Below are positions 1 through 53,519 of a stretch of 53,519 bases of DNA, piece by piece. Below the pieces are notes generated by a model. That model searched no databases, had not been told where the DNA came from, and saw nothing but the letters and a program-made list of their open reading frames with translations. Both the position numbers and the translations under genes were made by a program. The stretch spans positions 1 through 53,519 of the forward strand of contig CAIZKO010000090.1 in assembly GCA_903933585.1 (NCBI GenBank), read 5' to 3'. The stretch's first letter is position 1. Each line of letters opens with the position of its first letter. Source of the DNA: an uncultured Actinomycetes bacterium (GTDB lineage: Bacteria; Actinomycetota; Actinomycetes; Nanopelagicales; Nanopelagicaceae).

Positions 1-28
1 CGTCGAGTTTAAGGAAGGAAGAGAATAA

Positions 29-655
29 ATGGCTCGTTATACCGGAGCAGATTGCAAGCGCTGCCGTCGCGAAAAAGTAAAGCTCTTTCTTAAGGGCTCT
101 AAGTGCGATGGTCCAAAGTGTCCTATTGAGTCACGTCCATACCCACCAGGGCAACATGGTCGCGGCCGTGCCAAGGAATCTGAATACCTAGGCCAACTAC
201 GCGAAAAGCAAAAGTGTGCGCGTATGTATGGAGTTCTAGAGAAGCAGTTCCGTGGATATTACGAAGAGGCAAACCGTCTTCAAGGTAAGACCGGTGAAAA
301 TCTTCTCATCATCCTAGAGACCCGTTTGGATAACGTCGTTTTCCGTGCAGGTTTCGCTAAGAGTCGCGATATGGCTCGCCAGCTTGTCCGTCACGGACAT
401 TTCCTGGTTAATGGCAAGAAGGTAAACATTCCTTCATTCCGCGTTACACCAATGGACATCATTGATGTAGTGCCTGGCTCACTGGATACCACCCCATTCA
501 TCGTTGCAAGCGCTGAATTGGGCGAGAAGACAATCCCTGCGTGGATGGAAGTTGTTGGAGCTCAGATGCGAATCTTGGTTCACGCCACCCCAACCCGCAC
601 GATTATCGACACTCTCATCCAAGAGCAACTTATCGTTGAGCTCTATAGCAAGTAA
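29..655 (+). CDS. rpsD: 30S ribosomal protein S4
   Basis: Primary 16S rRNA-binding protein that nucleates assembly of the 30S body. The 208-residue product has normal length. The N-terminus carries four cysteines (C9, C12, C26, C31) in the arrangement of the zinc-binding C+ form of S4. The S4 RNA-binding domain follows from about residue 95 (TRLDNVVFRAGFA, RHGHFLVNGKKV). A purine-rich Shine-Dalgarno (AAGGAAGGAAGAG) lies just upstream of the ATG. It precedes rpoA, the usual end of the actinobacterial S13-S11-S4-alpha-L17 operon, so rpsK should lie just left of the window. Confidence 0.98.
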   Translation: MARYTGADCKRCRREKVKLFLKGSKCDGPKCPIESRPYPPGQHGRGRAKESEYLGQLREKQKCARMYGVLEKQFRGYYEEANRLQGKTGENLLIILETRLDNVVFRAGFAKSRDMARQLVRHGHFLVNGKKVNIPSFRVTPMDIIDVVPGSLDTTPFIVASAELGEKTIPAWMEVVGAQMRILVHATPTRTIIDTLIQEQLIVELYSK

Positions 656-691
656 TTAGAAGTAAAGCAGTAAAAAAGTAGTTTCATTGCA

Positions 692-713
692 GGAGATCAA
701 ATAGTGGATCTCC
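692..713 (+). promoter_or_regulatory. small hairpin in the rpsD-rpoA spacer
   Basis: GGAGATC at 692-698 and GATCTCC at 707-713 form a perfect 7-bp stem with an 8-base loop. No T-run follows, so it is not a convincing terminator. It could be an mRNA processing or stability element between S4 and alpha; no function is shown. Confidence 0.3.
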
Positions 714-733
714 CCGACGTATGGAGGAAATAA

Positions 734-1747
734 GTGCTAATTGCACAACGCCCTATCCTCACTGAGGAAGTTGTATCAGAGTTTCGTTCGCGTTTCATTA
801 TTGAGCCGCTAGAGCCTGGCTTTGGTTATACCCTCGGTAATTCGCTGCGCCGTACCCTCTTGTCTTCGATCCCTGGTGCTGCAGTTACCAGCGTTCGCGT
901 CAATGGTGCTCTGCATGAGTTCACCACCCTCGAAGGTGTAAAAGAAGATCTCACTGAGATCGTCTTGAACATCAAGAACTTGGTCCTCTCTTCAGACAAT
1001 GATGAGCCTTCACTTCTTTACATTCGCAAGAATGGCGAAGGAGTAGTAACTGGTGCGGATATCGCAACACCAGCTGGCGTAACGGTTCACAACCCAGATC
1101 TCCATATCGCAACCCTCAACTCAAAGGCGAAATTCGAAGTTGAACTCACCGTAGAGCGCGGTCGCGGTTATGTCACTGCTGTAGCTAACAAGGCTGCCGG
1201 CGGAGAGATTGGCCGGATTCCGGTTGACTCTATCTATTCACCTGTTTTGCGCGTGACCTACAAGGTCGAAGCAACCCGCGTAGAACAACGTACAGACTTT
1301 GATCGTTTGATCGTCGATGTTGAGACCAAGCCTTCAATGCTCCCCGGAGATGCAATGGCATCTGCCGGACGAACATTGGTTGAGCTCTTCGGACTTGCTC
1401 GCGAATTGAATGTCAACGCTGAAGGTATCGAAATGGGACCCTCTATCCAAGATGCTGCGCTCGCTGCTGATCTCGCTCTTCCTATCGAAGATCTTGATCT
1501 CACCGTCCGCTCATACAACTGCCTCAAGCGCGAAGGTATTCATACCGTCGGTGAACTTGTCGGCCGTTCAGAGGCAGACCTTCTCGATATCCGTAACTTC
1601 GGTTCTAAGTCGATCGATGAAGTGAAGGCAAAACTTCACAGCATGGGTCTACAACTGAAGGACAGCCCAATCGGATTTGATCCAACACAACACCACAACT
1701 ACGGAACTGAAGTCGACGAAGATCTCGTCGAGTCAGAGCAGCTCTAG
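734..1747 (+). CDS. rpoA: DNA-directed RNA polymerase subunit alpha
   Basis: Assembly platform of RNA polymerase; the C-terminal domain contacts UP elements and activators. The 337-residue protein has the alpha N-terminal dimerisation domain (about 1-230, with [20 protein letters not shown] near residue 29) and the helix-hairpin-helix alpha-CTD (about 255-312, [11 protein letters not shown] then DIRNFGSKS). The GTG start at 734 follows a strong GGAGGA site at 723-728. It ends in a short acidic tail. rplQ begins 9 bases after its stop, so the two are co-transcribed. Confidence 0.98.
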
Positions 1748-1756
1748 GAGAACGCC

Positions 1757-2113
1757 ATGCCAACACCAAGTAGAGGACCTCGTCTCGGAAGCGGTCCAGC
1801 ACACGAGAGATTGTTGCTAGGCACACTCGCAGAGCAACTCTTCGAACACGGCAAGATCAAGACCACTGAGGCAAAGGCTAAGCGCCTACGTCCTTTGGCG
1901 GAAAAGTTGATCACCGCTGCTATCGAAGGTGACTTAGCTGCGCGTCGTCGCGTCATGGAGACAATCCAGAATAAGAGCGTTGTACATACACTCTTTACTG
2001 AGATTGCACCTCGTTTCGCAACACGTCCAGGTGGTTACACCCGCATTACAAAGGTTGGTCCACGTAACGGTGACAATGCCCCAATGGCTGTCATCGAACT
2101 CGTCAACGACTAA
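1757..2113 (+). CDS. rplQ: 50S ribosomal protein L17
   Basis: Large-subunit ribosomal protein near the exit-tunnel region. The 118-residue product starts [13 protein letters not shown] and carries the L17 core ([31 protein letters not shown]). The end ([12 protein letters not shown]) is the normal bacterial terminus, without the long alanine- and lysine-rich tail found in many high-GC actinobacteria. A GGAG site precedes the ATG. It is the last gene of the S4-alpha-L17 run; a strong hairpin begins 34 bases after its stop. Confidence 0.97.
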
Positions 2114-2140
2114 TTATTTGTAACACAGTAAGAAAAGTTT

Positions 2141-3007
2141 ATGATCGAACCCGCTCTCAATCCTGAGAGCGGGTTTCGTCGTTTGCGCATAGACCTGGCC
2201 TACGATGGAACTAATTACGCTGGTTGGGCGAAGCAGCCCGACCAAAAAACCTTGCAAGGCGCTATTGAAGATGCTCTTGCAAAGTTAGTACGTACCCCTG
2301 TAAACACCGTAGTTGCTGGTCGTACCGACGCCGGAGTACATGCCACAGGTCAGGTGCTCCACGCTGATATTCCAGAAGGGCTGGAGGCTTCTCGCTATCG
2401 CCCCGAGGAAGATATCTGGGATTTTGACCACTTTAAATTCCGATTGAATCAGATGCTCGATGAAGATATTCGGGTGTTGCGAGTCGATTTTGCCCCCGCT
2501 AATTTTGATGCTCGCTTCTCTGCGAGTGCCCGTCACTATCGCTATAAATTGCTCGACGGCAATCGGGACCTTATGCCGCTCCAAAGATTTGATACTGCGA
2601 CTTGGTTTCGTCCACTAGATATTGATTTGATGAACCGAGCGAGCGCTGCAATGCTGGGAAAGCACGATTTCTTCACCTTCTGTCGCTTCCGCGATGGGGG
2701 AACTACCGTGCGAACCTTGTTGGAGTTCACCTGGAGCCGTGACCCCTCAGGGCTGGTGGTCTGCGATATCGCCGCAGATGGTTTTGGTTGGAATATGGTG
2801 CGCAATCTGGTGGGGGCTGCGGTCTGCGTCGGCGAGGGTCGATTTGCGGCGAGTTGGATGGCTGAAATTTTGAACCAGACCGCCCGAACCTCTGACTCCT
2901 ACGTCTTTCCGGCGCGTGGGCTTACCTTGGCCCAGGTGGATTATCCCGATGCCGCCGCTCTGGCCAGTATTACGCTCTCAGATTACCTAGCGGAACCCTC
3001 ATTTTGA
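2141..3007 (+). CDS. truA: tRNA pseudouridine(38-40) synthase TruA
   Basis: Converts U38-U40 of the tRNA anticodon arm to pseudouridine. The catalytic aspartate is D63 in AGRTDAGVHATGQ, and the protein continues with typical TruA segments (FDARFSASARHYRYKL, HDFFTFCRF, FGWNMVRNLVGA). As drawn from the ATG at 2141 it has 288 residues, but the first 14 are not family-like and are encoded inside a 12-bp hairpin. An in-frame TTG at 2183 would give the more typical start MRIDLAYDGT, so the true start is uncertain. The gene follows rplQ as in most Actinobacteria. Confidence 0.95.
   Translation: MIEPALNPESGFRRLRIDLAYDGTNYAGWAKQPDQKTLQGAIEDALAKLVRTPVNTVVAGRTDAGVHATGQVLHADIPEGLEASRYRPEEDIWDFDHFKFRLNQMLDEDIRVLRVDFAPANFDARFSASARHYRYKLLDGNRDLMPLQRFDTATWFRPLDIDLMNRASAAMLGKHDFFTFCRFRDGGTTVRTLLEFTWSRDPSGLVVCDIAADGFGWNMVRNLVGAAVCVGEGRFAASWMAEILNQTARTSDSYVFPARGLTLAQVDYPDAAALASITLSDYLAEPSF
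2148..2176 (+). terminator. strong hairpin after rplQ overlapping the truA 5' end
   Basis: AACCCGCTCTCA (2148-2159) and TGAGAGCGGGTT (2164-2175) form a perfect 12-bp GC-rich stem with a 4-base ATCC loop. Only three T follow, so it is a weak-tailed intrinsic terminator or an attenuator. It lies inside the first codons of truA if truA starts at 2141. Confidence 0.55.
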
Positions 3008-3067
3008 CCCCAAGGGGCTCTGGAAGGTAACCTGCTCCTCTGCCTGTGTGTTGGATTCAGCCCTGGG

Positions 3068-3096
3068 TTGATTCTCAGAGCACCAAGCTTTGATAA
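3068..3096 (+). promoter_or_regulatory. predicted sigma-70-type promoter for rplM-rpsI
   Basis: TTGATT (3068-3073) and TGATAA (3091-3096) are separated by 17 bases in the 126-base truA-rplM gap. This is the only good match there. It would give a leader of about 30 bases before the rplM GTG. Confidence 0.5.
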
Positions 3097-3133
3097 GTAA
3101 GAGTTTAACTAAGACTAGAAAGAGAGAGACCTC

Positions 3134-3589
3134 GTGCGCACATTTACACCGAAAGCTGGTGACGTCACCCGCAAGTGGCATGTCATCGACGCTGAAGGAG
3201 TTGTCCTTGGTCGCCTTGCTAGCCATGCAGCCGTCCTTCTTCGCGGCAAGCATAAGACCACCTTTGCGCCACATATCGATATGGGCGACTTTGTCATTGT
3301 GATCAATGCAGAGAAGATCGTTCTTACTGGTCAGAAGGCCGGCAAGAAGTTTGCTCACCATCACTCAGGTTATCCAGGCGGTATGACTTCTATCGTTTAC
3401 GCAGACTTGATCAACCAGGATCCGACTCGTGTTATCGAGAAGGCGATCCTCGGAATGATTCCAAAGAACAAGCTCGGGCGTTCAGTCGGCTCAAAGCTCA
3501 AGGTTTACGCCGGTCCTGCGCACCCACATGCTGCACAGAACCCAACACCATATGTATTTACTCAAGTTTCTCAAATCGTGAAGAAGTAA
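3134..3589 (+). CDS. rplM: 50S ribosomal protein L13
   Basis: Early-assembling large-subunit protein. The 151-residue product matches the family length and shows the L13 core: [18 protein letters not shown] near residue 15 and [21 protein letters not shown] near residue 55, then HSGYPGGM. It begins with GTG at 3134, after the purine-rich stretch AGAAAGAGAGAGA. rpsI follows after 9 bases, the universal L13-S9 pair. Confidence 0.98.
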
Positions 3590-3598
3590 GGGATAGAC

Positions 3599-4084
3599 AT
3601 GTCAGATTTAGATACAGTCATCGATGGCGAAGAAGAAGTTCTCACTTCATTCTCTTCTTCAACACCAGCTGCTTCAACCAACCGCCCAGCAATCAAGGCT
3701 CCAGGAGGCGGCACCGGTCGTCGTAAGGAAGCCGTTGCTCGCGTACGTTTAGTACCCGGAACAGGTAAGTGGGTTGTTAACGGTAAGGCACTCGATGTGT
3801 ACTTCCCAAACAAAGTTCACCAACAGTCTGTCTCTGAGCCTTTCCGCACCGTAGGTGCCGAGAATCAGTACGACGTCTTTGCTCGCATCAATGGTGGCGG
3901 AACATCTGGCCAAGCCGGTGCGCTTCGCCTTGGAGTTGCTCGTGCACTCAATGAGATTGATCGCGATGCTAACCGTCCTGCACTTAAGAAGGCTGGATTC
4001 CTTACTCGTGACCCTCGTGTCATCGAGCGTAAGAAGTACGGTCTAAAGAAGGCACGTAAGCGTTCTCAATACAGCAAGCGTTAA
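3599..4084 (+). CDS. rpsI: 30S ribosomal protein S9
   Basis: Small-subunit protein whose C-terminal tail reaches the P-site tRNA. The conserved domain (from about residue 38, [17 protein letters not shown]) ends in the required basic tail ([11 protein letters not shown]). Residues 1-37 form an acidic then Ser/Pro/Ala-rich extension, seen in many actinobacterial S9 proteins, which makes it 161 residues instead of about 130. It is co-transcribed with rplM, and AAGGGA precedes the ATG. Confidence 0.98.
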
Positions 4085-4110
4085 TTCTCTCTACGCGATT
4101 GCCTTATTAA

Positions 4111-5451
4111 ATGGCGCTCTTTGGCACCGATGGTGTCCGAGGACTCGCTAACGGTTTCCTAACCGCAGAACTCGCCGTTGATCTTTCGATTGCCGCTGCG
4201 CATATTCTCGGTGAACTTGGCGCCTTTGAAGGACATCGTCCTAAAGCAATTGTTGGACAAGATTCGCGTGCATCCGGCGAATTCTTGGAGGCAGCAGTCG
4301 TTGCTGGTTTAGCAAGTGCCGGAGTTGATGTTTATCGAGTAGGGATTCTTCCAACGCCGGCTATCGCACATCTCGTTGCAGAGAGCGGTGCAGATCTGGG
4401 CGTAATGCTCAGCGCATCGCATAACCCCATGCCTGATAATGGAATTAAATTCTTTGCTAAAGGCGGCGGAAAACTCGATGATGCACTCGAGGCCGCTATA
4501 GAAAAGCGCATGGGCGAAGGGTGGGAGCGTCCAACCGGGCGCAATGTGGGTCGCGTCATCAACGATGACTCTGCCGCCGAAAGGTACATATTCCACCTCT
4601 TAAATTCGCTCACCATGAATCTGGGTGGGATCAAGGTTGTCGTGGACTGTGCCAATGGTGCTTCCTCGCGGGTCGCTCCTAAGACTTATACGCGTGCTGG
4701 CGCAGAAGTGATCGCTATCTCGCATGAGCCAGATGGTTGGAATATCAATGAAAATTGCGGGTCTACCCACCTCGAAAACATTAAGGCAAAAGTCTTGGAA
4801 ACGGGTGCTGACTTAGGCATCGCTCATGATGGAGATGCAGACCGTTGTTTAGCAATCGATAGCAAAGGAAATGAAGTCGATGGCGATTTCATTATGGCAA
4901 TCCTGGCTGCAGATTGGCAGAGCAGGGGTTTGCTCAAGAACGAAACCATCGTTGGAACTGTGATGAGTAATTTGGGATTTTTTAAGGCGATGGAAGCTCT
5001 CGACATTAACGTTGAAACAACTGCCGTGGGTGACCGCTATGTCCTTGAAAAAATGTTGGCCGATGATTTTGTATTAGGCGGAGAGCAATCAGGCCACATC
5101 ATCATGCGTCACTACGCAAATACCGGTGATGGGCTATTGACGGCACTTCACCTTATGCAGGCAATCAAATCCAGCGGTAAATCACTTGCGGATTTGAGCA
5201 CAGTAATGAAGCGCTTCCCACAAGAGTTGATAAACGTAAAGAATGTAGCCAAAGAGAAACTTTCTACCTCTATGAAGATAAAGAGCGAGATTGACCGACG
5301 CCAAGCTGAACTAGGATCTTCGGGAAGAATTCTGGTCCGTGCATCTGGAACCGAGAGTTTGGTTCGCGTGATGGTCGAGGCACAGAGCGCTGATCTGGCG
5401 GCGCAGATAGCCGAAGAATTGGCTGCTCTAGTAAGATCTGAACTCTCGTAA
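4111..5451 (+). CDS. glmM: phosphoglucosamine mutase
   Basis: Interconverts glucosamine-6-phosphate and glucosamine-1-phosphate on the route to UDP-GlcNAc and peptidoglycan. The 446-residue protein starts MALFGTDGVRGLANG. It has the phosphoserine loop SASHNPMPDNG (active serine S103), the metal-binding loop HDGDADRC near residue 240, the sugar-binding GGEQSGH, and the C-terminal phosphate-binding RASGTES. There is no clear Shine-Dalgarno. It sits 26 bases after rpsI and 24 bases before glmS, its pathway partner. Confidence 0.97.
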   Translation: MALFGTDGVRGLANGFLTAELAVDLSIAAAHILGELGAFEGHRPKAIVGQDSRASGEFLEAAVVAGLASAGVDVYRVGILPTPAIAHLVAESGADLGVMLSASHNPMPDNGIKFFAKGGGKLDDALEAAIEKRMGEGWERPTGRNVGRVINDDSAAERYIFHLLNSLTMNLGGIKVVVDCANGASSRVAPKTYTRAGAEVIAISHEPDGWNINENCGSTHLENIKAKVLETGADLGIAHDGDADRCLAIDSKGNEVDGDFIMAILAADWQSRGLLKNETIVGTVMSNLGFFKAMEALDINVETTAVGDRYVLEKMLADDFVLGGEQSGHIIMRHYANTGDGLLTALHLMQAIKSSGKSLADLSTVMKRFPQELINVKNVAKEKLSTSMKIKSEIDRRQAELGSSGRILVRASGTESLVRVMVEAQSADLAAQIAEELAALVRSELS

Positions 5452-5475
5452 CCACCTCTTAAAGGAGTAACCGCC

Positions 5476-7296
5476 ATGTGTGGCATTGTCGGATACACCG
5501 GTAAGGCCCTGGCACTCTCTCCCGTCCTTGAAGGACTTCGCCGCTTGGAATACCGCGGTTACGACTCGGCCGGAATCGCCCTCGTTATTGCGAAGGGGGA
5601 GCCGCTTTGGATTGAAAAGCGCGCTGGCAAACTTACAAATCTTGAAACATCGCTCGGTGAAACAAACCCCATTTCCCACTCTGGTATCGGACACACTCGC
5701 TGGGCCACTCACGGTGGGCCAACTGATGTTAATGCGCATCCGCATTTAGATAATGAAGGAAAGCTCGCCCTCATTCACAATGGAATTATTGAAAATTATG
5801 TGGAGCTGCGAGAACTTCTCGAGAAGCGCGGACATATATTCAAATCAGAGACTGATACCGAGTCTGTCGTTCACCTGCTGAGCGATGCTCGCAAATCTCA
5901 CAAGGGTGATCTGGCGGCTGCTATGAGAGAAGTCTGCGCCCAACTGCGCGGCTCATTTACCCTACTTGCAATCCATAGCGATGAGCCTGGTCGCATCGTT
6001 GGCGCTCGCCGCAATTCGCCTCTCGTTGTTGGTGTCGGTGACGGAGAGAATTTCCTCGCTTCTGATGTCGCAGCCTTTATCGCTCACACCAAGCACGCCT
6101 TGGAACTCGGCCAAGATGAGGTAGTTGATATCACCTCTACCTCCATCGTGGTTACCGATATCACCGGAAACGTGCTTAAGCCACGTGAATTTGAAATCCT
6201 TTGGGATGCCTCGGCTGCTGAACGCGGTGGATATCCCCATTTCATGCTTAAAGAGATTTATGAGCAGCCCAAGGCGATTGCCGACACCTTGATTGGTCGT
6301 ACCGCAGGGTTAGACGAAGAGATTACCTCTGGAATTAATTTGGCGGGAATTTCAAAGGTAGTCATCATCGCTTGTGGAACCGCGTACCACGCTGGACTAG
6401 TGGGCAAGTATGCGATCGAAAAGTGGGCAAATGTTCCCGTTGATGTGGAACTGGCATCCGAATATCGTTATCGCGATCCAGCTGTTGACTCATCAACGCT
6501 GGTCATTCCGATCTCGCAATCCGGCGAGACGATGGATACCTTGATGGCGCTGCGCTACGCCAAGTCACATGGCGCTCGCGTATTTGCCGTCTGCAATACC
6601 AATGGATCGACAATTCCGCGTGAGTCCGATGCCGTTCTCTATACACATGCGGGTCCGGAGATCGCAGTAGCTTCTACAAAGGCCTTCGCTACTCAGCTGA
6701 TCGCTATGTACTTGATAGCGCTGCACTTGGGTCGCGTGCGCGGAACTATCACCGAAGAGTTTTATACCGAGATAAGTGCTGAAATCGCCGATCTTCCCTC
6801 CAAAGTAGAACAAGTGCTCGAAACAGTAGAGCCGTTGCGTGCGCTCACCCGCGACTTCAAAGATTCTACTTCGGTGCTATTTTTAGGTCGCCACGTCGGA
6901 TTCCCCACCGCCCTCGAAGGCGCCTTGAAGCTTAAAGAGTTGGCCTACATGCATGCCGAAGGTTTTGCTGGTGGTGAGTTAAAGCATGGACCGATCGCGC
7001 TGATTGATATTGGAACTCCGGTGGTAGCGATCATGCCTCCACTCAATACCCCGCTCTACGAAAAGATGGCGAGTAATGTGCAAGAGGTGAAAGCGCGCGG
7101 TGCAATCGTGATTGCAATCGGAGATACTGACCTGGCAAGTGCAACCCACAATATTCGGATTCCTACTTCGCATGATTTCTTACAACCAGTTCTAGCCGTA
7201 GTCCCGCTTCAGGTAATCGCATATGAAATGGCCGTTGCTCGCGGAAACGATGTAGATCAACCTCGCAATCTGGCAAAGTCGGTAACGGTCGAATGA
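5476..7296 (+). CDS. glmS: glutamine--fructose-6-phosphate aminotransferase (isomerizing)
   Basis: Makes glucosamine-6-phosphate from fructose-6-phosphate and glutamine, the first committed step to UDP-GlcNAc. At 606 residues it is full length. Cys2 (MCGIVGYTG) is the glutaminase nucleophile. Residues 1 to about 230 form the class II amidotransferase domain, followed by two SIS sugar-isomerase domains (CGTAYHAG near 300, SQSGETMDT near 347, GRHVGFPTALEGALKLKE near 475). The C-terminus DQPRNLAKSVTVE is the family signature. AAAGGAG precedes the ATG. Its stop overlaps the next gene by 4 bases. Confidence 0.98.
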   Translation: MCGIVGYTGKALALSPVLEGLRRLEYRGYDSAGIALVIAKGEPLWIEKRAGKLTNLETSLGETNPISHSGIGHTRWATHGGPTDVNAHPHLDNEGKLALIHNGIIENYVELRELLEKRGHIFKSETDTESVVHLLSDARKSHKGDLAAAMREVCAQLRGSFTLLAIHSDEPGRIVGARRNSPLVVGVGDGENFLASDVAAFIAHTKHALELGQDEVVDITSTSIVVTDITGNVLKPREFEILWDASAAERGGYPHFMLKEIYEQPKAIADTLIGRTAGLDEEITSGINLAGISKVVIIACGTAYHAGLVGKYAIEKWANVPVDVELASEYRYRDPAVDSSTLVIPISQSGETMDTLMALRYAKSHGARVFAVCNTNGSTIPRESDAVLYTHAGPEIAVASTKAFATQLIAMYLIALHLGRVRGTITEEFYTEISAEIADLPSKVEQVLETVEPLRALTRDFKDSTSVLFLGRHVGFPTALEGALKLKELAYMHAEGFAGGELKHGPIALIDIGTPVVAIMPPLNTPLYEKMASNVQEVKARGAIVIAIGDTDLASATHNIRIPTSHDFLQPVLAVVPLQVIAYEMAVARGNDVDQPRNLAKSVTVE

Positions 7297-7970
7297 TCTG
7301 GGGCTCGCTGGAAGTTCATCGCCGGCAGCAACGCAACCGCGCAATAAAGATCTCTCTCTCACTCTTTCTGGCTTTCTTAGTAGTCACCGAACAAGTTCTC
7401 ACTAAGAGTTACATTTTTCGACTCGATGACAGGATTGCCGCAATTAGACATCACACCTTCCGAGGGATGTCGAGTCACCTCTTGCTCGCACTCGATGATT
7501 TGGGTCTGCGTAGTTTGACTGCAACTTGCCTTCTTGTAACCGCGGTTCTGATCGCCTACAAATATAAGTCTTGGCGCCCGATCAACTTCTCGCTCGCAGC
7601 GCTGCTCCTTCTGAATGGTGTGGTTGGGGTTGCAAAGATGGTCTTTGGACGAACCAAGCCACGACTAGGTTTTGATACCTACCACACCGGGGTTGTTGGT
7701 TCATATCCCAGCGGCCACTCCTCAAATGCACTTCTGACCTGGGGTGCATTGGCCTATTTGATTTATAGATATACCGCTTTTGGTGCCAAGAGATCACTCG
7801 CCTTGTATTCTCTCGTCGGCGTAGTCACAACAACTGTCTGTTTAGTTTCGCTCATTCGCAACACGCATTGGTTTAGCGATCTCATCGGTGGAGCATTTCT
7901 CGGAGGATCCATCCTGGTATTCCTCATCGCAGCAGATCGAGCTTGGCCTTCGGAGAGGCAGCCATCATGA
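7293..7970 (+). CDS. PAP2-family membrane phosphatase
   Basis: A 225-residue membrane protein of the PAP2/phosphatidic-acid-phosphatase superfamily, which dephosphorylates lipid phosphates such as undecaprenyl diphosphate. The three phosphatase motifs are visible: K-x6-KP (KMVFGRTKP, with Lys for the usual Arg), PSGHSSNA, and R-x2-H-x3-D (RNTHWFSD). About five hydrophobic helices surround them. It overlaps glmS by ATGA and is itself overlapped by acpS. The position between glmS and acpS suggests a cell-envelope lipid carrier role, but the substrate cannot be told from sequence. Confidence 0.85.
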   Translation: MIWGSLEVHRRQQRNRAIKISLSLFLAFLVVTEQVLTKSYIFRLDDRIAAIRHHTFRGMSSHLLLALDDLGLRSLTATCLLVTAVLIAYKYKSWRPINFSLAALLLLNGVVGVAKMVFGRTKPRLGFDTYHTGVVGSYPSGHSSNALLTWGALAYLIYRYTAFGAKRSLALYSLVGVVTTTVCLVSLIRNTHWFSDLIGGAFLGGSILVFLIAADRAWPSERQPS

Positions 7971-8311
7971 TTGAGGGAATTGGTATTGATGTAGTCGATA
8001 TCGCTCGTTTTCAGGAGTCGCTCGACCGCACTCCGGCAATGAGAGAACGGCTGTTTACCGAGCGCGAGGCACTTTTGAAGGTCTCCTCGCTCGCCGCGCG
8101 CTTTGCCGCTAAGGAGGCGCTCGTGAAAGCGCTCGACGCCCGTGATCTATTTTCTTGGCACGAGGCCGAAGTTATCAATCAAGAATCCGGCAAGCCGACA
8201 TTCATCTTTACTGGAGCGCTTGCGACCAGGATCGCGGGACTAACAGTTCATCTCACTCTCTCTCACGATGCCGGAATTGCATCTGCCATGGTCGTAATAG
8301 AGAGTATTTAA
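7967..8311 (+). CDS. acpS: holo-[acyl-carrier-protein] synthase
   Basis: Transfers phosphopantetheine from CoA to acyl carrier protein. The 114-residue product has the metal-binding aspartate D8 in GIGIDVVDI and E50 in ARFAAKEALVKAL. A longer reading from a TTG at 7943 exists, but the ATG at 7967 gives the normal MIEGIGIDVV start, has CGGAGAGG upstream (7951-7958), and overlaps the previous stop as ATGA. The usual actinobacterial neighbour nnrE/nnrD (NAD(P)HX repair) is missing between acpS and alr. Confidence 0.95.
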   Translation: MIEGIGIDVVDIARFQESLDRTPAMRERLFTEREALLKVSSLAARFAAKEALVKALDARDLFSWHEAEVINQESGKPTFIFTGALATRIAGLTVHLTLSHDAGIASAMVVIESI

Positions 8312-8312
8312 G

Positions 8313-9410
8313 ATGCGGGCCTTTGTTCAGATCGATCTTGACGCGATCGCCCACAATATCGCTGAAGTGCGAAGGCGGACCATTGCTCCGATCTTGGCTG
8401 TTGTAAAAGCAGATGCCTATGGTCATGGACTTATTCCAATTGCAACTACCGCTATTGATTCCGGTGCGACCTGGCTGGGAGTCGCCTTGCTTGAAGAAGC
8501 TCTCTTACTGCGTGAGGCGGGGATCGAAGTACCCATCATCGCTTGGTTAACGCCACCTCACGATGATTTTGAAGCAGCCCTGAAAAACGATATTGATCTC
8601 TCTGTATCTTCGGTTGAGTTATTTGAAGAGATTTTGGAAATTGCTCAAGGCTTAAGGATCAAGCCGCGGCTGCACTTTGAAGTAGATACCGGTATGAGGC
8701 GTGGTGGGGTTCTCGATGGCTGGGAAGAGTTTCTAAAGTTTGCCGCTGATCATAAATCCGAATTTGAGCTGATGGGATTCTGGTCCCACTTTGCTAGGGC
8801 AGATGAACCTGACTCGGAATTCAATTTCACCCAAATGTTTGAGTTCAAAACCAAGTTAATTGCTCTTGAAGAGGCTTGGTTGATTCCGACCACTGTACAT
8901 CTTTCAAACTCTGCTGCAATTCTGAGCAATTCTGCCGCCCATCACTCCATGGTGCGACTCGGAATTGCGATGTATGGACTAAGTCCCGATGTTAAGAGCA
9001 TGGGTGCGGGCAGCGAATTCAATTTACGTCCTGCGATGACAATCAAGGCCCAGTTGCATCTGGTGAAGTGCGCCAAGGCTGGTGACGCCGTCGGATATGG
9101 CGGAACTGAAGTTCTTACCCACGATACAAAATTGGGAGTCGTGGCAATGGGATATTCCGATGGGCTCCCTCGCTCAACCTCAAACGCTGTGGGGGTTTCC
9201 TTTGCCGGACGAAAAGCTCCGCTCGTCGGTCGAATCTCTATGGATCAGTGCGTTGTAGATCTGGGATTGGATTCACAGGCGCAAGCCGGTGATTATGTCA
9301 CTGTCATGGGGGGCGATGGCTATTCCATTGATGAGTGGGCGAGCGCTGCCAATACTATAAATTATGAAATAGTCACACGCATTGCGCCTCGAGTACCTAG
9401 AATCTACTAA
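8313..9410 (+). CDS. alr: alanine racemase
   Basis: PLP enzyme making D-alanine for peptidoglycan. The 365-residue protein carries the PLP lysine K32 in AVVKADAYGHG and the opposing catalytic tyrosine Y262 in AVGYGGTE. HFEVDTGMRRGG near 121 and GRISMDQCVVDLG near 310 complete the fold-III barrel and C-terminal beta domain. It begins one base after the acpS stop, so it is almost certainly translated from the same mRNA. In most Actinobacteria alr is followed by tsaE; here a transporter operon separates them. Confidence 0.97.
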   Translation: MRAFVQIDLDAIAHNIAEVRRRTIAPILAVVKADAYGHGLIPIATTAIDSGATWLGVALLEEALLLREAGIEVPIIAWLTPPHDDFEAALKNDIDLSVSSVELFEEILEIAQGLRIKPRLHFEVDTGMRRGGVLDGWEEFLKFAADHKSEFELMGFWSHFARADEPDSEFNFTQMFEFKTKLIALEEAWLIPTTVHLSNSAAILSNSAAHHSMVRLGIAMYGLSPDVKSMGAGSEFNLRPAMTIKAQLHLVKCAKAGDAVGYGGTEVLTHDTKLGVVAMGYSDGLPRSTSNAVGVSFAGRKAPLVGRISMDQCVVDLGLDSQAQAGDYVTVMGGDGYSIDEWASAANTINYEIVTRIAPRVPRIY

Positions 9411-9444
9411 TTAAAGTCGGACTCATTGACGAGGGGTGGTTGCA

Positions 9445-10212
9445 ATGCATGACCCCGCCGCGCTCCGGTTGGAATCTGTCAAAGTAGATTTTGGTGGACT
9501 GCGCGCCCTCTCGGATGTTTCGATCGAGGTCAACCCCGGAGAAGTTGTTGGAATTATTGGTCCCAACGGCGCAGGAAAGACAACGCTCTTCAATGTTTTG
9601 AGTGGATTGGTGGTTCCGACCTCTGGATCTCTTTACATCGGTGGAGTGCAGCGCACCTGGCCAAAAGTTCACGAACTAACCGGCTTGGGTCTTTCTCGAA
9701 CCCTGCAAGGGGTCGGGTTGTTTAGCGAATTATCAGTGACCGAAAATCTTTTAGTCGGTGCTACGAATTTGAGTAATCATAATTTCTTCAGAGCGCTCCT
9801 TGGTCTAGATGGCGCTTCGGAGATTGCGCTCCAATCTCGCGTTGCGAATGTGTTGCAGGAATTAAATATTGCAGATTATGCAGATCGAGATGCTGCCTCA
9901 TTGCCATATCCAATTTCTAAGCGAGTTGCTCTGGCGCGTGCATTGATCTCAGAGCCCTCTACCTTGCTTCTCGATGAACCCGCCGGTGGATTAGGCGTCG
10001 AAGATATTGCCTGGCTGAAAGAGTTCGTTCTCAAATTCCGCGTCGATAAATCGGTCTTACTCGTTGAACACCATATGGATGTGATTATGAATGTTTGCGA
10101 TCGAATTTATGTTCTAAATTTTGGTCAACTTATCGCTCATGGAACTCCCGCGGAAATCCGTGAAAATCCTGAAGTAATTACTGCTTACTTGGGCAGTGAG
10201 GCAAATCTATGA
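9445..10212 (+). CDS. livG: ABC transporter ATP-binding protein, LivG type
   Basis: One of two ATPases of a branched-chain amino-acid (HAAT) type importer. About 255 residues. The Walker A GPNGAGKTT (39-47) and Walker B LLLDEPAGGL are intact, as is the switch histidine region (LLVEHHMDV). The ABC signature is altered: LPYPISKR, where LivG proteins usually have LSYGQQR or LPYGxxKR, so the conserved glycine is proline. An in-frame GTG at 9436 exists, but GAGGGG at 9431-9436 best serves the ATG at 9445. It overlaps livF by ATGA. Confidence 0.93.
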   Translation: MHDPAALRLESVKVDFGGLRALSDVSIEVNPGEVVGIIGPNGAGKTTLFNVLSGLVVPTSGSLYIGGVQRTWPKVHELTGLGLSRTLQGVGLFSELSVTENLLVGATNLSNHNFFRALLGLDGASEIALQSRVANVLQELNIADYADRDAASLPYPISKRVALARALISEPSTLLLDEPAGGLGVEDIAWLKEFVLKFRVDKSVLLVEHHMDVIMNVCDRIYVLNFGQLIAHGTPAEIRENPEVITAYLGSEANL

Positions 10213-10925
10213 AGAGCGGGCTCAAGGTCAGTGATTTCTCGGTTGAGTATGGCGCGGTTCGCGCCATCCACGATCTCTCATTTCATATTGTTCCCGGTGA
10301 ATTGGTTGCAGTGATCGGATCCAATGGTTCGGGCAAGAGCACCTTAATTCGCGCTCTGAGCGGGCTCATCTCACCAAAGCAGGGGAGCGCCACGTGGAAT
10401 GGGATATCAATCCTGGGCAAGAAGCCAGAGGATTTAGTGCGACAAGGCATCGTTCACGTCTCAGAGGGCAAGTCGGTAATCCCCGAATTAACAGTCTCCG
10501 AGAATCTCGCCCTAGGCGGCCTCTGGAGAAGAGATAAGTTAGATGTTTCTATTGCAACTCAGGAATCACTCGCCATCTTTCCGGTGCTCGCCTCCCGATT
10601 GAACCAGCGCTCTGACACCCTTTCCGGCGGGGAGCGGCAGATGTTGGCAATCGCTCGCGCCTTAATCTCGCGCCCACAGTTACTACTCCTGGACGAGCCT
10701 TCTCTGGGATTAGCACCTTTGATCATCGAGCAGATCTTTGTAGCTATCAGCCATCTACAAAACCAATTCGGGCTGACAGTTTTACTCGTAGAGCAGAACG
10801 CACTGAGCGCGCTGAAGATCGCCGACCGCGGGTTGATTCTCAATCTCGGTGAATTAGTTAAGGCCGGTACTCCAGCTGAGCTAATTGCTGATCCCGAACT
10901 CCGAGCCGCTTACTTAGGATTCTGA
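10209..10925 (+). CDS. livF: ABC transporter ATP-binding protein, LivF type
   Basis: Second ATPase of the HAAT importer, 238 residues. Walker A GSNGSGKST (37-45), a canonical signature LSGGERQMLAIARAL, Walker B LLLLDEPSLGLAP and the C-terminal AYLGF are all as expected for LivF. In a LivG-LivF heterodimer this intact signature pairs with the Walker A of LivG. It overlaps livG by 4 bases and is followed two bases later by livH. Confidence 0.95.
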   Translation: MKSGLKVSDFSVEYGAVRAIHDLSFHIVPGELVAVIGSNGSGKSTLIRALSGLISPKQGSATWNGISILGKKPEDLVRQGIVHVSEGKSVIPELTVSENLALGGLWRRDKLDVSIATQESLAIFPVLASRLNQRSDTLSGGERQMLAIARALISRPQLLLLDEPSLGLAPLIIEQIFVAISHLQNQFGLTVLLVEQNALSALKIADRGLILNLGELVKAGTPAELIADPELRAAYLGF

Positions 10926-10927
10926 CG

Positions 10928-11818
10928 ATGTTTATTGACACTCTTCTCATTGGAATCAGCAGCGGAGCCATCTACTCACTCATGGCGCTGGCGCTCGTGC
11001 TGGTCTGGCGCTCAACTCGAGTAGTTAATTTTGCGCAATCTGGGCAGGCGGTTCTCTCAACATATATTGGCTATGAAATCAGCGTGCAAACGCACAACTA
11101 TTGGATTTCACTTCCGCTCGCAATTTTAGCGGGAGCAATCCTGGGTTCGTTGGTAGATCTGCTCTTTATGCGTTTGCTGATTGGACGAGCAAAGTCTGGC
11201 CCCATCGCAGAGATCGCGCCAGTAATTGCAACTCTTGGGCTCTTGGGATTGATTCAAAGTTTGATCGGATTAATTTGGGGAAATGCCTTTCTGCACTACG
11301 CATCTCCACTCTCCGGAAAAGGTTTTACCTTTGGCAGTCACACCATTCCCTTCTCACCTCAAAATCTTTTTATCGTGATTGCATCTGCGGCTGTCCTCGC
11401 AATCTTCGGAATTGTCTTTAAATTTACCGATTTAGGACTTGCGCTGCGTGCTGCATCATTTCAACCAGAGATCGCCCAACTAGCAGGGATTCGCGTAAGT
11501 CGCGTTAGAAATATAGGTTGGTCATTTGCTGGAGCAGCAGGCGCAGTCGCAGGTGCGGCGATAACCCCAACCTCAACTCTGTCTCCGAACTCACTTGACC
11601 TGCTCTTTGTTTCAGGATTTATTGCTGCGGTTATAGGCGGCTTGGATTCGTTGGTTGGCGCAGTAATCGGTGGACTCGTGCTCGGTATTGGGTTCTCATT
11701 TATATTGCAGTACATCGGCGGCTCGGTAACATTCTTGGTGGGCTTTATCATTTTGATGGTTGTCTTGCTCATAAGACCACGCGGAATATTTGGTCACAAG
11801 GTGAGTCGCCGTGCATAA
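10928..11818 (+). CDS. livH: branched-chain amino-acid type ABC permease LivH
   Basis: Integral membrane permease, 296 residues, with about eight hydrophobic helices. The N-terminus (GISSGAIYSLMALALVLVWRSTRVVNFAQSG, near residues 9-39) is the LivH family hallmark. The conserved loop ALRAASFQPEIAQLAGIRVSRV near 180 corresponds to the ATPase-contacting region, and it ends RPRGIFG. It belongs to the livGFHMK operon and overlaps livM by 8 bases. Confidence 0.95.
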   Translation: MFIDTLLIGISSGAIYSLMALALVLVWRSTRVVNFAQSGQAVLSTYIGYEISVQTHNYWISLPLAILAGAILGSLVDLLFMRLLIGRAKSGPIAEIAPVIATLGLLGLIQSLIGLIWGNAFLHYASPLSGKGFTFGSHTIPFSPQNLFIVIASAAVLAIFGIVFKFTDLGLALRAASFQPEIAQLAGIRVSRVRNIGWSFAGAAGAVAGAAITPTSTLSPNSLDLLFVSGFIAAVIGGLDSLVGAVIGGLVLGIGFSFILQYIGGSVTFLVGFIILMVVLLIRPRGIFGHKVSRRA

Positions 11819-12809
11819 CCGCCATTTATCCCCCCGCAAAAGAGCACTCCTCTCTCTGGGCACGGGAGTTGCGCTCTTAGCGGCAAGTGGGTTTATCGGC
11901 GAATTGCGGAATTATCAGGGCGCGCAGGTCGCCGTATATCTCGTTGCCATCGCATCAATTATTTTGCTGACGGGCTACTCTGGCCAAATCTCTCTTGGGC
12001 ATGGGGCGATTATGGCTCTAGGAGGCTATGGAGCCGCACTTTCATTTACGCTCTGGAATTTTCCATTTGAAATTGCGCTGGCCTTTGGCGTAATTGTTGG
12101 AACTATGGGCGGATTTATATTAGGTGTAGCTGCTGCACGATTGAGTGGTCCGTATCTTGCAGGAACAACTCTCGCACTCGCAGTTGGACTTCCCTCTATT
12201 GCCGATCAATTTCATGTGCTCGGTGGTGAGCAAGGATTGAATTTTGATATTGGGGATCCCCCTCACTGGGTAGTCCGCCTCGAAGGAAACGATTTCACGC
12301 AATACAAATGGTTCTTCTGGATTTCAACTGTCGTCGCGCTCATCGCTTTATGGGCTATAACGAATTTGTTACATAGTAGTTATGGGCGAAATTGGAGAGC
12401 GGGAAGAAATAACGCCGTTGCTGCTGGTTTAGCAGGAATAAATGTAGCAAGAGGGAAAGTTTTGGCCTTTACGGTGAGTTCCGCGCTCGCAAGCCTTGCA
12501 GGAGCCCTCTTTGCTCTACTCCTTGGGTTGGTGACGCCAACGGCCTTTCCGCTCTCATTATCTTTCGCGATTGTTACTGGTGCGGTACTTGCGGGAGTAG
12601 GCAACCTCGCAGGTAGCATTGTCGGCGGTGTAGTCCTGGTTGCGATACCCGAAATCTCTGGCGCGCTCACAACGCACTTAGGAGATTCACAGAAGGTTTC
12701 TGCAAATCTTCCTGGACTTGTTATGAGTGCTTTACTGATTCTGGTGGTCCTGTTTATGCCGAATGGGTTACGAATTAGAAAATTTAAGAGAGCGAAAAAA
12801 ACTACATAA
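11811..12809 (+). CDS. livM: branched-chain amino-acid type ABC permease LivM
   Basis: Second permease, 332 residues. It shows the LivM region LTGYSGQISLGHGAIMALGGYGAAL (near 54-78) and the coupling loop SSYGRNWRAGRNNAVAAGLAGINVARGK near 190; it ends FMPNGLRIRKFKR. It starts with GTG at 11811 inside the end of livH, indicating translational coupling. About nine hydrophobic segments. The substrate class cannot be fixed from the permeases; HAAT systems carry branched-chain amino acids, amides, urea or aromatic compounds. Confidence 0.94.
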   Translation: MHNRHLSPRKRALLSLGTGVALLAASGFIGELRNYQGAQVAVYLVAIASIILLTGYSGQISLGHGAIMALGGYGAALSFTLWNFPFEIALAFGVIVGTMGGFILGVAAARLSGPYLAGTTLALAVGLPSIADQFHVLGGEQGLNFDIGDPPHWVVRLEGNDFTQYKWFFWISTVVALIALWAITNLLHSSYGRNWRAGRNNAVAAGLAGINVARGKVLAFTVSSALASLAGALFALLLGLVTPTAFPLSLSFAIVTGAVLAGVGNLAGSIVGGVVLVAIPEISGALTTHLGDSQKVSANLPGLVMSALLILVVLFMPNGLRIRKFKRAKKTT

Positions 12810-12857
12810 CGAAATACCGCAAGCATCTCCTGGAATACCCTCAATGAAAGGAAGAAT

Positions 12858-14168
12858 ATGCTCGTTCATCGACGCACGAAGCGCGGAAAACTGGCCATAA
12901 CTTTAGTAGCAACAGCTGCTTTGGCACTTAACGTTCTACCCGCACATGCAATAAACCTATACAAGGCGGATGGCGTCTCATCGTCAACTATCACCTTGGG
13001 AATCACCTCGCCTCTTACTGGCGCTGCGGCTCCGGGCTACAACAAAGTTCCATCGGCTATGCAGGCTTACTTCAATTATGTAAACGATAATGGTGGAGTA
13101 AATGGCCGCAAGATCAAATTAATAGTCAAAGATGATGCATACAACCCAGTCTTGGCAAAATCTGTAACCAATGACCTAGTACTGCAAAGCAAAGTACTGG
13201 CCTTGGTTGGCACTTTGGGTACCGCCAACAATGAGGCAACAACTCGATTTGTTAATGATCATGGCGTACCTCGCCTCTTCGTAAATACCGGGTATAGCGG
13301 ATTCGCGGATTCGAAGAAGTATCCAACAACATATCCTTTGTTACCTTCCTATGTAATGGAAGCAAAGATCATGGGTCAGTACATCAAGGAAAATTTCGCT
13401 GGAAAATCTGTTGCGATTATTTATCAGGATGACGACTTTGGTGGAGATGCACTCAAGGGCTTTGCAACAGCTGGTACAAAGTTCATTGCCAAGATCCCAT
13501 ATGCGAGCGGATCTCAAGCCGATCCAACAGTCGTTGGAAAGTGGATTGCGGGTCTAATGGCGCTGAAGCCTGATGTCACCATCATGTTCGGTGTCTCATC
13601 TGCAACTGCTGCAGCTCTTGGTGGTTCATACAAGGCTGGCTTTAAGACGCAATGGATTCTGGGATCGGTCGGCGGAGATGGAACAACCATCGCAACTGTC
13701 GCTGGGCCAACAGCGGTTGGCTTGCTCTATGGAGCAATTGGAGCATCCTTCTTGCCTGCTCCAACAGATACCACTGATCCATATATCGCTCAGTTCCAGG
13801 CAATCAACACCAAGTACAACGCAGGAGTCACTTTTGATAACAATGTCCTCGTTGGAATGAACTCGGCAATGTTGACCGTTGAAGCTCTCCGAGCAGCTGG
13901 TCCAACGCTCACTCGAGCTTCACTGCTTAAAGCAATTGCCAAGAGCGGTTCAACATTTGCATCTGCAGGTTTTGCACCTCTTGGATACAGCGCAACCAGC
14001 CACGTTGGATATAACGGGTATTGGTTCGGTACATACGGTCCAACAGGAGCAATCAAGCCTATTGGCGGTACTTACACGCTTTACACGACCGACTCTGGAA
14101 CTGGAGCGGTAGTTAAAGCCACCAGCACCCGTCCAGCAATGCCACTGAAGGGATTGCCAAACAACTAA
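12858..14168 (+). CDS. livK: HAAT-type substrate-binding protein (secreted)
   Basis: Extracellular binding protein of the importer, 436 residues, in the type I periplasmic-binding (Peripla_BP_6) fold. A signal peptide covers about 1-31 (ends NVLPAHA), with no lipobox cysteine. ITLGITSPLTGAAAPG near 49 and NDNGGVNGRKIKLIVKDDAYNP near 76 are the family entry motifs. AAAGGAAG lies 3 bases upstream of the ATG, a strong site consistent with the high expression binding proteins need. The stop overlaps the hydrolase start (TAATG), tying the two products together. Confidence 0.93.
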   Translation: MLVHRRTKRGKLAITLVATAALALNVLPAHAINLYKADGVSSSTITLGITSPLTGAAAPGYNKVPSAMQAYFNYVNDNGGVNGRKIKLIVKDDAYNPVLAKSVTNDLVLQSKVLALVGTLGTANNEATTRFVNDHGVPRLFVNTGYSGFADSKKYPTTYPLLPSYVMEAKIMGQYIKENFAGKSVAIIYQDDDFGGDALKGFATAGTKFIAKIPYASGSQADPTVVGKWIAGLMALKPDVTIMFGVSSATAAALGGSYKAGFKTQWILGSVGGDGTTIATVAGPTAVGLLYGAIGASFLPAPTDTTDPYIAQFQAINTKYNAGVTFDNNVLVGMNSAMLTVEALRAAGPTLTRASLLKAIAKSGSTFASAGFAPLGYSATSHVGYNGYWFGTYGPTGAIKPIGGTYTLYTTDSGTGAVVKATSTRPAMPLKGLPNN

Positions 14169-15793
14169 TGAAAAATCTAATGAGTATAAAGAAGATCGCA
14201 ATTTTGGGAAGCGCAGTACTCGCGTTTACAACGCTGGTTGCTATTCCTACGAACGCCTCTGCCGCACCTGCGTGTGATGGCAAATTCCCTGTTCAATCAT
14301 GTGTGGGCGCTACCAGCGATGGAGCACCATATGTGATGCAGGTACCAGCCAACTTCAATGGCACGGTCTATCTCTGGTCGCATGGATATCGCTACAACAT
14401 TGATATTCCAGCAGCCATGCCCCTTATTGGCGGCTACAAGATCACAAATACCCCTGAGCCCGGCCCAGTCATTGGAAAAGACACTTCTGTCATCAAGTAT
14501 CTCCTTGGTAAGGGTTTCGCCGTAATGGGTTCTGGATTTGCCCGTCAAGGTTGGAATGCCGACTCTGGCGTCGCTACTGATACGGAGCTGATCAAGACCT
14601 TCGAAACTCAGTTCACTACAACCACACACGTCATCGCATGGGGCGCATCACTTGGTGGGTTTATCACTCAGACGCTAGCCGAAAAGGATGGAGCCGCGCT
14701 TTCCGCTGCTGGCCCACTCTGTATCGCATCTCCAAGTGTCGAAGCTGAGACCACGATGGCCGGTGATTTCCTCTGGGGAATGAAGACATTCTTCGATCCT
14801 ACGATCAAGGGTGGTAACTATTCCGCTGGCGCTGCTGGTTATGCAGAAGCCATGGGGGATCTTGGAAAGGTCTTTACGGTTCTAGGCAAGCTGCAAGCGG
14901 GAATGGCAACGGGCGCTTGGCCTGATACCACGCCTGCTGCAATTCAAGCAGTGGGCTTGGATAAGGTTCCAAGTCGTTCAGCGCTATTGCTGATTGGATT
15001 GATGGCAGGAATACCAACTCAGAGCGCGCACTTCGATTCAACAACTGGCCCAGGTTCTGTAAACAGTTCTTCATATACCTCCTTCGCAGCGGCAGCAAGT
15101 CCTGCTCTTGCGATTCTGGAAAATGGAGCAACTGCGGCTGCGCTAGGAGTCCTTATTTCCTATGACATGGAGCTGCAAACAGGTGGAGCGATCTTCGATA
15201 ATACGAAGACCGATTACTCCGCCCGTGTTGCATCAGAAGCCACCGTGTACAACGCAGCTCTCAGTGGTGCAACAGCTACTGCAGGTCTCTTGGGCTATCT
15301 CGCACAAGCACCACGCGCAACCGCCCCTGCCGCCTCATTGGCAAAGATGCGTTCACTTGCGCAATGGACCGGCAATATCACCGTCCCAACTGTCGCCATG
15401 ACCGGAGTTGCAGATCCTGTTACCCCTGCGGGTGATTTGACCTACATGGCTCAGAAATATGCTGAACAATGGAAGGCTGAGCATTTAGCTACGCTAGGAA
15501 AGGGTCGTCCACCATATGACCTGATCGCACTCTTCGGAGTAACCCCGGCTCACTACACAACGTTTAGTGCTATTGGTGCTCCGATCACAACTACCGCAGC
15601 AGCCAATGGAACCAACCACTGCAACTTCAATGTCAAGCAATACATTGCAGTCGCAGATATGTTGGCCTACGCCTCAGCAAACGGCAAGAATCTCGCCGGA
15701 GGTGCCCTCAATACCGCAGTACGTAAGATGGGTGGCACAACCAAGGATCTGCAATTTGCTCCGGCGCTACCCAAGTTCTACGCCGAGGATTAA
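14168..15793 (+). CDS. secreted alpha/beta-hydrolase coupled to the importer
   Basis: A 541-residue exported hydrolase. The signal peptide is about 1-32 (ends TNASAA). The nucleophile elbow GASLGG (S161) and the oxyanion WSHGY near 70-74 mark an alpha/beta-hydrolase. A late GVADPVTPAGD likely holds the acid residue and TNHC the histidine. The exact subfamily is not recognised; esterase, amidase or peptidase activity are all possible. It overlaps livK by one base and is followed by a strong terminator, so it is the last gene of the liv operon. A plausible job is to release the importer's substrate outside the cell (inference). Confidence 0.85.
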   Translation: MKNLMSIKKIAILGSAVLAFTTLVAIPTNASAAPACDGKFPVQSCVGATSDGAPYVMQVPANFNGTVYLWSHGYRYNIDIPAAMPLIGGYKITNTPEPGPVIGKDTSVIKYLLGKGFAVMGSGFARQGWNADSGVATDTELIKTFETQFTTTTHVIAWGASLGGFITQTLAEKDGAALSAAGPLCIASPSVEAETTMAGDFLWGMKTFFDPTIKGGNYSAGAAGYAEAMGDLGKVFTVLGKLQAGMATGAWPDTTPAAIQAVGLDKVPSRSALLLIGLMAGIPTQSAHFDSTTGPGSVNSSSYTSFAAAASPALAILENGATAAALGVLISYDMELQTGGAIFDNTKTDYSARVASEATVYNAALSGATATAGLLGYLAQAPRATAPAASLAKMRSLAQWTGNITVPTVAMTGVADPVTPAGDLTYMAQKYAEQWKAEHLATLGKGRPPYDLIALFGVTPAHYTTFSAIGAPITTTAAANGTNHCNFNVKQYIAVADMLAYASANGKNLAGGALNTAVRKMGGTTKDLQFAPALPKFYAED

Positions 15794-15815
15794 TCTCGCC
15801 TAGAACCTAAGCGTG

Positions 15816-15848
15816 AAAGGGCCTTGTGAGAAATCACAGGGCCCTTTT
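15816..15848 (+). terminator. intrinsic terminator of the liv-hydrolase operon
   Basis: A stem of about 13 bp with one G-T pair (AAGGGCCTTGTGA, loop GAAA, TCACAGGGCCCTT) is followed by TTCTATT. This is the clearest intrinsic terminator in the window and closes the livG-to-hydrolase unit. Confidence 0.85.
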
Positions 15849-15852
15849 CTAT

Positions 15853-15867
15853 TAACCTTTGACTATG
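15853..15867 (+). promoter_or_regulatory. putative leaderless -10 box for tsaE
   Basis: TAACCT (15853-15858) lies exactly 6 bases before the ATG at 15865, with no Shine-Dalgarno. The preceding terminator makes an independent start here necessary. Confidence 0.5.
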
Positions 15868-16296
15868 TCAGGCGCTACTCGCATCATCTCCTCGGTCATC
15901 GCAATGGAGGATTTGGGATTCTTGCTCGGCAGCAAACTTAGCGCCGGGGTCGTTGTCTTATTAAGTGGTGAATTAGGCTCGGGTAAGACGGCACTTACTC
16001 GCGGTATTGGGCGCTCACTCGGGATTAAAGATGTCACATCGCCGACATTTGTCATTTCAAAGATTTATCACGGCCGCATTCCTCTGGTTCATGTAGATGC
16101 GTATCGCCTCATTGGGCAAGAGCTTGCGGTTTTTGATGATCTCGACCTCGAACTTCGAATTCCGCAATCGGTCACCGTGATCGAGTGGGGTAGCGGATTT
16201 GTAGAACGACTGAGCGATACCTTTATCGAGATTGATATTGAATTTGGGAATAGTCCCGACGAGCGAGTGGTAACGATCAAAGGTATTGAACTATGA
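15865..16296 (+). CDS. tsaE: tRNA t6A biosynthesis ATPase TsaE
   Basis: P-loop ATPase that works with TsaB and TsaD to make threonylcarbamoyladenosine at A37 of ANN-decoding tRNAs. About 143 residues. Walker A GELGSGKT (35-42), the TSPTFVI switch segment and HVDAYRL are all typical. The ATG at 15865 is preferred over an upstream in-frame TTG; a -10-like TAACCT six bases before it suggests a leaderless mRNA. It overlaps the next gene by 4 bases. Confidence 0.95.
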   Translation: MSGATRIISSVIAMEDLGFLLGSKLSAGVVVLLSGELGSGKTALTRGIGRSLGIKDVTSPTFVISKIYHGRIPLVHVDAYRLIGQELAVFDDLDLELRIPQSVTVIEWGSGFVERLSDTFIEIDIEFGNSPDERVVTIKGIEL

Positions 16297-17279
16297 CAAC
16301 GATCTTGGCCATCGATACATCTACCGACCGGACAACGGTGGGAGTTGTCCGAGATGGCGTCGTCATCAAAGAATTACATCACGATGATCCGTTGGCGCAT
16401 GGAGAAGTACTTCCCAAGTTGGTTGAACAATTGCTTGCCGACTCGAGTGAGATCGATTTGGTTGCTATAGCGATGGGGCCCGGTCCATTTACTGGGCTAC
16501 GTGTGGGAATAGCTTTTGGAGAAGCCTTCGCTCTGGCACGTGGAATTCCCTGGGTGGGAGTATCAACGCTGGCAGCGATGGCGCTGGCACATACCGAAGT
16601 AGAGTTCGTAGTGGCGATCGATGCCAGACGCCGCGAGTTCTTCTGCGAGCACTACTCACAAGGAAAACTGTATGCACCGGCGCGAACGCTCCAGCGTGAG
16701 GAGCTCGCGCTAGTTCCCTTTCCCATCTTCTACGATCCTCCCAAGGCAGAAGATATTGCGCAGTTAGCTGCCACCTCTATGGGAGTTCAAGAACCCATCT
16801 ACATTCGCAAGCCGGATGCTTATCCAGCCCCCAAGGGTGTGAAATTCCGGCCCTGGACTCATATCGATCTCGTTGATATTTATGCTTTGGAGAAGACAAT
16901 TTATGTTGATGACCCTTGGAGTATTGAGCAATTTAAAGAGGAGCTGGCCGGTAAAGGGCGCCAGTATTTAGTTGCCGAATTTGCGGGCAAAGTAGTGGGT
17001 TATGCCGGAATCATGCGCGCTGGTGATGTCACCGATATTTTGACTCTTACCGTTTCACCGGAATTTCGTCGGCGCGGGATCGCAAGGGAATTTCTGAAGC
17101 GAATGGTGGATTGGTCGCGCAATCAAAAGGTCGATGCCATGATGCTTGAGATGCGAGTCGGGAATCTTGAGGCAGAACCGCTTTACATAGCAAATGGATT
17201 TAGAAAGATATCTGAGCGCCATGATTATTACGGTCCAGGACTGACTGCGATCGTGATGCGAAAAGAGTTGGGCAAATGA
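16293..17279 (+). CDS. tsaB: TsaB-RimI fusion protein
   Basis: Two activities in one 328-residue chain. Residues 1 to about 170 are TsaB ([27 protein letters not shown]), the inactive Kae1-like scaffold that binds TsaD in t6A synthesis. Residues about 185-328 are a GNAT acetyltransferase of the RimI type (EQFKEELAG; acetyl-CoA loop [26 protein letters not shown]), which acetylates the N-terminus of ribosomal protein S18. In many Actinobacteria tsaB and rimI are adjacent separate genes. It overlaps both tsaE and tsaD by 4 bases. Confidence 0.94.
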
Positions 17280-18295
17280 ATACCCAACCATTGGTATTAG
17301 GAATAGAAACGTCCTGCGATGAAACAGCTGTGGGAATTGTTCGCGGGCGTACGCTACTTGCCAATGTAATTGCTTCAAGCGTCGAAGAGCATGCACGATT
17401 TGGGGGAGTAGTCCCTGAAATCGCCAGTCGCGCGCACTTGGAGGCGATGCCTGCAGTGATCAAGCAAGCCCTCGCTGAGGCAAAAGTTTCTATGCACGAA
17501 CTTGACGCTATTGGAGTGACTGCAGGACCAGGATTAATCGGTGCGCTCTTGGTTGGAACGAGTGCCGCACACGGACTAGCACTTGCTCTCGATAAGCCTA
17601 TTTACGGCGTTAACCATCTCTCTTCGCACTTAGCGGTCGATGCGCTCGATGAATCAAGGCCGCTGCGACCTGCAATTGGTTTGCTCGTGAGTGGTGGGCA
17701 TAGTTCGATCATTCAAGTAAACGATATGGCGCGCGGAGTGAAAGTTCTGGGTGCGACGATCGATGATGCAGCCGGCGAAGCTTTCGACAAGATAGCTCGA
17801 ATTCTCGAACTTGATTTCCCCGGGGGGCCAGCGATTGATCGTTTGGCACTTTCGGGAAACCCCGCAGCAATCGATTTTCCGCGGGGGTTGCAGAGTTCGG
17901 ACTACAACTTCTCCTTTAGCGGCTTGAAGACCGCGGTTTCTCGATACCTAAAACAGAGCCCAACAGCGCATCGAGCTGATATCGCCGCCTCCTTTCAAGA
18001 GGCGATTGTCGATGTCCTTTTGACCAAGGCGCTACGAGCCACTACTGAGACCGGCATCGAATCCCTGATTATCGCCGGCGGGGTGGCGGCCAACTCTCGC
18101 CTCCGCGCCGAAGCCGCTCGCCGTTGCGCCCTTGCCAAGATCGAACTGCGCACCCCACCGCCCCTGCTCTGTACCGATAATGGGGCGATGGTGGCCGCCA
18201 TGACCTCCCTAGCGGTCAGCGCTGGGGTAGCGCCTAGCAGGCCGGGCTTTCCCACCCTTTCTACCGTTCTGCTCGATCAACCCACCTGGGCTTAA
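17276..18295 (+). CDS. tsaD: tRNA threonylcarbamoyladenosine transferase TsaD
   Basis: Transfers threonylcarbamoyl to A37 of tRNA; 339 residues, normal length. [12 protein letters not shown] (11-22) is the ASKHA phosphate motif, H114 and H118 (NHLSSH) are the metal ligands, and [16 protein letters not shown] and TDNGAMVA follow as expected. It overlaps the TsaB-RimI gene by 4 bases, so all t6A partners are made from one message. The usual next gene groES is absent; groEL follows after a CIRCE-bearing gap. Confidence 0.97.
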
Positions 18296-18314
18296 AGAGC
18301 TCCAAACCCTCCGA

Positions 18315-18344
18315 TTGGAAGGCTTTTGCCCCATTCGCTAGAGT
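18315..18344 (+). promoter_or_regulatory. predicted groEL promoter
   Basis: TTGGAA (18315-18320) and TAGAGT (18339-18344) are 18 bases apart and end 4 bases before the CIRCE element, so the repressor site would cover the transcription start. Confidence 0.5.
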
Positions 18345-18348
18345 TTGG

Positions 18349-18375
18349 TTAGCACTCGCCAAGGGTGAGTGATAA
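18349..18375 (+). promoter_or_regulatory. CIRCE operator (HrcA site) before groEL
   Basis: TTAGCACTC, a 9-base spacer, then GAGTGATAA. Consensus is TTAGCACTC-N9-GAGTGCTAA, so 17 of 18 arm bases match. This is a convincing HrcA heat-shock repressor site, predicting HrcA control of groEL. Confidence 0.9.
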
Positions 18376-18395
18376 AGATTCTTAAAGGGAGATAA

Positions 18396-20021
<1,626 letters not shown>

Positions 20022-20037
20022 TAGTTCATTAACGCTT

Positions 20038-20072
20038 AAAACGGCCTCTCGGTTTTCTCGGGGGGCCGTTTC
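20038..20072 (+). terminator. intrinsic terminator after groEL
   Basis: AAACGGCCTC and GGGGCCGTTT form a 10-bp stem (one G-T pair) 17 bases after the groEL stop, followed by a short T-rich tail. Confidence 0.75.
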
Positions 20073-20076
20073 GCAT

Positions 20077-20091
20077 TACCCTTGCCCCATG
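20077..20091 (+). promoter_or_regulatory. putative leaderless -10 box for the DUF3027 gene
   Basis: TACCCT (20077-20082) sits exactly 6 bases before the ATG at 20089; no Shine-Dalgarno is present. Confidence 0.45.
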
Positions 20092-20760
20092 ACCGACAAA
20101 TTTAGCGCCCTTGATATCGCTCGCAACGCCGCGATCGAAGATTCTGGCAACTCAAAATTTGTAGGCGCTCTGGTCTCTATCGACCAAGAGGATGAACGCA
20201 TAGCGACTTATCTCTTTGAAGCATCCCTCCCGGGATATGGGGGATGGCGCTGGGCAGTCACCATCATCAAGGTTGATGATGCAGCGCTCGCGACGATCGC
20301 TGATGTAGTCCTGCTTCCCGGAGTGGAATCGCTTGTTGCACCAGAGTGGATCCCTTACAAAGAACGTCTGGAGCCAGGCGATGTCGGCGTAGGAGATATT
20401 GTGCCGACCTCTGCCGATGATCTCCGTTTGGTGCCCGGCTTCGAGGCACTTCCAGGCGAAGAAGAATTACTGCTCGCGGAACAGATCGAACTAGGACTTG
20501 GGCGGGCTCGTGTTCTCTCGATCGTCGGAAGAGATGCCGCCAGCAAGCGTTGGTATGAGGGTGACCGCGGGCCAAATACTCCCATCGCACAATATGCGCC
20601 GCTGCCCTGTCATGGGTGTGGCTTCTTTATCCCGATCGCCGGATCACTCCGTTCCGCCTTCGGCGTATGCGCCAATGCGCTCTCACCGGAAGATGCCCGT
20701 GTCGTATCGGTGGATCATGGTTGCGGCGCACACTCGCAAGCTCTGATCGTTCCCGAATAG
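20089..20760 (+). CDS. DUF3027 family protein
   Basis: A 223-residue actinobacterial protein of unknown function. The C-terminal half has the family hallmarks: VLSIVGRDAASKRWYEGDRGP, then a cysteine-rich segment CHGCGFFIP, GVCANALSPEDARVVSVDHGCGAHS. The four or five conserved cysteines and a histidine suggest a metal-binding fold (inference). The frame is open further upstream into groEL, but the ATG at 20089 just after the groEL terminator gives the natural start. A cold-shock gene follows, a pairing remembered from other Actinobacteria. Confidence 0.85.
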   Translation: MTDKFSALDIARNAAIEDSGNSKFVGALVSIDQEDERIATYLFEASLPGYGGWRWAVTIIKVDDAALATIADVVLLPGVESLVAPEWIPYKERLEPGDVGVGDIVPTSADDLRLVPGFEALPGEEELLLAEQIELGLGRARVLSIVGRDAASKRWYEGDRGPNTPIAQYAPLPCHGCGFFIPIAGSLRSAFGVCANALSPEDARVVSVDHGCGAHSQALIVPE

Positions 20761-20809
20761 CCTATTTTCTCTGTACGGGCTTAGCGCTTCATCCGTTAAA
20801 CTAATCCTC

Positions 20810-20850
20810 TTGCCAGCGGAAGCGCTGGCCTTATTAACGCCCTCGGGGCG
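20810..20850 (+). promoter_or_regulatory. cold-shock gene promoter with two small hairpins
   Basis: TTGCCA (20810-20815) and TATTAA (20832-20837) are 16 bases apart. GCCAGCG-GAAG-CGCTGGC (20812-20829) forms a 7-bp hairpin and may instead end the DUF3027 mRNA, since CTTATT follows. CGCCC-TCG-GGGCG (20838-20850) would be the first structure in the csp leader. Confidence 0.4.
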
Positions 20851-20880
20851 ATAATTGTTAATAGACGAAGGGAGAAGCTA

Positions 20881-21264
20881 ATGCCTATTGGTCGCGTGAA
20901 GTGGTTCAGCCTCGAAAAGGGATTTGGCTTTATCTCCTCGGAAGAGGGCGAAGATGTTTATCTCGCTGCCTCTGCTCTGCCAACTGGCGTTCCCTCGGTT
21001 AAGCCAGGCACCAAACTTGAATTTGGCGTTGCCGAAGGTCGTCGCGGCCCGCAAGCGCTTTCAGTGCGAATCATTGAAGAACCGGCATCGGTTGTAGCTA
21101 ACACCCGCATTAACGCGGATGACCTCGCGACCATTATTGAAGACAGTATCAAGATGCTAGACAAGGTTGGTAATGGTCTACGTCATGGCCGTTATCCAAC
21201 TAATGTGGAGGCAGAGCGCTTAGGAAAAGTCTTGCGCGGAATTGCCGGCCAGATCGAGGGTTAA
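20881..21264 (+). CDS. long actinobacterial cold-shock-domain protein
   Basis: A 127-residue protein. Residues 1-66 are a cold-shock domain with RNP1 KGFGFI intact. RNP2 reads VYLAAS where actinobacterial relatives have VYVHS or VFVHF, so the nucleic-acid-stacking histidine is alanine. Residues 67-127 are a helical extension (ADDLATIIEDSIKMLDKVG; LRHGRYP; RLGKVLRGIAGQIE) typical of the long actinobacterial form. A single-stranded nucleic-acid binding or RNA-chaperone role is expected. AAGGGAG precedes the ATG. Confidence 0.92.
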   Translation: MPIGRVKWFSLEKGFGFISSEEGEDVYLAASALPTGVPSVKPGTKLEFGVAEGRRGPQALSVRIIEEPASVVANTRINADDLATIIEDSIKMLDKVGNGLRHGRYPTNVEAERLGKVLRGIAGQIEG

Positions 21265-21280
21265 CTCTTCGCCGCTCTTG

Positions 21281-21454
21281 TCAGCGTTTCCTGCGCATAC
21301 TGCGCAGAATGTAGCCAGTTCCAAATAGGCCCAACCCGATTCCAACTAGGCAGATCCAGATTGATGTGGTTTTGGCGTTCGTTGCCAATTCGATGACGAG
21401 CGCGATGAACCACGCTGAAGTTCCTAAGATCACAATCGGAAGTGTCTGTCTCAC
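21281..21454 (-). CDS. small DUF2530-like membrane protein
   Basis: A 57-residue frame read from GTG at 21454 down to TGA at 21281. It encodes RQTLPIVILGTSAWFIALV, a second helix SIWICLVGIGLGLFGTGYIL, and a basic end RSMRRKR: two membrane helices with a short linker. This matches the layout of actinobacterial DUF2530 proteins, recognised from memory. It lies between the cold-shock gene and the divergent MFS gene. AGGAAG lies 12 bases before the GTG, somewhat far, so the start could differ slightly. Confidence 0.7.
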   Translation of the reverse strand: MRQTLPIVILGTSAWFIALVIELATNAKTTSIWICLVGIGLGLFGTGYILRSMRRKR

Positions 21455-21492
21455 CAGGCGAGCATACTTCCTGTGCCTACAGAGTTCGCTTG

Positions 21493-21507
21493 TAGACTTG
21501 CGGTATG
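21493..21507 (+). promoter_or_regulatory. putative leaderless -10 box for the MFS gene
   Basis: TAGACT (21493-21498) lies exactly 6 bases before the ATG at 21505; there is no Shine-Dalgarno. Confidence 0.5.
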
Positions 21508-22731
21508 ACAGCTAATGAAGGGGCGTTGCGCTCCTTCAAACATCGTAACTTTCGCATCTTCTTCACTGTCAACATGGCCTCGAATATCGGAACCTGGGCG
21601 CAGCGCGTTGCACAAGATTGGTTGGTCGTTAGCGATCTTCACAAAGGCGGATCTGAACTCGGGATTGTAACTGGACTGCAATTCCTGCCGATGCTACTTT
21701 TTAGTTTATATGCAGGTTCGCTTGCCGATCGGTTAGATAAACGCAAGCTCTTAATAATTACAAATGCTGGCGGAGGTGCCACCGCAGCAATCATGGGTTG
21801 GCTGATTATTTCGCACCGCGTTAATCTCACTGAGGTATTTATATTGGCATTCGCTTTGGGGGTCTTCGGTGCGCTTGATGCACCTGTCCGTCAAGCATTC
21901 ACATCTGAACTCGTGGGCAAGAGCGACATTGCTAATGCAGTGAGCCTTAACTCCGCTAACTTTAATTTGGGCAGACTCATTGGCCCAGCGGTCTCTGGCA
22001 TCTTGATCAAGTATTTTCATACAGGTCCCTCCTTTTTGCTTAATGCCGGCACCTTCCTTTTTGTTCTCGTTGGGTTGGTTCGAATGCGGCCAGATGACCT
22101 GCATCGCCTGCCCAGGGACGATAAAGATCGCAAGATTATTGAGGGTCTGCGATATATAAAGAGCAGACATGATTTGGTGGCGATCATTGCCACCGTCTTC
22201 TTTGCCTCTACCTTTGGCCTAAATTTTCAGATCTTTAACGCGCTGATTTCAACGAAGATTTTCCATAAAGATGCCGGTGCCTTTGGACTCCTGGGTAGTG
22301 TCTTGGCAATTGGATCGTTGTCCGCGGCGATCGTCTCTACGCGCTTAGATCAAAAACGTAAGCCCCCATTTATCATGACCTTTTCGGCGCTCTTTGGATT
22401 GCTTCTTATCGGGCAGGCCTATATGCCAAACTACCTAACCTTTGCGCTGATGTTGCCGCTCTGTGGGTTCTTTGCATTGACGACCATGATTTCGGCGAAT
22501 ACTTATATACAGACCACCACCCCGCACGAATTGCGTGGACGAGTAATGGGCTTCTATTTGCTGATCTTTCTCGGGGCGACTCCCATTGGCTCGCCATTTA
22601 TCGGATGGCTGGCGGACGTTGCCGGAGTGAGAGCAACCGTCGCGATCTGCGGAGCAATCACAACGTTAGGCGCTCTTCTCATCTATCTTTTGATGAGGAA
22701 GCGGTTACTTAAGTACACCTACGCTGCCTAG
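21505..22731 (+). CDS. MFS transporter, DHA3/EntS-like
   Basis: A 408-residue, 12-helix major facilitator protein. The N-terminus (SFKHRNFRIFFTVNMASNIGTWAQRVAQDWLV) and the loop GSLADRLDKRKLLI after helix 2 match the MFS_3 (enterobactin-exporter-like) group; ALDAPVRQAFTSELV near 125 is also typical. These are usually drug or siderophore exporters; the substrate here is unknown. It appears to be transcribed alone from a leaderless promoter and converges on the serC operon. Confidence 0.9.
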   Translation: MTANEGALRSFKHRNFRIFFTVNMASNIGTWAQRVAQDWLVVSDLHKGGSELGIVTGLQFLPMLLFSLYAGSLADRLDKRKLLIITNAGGGATAAIMGWLIISHRVNLTEVFILAFALGVFGALDAPVRQAFTSELVGKSDIANAVSLNSANFNLGRLIGPAVSGILIKYFHTGPSFLLNAGTFLFVLVGLVRMRPDDLHRLPRDDKDRKIIEGLRYIKSRHDLVAIIATVFFASTFGLNFQIFNALISTKIFHKDAGAFGLLGSVLAIGSLSAAIVSTRLDQKRKPPFIMTFSALFGLLLIGQAYMPNYLTFALMLPLCGFFALTTMISANTYIQTTTPHELRGRVMGFYLLIFLGATPIGSPFIGWLADVAGVRATVAICGAITTLGALLIYLLMRKRLLKYTYAA

Positions 22732-22796
22732 CACGGCGAGCAAAAAGAGAAGTATTAGAACGCCTATGGTTACTCGGCGTCGCATCTTGTTACTCA

Positions 22797-22797
<1 letters not shown>
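22705..22797 (-). CDS. possible 30-aa membrane peptide coupled to serC
   Basis: An ATG at 22797 overlaps the serC stop (TGATG) and opens a frame to TAA at 22705. The product begins MSNKMRRRV and then has one continuous hydrophobic helix (TIGVLILLFLLAVLGSVGVL): a positive N-terminus and a single membrane span. The stop-start overlap and the charge pattern argue for a real peptide, but the length is short and its end overlaps the MFS 3' end on the other strand. Function unknown. Confidence 0.4.
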
Positions 22798-23927
<1,130 letters not shown>

Positions 23928-23938
23928 CTAAGGCATAC

Positions 23939-24616
23939 CTACGGGTGTAAGCGTGCGAGTTGCCAGCCCGAACCAGATCTGGTGAAGATCAACCGATCAT
24001 GGAGTCGCGAGTAGCGCCCCTGCCAAAATTCAACGGAGCGAGGTGAAACTAGGTATCCGCCCCAATGAGGAGGCATCGGAACCGGAGTTCCTTCTGGATA
24101 CTTCATAGCAAATTCATCGTAGCGATTCTGCAAGTGCTCTCTCGATTCCAAATCTTGAGATTGGGAGCTAGCCCACGCACCGATCTGGCTACTCCACGGC
24201 CTCGTCGAAAAGTATTCGTTGCTGGCCGATGTGCTGACCTTCTCGGCAACCCCACGAATAATTACCTGTCGCTCCATCGCATACCATGGGAAGAGAAGTG
24301 AGACATGTGGATTGGCGGTGATGGCCTTGCCTTTATTGGACTCATAGTTGGTAAAGAAAGAGAAGCCCAGGTCACTGACCTCTTTTAATAAGACGGTGCG
24401 CGATTGTGGACCCTGATCATCGACGGTGGAGAGGACCATGGCATTTGCTTCTACAATCACCGGATTGAGGGCTGCCTCTGCGAGCCAGTTTCGAAATTGA
24501 GTGATGGGGTCTGCTGCGAGATCGCCCTCTGCCAGCCCCTGCTCCCCATAGGAGCGGCGCATCTCCCTAATCTGATCGCGGCTCAGTCCAAAATCTCGGT
24601 CGCGTGAAGTGCTCAT
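23939..24616 (-). CDS. pdxH: pyridoxamine/pyridoxine 5'-phosphate oxidase
   Basis: FMN enzyme producing PLP, the cofactor used by SerC next to it. From the ATG at 24616 it has about 225 residues, the normal length. Conserved parts: NAMVLSTVDDQGPQSRTVLLKEV (FMN binding), FFTNYESNKGKAI, and the C-terminal FWQGRYSRLHDRLIFTR with PLP-contacting R-x-H. The frame is open to an ATG at 24682, which would add 22 unconserved residues over the citrate synthase promoter. serC follows 20 bases downstream on the same strand. Confidence 0.93.
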   Translation of the reverse strand: MSTSRDRDFGLSRDQIREMRRSYGEQGLAEGDLAADPITQFRNWLAEAALNPVIVEANAMVLSTVDDQGPQSRTVLLKEVSDLGFSFFTNYESNKGKAITANPHVSLLFPWYAMERQVIIRGVAEKVSTSASNEYFSTRPWSSQIGAWASSQSQDLESREHLQNRYDEFAMKYPEGTPVPMPPHWGGYLVSPRSVEFWQGRYSRLHDRLIFTRSGSGWQLARLHP

Positions 24617-24666
24617 AGGTGTATCTAACGTCACTTTCAGCCTTTCGGCTATTTGGGCTCTGGGGT

Positions 24667-24695
24667 TTGTACCGTGCACCATCTAGGGCGACAAT
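24667..24695 (+). promoter_or_regulatory. predicted citrate synthase promoter
   Basis: TTGTAC (24667-24672) and GACAAT (24690-24695) are 17 bases apart, about 30 bases before the GTG start. The same GACAAT -10 recurs before tRNA-Gln. Confidence 0.5.
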
Positions 24696-24725
24696 AGGCC
24701 TACCTAATTCTGGAGGGATCTTTCT

Positions 24726-25841
24726 GTGAGCGATGATTTCAAGCCTGGCCTAGAGGGCGTAATTGCCTTTGAGTCGACGATTGCTGAACCAGATAAAGAG
24801 GGAAGCGCGCTGCGATATCGCGGTGTTGATATTGAAGACCTCGTGGGTCGCGTCACATTTGGAAATGTTTGGGGCCTCCTAGTCGATGATGAGTTCAATC
24901 CAGGTCTACCAAATGCGGAACGCTTCCCATTACCAGTTCACTCAGGTGACGTTCGTGTGGATGTGCAATCAGCTATCGCAATGCTGGCTCCAGCTTGGGG
25001 GCTGAAGCCGCTCCTCGATATCTCTGATGAAGAGGCACGTTCCAATCTGGCACGCGCATCTGTCATGGTTCTCTCCTATGTAGCGCAATCTGCTCGCGGT
25101 GTTATTCATCCCGCTGTTCCTGAAGCAGAAATTGATAAGGCTCATACCGTGGTTGAGCGCATGATGATCCGTTGGCGTGGAGAACCTGATCCGCTCCATG
25201 TTCGCGCAATTGATGCTTATTTCGTTTCTGCTGCAGAGCATGGAATGAATGCCTCGACATTTACCGCTCGAGTTATTGCATCAACCGGTGCCGATGTTGC
25301 AGCTTCACTCTCTGGAGCCATCGGTGCAATGTCGGGTCCACTTCACGGTGGCGCACCTGCTCGGGTATTAAGCATGATTGAAGGCGTGGAAAAGATGGGC
25401 GATGCACGTGCCTATGTAAAGGGCATTATGGATCGCGGCGAACGTTTGATGGGCTTCGGTCATCGCGTTTACCGCGCTGAAGATCCACGTGCTCGCACGC
25501 TGCGCCGCACCGCAAAAGAACTGGGCGCACCGCGCTATGAAGTTGCGCTCGCTCTCGAGCAAGCCGCTCTCGCAGAACTACACGAGCGTCATCCAGAGCG
25601 CGTTCTCGAGACAAATGTGGAGTTCTGGGCCGCCATCGTCCTCGATTTTGCAGAAGTTCCAGCCCCACTCTTTACCTCGATGTTCACTGCTGCTCGCACT
25701 GCGGGTTGGTCGGCGCATATCTTGGAGCAGAAGCGCACCGGCCGTTTGATTCGCCCTTCGGCGCGTTACGTTGGTCCGGGTCCACGAAGCCCTAAAGATG
25801 TTAAGGGTTGGGATGAGACGGTCCACCAACTCCACAATTAG
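24726..25841 (+). CDS. citrate synthase
   Basis: Condenses oxaloacetate and acetyl-CoA at entry to the TCA cycle. 371 residues, the size of the mycobacterial CitA (citrate synthase 2) group rather than the 430-residue GltA form. Catalytic residues are visible: histidine in GPLHGGAP (about residue 205), histidine in GFGHRVYRAEDPR (about 246) and aspartate in VLDFAEVPAPLFTSMF. It starts with GTG after a strong GGAGGG. It lies opposite pdxH across a 109-base divergent promoter region. Confidence 0.95.
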   Translation: MSDDFKPGLEGVIAFESTIAEPDKEGSALRYRGVDIEDLVGRVTFGNVWGLLVDDEFNPGLPNAERFPLPVHSGDVRVDVQSAIAMLAPAWGLKPLLDISDEEARSNLARASVMVLSYVAQSARGVIHPAVPEAEIDKAHTVVERMMIRWRGEPDPLHVRAIDAYFVSAAEHGMNASTFTARVIASTGADVAASLSGAIGAMSGPLHGGAPARVLSMIEGVEKMGDARAYVKGIMDRGERLMGFGHRVYRAEDPRARTLRRTAKELGAPRYEVALALEQAALAELHERHPERVLETNVEFWAAIVLDFAEVPAPLFTSMFTAARTAGWSAHILEQKRTGRLIRPSARYVGPGPRSPKDVKGWDETVHQLHN

Positions 25842-25947
25842 CTTGGTTTAGGCGCCGACTACGCCCTTTTTAGCTCCCAGATAGCGTATTTAGCGAGAAT
25901 CTCAGCGATTTTATTATCTAATCGTTATACGGATTGGGTGAATTTGG

Positions 25948-25961
25948 CTTGCTTTAGCAAG
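25948..25961. promoter_or_regulatory. palindrome 1 upstream of the maltodextrin-binding gene
   Basis: CTTGCTTTAGCAAG is a perfect 6+2+6 inverted repeat, directly abutting the next palindrome. It is a candidate operator for a sugar-responsive regulator. Confidence 0.5.
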
Positions 25962-25976
25962 TTCCACAGTGTGGAA
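25962..25976. promoter_or_regulatory. palindrome 2 upstream of the maltodextrin-binding gene
   Basis: TTCCACAGTGTGGAA is a perfect odd palindrome of 7+1+7. With palindrome 1 it gives 29 bases of uninterrupted symmetric sequence, about 60-90 bases before the ATG. Confidence 0.5.
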
Positions 25977-25994
25977 TGTCCCCACATAACAGAC

Positions 25995-26012
25995 CACATG
26001 CTTATGCATGTG
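25995..26012. promoter_or_regulatory. palindrome 3 / leader hairpin before the maltodextrin-binding gene
   Basis: CACATGCTTATGCATGTG is a perfect 7-bp inverted repeat with a 4-base centre, 14 bases before the GGAGG site. It may fold in the mRNA leader or bind a protein. Confidence 0.45.
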
Positions 26013-26036
26013 CTACTGCGGACTTGGAGGAAATAC

Positions 26037-27299
26037 ATGCAAAAGAAGCGTTTCGGTTTCGCCAGCGTAATTGCGGCGACTGCGCTCGTGGTTTCAGGGC
26101 TGCTAGTGCCATCGGCACATGCAAGCAATGAAATCATCGTTTGGGCAGATGAAACACGCGGACCTCACCTAACAAAGCTGATCGCAGCTAAGGGTGACTG
26201 GGTTCCAGGTTACACAATCAAGATCGTCACATTCTCTAGCTATTCAGCTTTGGGCGATGCTCTTGCTAAGGCAACCGGTACATCCGGTCCTGATATCTTT
26301 GTTGGCGGAAATGACTGGGTAGTAGCTTCGGCTAAGACCGGCAAACTCGCTCCAGTTACATTGACCGCTTCACAGAAGGCTCAATTCACCGGTGGTCAAC
26401 TTTATGACCTTTCTTATGGTGGAAAGCTTTATGGAGTTCCTCTCGACATCAATAACGTCGGAATGATTTACAACACCAAGCTCGTTCCAAATGCTCCAAA
26501 GACATTTGGCGACATGGTTGACTTCTACAAGGCTAACAAGACCAAGCTTGGTCTCAAGAATGGTCTCTGCGTAACTGGTGGAGGACTTTCATGGGGCGGA
26601 CTTTCAGTCTTCTCAGCTCTCGGTGCCGATCCATATATCATGACACCTCATGGCAAGGTTCAGACCACATACCGCTTTAACCCAAATGTATTTGGTGCAA
26701 ATATGAACAAGTATTTGCTCGATCCAGTTACTCATAAGAGCAACGGCTTCTGGGCATCTTCAAACACCACCTGTAATGATGATTTCTACACAGGCAAGGT
26801 TCCATACTCCATCATCGGTAACTGGGAATGGCAGAACTACGTTGACCGTGGTTTCGCAATGAACCTACAACCAGTACCAAGCGTCACCGGTGGTTATGGC
26901 AAGATGTTCGGTAGCGTAAGCGGAGCATTCCTAACTTCCTATGCAGCATTGCATGGCACAGCAGTCGGAGCAAAGTCACTTCTCGTGAACTTGTTTGCAT
27001 CAACTGCAGGCCAGGTTGCTTACGAAGCGATCGAAGGCCGACCACCTGCTGCTAAGGGTGCTCAGTCAGATCCAGGCGTCAGCGATGCCCAAAAGGGCTT
27101 CGGTGCTGCTGCAGCACTTTCCTCGATTCCTCAAATTGGAGTTATCTTGGGAAGCAACGCTGGAGGATCTAACTACTGGGATTCAAGTGCAGATTACTGG
27201 ACTCAGACTCTGATCAACGGTAAAGATGCAGTTGTAGAGGCAAGAAAGCTTTCCAAGATTTGGAACGCAGACTTAGCCGCTGTTGCATCACAGCTCTAA
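26037..27299 (+). CDS. malE: maltodextrin-type ABC substrate-binding protein
   Basis: Exported solute-binding protein, about 420 residues from the ATG at 26037, which has GGAGG 6 bases upstream; a longer open frame to 25938 is not needed. The signal peptide is about 1-28 (ends VPSAHA), with no lipobox. EIIVWADETRGPHL near 31 and YGVPLDINNVGMIYNTKLV near 127 match maltose/maltodextrin-binding proteins of family SBP_1. Permeases and two GH13 enzymes follow, supporting alpha-glucan oligosaccharides as ligand. A 17-bp hairpin after its stop probably allows extra expression over the permeases. Confidence 0.92.
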   Translation: MQKKRFGFASVIAATALVVSGLLVPSAHASNEIIVWADETRGPHLTKLIAAKGDWVPGYTIKIVTFSSYSALGDALAKATGTSGPDIFVGGNDWVVASAKTGKLAPVTLTASQKAQFTGGQLYDLSYGGKLYGVPLDINNVGMIYNTKLVPNAPKTFGDMVDFYKANKTKLGLKNGLCVTGGGLSWGGLSVFSALGADPYIMTPHGKVQTTYRFNPNVFGANMNKYLLDPVTHKSNGFWASSNTTCNDDFYTGKVPYSIIGNWEWQNYVDRGFAMNLQPVPSVTGGYGKMFGSVSGAFLTSYAALHGTAVGAKSLLVNLFASTAGQVAYEAIEGRPPAAKGAQSDPGVSDAQKGFGAAAALSSIPQIGVILGSNAGGSNYWDSSADYWTQTLINGKDAVVEARKLSKIWNADLAAVASQL

Positions 27300-27333
27300 A
27301 GCAACCGCTAATCAGTAACAGATTGTGAAGTAC

Positions 27334-27371
27334 AGAGATCGTGGGTAGGTCAAAACCTATCCACGATCTCT
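27334..27371 (+). terminator. 17-bp hairpin between malE and malF
   Basis: A 17-bp stem (one G-T pair) with loop CAAA: AGAGATCGTGGGTAGGT against ACCTATCCACGATCTCT. Only ATTTCC follows. It is best read as a partial terminator or mRNA-stabilising element that raises binding protein over permease levels. Confidence 0.65.
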
Positions 27372-27429
27372 ATTTCCAGTTATATTCTCCTGTGAGATTC
27401 TTCTATATGAGAGAGAACGGTAATCACGC

Positions 27430-28971
27430 GTGAGTGGAATTTTTCGGGGGAAATTTGCCCTAATCGCCAAGATTATATTTCTTGGAATTACCACCGCCAT
27501 CATGGCTCTTTTGACCGAGCACGCCTTTGCCCAGAAACAATTTGTAATCGGATCATTTATCTTGGTTGCAACTCTTGCTCTTAATATTGTTTACCTCACT
27601 AAAATCTCAATTCCATTTAAATTCTTCCTGCCTGGAATTCTCTTTTTCTTCGCATTTGTAATTGCACCAATATTCTTCACAGTGCAAATGTCTGGATATA
27701 AGTATCAGACCGGCAATTATCTCGATAAGCCCGCCGCCCTCGAACAAGTACTTATTCTCGGTGCGCAACCTGATGCCGCGGGAACCACTTTTGATATAAA
27801 TGTCGGCAAAACCCCGTCCAACGAGTACGCGATCCTCGTCTCGGATATCACAAATAATAAGTACTTTATTTCCACCAAGACGCAGCGAACCGATGTTCCT
27901 AAAGCTTCGCTGAAATTCGATGCAAATGGCGTCGCGATCGCAGCACCAAATTTCACTCCAATTTCTGCCATCGATTTAGCTAAGAACGATGCTTATTCAA
28001 AGATTAACTACAAGTATGAAGGAAAGTACTATATTGCGATTGAAGGCCAGAACTCTGGTGGAGTCTTCCGGCAAGAGCTGAGTTACGATGCAAAGACCGG
28101 TGTCCTTACCAATACGGCAACGGGCGCGACCTACGTTGATAACCACCGCGGAAATTTTGCAAAGGTTGGCTCGCCCAGCGAGATTCTCAACCCGGGATGG
28201 CGTGCTCCCATTTGGTTTGAAAACTACAGCAGACTCTTCTCGGATCCTAAGATCCGAATCCCTTTAATAAGGGTCTTTACCTGGACCTTCTTCTTCGCAG
28301 GCTTCACAGTTCTCAGTACCTTTGGACTGGGGCTATTGCTGGCGATGGCGCTCAATCGCGCTATGAGAGGGCGTCGCGTCTACCGCTCAATTTTGATTCT
28401 TCCTTACGCTATGCCGAGCGTCATGAGTATTTTGATCTGGGCCGGAATGTTCGACTCTGATTTTGGAGCGGTAAATAGTATTTTGCATACCAGCGTTCAC
28501 TGGTTCCAAAATCCAATGCTCGCTCGCGGCGTTGTTCTATTGGTTAATCTCTGGCTGGGCTTCCCATATTTCTATCTCATCTGTTCTGGTTCATTGCAAG
28601 CCATTCCGAATGAGCTAATGGAAGCAGCAGCGATCGATGGGGCAAATCCGCGTCAGGTCTTTAGGAAAATTACCCTGCCGCTGCTATTGCAGATCCTTTC
28701 GCCACTTCTCATCGCCTCTTTCGCTTTCAACTTTAATAACTTCAACTTGATCTACTTGCTGACGGGCGGTGGTCCGACGCAAACTCTGAACGGAGAGATA
28801 GCCGGCTCCACAGATATCCTGATCAGCTACACATATAAGATCGCCTTCGGTAACCCGAATCTTCAAGATTTCGGTCTAGCCAGCGCAATCTCAGTGCTGA
28901 TCTTCCTAATTGTCGCTTCGATTTCTATGTATGGTTTGCGGAGATCTAAGGTTATGGAGACTTTCGTATGA
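27430..28971 (+). CDS. malF: maltodextrin ABC permease, MalF type
   Basis: 513-residue inner permease. Three N-terminal helices are followed by a large extracytoplasmic insert (about 100-260), as in MalF, then the conserved helical core with the ATPase-contacting EAA loop EAAAIDGANPRQVFRKITLPLL near 395. Starts with GTG at 27430; GAGAGAACGG upstream is a weak ribosome site. It overlaps malG by 4 bases. No MalK/MsmX ATPase is present nearby. Confidence 0.93.
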   Translation: MSGIFRGKFALIAKIIFLGITTAIMALLTEHAFAQKQFVIGSFILVATLALNIVYLTKISIPFKFFLPGILFFFAFVIAPIFFTVQMSGYKYQTGNYLDKPAALEQVLILGAQPDAAGTTFDINVGKTPSNEYAILVSDITNNKYFISTKTQRTDVPKASLKFDANGVAIAAPNFTPISAIDLAKNDAYSKINYKYEGKYYIAIEGQNSGGVFRQELSYDAKTGVLTNTATGATYVDNHRGNFAKVGSPSEILNPGWRAPIWFENYSRLFSDPKIRIPLIRVFTWTFFFAGFTVLSTFGLGLLLAMALNRAMRGRRVYRSILILPYAMPSVMSILIWAGMFDSDFGAVNSILHTSVHWFQNPMLARGVVLLVNLWLGFPYFYLICSGSLQAIPNELMEAAAIDGANPRQVFRKITLPLLLQILSPLLIASFAFNFNNFNLIYLLTGGGPTQTLNGEIAGSTDILISYTYKIAFGNPNLQDFGLASAISVLIFLIVASISMYGLRRSKVMETFV

Positions 28972-29819
28972 ACAAGTGGGTAAGAGAAAATCTCTGGCGA
29001 CATGCAGTAGCGATCGCTGTCTGCATCTTCTCGCTCTTTCCACTCTACTTGGTGATCCTGTCATCGCTAAAAACCACGGGTAGTTTGCAGGTTAGCTCCT
29101 TCATCCCTCACGAAATCTCCTTTGCTAATTACACCTACCTATTCCACTCGCCAAAAGCGCCATTTCTTACCTGGTTCAGGAATTCGATTGTCATCGCCTC
29201 CACAGTCGCCATCAGCTCAGTCTTCATTGGTGCGGCTTCTGCCTTCGCCTTCAGTCGCTTGAAATTCAGAGGTAAGCGACTAGGAATTCGCCTGTTACTT
29301 CTGGTGCAGATGTTTCCTGCCGTATTGGCCATCTCTGCTGTTTACGTCATTATGGAGCGCGTCTACACCTTCGCGCCAAAGATCGGTCTCGGTAGCCAAG
29401 GAGGTTTGATTCTTGTCTACTTGGGTGGCTCCATGGGAGTTAACATCTGGCTGCTCAAGGGATTCGTCGACTCAATTCCCGCCGAGCTCGATGAAGCGGC
29501 GAAAATTGATGGCGCTAGCTCTGTGCAGACCTATTGGTTGATCTTCCTCCCGCTGGCAACCCCAGTTTTGGCAGTGGTCTGTCTCTTAAGTTTCATTGGC
29601 ACTTTCAATGAATTTATTTTGGCTCGACTCTTCCTCGTCGAGATGAACGGAAGAACGATCGCGGTAGGACTTCAACAATTTATTGGCGGACAATATGCCT
29701 CTAACTGGGGACCATTCGCGGCTGGATCCATTTTGGCATCTATTCCCATCGTCATCATCTTCCTCTCGCTCCAGCGTTTCATTGTTAATGGCCTAACAGC
29801 CGGATCTGTTAAAGGGTAA
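28968..29819 (+). CDS. malG: maltodextrin ABC permease, MalG type
   Basis: 283-residue permease with six hydrophobic helices. The EAA loop reads EAAKIDGASSVQTYWLIFLPLA near 175. The N-terminal VILSSLKTTGSLQ and C-terminal QRFIVNGLTAGSVKG are typical of MalG. Overlaps malF as ATGA and shares one base with the amylase start (TAATG), so transport and extracellular starch cleavage are made from one transcript. Confidence 0.95.
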   Translation: MNKWVRENLWRHAVAIAVCIFSLFPLYLVILSSLKTTGSLQVSSFIPHEISFANYTYLFHSPKAPFLTWFRNSIVIASTVAISSVFIGAASAFAFSRLKFRGKRLGIRLLLLVQMFPAVLAISAVYVIMERVYTFAPKIGLGSQGGLILVYLGGSMGVNIWLLKGFVDSIPAELDEAAKIDGASSVQTYWLIFLPLATPVLAVVCLLSFIGTFNEFILARLFLVEMNGRTIAVGLQQFIGGQYASNWGPFAAGSILASIPIVIIFLSLQRFIVNGLTAGSVKG

Positions 29820-31777
29820 TGAAGCGAAAGTCAGCCCTAGCCTTCCTAACAGTTCTATTTCTCAGTGCAACCTCGCTCTCGTTCGCATCAAGTGCGCCTA
29901 CGGTAAGCGCACGCGTCGGGCTTTCATCTGATCTGATTTATTTTGTAATGCCAGATCGCTATAAAGATGGCAATACGGCAAACGATAGGTTGGCTGGAGT
30001 TGATCCAACAAACACCGCCTTCTGGCACGGCGGAGATCTCAAAGGTTTAACAGGTACTTGCTCTCCCGGCGATGATGGCCTGGCACGCATTAAGGCCATG
30101 GGCTTTACCGCAGTTTGGGTCACTCCTTTAGTGACGCAGGCGCCCCCCACGGCGGTTTCTGCTGGCTACCACGGATATTGGGGAACTGATTTTCTCAATG
30201 TTGATCCGCATTTGGGTACCAATGAAGACCTTTTGGCTTTTTCGGCGTGCGCCAAGAAACTTAAATTGAAATTGATTTTGGATATCGTCATGAACCATAC
30301 CGCTGACATCATTCAGTACAACGGGCAAACCGCCTTCATCCCAACCAAGTGGGCAAATATTAAGAATCCAAGCTGGCTCAATGACCTGAGTAATTATCAC
30401 AACGTGGGCAATGTTTCTGGTTGTTGGGGGGATGGAGATTGCACAACGCTCGGCGATTTTTATGGCCTAGATGACTTAGCTACTGAAAAACCCGTTGTCT
30501 ATCAGGGATGGGCAGATGTGTATGGTCAATGGATTGCGAAGTATGGCTTCTCAGGCTTCCGCGTTGATACCGCAAAACATGTCGACACCGAATACTTTAA
30601 AAACTGGCAACCACTCATTATGCAAAAAGCAGCAGATGCCGGGATCACCAAATTTACTGTCTTTGGTGAAGTCTCTGACCCCACTTCTTATGGCCTGATG
30701 ACCTATGTGCGAGAAAATAAAATTCAGACAGTGCTCGACTTCCCCTTTCAAAGAAATGCTTTGAACTTTGCTTCGGGGACAACTGATGCGGCCAACCTCG
30801 ATGCATTTTTTCTCACGGATGACTACTACACGAGCCCTACCTCGACTGCCAGCAACCTGGTCACCTTCTTAGGAAACCATGACATGGGACGCGTGGGATT
30901 CTTGTTGAATACCATGATGGTGCAGACTCCGGCTGCCTTGTTGTCACGTGATGAACTGGCTCATGCCTTGTTGTATTTTAGCCGCGGAATCCCAACTGTT
31001 TATTACGGGGATGAAGTGGGGATGACCGGCTCCAACAGTGGAAATGATCAGATGGCGCGGCAGGATATGTTTGCCACCAAAATTCCTGATTGGAAGACCG
31101 AACTTCGCATAGGTGGAAAGCCAATCGGTAACGGAAATTCTTTTGCGGTGGCTAAGGCAAATCCGCTACAGCAATATTTAACGACCCTGGCAAATCTCCG
31201 GAGTGCGAATCCTGCCCTCGCTAACGGAGTTGTACAAACTCGCTTAGCCCGGGGATCGGTTTATGCTGTCTCGAAGAAAGACCCAGCGGAAAATCGTGAG
31301 TACGTCGTAGCTTTTAATAATGGCACCAAGCCGCAGAGCATTGAAATAAATACTGCAACGTCAACTGGAGGGTGGAAGATCCTTCTGGGCAAAACCACCT
31401 ATAAGGCTCTGGGCGCTAAAGTGAAATTTACGATTCCAGCGCTATCCACCGTAGTGCTCAAGGCCAACAAACTCATTGATACCGTGAAGGTAAAAACTGG
31501 GAATTTATCTGTAGTCGTGGATGATATGACTGGTTATTACCAAGTATCGGCAGGCGTGACATCAAGCGATCTCTTGTCGGTCGAGTTCTTCATGAAGAGC
31601 GCAAATGACACCGCGTGGAGCTCGCTGGGAACTGACACAAATGCGCCCTATGAAGTGTTTATCAACCCTGCAGATCTTCAGGGGCAGAGCCAGGTGCAGT
31701 TAAGTGCCATTGCAACTGATTCCAAAGGAAAGCAATACACCTTTGCTCCCATGACCTACGTAATTCCAACCTCTTAA
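29819..31777 (+). CDS. secreted GH13 alpha-amylase
   Basis: Extracellular alpha-glucan hydrolase, 652 residues. Signal peptide about 1-31. The four GH13 motifs are present: DIVMNH (155-160), GFRVDTAKH with nucleophile D250, VFGEVSD with acid/base E284, and FLGNHD ending in D355. The catalytic barrel runs to about 450, then a beta-sandwich, then a C-terminal Ig-like module (about 555-652). Translationally coupled to malG. It should cut starch or glycogen outside the cell into dextrins for the MalEFG importer. Confidence 0.93.
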   Translation: MKRKSALAFLTVLFLSATSLSFASSAPTVSARVGLSSDLIYFVMPDRYKDGNTANDRLAGVDPTNTAFWHGGDLKGLTGTCSPGDDGLARIKAMGFTAVWVTPLVTQAPPTAVSAGYHGYWGTDFLNVDPHLGTNEDLLAFSACAKKLKLKLILDIVMNHTADIIQYNGQTAFIPTKWANIKNPSWLNDLSNYHNVGNVSGCWGDGDCTTLGDFYGLDDLATEKPVVYQGWADVYGQWIAKYGFSGFRVDTAKHVDTEYFKNWQPLIMQKAADAGITKFTVFGEVSDPTSYGLMTYVRENKIQTVLDFPFQRNALNFASGTTDAANLDAFFLTDDYYTSPTSTASNLVTFLGNHDMGRVGFLLNTMMVQTPAALLSRDELAHALLYFSRGIPTVYYGDEVGMTGSNSGNDQMARQDMFATKIPDWKTELRIGGKPIGNGNSFAVAKANPLQQYLTTLANLRSANPALANGVVQTRLARGSVYAVSKKDPAENREYVVAFNNGTKPQSIEINTATSTGGWKILLGKTTYKALGAKVKFTIPALSTVVLKANKLIDTVKVKTGNLSVVVDDMTGYYQVSAGVTSSDLLSVEFFMKSANDTAWSSLGTDTNAPYEVFINPADLQGQSQVQLSAIATDSKGKQYTFAPMTYVIPTS

Positions 31778-31800
31778 GTCCTCAGAGATTCGGACCATCC

Positions 31801-33639
31801 ATGGAGACTCCATTATTCGCGCATCATGACGGCAGTGAGATCTATCTCAGCAACAGCGCTCCTAAGATAAGCGAAGAAGTCACCTTCCGGTTTCGCATAT
31901 CGAATGATGTAACAATTGATCGCGCGATGCTACGGGTTTATCACGATGGCGAGGCTCGGTTATTTGAAATGGCGGTGGCCGAATCGAATGCCGTAGAAAC
32001 CTGGTGGCAAGCTAGGGTTCCGGTTTTAAATCCAATCACGCCATATCGTTTCCTACTCATCAAGGATGGAAATTACGCCTGGCTCAACGGCGCAGGGCTC
32101 TTTGGTTATGAGGTAACGAGTACTAATGACTTCAAGATCATTGCTAGGCCGCACTTTCCAAAGTGGGTAAATCACTCGGTCTTCTATCAAATCTTCCCTG
32201 ATCGCTTTGCCACGTCGGGCAAGAAGCGCACAGCTCCCGAAAATTTTATCCGTCGCGATTGGGATGATCTTCCGAAGGGAAAAGATCCATCAACTGGAGT
32301 TGAACTCTTTGGTGGCGACCTACTTGGAGTGGAGCAGCACTTAGAGCACATCGTTGAGCTCGGTATTAATGGAATCTATTTCACCCCTTTTTTCCCGGCG
32401 AACTCCACCCACCGCTATGACGCATCCTCCTTTGATCACGTTGACCCTTTGCTTGGTGGAGATAAAGCAATGTTCGCTCTTAAACGAAAGACGAAGAAAT
32501 TAGGGATAGCCGTGATGGGGGACCTGACAACCAATCACTGTGGGCGACTCCATCCTTGGCTTGCGATAGCGAAGAAGGATAAGAGTTCGAGAGAGCGGGG
32601 ATTCTTCTACTGGGATAAGACAATTCCTCACGGCTATGTTGGATGGTGGGGACTGGCGAGCCTTCCTAAATTTAACTTCTCCTCTGACTTACTTAAGCGC
32701 CGCTTGTATTCTGGCAAGAATTCAATTGTTCGCAAGTGGTTGCAAGCCCCTTACTCAATGTCAGGGTGGCGCATCGATGTCGGAAATATGACGGGGAGAT
32801 ATTTTGAGGATGATTTCAATTCTGAAGTCGTTCATGGAATTCGCAAGGCGATGGATGAGACCAATCCCAACGCCTGGCTGGTAGCCGAGAACGCAGATCA
32901 CTTTCCCGCCGATCTCGATGGATTAGGTTGGCATGGCACCATGAATTACAACGGATTCATGCGCCCGGTGTGGGGATGGCTCAATCACAATCCGCAGGTT
33001 GAGTATGGCTTCTTTGGTCAACCGACAGGAATTCCGCAGATCACTGGCTCGCAACTAGTCGCAGCGATGACCACTTTCAATTCTGGAATACCATGGCGCA
33101 ATTTGGTGGCAAGCATGCTTCTCCTCGATTCACATGACACGGCTCGCTTTCGAAATGTGGTTGGGAAAGATTCCATCCGCCAACTCACTGGGATGGCACT
33201 TTTGCTTACCTACCCGGGGGTTCCATCCATCTTTGCCGGAGATGAGATCGGGCTGGAAGGCGCTTGGGGCGAGGATGCGCGGCGCACAATTCCCTGGGAG
33301 CACAAAGATCGCTGGGATGTCGCATTTTTTGAGCAGGTGAAGAATCTGGTGGCGATTAGGCGCACAAGTGATGCGCTGGCTGTTGGCGGACTTCGATTTA
33401 TTTACATCACCGATGATGTGATTGCATTCTTGCGCGAGAGCCACTCTGAAACGATCTTGGTCGCCATTTCGAGAAAGGCCGGAGAATTTGCAATCCCACT
33501 AGCTCCTTATGGCTATGAAGTTGCCCAGACCCTCTTCGGGAGCGAACAGAGCGGCGCGATGATTTCGAGAAGCGATAGCGCTCCAGGTATTGGTATCTAC
33601 CGACTTGGTCGCGGATCGAGCCAAAATCTTAAGGATTGA
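31801..33639 (+). CDS. cytoplasmic GH13 enzyme, neopullulanase/maltogenic amylase-like
   Basis: 612 residues without a signal peptide, so it acts on imported dextrins. An N-terminal beta domain (about 1-115) precedes the barrel, the layout of cyclomaltodextrinase/neopullulanase. Motifs: GDLTTNHCG (240-248), GWRIDVGNM with nucleophile D326, WLVAENAD with E363, and LLDSHDTAR with D446. HSVFYQIFPDRF at 125-136 is also typical. It begins 23 bases after the secreted amylase. Its 3' end overlaps the convergent esterase by 43 bases. Confidence 0.9.
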   Translation: METPLFAHHDGSEIYLSNSAPKISEEVTFRFRISNDVTIDRAMLRVYHDGEARLFEMAVAESNAVETWWQARVPVLNPITPYRFLLIKDGNYAWLNGAGLFGYEVTSTNDFKIIARPHFPKWVNHSVFYQIFPDRFATSGKKRTAPENFIRRDWDDLPKGKDPSTGVELFGGDLLGVEQHLEHIVELGINGIYFTPFFPANSTHRYDASSFDHVDPLLGGDKAMFALKRKTKKLGIAVMGDLTTNHCGRLHPWLAIAKKDKSSRERGFFYWDKTIPHGYVGWWGLASLPKFNFSSDLLKRRLYSGKNSIVRKWLQAPYSMSGWRIDVGNMTGRYFEDDFNSEVVHGIRKAMDETNPNAWLVAENADHFPADLDGLGWHGTMNYNGFMRPVWGWLNHNPQVEYGFFGQPTGIPQITGSQLVAAMTTFNSGIPWRNLVASMLLLDSHDTARFRNVVGKDSIRQLTGMALLLTYPGVPSIFAGDEIGLEGAWGEDARRTIPWEHKDRWDVAFFEQVKNLVAIRRTSDALAVGGLRFIYITDDVIAFLRESHSETILVAISRKAGEFAIPLAPYGYEVAQTLFGSEQSGAMISRSDSAPGIGIYRLGRGSSQNLKD

Positions 33640-34451
33640 TTCACGTAGCTAGCCCACGATCGTTCGTTATGACTTGTATAGTTGAAAATCGGAGTTGCTA
33701 GATCTCTTCCATATCTATATCCCGCAGCGATTGCCAATTGATTCGCCAATTCCTGATATGGGCCATAGCGAGAATCATGACTTTTCGTTCCACGGCTCAT
33801 CCAAATTTTATGGTTTCCCGCAGGCGGTAGTGCGCCCATCAATCTTTCGACGAGAGGTTCTCTTCCTACGATCCAATGCGGAGAGAAAGAGAGTGCGGTG
33901 CGGAAAAGGTCGGGGTAGCGGGCTAGGGTATTAAGGGCAGCCAACCCTCCCATACTCGCACCAAGAATCGCTGAGGCCTCCGGAACAATTGCATGGTTCA
34001 GGAAGTCGCATATCGTTGGGACGATCGTCTCGCTAATCTCTTTAATGTATTGATTTCCACGAAGTTCTGAGAGTGGATAGGTCGGCTCGGGAGTCGGCCA
34101 AATTCCCGAAAGATTTACTACGGGTTCAACCCCGCCAGTAAACACATCTTGCGGAGCTAAATCTTTTCCGCGGCCATATGGATCGCCGGGATTTGAAGAG
34201 TGAAAGACCGCGATGATGACCGGCGCTTGGATCCCAAATTCAGCGGCTACTTTTGTTGCAGCGCCTGCCAACTCCCAGGTGCGATTGCGACTAGAAGTGG
34301 CTTTATCAAAGATATTTTGGCCATCATGTGTGACTAACAAGTAAGGCGTTGCAGTTGGAGGCGCCCAAAAATCGACGATCCTGCCTGCGAAGTGAGTACG
34401 GGTTACCGCCCCGCTTGCTCCACGTACCTGGAATTGTTTTAAGATCTCCAT
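33597..34451 (-). CDS. putative esterase (PF00756-like alpha/beta-hydrolase)
   Basis: About 284 residues, no signal peptide. YLLVTHDGQNIFDKATS near 37, the nucleophile elbow GASMGG (S166), SHDSRYGPYQ near 235 and a late histidine in SHNERSW give an alpha/beta-hydrolase of the esterase D / enterochelin-esterase class. The ATG at 34451 has GAGG five bases upstream and is preferred over an ATG at 34481, which overlaps the photolyase start codon on the other strand. Substrate unknown. Confidence 0.85.
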   Translation of the reverse strand: MEILKQFQVRGASGAVTRTHFAGRIVDFWAPPTATPYLLVTHDGQNIFDKATSSRNRTWELAGAATKVAAEFGIQAPVIIAVFHSSNPGDPYGRGKDLAPQDVFTGGVEPVVNLSGIWPTPEPTYPLSELRGNQYIKEISETIVPTICDFLNHAIVPEASAILGASMGGLAALNTLARYPDLFRTALSFSPHWIVGREPLVERLMGALPPAGNHKIWMSRGTKSHDSRYGPYQELANQLAIAAGYRYGRDLATPIFNYTSHNERSWASYVNQSLRFWLDPRPSR

Positions 34452-34479
34452 CTGCGCCTCATTGTGAAAGGATAACGGC

Positions 34480-35847
34480 ATGGCGACGCGTTCACTCTTC
34501 TGGTTCAGGCGCGATCTCCGGCTAGCGGATAACCCAGCGCTACGTGATGCGCTCTCCGCAGCTGATGAGACGCTCCTACTTTTTATTATGGATGATGCAA
34601 TAGCTGAACGTAGTGGTCCATTTCGCCGCGCCTACTTGGCTGACTCCTTGGCAAGATTGGATGAATCGGTCAGCGGAAGACTCGCAGTGGTTTCTGGCAC
34701 CACCGTCGAAGTTCTGAGAGAGCTAACGGCTCGCTATAACTTTTCATCGATTCATGCTGCTCGCGAGTTCGCTCCCTATGGCGTCGCGAGGGAGCGAGAA
34801 ATTGCGGCAGCCGGGATCGAAGTTGAATACACCGGCTCTCCTTATGCCATTGCACCCGGACGGGTATGCAAGCCAGATGGAACCAACTACAGGGTCTACA
34901 CCCCTTTCTTCAGAGCTTGGCAGAGCCACGGATGGCGCGCCCCTCTCGCCGCTCCCAGGGGCCCGCAATTTGTCGAGCCAGCGGCCACAGAGCGGAATCT
35001 GCCCAGTTGGACCGCACCAGTAGGTGTAGATATCCAGGAGGCGGGGGAGAAGGCCGCATTAGCCCGCTGGAGCGCTTTTAAGGCGGAGGGCTTGTCCGAA
35101 TACGACGAACTCCGAAATGTTCCAGGCGTGCCAGGAACGAGCCGTTTGAGCCCCCACCTGCGTTGGGGCGAGATCCATCCGCGCACCTTGCTAGGCGACC
35201 TCAATCAAAGTACCGCCCATGAGACCTTCCGCAAAGAGATCGCCTGGCGCGAGTTCTACGCCGATGTCCTTCACCATAATCCGCGCACTTCACGGGATTA
35301 CTACGCCCCCGCATTTGCCGCCATGCGTTACGACGAACCGGGAGTTAAATTCAAAGCGTGGTGTGATGGGATGACTGGCTACCCAATCGTCGATGCCGCC
35401 ATGCGTCAATTACGTCAGGAAGGTTGGATGCACAACCGCGCGCGCATGGTTGTCGCTTCCTTCTTGGTAAAAGATTTACATATCGAGTGGCAATACGGCG
35501 CGGATTACTTTATGAAATATTTGATCGACAATGATGTTGCGTCAAATTCACATGGGTGGCAGTGGACCGCTGGATGTGGCACCGATGCCTCACCCTATTA
35601 TCGAGTATTCAATCCGATCGAGCAGGGACGTCGCTTCGACCCTGAAGGCAATTACATCAAACGTTTCGTTCCAGAACTATCGCACTTATCCGCGCCAGAT
35701 ATTCACACGCCTTGGGAGGTTTTGGATGGAAATAACAACGGATATCCGCAACCCATCGTTGATCACGCGCTCGAACGTTTGGAATCACTGGCGCGCTTAG
35801 CTGAAATTAAGGCTGCCAAAGCACCGAACCCCCACCAGCCCGCTTAG
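34480..35847 (+). CDS. phrB: deoxyribodipyrimidine photolyase
   Basis: Light-driven repair of cyclobutane pyrimidine dimers, 455 residues. The N-terminal Rossmann domain begins LFWFRRDLRLADNPAL. The C-terminal FAD domain has WREFYADVL, DGMTGYPIVDAAMRQLRQEGWMHNRARM and DNDVASNSHGWQWTAGCGTDA, the hallmarks of class I CPD photolyases. AAAGGA precedes the ATG. Its 3' end overlaps the convergent GGDEF gene by 41 bases. It implies exposure to sunlight. Confidence 0.95.
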   Translation: MATRSLFWFRRDLRLADNPALRDALSAADETLLLFIMDDAIAERSGPFRRAYLADSLARLDESVSGRLAVVSGTTVEVLRELTARYNFSSIHAAREFAPYGVAREREIAAAGIEVEYTGSPYAIAPGRVCKPDGTNYRVYTPFFRAWQSHGWRAPLAAPRGPQFVEPAATERNLPSWTAPVGVDIQEAGEKAALARWSAFKAEGLSEYDELRNVPGVPGTSRLSPHLRWGEIHPRTLLGDLNQSTAHETFRKEIAWREFYADVLHHNPRTSRDYYAPAFAAMRYDEPGVKFKAWCDGMTGYPIVDAAMRQLRQEGWMHNRARMVVASFLVKDLHIEWQYGADYFMKYLIDNDVASNSHGWQWTAGCGTDASPYYRVFNPIEQGRRFDPEGNYIKRFVPELSHLSAPDIHTPWEVLDGNNNGYPQPIVDHALERLESLARLAEIKAAKAPNPHQPA

Positions 35848-37195
35848 CTTCATACATCGCCGTATCTGCTCGTCGCATAAGTTCTTTACTTCCATCATTG
35901 ATGACGCGGCCGATGCTGACTCCAACGGTGACCTCATGGCCATCAACAACAAAGGGATAACTAACTGTTGATGAGATAGCCATCGCAACCTCTACGCCTT
36001 GTCTTGCACTCCCGGGAATTATTACTCCAAACTCATCTCCGCCCAGGCGAGCCAGCAGTGCACCATGTGGAACCACGCGCGAAAAACGGAGTGAGATTTG
36101 GCGAAGCAATTCATCTCCCGCTTCGTGCCCCAGCGTGTCATTGACGGTTTTAAATCCATCTAGATCCAGAAGAAGCAAGGTACCCGGGTTCCCTGCCAAC
36201 AACTCAATCTCGGCCATGAAGCGCCGGCGATTGGCTAGGCCAGTTAGCTCATCAATTCTGGAAAGTTCTAAATTGGTGGAGGCGCTTCGTGCATCCCTTA
36301 ACGCCACCGCCATTCTCACCACGGCTAATGCGACAGTTGCGATCGCGGGGATGAGCGCGGCATCGGGGAGATAGTTGCGTTTGAGAGCCGAGATAGTGAG
36401 GATCGCTCCGCTAAATATCATCGCAATAGTTGTGGACGCGGAAATGATCTTCTCGCTCACCTCTGCCTCGCCGCCATGATGCCAGAGCGCTTCTGCTATG
36501 AGGATCAATCCGATCAACCAGCCATCATCCGTTAATTGCGCAAATGTATATCCGGAGGTTGCTGACTTGTAGAGAAAGAAGAGATCGGTCGCAGTAAATA
36601 TTGCGATGGCGAGCAGGAAGAGGAGCGACCGGGGCGCACGGCGCTGAACTAAGACAATGATGAGTGCGATTGAAAGCAGGACTACATCTCCGATCGGGTA
36701 AACAATGGAGAGGAAGACCGTGGTTGAACTTCCGACGAAGTGAGCCATCGCGCTCTTTAGAAGGAGCGCAGCGATGAGGGTCGAAAAACCAAAGGTAATG
36801 ATGACGACATCGAGTAGTTCCATTGCATGAAATTTTCGGTGTGCGGTGAGCGCCCTGATCAACCCAAACAACATGAGTGGGTAGAAGAATATGTAGCAGA
36901 GATCGGAGAGGTTAGGCCAGATGGTGGGTGCATAGAAATCATTCCAGGCCGTCGCTATCGACCCAATTGCCCAGAGCAGAAGCGCGGTGCTCAGGGCAAG
37001 TCGTGCTAAATGGTCGTTGAAAGGTGGGGCGAAGAAAGCTACCGCGGCGGCTAATAAAGCTATTGCGTTGTAGATATAGAAATCGGCAAATATGCTCGGA
37101 TCGGGAGAGATCACCCTGATCAAGAGGTGCGTGAAAAGTAGGAGAAGTACGCAGGCGCGCAGTTTGAGGTAGCTCCGCGCTGTGCCAATGACCAT
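35807..37195 (-). CDS. membrane-bound diguanylate cyclase (GGDEF)
   Basis: 462 residues. About nine hydrophobic helices fill residues 10-295, an uncharacterised membrane sensor region. The GGDEF domain spans about 300-462: DELTGLANRRRF, DLDGFKTVNDTLGHEAGDELL and an intact active site GGDEF (385-389). The product-inhibition I-site (RxxD, expected at 376-379) reads PHGA, so allosteric feedback is probably absent. It should make cyclic di-GMP in response to an unknown signal. No EAL domain or receptor is present in the window. Confidence 0.9.
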   Translation of the reverse strand: MVIGTARSYLKLRACVLLLLFTHLLIRVISPDPSIFADFYIYNAIALLAAAVAFFAPPFNDHLARLALSTALLLWAIGSIATAWNDFYAPTIWPNLSDLCYIFFYPLMLFGLIRALTAHRKFHAMELLDVVIITFGFSTLIAALLLKSAMAHFVGSSTTVFLSIVYPIGDVVLLSIALIIVLVQRRAPRSLLFLLAIAIFTATDLFFLYKSATSGYTFAQLTDDGWLIGLILIAEALWHHGGEAEVSEKIISASTTIAMIFSGAILTISALKRNYLPDAALIPAIATVALAVVRMAVALRDARSASTNLELSRIDELTGLANRRRFMAEIELLAGNPGTLLLLDLDGFKTVNDTLGHEAGDELLRQISLRFSRVVPHGALLARLGGDEFGVIIPGSARQGVEVAMAISSTVSYPFVVDGHEVTVGVSIGRVINDGSKELMRRADTAMYEAKRAGGGSVLWQP

Positions 37196-37207
37196 CGCCA
37201 GAGGCTA
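37193..37207 (-). promoter_or_regulatory. putative leaderless -10 box for the GGDEF gene
   Basis: Reading the minus strand, TAGCCT (37207-37202) is followed by 6 bases and the ATG at 37195; there is no Shine-Dalgarno. Confidence 0.5.
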
Positions 37208-37250
37208 ACTAATTCCATAATTGCCGAACAATAGATTTTCTGCCCGTAAT

Positions 37251-37302
37251 ACTTAAAAGAATCGCGAACTATCTAGTGGAAAACCACCAGGTAGTTCGCG
37301 AT
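37251..37302 (-). terminator. terminator of the secreted coiled-coil protein gene
   Basis: ATCGCGAACTA pairs perfectly with TAGTTCGCGAT, and the stem continues through about 8 further pairs with one mismatch around an AAAA/TTTT loop. On the minus strand it is followed by TCTTTTAAGT. It lies 25 bases past the stop at 37327. Confidence 0.8.
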
Positions 37303-37326
37303 AGAGGTTTTACTGCTTTGAAACTC

Positions 37327-38109
37327 TTACAAGCCTGCCTTACACGCAATTGCGCGAGCAGACTTTGCTGAAACAGTTGACGCCTTAAGTTGGGCCGTCA
37401 GTTGCTTCTGCTGTGCAATCGAACCATTGACGGTTGAAGTCCATGTAGCGATTGAGGTCTGGTCGTTGGTGATCGTGGTGTTAATACGCGCAACTTGTCG
37501 CTTGAGGAGATCGATCGTGCTTTGGCGACTCTTCATTCCGAGTTGGAAGGCGTTAATTGATTTCTGATCGCTCTTGGCTTGAACGCTTCCCACTACATCT
37601 TTTGCCAGGGCGGCGGTGTACTTATCAATTCCTGCCTGATCAGAGGCAAGCTTTGCGGTGTATGCCGCGATAGCTGCGTTGTAACCTATTGCGGTCACCG
37701 ATGGAGTGCGAGTGCCCGGGGTGTAATCAATCGGAAAGACCTTGGTGTTCATGATCTCGTTCAGGGAGGTCTGCGCGACGGTCAAGGCATTTTGATAAGA
37801 GGCTAACAAACTCTGTGCTTGTACTGTGGCGTTTGTTGCGTTCTTTGTATACGTCGCCAAATCGGTGACGCTACCGAGGTAACCATTTTGAGCGCTGACA
37901 CAGTTTGCGGTTGCCCAGACCAACTTAAGGTTTGAGGTGGTTGGGTTGACGATGCAGGTGTATGTGCCTGACTTTAAATTCACTTTTGCACAAGAAGTGC
38001 CCTGCTTGCCGGCAGCGTTAGCAGATGCGCTGAGCGCAACGGAACCGCCGAGAATAAGCGCGCCTGCAGCAAGCACACTCGCTAACTTACGGGTGGTGAG
38101 CTTCTTCAT
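37327..38109 (-). CDS. secreted coiled-coil protein of unknown function
   Basis: 260 residues with a clear signal peptide (about 1-32, ends SASANA). A short cysteine-pair module follows (TSCAKVNLKSGTYTC then LKLVW, about 38-66), resembling a small repeat seen in many secreted proteins of this lineage (from memory). The rest is Ala/Thr/Gln-rich and strongly helical with heptad-like spacing, ending RAIACKAGL. GGAGGAG sits before the ATG, suggesting strong expression, and it has its own terminator. Possible cell-surface or envelope role; no enzyme motif is visible. Confidence 0.8.
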   Translation of the reverse strand: MKKLTTRKLASVLAAGALILGGSVALSASANAAGKQGTSCAKVNLKSGTYTCIVNPTTSNLKLVWATANCVSAQNGYLGSVTDLATYTKNATNATVQAQSLLASYQNALTVAQTSLNEIMNTKVFPIDYTPGTRTPSVTAIGYNAAIAAYTAKLASDQAGIDKYTAALAKDVVGSVQAKSDQKSINAFQLGMKSRQSTIDLLKRQVARINTTITNDQTSIATWTSTVNGSIAQQKQLTAQLKASTVSAKSARAIACKAGL

Positions 38110-38255
38110 TTTTTACTCCTCCAAAAGCCCCAGATCTTCTGCGGCACAAGGACGATTCTAGAGGGTAGCCTTGCGAATTCATGTGAAGAATTGGCACTCC
38201 AGCCGTGAAGTTGGTGTGAATTTGCCCGATTAAACTGGGCACCCAGCACCCCCTG

Positions 38256-38328
38256 GTCCCAGTAGCTCAGTGGATAGAGCAACCGCCTCCTAAGCGGTAG
38301 GCCGCCGGTTCAACTCCGGCCTGGGACA
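38256..38328 (+). tRNA. tRNA-Arg (anticodon CCU)
   Basis: Full cloverleaf: acceptor GTCCCAG/CTGGGAC, D arm GCTC/GAGC, anticodon stem ACCGC/GCGGT with loop CTCCTAA (anticodon CCT), T arm GCCGG-TTCAACT-CCGGC and discriminator A. CCA is not encoded. It decodes AGG. No integrase or attachment repeat was seen beside it. Confidence 0.96.
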
Positions 38329-38347
38329 CAATCGACTTTTTGTTTGG

Positions 38348-40447
38348 CTAGTGGCTAATAGTGAAGCGCTTCAGCGCCTTTGGTGCCCACCAGTTGCGTT
38401 CTCCGAAGAGTCGCATCAGGGCCGGAACTAACAGTGCGCGCACCAGCGTCGAATCCAAGAGGATCGCGAAGGCAACGCCAAAGCCCAGCGTCTTGATGTT
38501 TGTAACGCCGCTGGTAAGAAATACCGCGAAGACAACGGCTAGGAGCACAGCCGCTGAAGTGATGATGCGAGCAGATCTCTGTAGTCCAGTAGCGACGGCA
38601 TCAATATTGGAGCGACCCGCGTCATGCTCTTCCTTAATGCGAGAGAGCAAGAAAACTTCGTAGTCCATTGAAAGGCCAAAGACCACAATGCACGTCAAGA
38701 TCACCATGGAGGTATCAATGGTGCCTGTCTTGGTGAAAGATCCCACGAGCCAGGTCATATGCCCTTCAATAAAGATCCACGAGAGCGCTCCGATCGTTGC
38801 GCCTAGCGAAAGGATGTTGAGAACAACGGCTTTGATCGGAAGGATGATGGAACCCGTGTACATGAAGAGAAGTAGTAACACGGATAACGCAATCCAGCCC
38901 AATGCCCAGGGAACCGTTCGTGAAATTCCTGCTTGTGTATCCGTGTAATCAGCAGCGGTGCCACCTACAAGTGTTGCGAAAGGTGCCGGAACGTTACGAA
39001 CCGCATTGATCATGGTTTCGGCCTGCGTGGTGCGCGAACTAATCGAGAAGGTTGCCGATATCCGAACATCCTTACCCACTATTTGCGGTTCCGAAACTGC
39101 AACGATGTTCTTGACCTTTGCTAGATCGGAAGAATATGTGGCTAACTGATCTTGATGCGCGGCTCCACCAGGAATAATGATTTCTATCGGATTGGCGGTC
39201 TGCCCATCGAAACGTGCGATCGAAACTGCCGAAGCTATTGCCGCCTGGTTATTGGCTGGAAGCACTCTGCTATCGACTTCCGAGAAGACGATGTTTTTTA
39301 TTGGGGTTGCAAGGATGGCGAGAATCATCAAGACAAAGACCACAATCGCCACGGGGCGCTTCATGACAAAGCGAGCAGTTTGAGCCCAACGGCCATCTTC
39401 TTTAGGGGTAATAGCGCTCTTGCGAACAACGAATTTGTCGATCCGAGTCCCCAGCATCGCCAAGATCGCCGGTAGCGGAATAAGCGCTCCAAAGACCGCC
39501 GTGAAAACCACGCCAATACCCGCGTATCCAAAGGACTTGAGGAACATCAGCGGGAAGAACATGAGCGATGAGATTGTGACTAGGACTGTGAGTCCGGAGA
39601 AGAAGACAGTTCGACCGGCAGTAGCAACTGTGCGAGCTATTGAATCTTCAACCGACTTCCCAGAGTGGAGCTCTTCGCGGAATCGGTTCACGATCAGAAG
39701 TGAGTAATCAATACCGAGACCAAGTCCCATACCAGTTGTCAGGTTAAGGGCGAAGATGCTTACACCCGTAGCAAGGCTGATCAGATAAAGGATCAGGAAG
39801 GTTCCCAAGATTGCACTAAGACCCACGACCAACGGCATCGCTGATGCAATCAGGCCGCCGAAAATGAAGAGTAGAAGCAGGAAGGTTAGCGGAATCGAAA
39901 TCGACTCTGCTACTGCGAGGTCTTTGGAAATCTTTGAGGAAATGGCGTAACTGATGGTGGAGAACCCGCCGACGTATACGTGAAGCGACTTATAAGTGCC
40001 GTCATATTTCTTTTGAATGAGTTTGGCGAGATCGGTAGATCCACCGGGGTCGTTATTTGCGGTGTAAACGAAGAGGTATCCCGCTTTGCCATCAATGCTC
40101 TTGAGCGCAGGGGCGCCACCAGCAGACCAGTAGGAGAGAACTTTGGTAACTCCTGTTTCACCTGAAATTGCTTTCTCAAGGGCGGCGGCATCAGCAACAG
40201 TTGTTGGATCGGTCACTGCGGTTTTGCTATCAACAACAAGCGCCAAGGCCGGATCTTTCACGTGGAAAGTGGTCGTGAGATAGGCATCTGCCTTTGCTGA
40301 CTGACTGGCAGGATCGTTGTATCCGCCGCTGCTAAGACGTGGGATGAGCAGAGCGCTACTTGCACCCGCCACGATCAAGATCGCAAAAAAGAGTGCCAGA
40401 ACTGCCTTGCGGCGGCGTACGAGGCTGTGCCCGAGTTTTTCAAACAT
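38348..40447 (-). CDS. MMPL/RND-family membrane exporter
   Basis: 699 residues with the duplicated RND layout: a helix near residue 15-35, an extracytoplasmic domain, five helices, then the same again. GLGIDYSLLIVNRFREEL near 245 and FGLSMDYEVFLLSRIKEEHDAG near 590 are the paired helix-4 motifs with the proton-relay aspartate. MMPL proteins export lipids or drugs in Actinobacteria. AAAGG lies before the ATG. Divergent from a TetR gene across a 95-base region with a palindromic operator, so repression by that regulator is likely. Confidence 0.92.
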   Translation of the reverse strand: MFEKLGHSLVRRRKAVLALFFAILIVAGASSALLIPRLSSGGYNDPASQSAKADAYLTTTFHVKDPALALVVDSKTAVTDPTTVADAAALEKAISGETGVTKVLSYWSAGGAPALKSIDGKAGYLFVYTANNDPGGSTDLAKLIQKKYDGTYKSLHVYVGGFSTISYAISSKISKDLAVAESISIPLTFLLLLFIFGGLIASAMPLVVGLSAILGTFLILYLISLATGVSIFALNLTTGMGLGLGIDYSLLIVNRFREELHSGKSVEDSIARTVATAGRTVFFSGLTVLVTISSLMFFPLMFLKSFGYAGIGVVFTAVFGALIPLPAILAMLGTRIDKFVVRKSAITPKEDGRWAQTARFVMKRPVAIVVFVLMILAILATPIKNIVFSEVDSRVLPANNQAAIASAVSIARFDGQTANPIEIIIPGGAAHQDQLATYSSDLAKVKNIVAVSEPQIVGKDVRISATFSISSRTTQAETMINAVRNVPAPFATLVGGTAADYTDTQAGISRTVPWALGWIALSVLLLLFMYTGSIILPIKAVVLNILSLGATIGALSWIFIEGHMTWLVGSFTKTGTIDTSMVILTCIVVFGLSMDYEVFLLSRIKEEHDAGRSNIDAVATGLQRSARIITSAAVLLAVVFAVFLTSGVTNIKTLGFGVAFAILLDSTLVRALLVPALMRLFGERNWWAPKALKRFTISH

Positions 40448-40474
40448 AGGTGGTGCCTTTCAGGTGTGGTCGGT

Positions 40475-40493
40475 ATCTGAATAGTGTTCAGAT
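40475..40493. promoter_or_regulatory. candidate TetR operator
   Basis: ATCTGAATAGTGTTCAGAT is a perfect 7-bp inverted repeat around a 5-base centre, in the middle of the MMPL/tetR divergent region. A weaker related match (TTGAACATTGTCAA) lies at about 40508-40521. Confidence 0.6.
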
Positions 40494-40542
40494 TATGGGG
40501 TGTTGATTTGAACATTGTCAAGTTAAGGAGGATACTTTCGGC

Positions 40543-41169
40543 GTGTCCATAACAAATGTCGTCCGGCGCAAGCGAGTTGCTCGCGAGAATTACCACCATG
40601 GCGATTTGGAAGCAGCTCTCATCGATGCGGCAGTTGATCTAGTCCGTCAGACTGGACCCGATCATCTTTCCCTCCGCGCTGTGGCAGAACAGGTCGGCGT
40701 CAGCCCGAGCGCGGTGTATCACTACTTCCCGGATAAAGATTCTTTGATCTCCGGGGTCGGCGACAAGCTCTTCATCGACTTGGCACATATGCAGCGGGAA
40801 GCGCTCGCACAAATCCCTGGAGTTTCGGCACGGGCCGCCAAATTGCGCTACCGCGAACTTGGGCGTACCTACTTTCGCTGGGCAAATAAAGAGCCAAATC
40901 TATTCCGCTTGATGTTCGGTGGCTTTTGCAAGATTGAGAAACAGGGTGACCATCAGGGTAACGACGCCTTCCTGATGCTGACGCAGTGCCTAGATGATCT
41001 TCTGAATACCGGAGTGATTTCTAAGGCAATGCGTAAGTATGGCGAATTGCTTTCCTGGACTGCGGTGCAGGGAGCATCAACGCTGATTGTTGAAGGGCAT
41101 CTTCCTGAGGAAGTTTTTGAAGATTTACTCGACGGTTTAGAGCTTGCAATGAGGGCGGGAAGCAAATGA
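40543..41169 (+). CDS. TetR-family transcriptional regulator
   Basis: 208 residues. The N-terminal helix-turn-helix is clear (LIDAAVDLVRQTGPDHLSLRAVAEQVGVSPSAVYHYFPDKDSLI, about 27-70); the C-terminal ligand-binding domain resembles the TetR_C_33 / WHG class (AKLRYRELGRTYFRWANKEPNLFRLMFG). GTG start after AAGGAGG. It faces the MMPL exporter, its probable target, and overlaps a 38-codon frame at its 3' end. Confidence 0.93.
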   Translation: MSITNVVRRKRVARENYHHGDLEAALIDAAVDLVRQTGPDHLSLRAVAEQVGVSPSAVYHYFPDKDSLISGVGDKLFIDLAHMQREALAQIPGVSARAAKLRYRELGRTYFRWANKEPNLFRLMFGGFCKIEKQGDHQGNDAFLMLTQCLDDLLNTGVISKAMRKYGELLSWTAVQGASTLIVEGHLPEEVFEDLLDGLELAMRAGSK

Positions 41170-41282
41170 GCGATTCACATATTTTGCCGAAAGTAACGCA
41201 GGATGAAATTGATCCACGTGACGATGATGAGGCTAAGCGCGAGGCAGAGATCGCGGCTGATAAGCCACCACATCACGGTTAG
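41166..41282 (+). CDS. small acidic protein coupled to tetR
   Basis: A 38-residue frame whose ATG overlaps the tetR stop (ATGA). It is hydrophilic and highly charged: begins MSDSHILPKVTQDEIDP, then an acidic and lysine/arginine-rich stretch, ending KPPHHG. It has no membrane segment. The 4-base overlap matches how true operon partners are arranged in this genome. Function unknown. Confidence 0.5.
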   Translation: MSDSHILPKVTQDEIDPRDDDEAKREAEIAADKPPHHG

Positions 41283-41294
41283 GACTTGTTTTAA

Positions 41295-41495
41295 CTATTC
41301 CCCAGAGCTAGATGGGGCGGGGCGAGAGTCGTTCTTGTAGAAACCCGTCCCTTTGAAGACGACCCCTACATTTGAGTAGACCTTGCGGAGTTCACCCTTG
41401 CACTCTGGGCAGGTGAGGATTGCGTCCTCAGAGAAGGCTTGGAACTGCTCAAATTGGTGACCGCAGTCGGCGCACGCGTATTCGTAGGTCGGCAT
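41295..41495 (-). CDS. FmdB-family zinc-ribbon protein
   Basis: 66 residues. Starts MPTYEYACADCGHQFEQ and carries C8-x2-C11 and C29-x2-C32, the small zinc ribbon of the FmdB/CxxC_CxxC_SSSS family, including a Ser-rich tail (APSSSGE). The role is poorly known. On its strand TACACT lies 7 bases before the ATG, although GGAGG in the opposite orientation should not be mistaken for its ribosome site. In Actinobacteria it commonly lies near 5-formyl-THF cyclo-ligase, as here. Confidence 0.92.
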   Translation of the reverse strand: MPTYEYACADCGHQFEQFQAFSEDAILTCPECKGELRKVYSNVGVVFKGTGFYKNDSRPAPSSSGE

Positions 41496-41587
41496 GGAGG
41501 TAAGTGTAAAGAGGTGAGAGGATAGGTTCTAATCCACGAGGGATTGAGGGCGATTTTGAGCCGCTCGGGCAGAATGAAGGGCTGGCA

Positions 41588-42187
41588 ATGCGCAATCTAG
41601 TTCGGAGCACTCCGGTTCGGATGGCAGCTATCGCCGCGCTGGTTGGATGGAGCGCCTTTTTAGCGCCGAGCGCAGAGGCCAATAGCGTCGTTTCCACGGT
41701 TCCAGCAGTGGGCGCTGTGCTATCTCAAGCCCCTAACGCTATCTCCGTGACTGCCGCCACCTCACTTTTGCCGGATGGAAATAGCCTGGCAGTTACCGAT
41801 CCCAATGGCCTTAAAGTCGATGATGGATCGCTGACGATTGCAGATACCACCGCAGTTGTTGGACTCAAACCACTCACCGTTACTGGAATTTATACCGTTG
41901 CCTACACCTTGTTGAGTGCAACCGACGATCCCGTAACTGGTTCGTACACTTTTCTCTTTAACGCTCCTGCGACTATCACCTCTGCCAGCGCAACGCCCAC
42001 TCCTTCGACTAGCTCAACCGTGATTCCAAGGAATTCAACGAGTAGCTCTGCTGCGAATATCACCGTCTTTGTCTTTCTCGGTATCGCGACCATCGTTGCG
42101 CTCTTTCTGCTCTGGTATGCCCGGATGATTTGGGGCCAAGCTCGTAAGGGGCGCAAGCGTCGCGCGCTTGAACGAGGCGAGAAATAA
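41588..42187 (+). CDS. CopC-like membrane-anchored protein with lost copper ligands
   Basis: 199 residues: signal peptide (about 1-31, ends SAEA), a CopC-type beta-sandwich (about 32-125), a Ser/Thr-rich linker, one C-terminal helix (about 155-177) and a basic tail. CopC normally begins with His after cleavage and has a second histidine in GHPVxG. Here the first is Asn32 and the second region is TDDPVTG (Asp114). The fold is kept but classical copper binding is doubtful. CopD-CtaG follows after 14 bases. Confidence 0.85.
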   Translation: MRNLVRSTPVRMAAIAALVGWSAFLAPSAEANSVVSTVPAVGAVLSQAPNAISVTAATSLLPDGNSLAVTDPNGLKVDDGSLTIADTTAVVGLKPLTVTGIYTVAYTLLSATDDPVTGSYTFLFNAPATITSASATPTPSTSSTVIPRNSTSSSAANITVFVFLGIATIVALFLLWYARMIWGQARKGRKRRALERGEK

Positions 42188-42201
42188 TTCTCGAAGGTGC
42201 G

Positions 42202-44097
42202 GTGGTTGATCTTCATAACCACTTGCAAAGCACAAACTCACTCGTTGGATTCCTGCTCCCAGTAGTCAAAGATCTCTATCTGATCGCGATAGTTGTCGCC
42301 GTCGGTTTGATCTTTGCTATGGGATTCTTACTCGAGGAAGATCGGGGACGCCTGGGCAAGGAGGCGTTGCGGATCAAGAACTTAGCTCTTTTAGCAACGA
42401 TTGTTTGGATTGTTACAACCGTCGGGGGAGTAATTACAGAACTTGCTAATTTGCTAGGCGGCAGTTTTCTCGATGCATTTAACTCATCAACGATCCTAAG
42501 TTTTTTAACATCGACCAGTATCGGCCGCGACTACCTCTTTCAATTTGTTATGGGACTCGGCGTGGTTGCGCTACTTGTTCGAGCTAAGAAAGTTGGCGCA
42601 ATTTACTTCGCGCTTGCGCTCACCATGCTTGCGCTCCTAGTGCCGCTCTTCCAAAGCCATGCCTCCAGCGCGGGAAATCATGGGTTGGCGATCGGTTCCC
42701 TGATTTTTCACGTCGGTGCTGCTTCGCTCTGGGTTGGTGGAGTCATCGGACTTGTCGTCATCTCTCCCCGCGAACGCACCGCTTCTATCTCCAGGTTTAG
42801 CGCGCTAGCGCTCTGGGCCGCGATTATTGTTGGAATTAGTGGGGTCGCTAGCGCTTGGACCCGTTTGAATTTCTGGGCTGGTTGGCAGAGTCGCTACGGC
42901 CTGCTGGTATTAATCAAAGTTGCACTCTTTCTCGTACTTGTTGCAGTTGGAGCGAAACATCGTCGATTCATAGCGGCAAAAGTTGAAGGCTCAAAGCAAG
43001 TTCTTCGATTGTTGGTCAACGAGAGCCTCGTAATGTTCAGCGCTATCGCTATCGGCGGGTGGCTAAGTACAACGCTCCCACCTATCTCTGCGGCGGGAAT
43101 CAAGGCTGCCAGCGATCCCTCCATTGGAATCACCGGAATAGCAATGCCGGCGTCACCTACCTTCTCTCGAGTGCTCACCGCTTATTCTCCAGATGGAACG
43201 ATTTTGGGATTCTTGCTACTAATAACTGCGCTCTACATATTTGGAGTTGTCACCTTCACCAGGCGCGGCGACAAGTGGCCAGTCGGCAGAACTGTCGCCT
43301 TTGCGGTTGCGGTCGCGCTAGTTGATTTTGCAACGAGCGGCGGGATCGGGGTGTACGCGCACTTTGCATTCTCGTATCACATGCTCGCTCACATGATTCT
43401 AGGAATGATTGCCCCAATTGGTTTTGTTTTGGCCGCTCCCGTGACCTTGGCTTTGCGCACCTTGCCAGTTGGCCGCATCCCGCAGGAGCGCGGTATCCGT
43501 GGCACATTCATCACCGTCATTCATTCCAAGTATTCGGTGATCATTACGAACCCGGTTATTGCACTGGGGCTCTTTGATGGTTCACTCTTCCTGCTTTATA
43601 TGACCCCACTCTTTGGAAAGTTGATGCAATCACATAGCGGACATATCTTGATGGATGTTCACTTCTTGTTGGCGGGATATCTCTTCTTCTACGTGATCGT
43701 CGGGATCGATCCCAATCCGCGGAAGATTCCACACATCGTTCGCATCATCGTGCTCTTCGCAGCGATGAGCATCCATGCCTTCTTCTCAATCGCTTTGCTA
43801 TCAACAACAACGCTGAGCGATGGCGGATATTTTGCATCGCTCAATCGCCCGTGGAATCTCAATTTATTAGCGGACCAGCATGTTGGCGCTTCTTTAGGTT
43901 GGATGATGGGTGAGATTCCAATACTTGTGGCGCTCATTGCCACCTTTATTCAATGGACGAGAGATGATTCCCGCGAAGCCCGCCGCATCGATCGCGCGGC
44001 AGATCGTGCTGCCGCTATGGGGGAAGAGGACGAGCTCGCTAAATATAATAAGTATTTATCTACGCTCGCTAGAGGTGACCTGGAGCATCCCGACTAA
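42202..44097 (+). CDS. CopD - CtaG fusion membrane protein
   Basis: 631 residues, about 15 helices. The first half is CopD-like (FQSHASSAGNHGLAIGSLIFHVGAASLWVGG near 150-180; ARLNFWAGWQSRYGLLVLIKVALF near 215). The second half is a CtaG / caa3 oxidase assembly domain (YAHFAFSYHMLAHMILGMIAPIGFVLAAP near 390-415; HSGHILMDVHFLLAGYLFFYVIVGIDP near 475). Such fusions are common in Actinobacteria and are thought to move copper to the cytochrome oxidase. Starts with GTG; paired with the CopC-like gene. Confidence 0.9.
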   Translation: MVDLHNHLQSTNSLVGFLLPVVKDLYLIAIVVAVGLIFAMGFLLEEDRGRLGKEALRIKNLALLATIVWIVTTVGGVITELANLLGGSFLDAFNSSTILSFLTSTSIGRDYLFQFVMGLGVVALLVRAKKVGAIYFALALTMLALLVPLFQSHASSAGNHGLAIGSLIFHVGAASLWVGGVIGLVVISPRERTASISRFSALALWAAIIVGISGVASAWTRLNFWAGWQSRYGLLVLIKVALFLVLVAVGAKHRRFIAAKVEGSKQVLRLLVNESLVMFSAIAIGGWLSTTLPPISAAGIKAASDPSIGITGIAMPASPTFSRVLTAYSPDGTILGFLLLITALYIFGVVTFTRRGDKWPVGRTVAFAVAVALVDFATSGGIGVYAHFAFSYHMLAHMILGMIAPIGFVLAAPVTLALRTLPVGRIPQERGIRGTFITVIHSKYSVIITNPVIALGLFDGSLFLLYMTPLFGKLMQSHSGHILMDVHFLLAGYLFFYVIVGIDPNPRKIPHIVRIIVLFAAMSIHAFFSIALLSTTTLSDGGYFASLNRPWNLNLLADQHVGASLGWMMGEIPILVALIATFIQWTRDDSREARRIDRAADRAAAMGEEDELAKYNKYLSTLARGDLEHPD

Positions 44098-44641
44098 ATC
44101 GCAGAAGCAGCTCTGGAGTCGCCGCCGCATCTAGCTTTTGGTCGTGGCTTTCGATCGGCAAAATTTCTGGCGTTAGTTCCGCTGCTCCAACTAGTCCAAC
44201 TTTCCAAGCGCTTAGGCGGGCGAGTGCGCGATCGTAGGATCCACCACCTTGGCCCATGCGATTTCCTTCGCGATCAATGTTTAATGCAGGAACTATTACC
44301 GCACCAATCGATGAAAGATCAGCGAAGGTCGGACCGATAGGTTCCAAGACCTTACCCTTTCTAACTAACGAATCTTCTCTTCCATCCCACGCCACCCATT
44401 CAATATCTTTATCCTGTAGCGTTCTTGGCAATAAGAGGATTTTTCCCTCTCGGATTAAGGCGCTATTTATATCTACAGTTTGTGGCTCGAATCCATACGA
44501 TACATACGAGGACACAATTTGATTACTCTGGATCTCTCGAGCTTGCACGATGTGCAACCAACTCTCTGGCGTGAAAGTGAGTTCGCGCTCGCGCCGCAAC
44601 TGCGCGCGAAGTGTGTGCTTAGTCCTACTTGTTGAATCCAC
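44069..44641 (-). CDS. 5-formyltetrahydrofolate cyclo-ligase
   Basis: ATP-dependent conversion of 5-formyl-THF to 5,10-methenyl-THF. About 190 residues from the GTG at 44641, which has GGAGG 7 bases upstream; an ATG at 44665 adds eight residues but lacks a ribosome site. LRAQLRRERE near the N-terminus, SSIGAVIVPALNIDREGNRMGQGGGSYDRAL (substrate and ATP loop) and SHDQKLDAAATPE are family motifs. Its 3' end overlaps the CopD-CtaG gene by 29 bases. It is divergent from the gephyrin-like gene; galU, which often lies between them, is missing. Confidence 0.92.
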   Translation of the reverse strand: MDSTSRTKHTLRAQLRRERELTFTPESWLHIVQAREIQSNQIVSSYVSYGFEPQTVDINSALIREGKILLLPRTLQDKDIEWVAWDGREDSLVRKGKVLEPIGPTFADLSSIGAVIVPALNIDREGNRMGQGGGSYDRALARLSAWKVGLVGAAELTPEILPIESHDQKLDAAATPELLLRFSRDAPGHL

Positions 44642-44676
44642 AGGAGCACCTCCACAGGAATACATGGTGAAAGAAG

Positions 44677-44691
44677 TAAGGTTAAACCATG
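44677..44691 (+). promoter_or_regulatory. putative leaderless -10 box for glp
   Basis: TAAGGT (44677-44682) is exactly 6 bases before the ATG at 44689. Confidence 0.45.
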
Positions 44692-45606
44692 GACTCGCAG
44701 ATTACCGTCAAAAAAATGTTGGCGGACTTACTTGCGATATCTCATTCACTTGCCCCTTTTGATATGCCACTTCTCGACGCTCACGGCGCCACATTGGCCG
44801 AGGACATCTACGTCGACGACCAGATCGTCCTCCATAGAGGGGTTCGGATTCGCTCACCTCAAATTGGACTGGCGGCTTCGCTCGGGCTTTCTCGCCTCCC
44901 TACGCAGCCCCACCCACGTGTAGTTGTTATCTCTGCCGGCGATGACCTCGTGGAACCTGGGCAGTCCATTACCGCCTCGGAGGAGTTTGAAACAAACTCT
45001 TGGATGCTCGCAACCGCTGCCAAAGAGGCAGGAGCGGTCGCCTACCGCGTCCATACCATTCCAGTAAATCACGAGCAGTTGAAGTCGGTTATTGAAGATC
45101 AACTGGTTCGCGCCGATCTCATCGTGATTAGTGGTGAAAGTAATGATGGCTCCTTTGAGTTAATTGAAGAGGTTTTGCGCGAAATGGGAGAGATCGAAAG
45201 CGTCATCCCTAACCTGCAGGGCAGCGCGCGCCACTGCTATGGAACTATTGGCGAAGATGGAATCCCGGTTATAACTCTTCCCGGCGATCCCATGAGCGCC
45301 TATATTTCTTTTGAAGTATTTATCCGCCCCATGATTCGAACCATGCTCGGAGTTAAAAATGTATTTCGATCCACGGTCAAGGCGGTCTTGTCCCGAGATC
45401 TGGAATCCCCGATTGGGTATGCCTCACTCGTGCGCGCGACGCTCTCGTCTAGCGGATCAGAGGAGCCATATGTCACCCCCATCGCCGATCAAAATCACCT
45501 CCTCTCTCTTTCGCAAGCAAGCGCCTTTATAACGGTCTCCGCCGATTCACCTGGCTACTTAAAAGGTGAGATTGCAGAGATCATGATCTTGGATCGAGCT
45601 CTGTAA
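44689..45606 (+). CDS. glp: shortened gephyrin-like (MoeA/Glp-family) protein
   Basis: 305 residues against about 400 for MoeA. Residues 1-46 are MoeA domain I (LLDAHGATLAEDIYVDDQI), but the chain then jumps at about 46-52 to the returning strand of domain I (GVRIRSPQIGLAASLG). The whole domain II, including the PxxDxSxMDGYA motif, is gone. Domain III follows (PRVVVISAGDDLVEPG; ISGESNDGSFE for ISGGVSxGDYD; LPGDPMSAYISFEVFIRP) and a domain IV-like end. Molybdenum insertion is unlikely. The neighbours rimJ and sepX match the actinobacterial Glp cell-division locus. Confidence 0.85.
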   Translation: MDSQITVKKMLADLLAISHSLAPFDMPLLDAHGATLAEDIYVDDQIVLHRGVRIRSPQIGLAASLGLSRLPTQPHPRVVVISAGDDLVEPGQSITASEEFETNSWMLATAAKEAGAVAYRVHTIPVNHEQLKSVIEDQLVRADLIVISGESNDGSFELIEEVLREMGEIESVIPNLQGSARHCYGTIGEDGIPVITLPGDPMSAYISFEVFIRPMIRTMLGVKNVFRSTVKAVLSRDLESPIGYASLVRATLSSSGSEEPYVTPIADQNHLLSLSQASAFITVSADSPGYLKGEIAEIMILDRAL

Positions 45607-45608
45607 AG

Positions 45609-46184
45609 ATGCAGCGCTGGCCTTATCTGATCTCGGACCACGAGCTCTCACTCCGGCCGCTGCGCTATCGGGATCGCGCGGCATGGCAGAAAGTTCGCCG
45701 GGCAAATGCCACTTGGCTTGCACCCTGGGAGGCCACCCGTCCCACGATTGAGTCAGATGCACCCTTACCGAGTTACCTTGGAATGGTGCGCTATTACAAC
45801 AAGGAAGGTCGCGAATTGCGATCTCTATCACTCGGAATATGGCTGCGGGTCAAAGGGAAGGAACGGCTCATAGGGCAGATCACCCTGGGGGGCATAGTTC
45901 TTGGTGCATATCGCGGAGGACATATTGGCTATTGGATTGATCAAAGCGTCGCAAATAGGGGTTACACAACAAGGGCGGTAAAAGCCTTGACCCGCTTTGC
46001 TTTCACCGAGTTACAGCTTCACCGCATCGAGATAAATCTACGCCCCGAAAATGGCGCATCTAAGAAGGTGGCCGAAAAGAGCGGATATATTTTTGAGGGA
46101 GTTCGTCAGCGGTACTTACACATAGCCGGCGATTGGCGCGATCACCTCACTTTTGTCGCTGAAAATCCCAATAATTTAAATTAA
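45609..46184 (+). CDS. RimJ/RimL-type GNAT acetyltransferase
   Basis: 191 residues. RPLRYRDRAAWQKVRRANATWLAPWE near the N-terminus, GYWIDQSVANRGYTTRAVKAL (acetyl-CoA loop) near 108 and ENGASKKVAEKSGYIFEGVRQRY near 150 are characteristic of RimJ, which acetylates protein N-termini such as ribosomal S5. It begins 2 bases after glp and precedes sepX, the conserved order glp-rimJ-sepX in Actinobacteria. Confidence 0.92.
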   Translation: MQRWPYLISDHELSLRPLRYRDRAAWQKVRRANATWLAPWEATRPTIESDAPLPSYLGMVRYYNKEGRELRSLSLGIWLRVKGKERLIGQITLGGIVLGAYRGGHIGYWIDQSVANRGYTTRAVKALTRFAFTELQLHRIEINLRPENGASKKVAEKSGYIFEGVRQRYLHIAGDWRDHLTFVAENPNNLN

Positions 46185-46239
46185 GACATAACGCCTAAAT
46201 CCCGACTTTTCGCCTAAAACTGAATTACTGTTTCATTCC

Positions 46240-46989
46240 ATGGCCTCCGGACTCATCTATCTGATTATTATCGGAATGTGGGTCGCCTACTTTTTGCCGC
46301 GCTGGATGCGTCAACATGACACCCAGTCTGGCCGCGAGAGCGAAAGATATAAAAGCGCGATGAAGATCGTCGCCTCTACTCCTAATTTTCCCGATCTGAT
46401 CGATCCGCAAGAGCGGTCGAAGGCGTTGAAGTTACGTCGCTTCATACTTGCGGGGTTGGTCGTTGCTCTCCTTGGTACCGCACTTGCAAGTGCTCTGAGT
46501 TTCCTTCCTTATCTCGCGATATTGATCCCGCTCACTGCGCTCTCTATTTATGTCATCAACGTTCGTCGCCAGGTTGTGGCTGCTCAAATTAAGAAACGCA
46601 GACTTGCTGCGCTCGCCGCGATCACTGCGGTTGAAATTAAATCAAATCCCAAAGCCCGCATTGATCTTTCCAATCATGAACGGAGCGAGAGTGAAGTAAT
46701 CGTCGAGCAATGGGTTCCACTGCGCGAACGCGAACTCACTTCCTCCATCACTATCATTGAAAGCCACGAAGAACGCAGCTGGTCTCCAATTGCCGTTCCG
46801 CGCCCAACATATACAACTGCTCCGAAAGCTGTGAGCGCAAAACGCACCATCGATTTAACAACACCTGGAAAGTGGAGCGCAGAGCAAGAGCGCCAGAAGG
46901 CCCTGGAACTACCAGAGCGCGATGAACTCTTTGATCAAGAATTAGCGGAACAAGCGGCAACGGCGCGCGATCGGGCAGTGAGCGAATAA
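46240..46989 (+). CDS. sepX: SepX/GlpR-like divisome membrane protein
   Basis: 249 residues. One N-terminal helix (ASGLIYLIIIGMWVAYFLP) followed by RWMRQHD, then a pair of helices at about 66-107, then a basic and charged cytoplasmic tail with no recognised enzyme domain. This layout and its place after glp-rimJ match SepX (Streptomyces) / GlpR (Corynebacterium), the membrane receptor of Glp in cell division. Assignment rests on topology and synteny. TACTGT lies 8 bases before the ATG, without a Shine-Dalgarno. Confidence 0.8.
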   Translation: MASGLIYLIIIGMWVAYFLPRWMRQHDTQSGRESERYKSAMKIVASTPNFPDLIDPQERSKALKLRRFILAGLVVALLGTALASALSFLPYLAILIPLTALSIYVINVRRQVVAAQIKKRRLAALAAITAVEIKSNPKARIDLSNHERSESEVIVEQWVPLRERELTSSITIIESHEERSWSPIAVPRPTYTTAPKAVSAKRTIDLTTPGKWSAEQERQKALELPERDELFDQELAEQAATARDRAVSE

Positions 46990-46991
46990 AT

Positions 46992-48353
46992 CTAGATCCA
47001 GCTGGGGAACCACATGAGCGAGAGCCAGTGGTGATAACTGATGAGGCTGCCGAGATAGAGCGGTAAAAAATAGAGAAAATTAAGAAGAACCGCTAATAGA
47101 TAGCCGTAACTTATGTAACGCCGTAACTTTGTAACGGTCCCTGATTCGTCCGGCTCCAGGAGTTTTGACAAGGCGTAAACAATAATTAAAACAACAAATG
47201 GTTCGAATGCAATCGTATAAAAGGTAAATACCGTGCGCTTCTGCCAGTTAAACCAAGGCAAATATCCTGCCGCTAGGCTCAATAACAAGAGCCCGCTCTG
47301 CCATTCTCTCCGCGCTATCCAGTATCCAAAGGTGGCGGCGATAGCTATCACGCCAGACCACCAGAGCAGTGGCGTGCCGAGCGCTATAACTTCTTGCGCG
47401 CAAGCAGACGCTCCACATCCCTTGGGAGATTGATAATAGAAAGAGGTGGGGCGCCCCATAATCAGCCAACTCCAGGGGTTTGCGGCGTAAGGGTGGGTGG
47501 CAGTTAACGTTGTGTGGAAATTCCACATTTCAGCGTGATAATGCCAGAGCGAACGGATCGGCGCCGGAATAAAACTAAAGAAACCGCGGGGCTGGGTGCT
47601 TGCCCAACCGCGGTCGTAGCCAGATGTAGTGAGTAACCAGCCGGTCCAACTTGCAAAGTAAACGCCGATGGGAATGACGATGTACTGCAAAGCTCTCTTA
47701 AAAACTTTTTCACGGATGAGAACTTGTATTGGGTTCTCAATTTCTAGTGATCGGTTCTGCCGATAATCGACGTAAAGGGTGAAGAGAAGATAAGCGACTA
47801 AGTAATAAACACCGCTCCACTTAGTTGCTGCAGCTAATCCGAGTGAAATACCTGCCGCAAAATGTTGGCTGCGTAGAAGAAATAAAAATCCGAGGAGAGT
47901 AAAGAACATCAAGAAGATGTCGAGCAACGCGGTGCGCGACATGACCAAGTGCATTCCGTCGACACTCATGAGGAAAGCGGCGCACACGGATAAGAAGTAA
48001 TTATTGAAGAGGCGCTTAGCAATATAGAAAACCATGACGATGGAGGCCGTGCCGACTAGCGCTGCACTTATACGCCAACCAAACTCGTGATAGCCAAATA
48101 CTTTTATTCCTGCGGCGATCATCCATTTTCCGATTGGTGGATGCACGATGTATTGCGCGGCTGCCGTCTTAGGATCTAGTTCGACTCCGTTGTGAAGCAG
48201 AGAGTTGGCATTTTGGGCGTAATAGAGTTCATCGAAGACGAATCCTTTGGGGGTTCCTAAGTGCCAGAGGCGGAAGATCAGAGCGAAGATCGAGAGCCCC
48301 AGCACGCTGAGGCGTTCCCGCAGGCGTCCTTCAACCTGCGCGGGGAGTGTCAT
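46992..48353 (-). CDS. pmt: dolichyl-phosphate-mannose--protein mannosyltransferase
   Basis: GT39-type polytopic enzyme that O-mannosylates exported proteins from polyprenyl-phosphate mannose. 453 residues with about ten helices. The catalytic acidic pair is in FVFDELYYAQNA near 40; IVHPPIGKWMIAAGI near 70 and MSRTALLDIFLMFF near 140 are family motifs. It is divergent from rsmI by 32 bases, the same pairing as in mycobacteria. On its strand TAGGCT is exactly 6 bases before the ATG. Confidence 0.94.
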   Translation of the reverse strand: MTLPAQVEGRLRERLSVLGLSIFALIFRLWHLGTPKGFVFDELYYAQNANSLLHNGVELDPKTAAAQYIVHPPIGKWMIAAGIKVFGYHEFGWRISAALVGTASIVMVFYIAKRLFNNYFLSVCAAFLMSVDGMHLVMSRTALLDIFLMFFTLLGFLFLLRSQHFAAGISLGLAAATKWSGVYYLVAYLLFTLYVDYRQNRSLEIENPIQVLIREKVFKRALQYIVIPIGVYFASWTGWLLTTSGYDRGWASTQPRGFFSFIPAPIRSLWHYHAEMWNFHTTLTATHPYAANPWSWLIMGRPTSFYYQSPKGCGASACAQEVIALGTPLLWWSGVIAIAATFGYWIARREWQSGLLLLSLAAGYLPWFNWQKRTVFTFYTIAFEPFVVLIIVYALSKLLEPDESGTVTKLRRYISYGYLLAVLLNFLYFLPLYLGSLISYHHWLSLMWFPSWI

Positions 48354-48365
48354 GGGGTAAGCCTA
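48351..48365 (-). promoter_or_regulatory. putative leaderless -10 box for pmt
   Basis: Reading the minus strand, TAGGCT (48365-48360), 6 bases, then the ATG at 48353. Confidence 0.5.
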
Positions 48366-48385
48366 AAGCCTGAGAGAATTGCTTC

Positions 48386-49225
48386 ATGCTGATCCTTGCC
48401 TGTGGCCCCTTAGGGAACCCGGGGGATACCTCTGATCGAGTGAAGAGCGCTCTTGAGACGGCTCCTTACATCGCCGCGGAGGATTCGCGGAAGCTCAGCC
48501 GCTTAACGGGCGACTTGGGGATCCGCTATACGGGGAAGGTCATCTCCTATTTCGAGGGCAATGAGAGCGAACGGATTGAACAGCTCACCGAGATTCTTAC
48601 CTCTGGCAGCGATCTCCTCGTCATAACCGATGCCGGGGCGCCAGGAATTAGCGACCCGGGTTATCGCCTCATCAGGGTGGCGATCGACCATGGGATTCCG
48701 ATCCAAGTTCTGCCCGGTCCAAGCGCAGTCACGACCGCCCTCCTGCTCTCTGGGCTGGCTACGGATCGATTCTGTTTTGAGGGTTTCTCGCCGCGGACAG
48801 CGGGTACCCGCAAGAGTTGGTATGAAAAGTTAATCACCGAAGAGCGCACCATCATCTTCTTTGAAGCACCGCACCGTTTGCAAGAATCCCTGGAGGATGC
48901 GCTCGCGGTTTTGGGTCCTGATCGAAAGGCGGCGATATGTCGCGAGATGACAAAGAGGTATGAAGAGACGGTGCGCGGCACTATCGCCGAGCTGCTTACG
49001 TGGAGTTCCGAACGCGAAATATTGGGAGAACTCACGATCGTCCTGGAAGGTTTTGACACGGGAACGGTCACTTACTCCGCGGCGGATTTGGTGGAATTAG
49101 TACTGGCCCGCGAAGGCGCCGGAGAATCGCGTAAAGATGCAATTGCTGCGCTCGCAAAAGAGCTGAACCTGCCTAAGCGCGTGGTCTTCGATGCGATGGT
49201 GGGTAGCAAAGCCTCGGGTCGGTAA
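48386..49225 (+). CDS. rsmI: 16S rRNA (cytidine-1402-2'-O)-methyltransferase
   Basis: SAM-dependent tetrapyrrole-methylase-fold enzyme that 2'-O-methylates C1402 in the decoding centre. 279 residues. GPLGNPGDTSDRVKSAL replaces the usual ATPIGNLGD near residue 7; AAEDSRKLSRL, DAGAPGISDPGYRLI and FFEAPHRLQESLEDAL match the family. Begins the rsmI-metG-tatD-ksgA-ispE run. GAGAAT lies 6 bases before the ATG, a weaker version of the leaderless pattern. Confidence 0.95.
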   Translation: MLILACGPLGNPGDTSDRVKSALETAPYIAAEDSRKLSRLTGDLGIRYTGKVISYFEGNESERIEQLTEILTSGSDLLVITDAGAPGISDPGYRLIRVAIDHGIPIQVLPGPSAVTTALLLSGLATDRFCFEGFSPRTAGTRKSWYEKLITEERTIIFFEAPHRLQESLEDALAVLGPDRKAAICREMTKRYEETVRGTIAELLTWSSEREILGELTIVLEGFDTGTVTYSAADLVELVLAREGAGESRKDAIAALAKELNLPKRVVFDAMVGSKASGR

Positions 49226-49234
49226 GATCGTCCA

Positions 49235-50803
49235 ATGAGCGCCGAATCCAAATCTTTTTACCTCACGACGCCGATTTACTATGTCAACGATGCTCCTCAT
49301 ATCGGCCACGCTTACACCACGGTCGCCGGAGATGTTCTTACGCGCTGGCATCGCCAGCGGGGTGAGTCAGTCTGGTTCCTCACAGGTACCGATGAGCATG
49401 GTCAGAAAGTTCTCAACACCGCGAAGGCAAATAACGTTGAACCGCAAGAGTGGTGCGACAAACTCGTAGAAGGCGCTTGGAAGCCGGTCTGGGAATCACT
49501 CAACATCGCTCATGATGATTTCATTCGCACTACAGAGCCCCGCCACATGGAACGGGTACAGCGCTTCCTCTCTGGGCTCAAGGATCAAGGACATATATAC
49601 GCTGGCAAGTACGAAGGTCCTTATTGCATTGGTTGCGAAGAATTTAAACTTCCTGGGGATCTTCTTCCTGGAGGACTCTGTCCAACACATTCAACTCCCT
49701 GTGAAATTCTGAGCGAAGAGAACTGGTTCTTCCGTCTCTCTGCCTTTGTGCCAGCACTTCTAGAGCGCTACAAGACAGATCCATCAACCTGTGAGCCAAC
49801 ATCTGCCCGCAACGAAGTAATTTCATTTCTGGAAGGCGAAGTTCAAGATCTTTCAATTTCACGTTCTACCTTCGATTGGGGAATCCCGGTTCCCTGGGAT
49901 ACCAAGCAGGTTATTTATGTCTGGTTCGATGCGCTCCTTAATTACGCAACGGCAGTTGGTTTAGGAGATGAAGACGGTACCGCTGGGGCTGAGAAGTTTG
50001 CCCAGACCTGGCCCGCCGATGTGCATTTGGTAGGAAAAGATATATTGCGTTTCCACTCAGTCATATGGCCAGCAATGTTGATGGCAGCTGGTTTGCCTTT
50101 GCCAAAGAAGGTATTTGCTCACGGGTGGTTGCTCGTTGGTGGCGAAAAAATGAGCAAATCAAAACTTACCGGTATTGCACCGTCGGATATCACAGACCAT
50201 TTCGGTGTGGATGCATTCCGTTATTACTTCTTACGTGCAATTCCCTTCGGCAGCGATGGCTCTTTCTCCTGGGAAGATATGTCTGCGCGTTACACATCAG
50301 AACTGGCAAATGACTTTGGAAATTTGGCATCGCGGTTGATCGCCATGATCGAAAAGTATTGCGATGGAGTAATCCCTGCTGTTGCGCACGATGATGCTTT
50401 AAGTGCTGCGCTTGGCAGTGCTGCATCTACAGCGGACGCTGCAATATGCGCGCTAGATTTCCAAGGTGGCATCAATGCCATCATCGATTTCTGCAAACGG
50501 GTCAACGGCTATGTCACCGAGCAAGCTCCTTGGGTTTTGGCGAAGGATCACGCCAACAAGGCTGAGTTAGATAAAGTCTTGTACAACACCGCTGATTCAC
50601 TTCGCGCTTTGGCGGTTTTGCTTCATCCGGTCATGCCGGCTACCACGCAAATTCTTTGGGAGAGCCTGGGCGCACAAGAGACGCTGGGCGATATCGGTTT
50701 GCAGAAGATTGGCGCTGTCTCCCATTGGGGACAATTGCCTCCAGGTTCAAAGGTAACGAAGGGCGCGGTGCTCTTTCCGCGGCTAGAAGAAAAAGCGGAG
50801 TAG
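49235..50803 (+). CDS. metG: methionine--tRNA ligase
   Basis: 522 residues. HIGH motif at 22-25 (APHIGHAY) and KMSKS near 305 (GEKMSKSKLTG). A single zinc-knuckle half is visible (CIGC, then CPTHSTPC), as in the short MetRS group lacking the C-terminal tRNA-binding domain. TAAGAT, which includes the rsmI stop codon, lies exactly 6 bases before the ATG. tatD begins at the next base after the stop. Confidence 0.97.
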   Translation: MSAESKSFYLTTPIYYVNDAPHIGHAYTTVAGDVLTRWHRQRGESVWFLTGTDEHGQKVLNTAKANNVEPQEWCDKLVEGAWKPVWESLNIAHDDFIRTTEPRHMERVQRFLSGLKDQGHIYAGKYEGPYCIGCEEFKLPGDLLPGGLCPTHSTPCEILSEENWFFRLSAFVPALLERYKTDPSTCEPTSARNEVISFLEGEVQDLSISRSTFDWGIPVPWDTKQVIYVWFDALLNYATAVGLGDEDGTAGAEKFAQTWPADVHLVGKDILRFHSVIWPAMLMAAGLPLPKKVFAHGWLLVGGEKMSKSKLTGIAPSDITDHFGVDAFRYYFLRAIPFGSDGSFSWEDMSARYTSELANDFGNLASRLIAMIEKYCDGVIPAVAHDDALSAALGSAASTADAAICALDFQGGINAIIDFCKRVNGYVTEQAPWVLAKDHANKAELDKVLYNTADSLRALAVLLHPVMPATTQILWESLGAQETLGDIGLQKIGAVSHWGQLPPGSKVTKGAVLFPRLEEKAE

Positions 50804-51661
50804 ATGGCTGATCGTCATTCGCTCAAAGAGCCGCGCCCCGCTGCGCCGGAGCCCGAACCGCTCACTAGGTCGTGTATAGATGTTCACGCTCACATGGAGT
50901 TGGTCACCGAGAGCGAACCCGATTCCCCGCAAATTCGCGAACTACTAGATGCGGCGGCGCGCGCTGGAATCGACCGCGTAGTTCAAGTTGGATATTCGGC
51001 AGAGCAATCCAAGTGGGGCGTTAAATGCGCCGAGTCATTCCCAGGTCGCGTATTAGCAGCAGTCGCTCTTCACCCTAACGAGGCGCCAGTTGTCGCAGAT
51101 CTCGAGGGCGACCTGGCAATCATCGAAGAACTTGCACGACACCCCAGAGTCCGAGCGATCGGTGAAACCGGCTTAGATTTCTTTAGAACCGAACCCGAAC
51201 TGCGTGACAAGCAGGCGTATTCATTTCGCCGCCATATCGCTTTAGCTAAAGAGGTTGATAAGGCGCTGGTGATTCATGATCGCAATGCACATCGTGCGGT
51301 ACTCGATACCTTGCTCGATGTTGGTGCTCCCAAGAGCACGATCTTTCATTGCTATTCCGGGGATGCCGAGATGGCACGCGAATGCATTGCTGCCGGATAC
51401 GTACTTTCCTTTGCAGGGACGGTGACTTTTAAAAACGCTCCAGAGTTGCGTGAAGCGGCCAAGTTGGTGCCCATTGATCAACTCTTGTTGGAAACAGATT
51501 CGCCATTCTTAGCCCCGATGCCACATCGCGGTGCGCTTAATACCCCGGCCCAGGTGGCGAATATCGCTCGTTTCATTGCGGATCTTCGTGGCGAGAGCGT
51601 CGATTACATCTGTGATCGCGTTACTGAAAATGCTTTGCGCCTCTTCGGAAGTTTTGATTAA
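50804..51661 (+). CDS. TatD-family metal-dependent hydrolase
   Basis: 285 residues in the TIM-barrel DNase family. Metal ligands: H in DVHAHME near 27, E in IGETGLDFF, H in LVIHDRNAH, H in FHCYSG, D in LETDSPFL. A roughly 20-residue Pro-rich N-terminus precedes the domain. It abuts metG and ksgA with no gap on either side. Most Actinobacteria have rpfB between tatD and ksgA; it is absent. Confidence 0.93.
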   Translation: MADRHSLKEPRPAAPEPEPLTRSCIDVHAHMELVTESEPDSPQIRELLDAAARAGIDRVVQVGYSAEQSKWGVKCAESFPGRVLAAVALHPNEAPVVADLEGDLAIIEELARHPRVRAIGETGLDFFRTEPELRDKQAYSFRRHIALAKEVDKALVIHDRNAHRAVLDTLLDVGAPKSTIFHCYSGDAEMARECIAAGYVLSFAGTVTFKNAPELREAAKLVPIDQLLLETDSPFLAPMPHRGALNTPAQVANIARFIADLRGESVDYICDRVTENALRLFGSFD

Positions 51662-52495
51662 ATGACAACACTGCTAGGTGCGGCAGAGATTCGCGAAATT
51701 GCTGCGCGCATCGGGGTAAATCCCACCAAGAAATTGGGACAGAACTTTGTCGTCGATGCAAACACATGTCGTCGCATCGTGAAAGTGGCAGATGTGCGCA
51801 GCGATGATGTAGCACTTGAAATTGGGCCGGGCCTGGGATCATTAACGCTCGCCCTTATGGAGATTGCCCGTAAGGTAGTCGCGATCGAAATTGACCAGCG
51901 CCTTGCTGCGGAGCTTCCTATAACGGTGGAGTCCCATGGATTTGATGTTGAAAATTTAATTGTTCGTAATGAAGATGCGCTGACCACGCAATCACTTCCG
52001 CTGGACCCAACAATCTTGGTTGCGAACTTGCCCTACAACATCTCGGTTCCAGTTTTACTGCACTTCTTGCAGAAATTTCCCACCATTCGCTCTGGAGTGG
52101 TGATGGTGCAGAGCGAGGTTGCCGATCGTTTGGTCGCCAAGCCAGGCACCAAGAATTACGGTTCTCCTTCGGTAAAGGCCACCTGGTGGGCCGACCTTAG
52201 CGGCGCTGGCAATGTGGCCCGGCAAGTCTTTTGGCCCATCCCCAATGTGGATTCTTCTTTAGTCCGCTTTGTTCGCCATCAGGCTGCGGGGGATGAGGCA
52301 GCAAGATTGGTGACCTTCTCGGTGATTGACGCTGCTTTTGCGCAACGGCGCAAGATGCTGCGCGGGGCTCTCTCGCAACTCTTTGAGGGAACTGCCGAAG
52401 AAGCCATTACCCAAGCAGGAATCGACCCCACTGCACGTGGAGAGACACTTCTACTCAGCGACTTTATGGCTATTGCTAATACTCTTACTCCATGA
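51662..52495 (+). CDS. ksgA: 16S rRNA (adenine1518/1519-N6)-dimethyltransferase
   Basis: Dimethylates two adenines in helix 45 late in 30S assembly. 277 residues. KKLGQNFVVDANTC, the SAM loop LEIGPGLGSLTLAL near 58 and the catalytic NLPYN near 122 are typical. A basic C-terminal domain includes FAQRRKMLRGAL. Starts one base after tatD and overlaps ispE by ATGA. Confidence 0.97.
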   Translation: MTTLLGAAEIREIAARIGVNPTKKLGQNFVVDANTCRRIVKVADVRSDDVALEIGPGLGSLTLALMEIARKVVAIEIDQRLAAELPITVESHGFDVENLIVRNEDALTTQSLPLDPTILVANLPYNISVPVLLHFLQKFPTIRSGVVMVQSEVADRLVAKPGTKNYGSPSVKATWWADLSGAGNVARQVFWPIPNVDSSLVRFVRHQAAGDEAARLVTFSVIDAAFAQRRKMLRGALSQLFEGTAEEAITQAGIDPTARGETLLLSDFMAIANTLTP

Positions 52496-53412
52496 GGCGT
52501 AATGGCGTAGTTGTGCGAGTTCCCGGCAAGGTGAACTTGCAACTTTCCGTTGGCCCACTTGATTATGATGGGTATCACGAAGTCACGACTGTCTTTCAGG
52601 CGATCTCTATCTACGATGATGTAACGGTTAAATTTGCAGAGCCTGGATCTGGAATCACGCTCGATATCAGTGGATCAACTTCACACGGCGTTCCACTCGA
52701 TGAAACGAATCTTGCCTACCGCGCCGCGCAGTTAATGATCGACCGACATGATCTCGATTCAGATATTTCAATTCACATCAAGAAAGAGATTCCAGTCGCT
52801 GGTGGAATGGCTGGTGGAAGTGCGGATGCGGCTGCCGTCATCGTTGCTTTCGATGCGCTCTACGAACTTGGTATGTCACGCGACGGGATGGAGAAGATCG
52901 GCGCTGAACTCGGAAGCGATGTTCCCTTCGCTATCACTGGTGGCATTGCCATCGGACGCGGTCATGGTGATCACCTGACACCAGTCTTGGCTCGCGGCAG
53001 TTACAACTGGGTTCTCGCAATGGCGCCACAAGGGTTATCAACACAATCTGTTTATCACGAATGCGATCGGTTGCGAACCGGCCTTGATATTGCCAGACCT
53101 CAAGTGGGAGATCAGATCTTGCAAGCGCTCCGTGCGGGCGATGCCGATCTTGTTGGCAAGTCACTATCCAATGATCTGCAATCTGCGGCCTGCTCGCTGC
53201 GGCCGGCACTTCGCTTGGTGCTCGATGTCGGAATTGATTATGGGGCGCTAGGAGCAATCGTCTCGGGGAGCGGCCCAACAGTCGCATTCCTGGTTGCGGA
53301 TGAAGAGCGCGCCCTAGACCTGACCGTCGCCTTAAGTGCCAGCGGGGTTGTGGCAGGGGTAATTCGTGCCACTGGGCCGACCTTTGGTGCGCGAGTAATA
53401 GAAACCCTCTAA
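52492..53412 (+). CDS. ispE: 4-diphosphocytidyl-2-C-methyl-D-erythritol kinase
   Basis: GHMP kinase of the MEP isoprenoid pathway. 306 residues. VRVPGKVNLQLSVGPLDYDGYHEV near residue 7 carries the substrate-binding lysine and histidine; PVAGGMAGGSADAAAVI near 98 is the ATP-binding glycine loop; GAIVSGSGPTVAFL near 255 is GHMP motif III. Overlaps ksgA by 4 bases and ends the operon. Confidence 0.97.
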   Translation: MRRNGVVVRVPGKVNLQLSVGPLDYDGYHEVTTVFQAISIYDDVTVKFAEPGSGITLDISGSTSHGVPLDETNLAYRAAQLMIDRHDLDSDISIHIKKEIPVAGGMAGGSADAAAVIVAFDALYELGMSRDGMEKIGAELGSDVPFAITGGIAIGRGHGDHLTPVLARGSYNWVLAMAPQGLSTQSVYHECDRLRTGLDIARPQVGDQILQALRAGDADLVGKSLSNDLQSAACSLRPALRLVLDVGIDYGALGAIVSGSGPTVAFLVADEERALDLTVALSASGVVAGVIRATGPTFGARVIETL

Positions 53413-53434
53413 CACCCTCAAAAAAGTCACGTAT

Positions 53435-53463
53435 TTGTCGCATTGGCGTTAATAAGGGACAAT
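53435..53463 (+). promoter_or_regulatory. predicted tRNA-Gln promoter
   Basis: TTGTCG (53435-53440) and GACAAT (53458-53463) are 17 bases apart, placing the start about at the first base of the tRNA. Confidence 0.5.
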
Positions 53464-53469
53464 TCAGGT

Positions 53470-53519
53470 TCCGCCATTGTGTAGTGGCTAGCACATGGGC
53501 CTTTGAAGCCCAGGGTCCA
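53470..53519 (+). tRNA. tRNA-Gln (anticodon UUG), cut by window end
   Basis: Acceptor 5' strand TCCGCCA, D arm GTGT/GCAC and anticodon stem TGGGC/GCCCA with loop CTTTGAA (anticodon TTG). The window ends within the variable/T region, so about 22 bases are missing. Confidence 0.9.

Follow-up and report, generated by a model that had tools for sequence, protein, structure and literature searches.

A Nanopelagicales orthologue of the divisome protein Glp that lacks domain II

Results

A short glp gene beside glpR

We analysed a 53,519-nucleotide stretch of DNA from an uncultured member of the Nanopelagicaceae (GenBank assembly GCA_903933585.1, contig CAIZKO010000090.1), called the window throughout. 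The Nanopelagicales, or acI lineage, are abundant freshwater bacteria. The genes discussed here are:

44069..44665, - strand: 5-formyltetrahydrofolate cyclo-ligase, the divergent neighbour
44689..45606, + strand: glp without domain II, 305 aa; best solved relative by sequence 8bve, E 1e-34
45609..46184, + strand: RimJ-like GNAT acetyltransferase, in the interval between glp and glpR
46240..46989, + strand: homologue of the membrane receptor SepX/GlpR, 249 aa (NF050099)

Translation of the window gave an intact open reading frame of 305 residues at 44689-45606, and its codon make-up resembled that of six adjoining genes, as a sequence-only reading of this DNA had claimed when it described an open frame with good codon use. 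That reading also gave the gene its own -10-like box, which a promoter scan did not bear out: there were no promoter-like sites on the + strand of 44400-44800.

In Pfam searches the protein scored above cut-off for PF00994 (domain III) and PF03454 (domain IV), and only the final 23 positions of PF03453 (domains I and II) matched it, below cut-off. Its top NCBIfam model was Glp_gephyrin (NF045515, E 2.6e-74, best of 11), with a score of 250.4 bits against an equivalog cut-off of 475. Three further short Glps scored 227.6-266.7 bits, whereas full-length Glps from two genera of the same family, g6 and g37, exceeded the cut-off (507 and 543 bits). We assigned the protein to Glp rather than MoeA by this best model and by its grouping with the g6 and g37 Glps in a tree, which compared it with Glps of six other genomes, excluded MoeA rows and hence is not a rooted tree of Glp versus MoeA. 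Of the four-domain (I-IV) architecture of Glp, the window protein lacks domain II.

The structure prediction proposed in the sequence-only reading yielded a confident AlphaFold2 model (pLDDT 88.9, pTM 0.87, 52-row alignment). When the model was searched with Foldseek, the first four matches were 8bve and 8bvf (TMq 0.84-0.85), the top one being Corynebacterium glutamicum Glp, 8bve. Further matches were the MoeA chain 2nqm_A and the filament-interface chain 9gw9_B of the gephyrin E domain, each listed with 322 residues and aligned nearly end to end. The window protein is an orthologue, from the Nanopelagicales, of Glp, a divisome protein of actinobacteria that is derived from the gephyrin/MoeA family.

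Domain II is absent as a unit

The features around the missing domain are:

44764..44808, + strand: conserved domain I segment MPLLDAHGATLAEDI, the final residues ahead of the junction (alignments)
44797..44820, + strand: deletion junction, with the 104-residue domain II absent (alignment, accurate to within a few codons; matching to 8bve picks up again at residue 40)
44809..44907, + strand: second half of domain I (domain limits given in the available part of PMC10522489, mapped through the 8bve alignment)
44896..44919, + strand: LPTQPHPR, the Pro-rich hinge joining domain I to domain III, with P74 and P76 invariant (alignments)

We aligned 32 short Glps with four full-length Glps of the same family, six from other families and five MoeA proteins; the rows were hand-picked, leaving out near-identical and partial loci. 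Residues 42-145 of a full-length Glp (locus L064), 104 in all, were missing from 32/32 short Glps, and the gap was completely empty. It corresponds to domain II of C. glutamicum Glp, published as residues 46-145 (PMC10522489, available part). The claim that all of domain II had been lost thus stands, with 104 residues in place of the estimated 90 or so. The junction itself was misplaced: it had been drawn from DDQI to GVRIRSPQIG, and the alignment puts it between AEDI (40) and YVDD (41), at about 44808/44809 of the window, give or take a few residues. The segment DDQIVLHRGVRIRSPQIG belongs to domain I, as its retained second half. Of the Pro-rich hinges that mark Glp between domains I and III, hinge 2 (LPTQPHPR) was found in the short protein. 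Domain II was removed in-frame in one event.

Distribution, single origin and selection

We found a match in 196/201 genomes of the family; two of these, G137 and G205, had MoeA-like matches only. The short form was present in at least 164/201, counted as a contiguous, stop-free match starting at or before residue 10 (149 of the 150 top matches listed and 15 from additional lists). One genome (G165) was ambiguous, with the first 25 residues unmatched, and another (G007) had a partial match that was nevertheless contiguous across the deletion site. The full-length type occurred in five genomes, four drawn from g6 (one of them, G095, a fragment) and one from g37. The other genomes either lacked an unambiguous Glp among the matches listed or gave no match. 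The deletion is therefore conserved among sister genomes, in 15 of the 17 genera sampled, the full form being confined to the other two. Outside the family, we took 23 genomes, one for each of 23 further families in the class, and found PF03453 at the best Glp match in all of them. Sampling the order Nanopelagicales itself (61 genomes drawn) gave this one family alone.

The source assembly is fragmented (135 contigs), which would be compatible with a deletion introduced by assembly or sequencing, a possibility that the sequence-only reading had itself raised. This is refuted by closed genomes: the identical loss was seen in the complete acI genomes of Ca. Planktophila versatilis (NZ_CP016774, L149) and IMCC19121 (CP015605, L157), and all 17/17 single-contig genomes of the family carry short Glp. 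We give an artefact practically no chance.

In the Glp tree, built without columns filled in fewer than 60% of rows and so without domain II, the 32 short Glps formed a single clade (100/100), on which the deletion is one change, and g6 and g37 fell outside it. The stem of this clade measured 1.03 changes per column, compared with 0.45 for g6 and 0.35 for g37; two short rows were long-branched. A tree of FtsZ from 29 genomes had the same split between short and full-length types, weakly supported (71/51). Full-length relatives with intact motifs, which the sequence-only reading had named beforehand as evidence that would refute it, do exist in g6 and g37, but because the tree places both outside the short clade, it indicates that they keep the ancestral state and that domain II was lost once.

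Short Glp is under purifying selection. Among 16 pairs tried, ten gave dN/dS values and six were saturated; the ratio was 0.027-0.102 in eight short-Glp pairs and 0.034 and 0.063 in two full-length pairs, rough values with dS above 1 in several. The small genomes of these bacteria and the loss of a domain and of motifs could suggest a non-functional remnant decaying under genome streamlining. The low dN/dS, the stop-free contiguous match in at least 164 genomes and the confident predicted fold refute this, and we hold decay to be extremely improbable, in line with the earlier view of a gene selected and not decaying.

We found no account of domain II loss in Glp in the literature searched, with supplements, bioRxiv and most subscription journals outside the search. 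In the available part of PMC11733289, the words domain II, deletion, truncat and Nanopelagic were all absent.

The active-site loops have been rebuilt

SGGVSxG, QPGKP and LPGNP are domain III motifs of MoeA. The corresponding segments of the window protein are:

45130..45159, + strand: former active-site loop SGESNDGSFE, replacing SGGVSxGxYD; E150, D153 and S155 identical in 52/52 (alignment A2)
45217..45231, + strand: QGSAR, replacing QPG[KM]P (alignment)
45277..45291, + strand: LPGDP, replacing LPGNP (alignment)

The Asp of GGVSxGxxD is D261 in the full-length L064 protein, which we equate with D228 of E. coli MoeA by its place in the motif. It aligns with E157 of the window Glp, not with a Ser as had been thought, and this position holds D in 15/32 and E in 9/32 short Glps. 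The alignment confirmed the change from LPGNP to LPGDP and also the loss of QPGKP, though the K of that motif is already M in 6 of 10 aligned full-length Glps. Short Glp thus lacks the active-site residues of domain II, and all three domain III motifs of MoeA are changed. Because the composite active site has lost one of its halves, we infer that short Glp has been freed from Mo insertion and is not a Mo insertase.

The replacement residues are themselves conserved. Among 52 acI Glps (the window Glp and 51 of the best 80 of 558 loci), in which E150, D153 and S155 do not vary, F156 and D200 of LPGDP were each found in 49/52 and H182 in 50/52. The rebuilt loop, with consensus SGE[SR]xDxSF, lies in the highly conserved domain III, which had 3.56 bits in this set against 2.75 bits for domain IV, the lowest of the larger parts. 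This difference is not what an adaptor acting through domain IV alone would predict. Together with the change of E190 to D in 30/32 short Glps, it suggests a rival explanation, namely that the exposed domain III cleft came to bind something new, whether ligand, substrate or protein, and that selection maintains this function and not FtsZ/GlpR bridging alone. In the more diverse 32 short Glps, however, E150 was present in 24, D153 in 25 and D200 in 25, and the conserved residues might just stabilise an exposed face. We consider a re-specialised pocket rather unlikely, and we are equally doubtful that the old cofactor site was re-used as a new binding or catalytic site coupling division to another ligand or partner.

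Moco synthesis and short Glp

The sequence-only reading had named absence of the Moco pathway as evidence that would support it. For the source genome this fails: its contig C72 carries moeA (ended by the contig end), moaC, mogA, moaE and moaA, with moaC and moaE assigned by eye from sequence and position. Across the family the pathway markers are often both absent. MoeA_N (PF03453) was found in 62/201 genomes and MoaA (PF06463) in 62/201; 59 had both, three MoeA_N only (G030, G107, G188), three MoaA only (G072, G137, G222) and 136 neither, with genomes down to 70% completeness included, so that some absences are assembly gaps. MoeA_N was also absent from 68 of the 105 genomes with at least 90% completeness and at most 5% contamination, and 14 of the 17 single-contig genomes had neither marker, the other three both. 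Among the 164 short-Glp genomes, 107 lacked MoeA_N and MoaA, 55 had MoeA_N and two had MoaA alone (G072, G222). In the available part of PMC5301498, which covers four complete acI genomes, formate dehydrogenase and Moco synthesis are reported for A7 only.

These counts bear on whether short Glp might still be a Mo insertase, paired with a MoeA subunit that provides domain II in trans. The active site is formed across subunits and the source genome has MoeA, as such a mixed dimer would need; nonetheless, 107/164 short-Glp genomes are without MoeA_N and MoaA, and the domain III motifs are changed too. We judge this arrangement very improbable.

All five g6 and g37 genomes had MoaA, and the sole MoeA_N match in them was Glp itself. 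The four complete Glps of these genera (L038, L064, L067, L068) retain DNSAMDG, SGGVS, QPG[KM]P and LPGNP intact. Because no other MoeA-type protein was found in genomes that have MoaA here, the full-length Glp of g6 and g37 probably still makes the cofactor, and would be bifunctional. MoaA identities of 56-71% among four genomes do not tell whether the separate moeA cassette came by transfer.

Probable division partners of short Glp

Two further features concern binding to partners:

45358..45603, + strand: domain IV, including the equivalent of the FtsZ-binding hairpin at 45442-45474 (Pfam, alignments and the available part of PMC10522489)
46780..46875, + strand: C-terminal tail motif of GlpR, WxPxxVPxPTYxxAPKA...RxIDLTxPGxW (alignment of relatives)

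In C. glutamicum, binding of FtsZ and of GlpR both need the domain IV hairpin, according to the available part of PMC10522489. Judged by alignment, short Glp retains this hairpin in altered form. The C. glutamicum contacts to FtsZ are partly conserved: V338 and L360 are the same in the window Glp, and F414 is replaced by I, L343 by S and M361 by S. Y369/L370 read Y/V in the 8bve alignment and P/Y in a second alignment, and short Glps differ greatly from one another at these two positions; nor are M361 and L370 constant in the full-length Glps of outgroups. The FtsZ-binding loop M361-L370 of domain IV is longer than in the five MoeA proteins.

The window GlpR gave 103.7 bits with NF050099 (E 1.5e-29, best of 6), short of the cut-off of 150. 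It has hydrophobic stretches at residues 1-23 and 65-109, the second of which could hold two helices. Its tail motif was common to most of 27 aligned sequences from short-Glp, g6 and outgroup genomes, several divergent rows differing, and may be a docking peptide for Glp. Synteny of glp with glpR/sepX was found at the window locus, and the order glp-rimJ-glpR recurred in 76 of the best 80 of 558 loci, the other four ending within 765 bases. In a second set, 16/20 loci had GlpR; those without it (L040, L064, L067, L068) are short stretches around Glp.

FtsZ was found in 29/30 genomes, and all 29 carried the tail [VI]PDF[LM][KR]. Short-Glp genomes ended this tail in FMK or FMR in 19/21 cases and in FLK in 2/21 (G062, G065); FLK was found in 3/3 full-length-Glp and 5/5 outgroup genomes. 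A tail change tracking the deletion was considered and rejected as inexact, given FLK in G062 and G065. SepF was found in 23/25 genomes. One genome (G064, 89% complete) had no FtsZ or SepF match and another (G066, 93%) no SepF match; assembly gaps are possible in both.

DivIVA was not detected in the order. PF05103 matched 0/25 Nanopelagicales genomes, with the C. glutamicum control positive, and TIGR03544 was above cut-off in 0/24 (two weak matches of about 15 bits) against 5/5 outgroups. No DivIVA frame followed yggT in the acI ftsZ regions read. This position beside ftsZ by itself proves little, because of two outgroups one (L193) has DivIVA there and the other (L194) does not. Literature searches for DivIVA gave no listed entry on Nanopelagicales. 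Wag31 (DivIVA) is a known GlpR partner in C. glutamicum (PMC10522489, available part), and with DivIVA undetected, this arm of GlpR cannot be assumed in Nanopelagicales.

Discussion

Taken as a whole, the explanation that we favour, and think likely, is that the window protein is a Nanopelagicales Glp orthologue that lost domain II once and serves as a dimeric adaptor between FtsZ and GlpR, not as a Mo insertase. The ancestral Glp was probably bifunctional, as the g6 and g37 proteins still appear to be. Cofactor synthesis would then have been lost or passed to a separate MoeA, leaving domain II dispensable, and as it was deleted the former active-site loops would have changed rapidly. A dimeric short Glp would connect the FtsZ tail to membrane GlpR via its retained central dimer and domain IV. 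Because DivIVA/Wag31 was undetected in the order, short Glp probably works in septation and not in a handover to polar growth.

Short Glp shares with C. glutamicum Glp (8bve/8bvf; PMC10522489, available part) the fold, a Pro-rich hinge, GlpR synteny, an altered active site and the FtsZ tail. The C. glutamicum protein retains domain II (residues 46-145) and acts together with Wag31, whereas short Glp lacks the domain and DivIVA went undetected in the order. The full-length Glps of g6 and g37 belong to the same family as short Glp, with GlpR close by in g6 (L038); the g37 locus, a short one, yielded no GlpR. They differ in keeping domain II and the catalytic motifs, and in being the sole MoeA_N protein found in their genomes. 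They seem to be an intermediate state, in which a single protein does both jobs. Domains I, III and IV are common to short Glp and to MoeA and the Mo-insertase E domain (E. coli MoeA, Cnx1E).

A further parallel is an engineered one. In the available parts of PMC12441120 and PMC13086950, gephyrin subdomain II (SDII) joins dimers into filaments, and its deletion abolishes filaments, phase separation and synaptic clustering while dimerization and receptor binding are kept. The sequence-only reading saw a scaffold freed from molybdenum-cofactor chemistry. The second half of this agrees with the loss of half the active site; the word scaffold is doubtful, because domain II of gephyrin also forms filaments. 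Loss of domain II may have taken away lattice scaffolding as well as catalysis, and short Glp would act as an adaptor instead of a lattice scaffold. Gephyrin without SDII (residues 371-459; PMC12441120, available part) has had the equivalent domain taken from a MoeA-type dimer. The gephyrin deletion was engineered and cost clustering, whereas that of short Glp is natural, ancient and conserved, in a protein without G domain or linker. Short Glp is thus a natural, ancient counterpart of the SDII deletion, one that parts the catalytic domain of an enzyme from its cytoskeletal role and makes it testable whether bacterial Glp ever requires domain II filaments.
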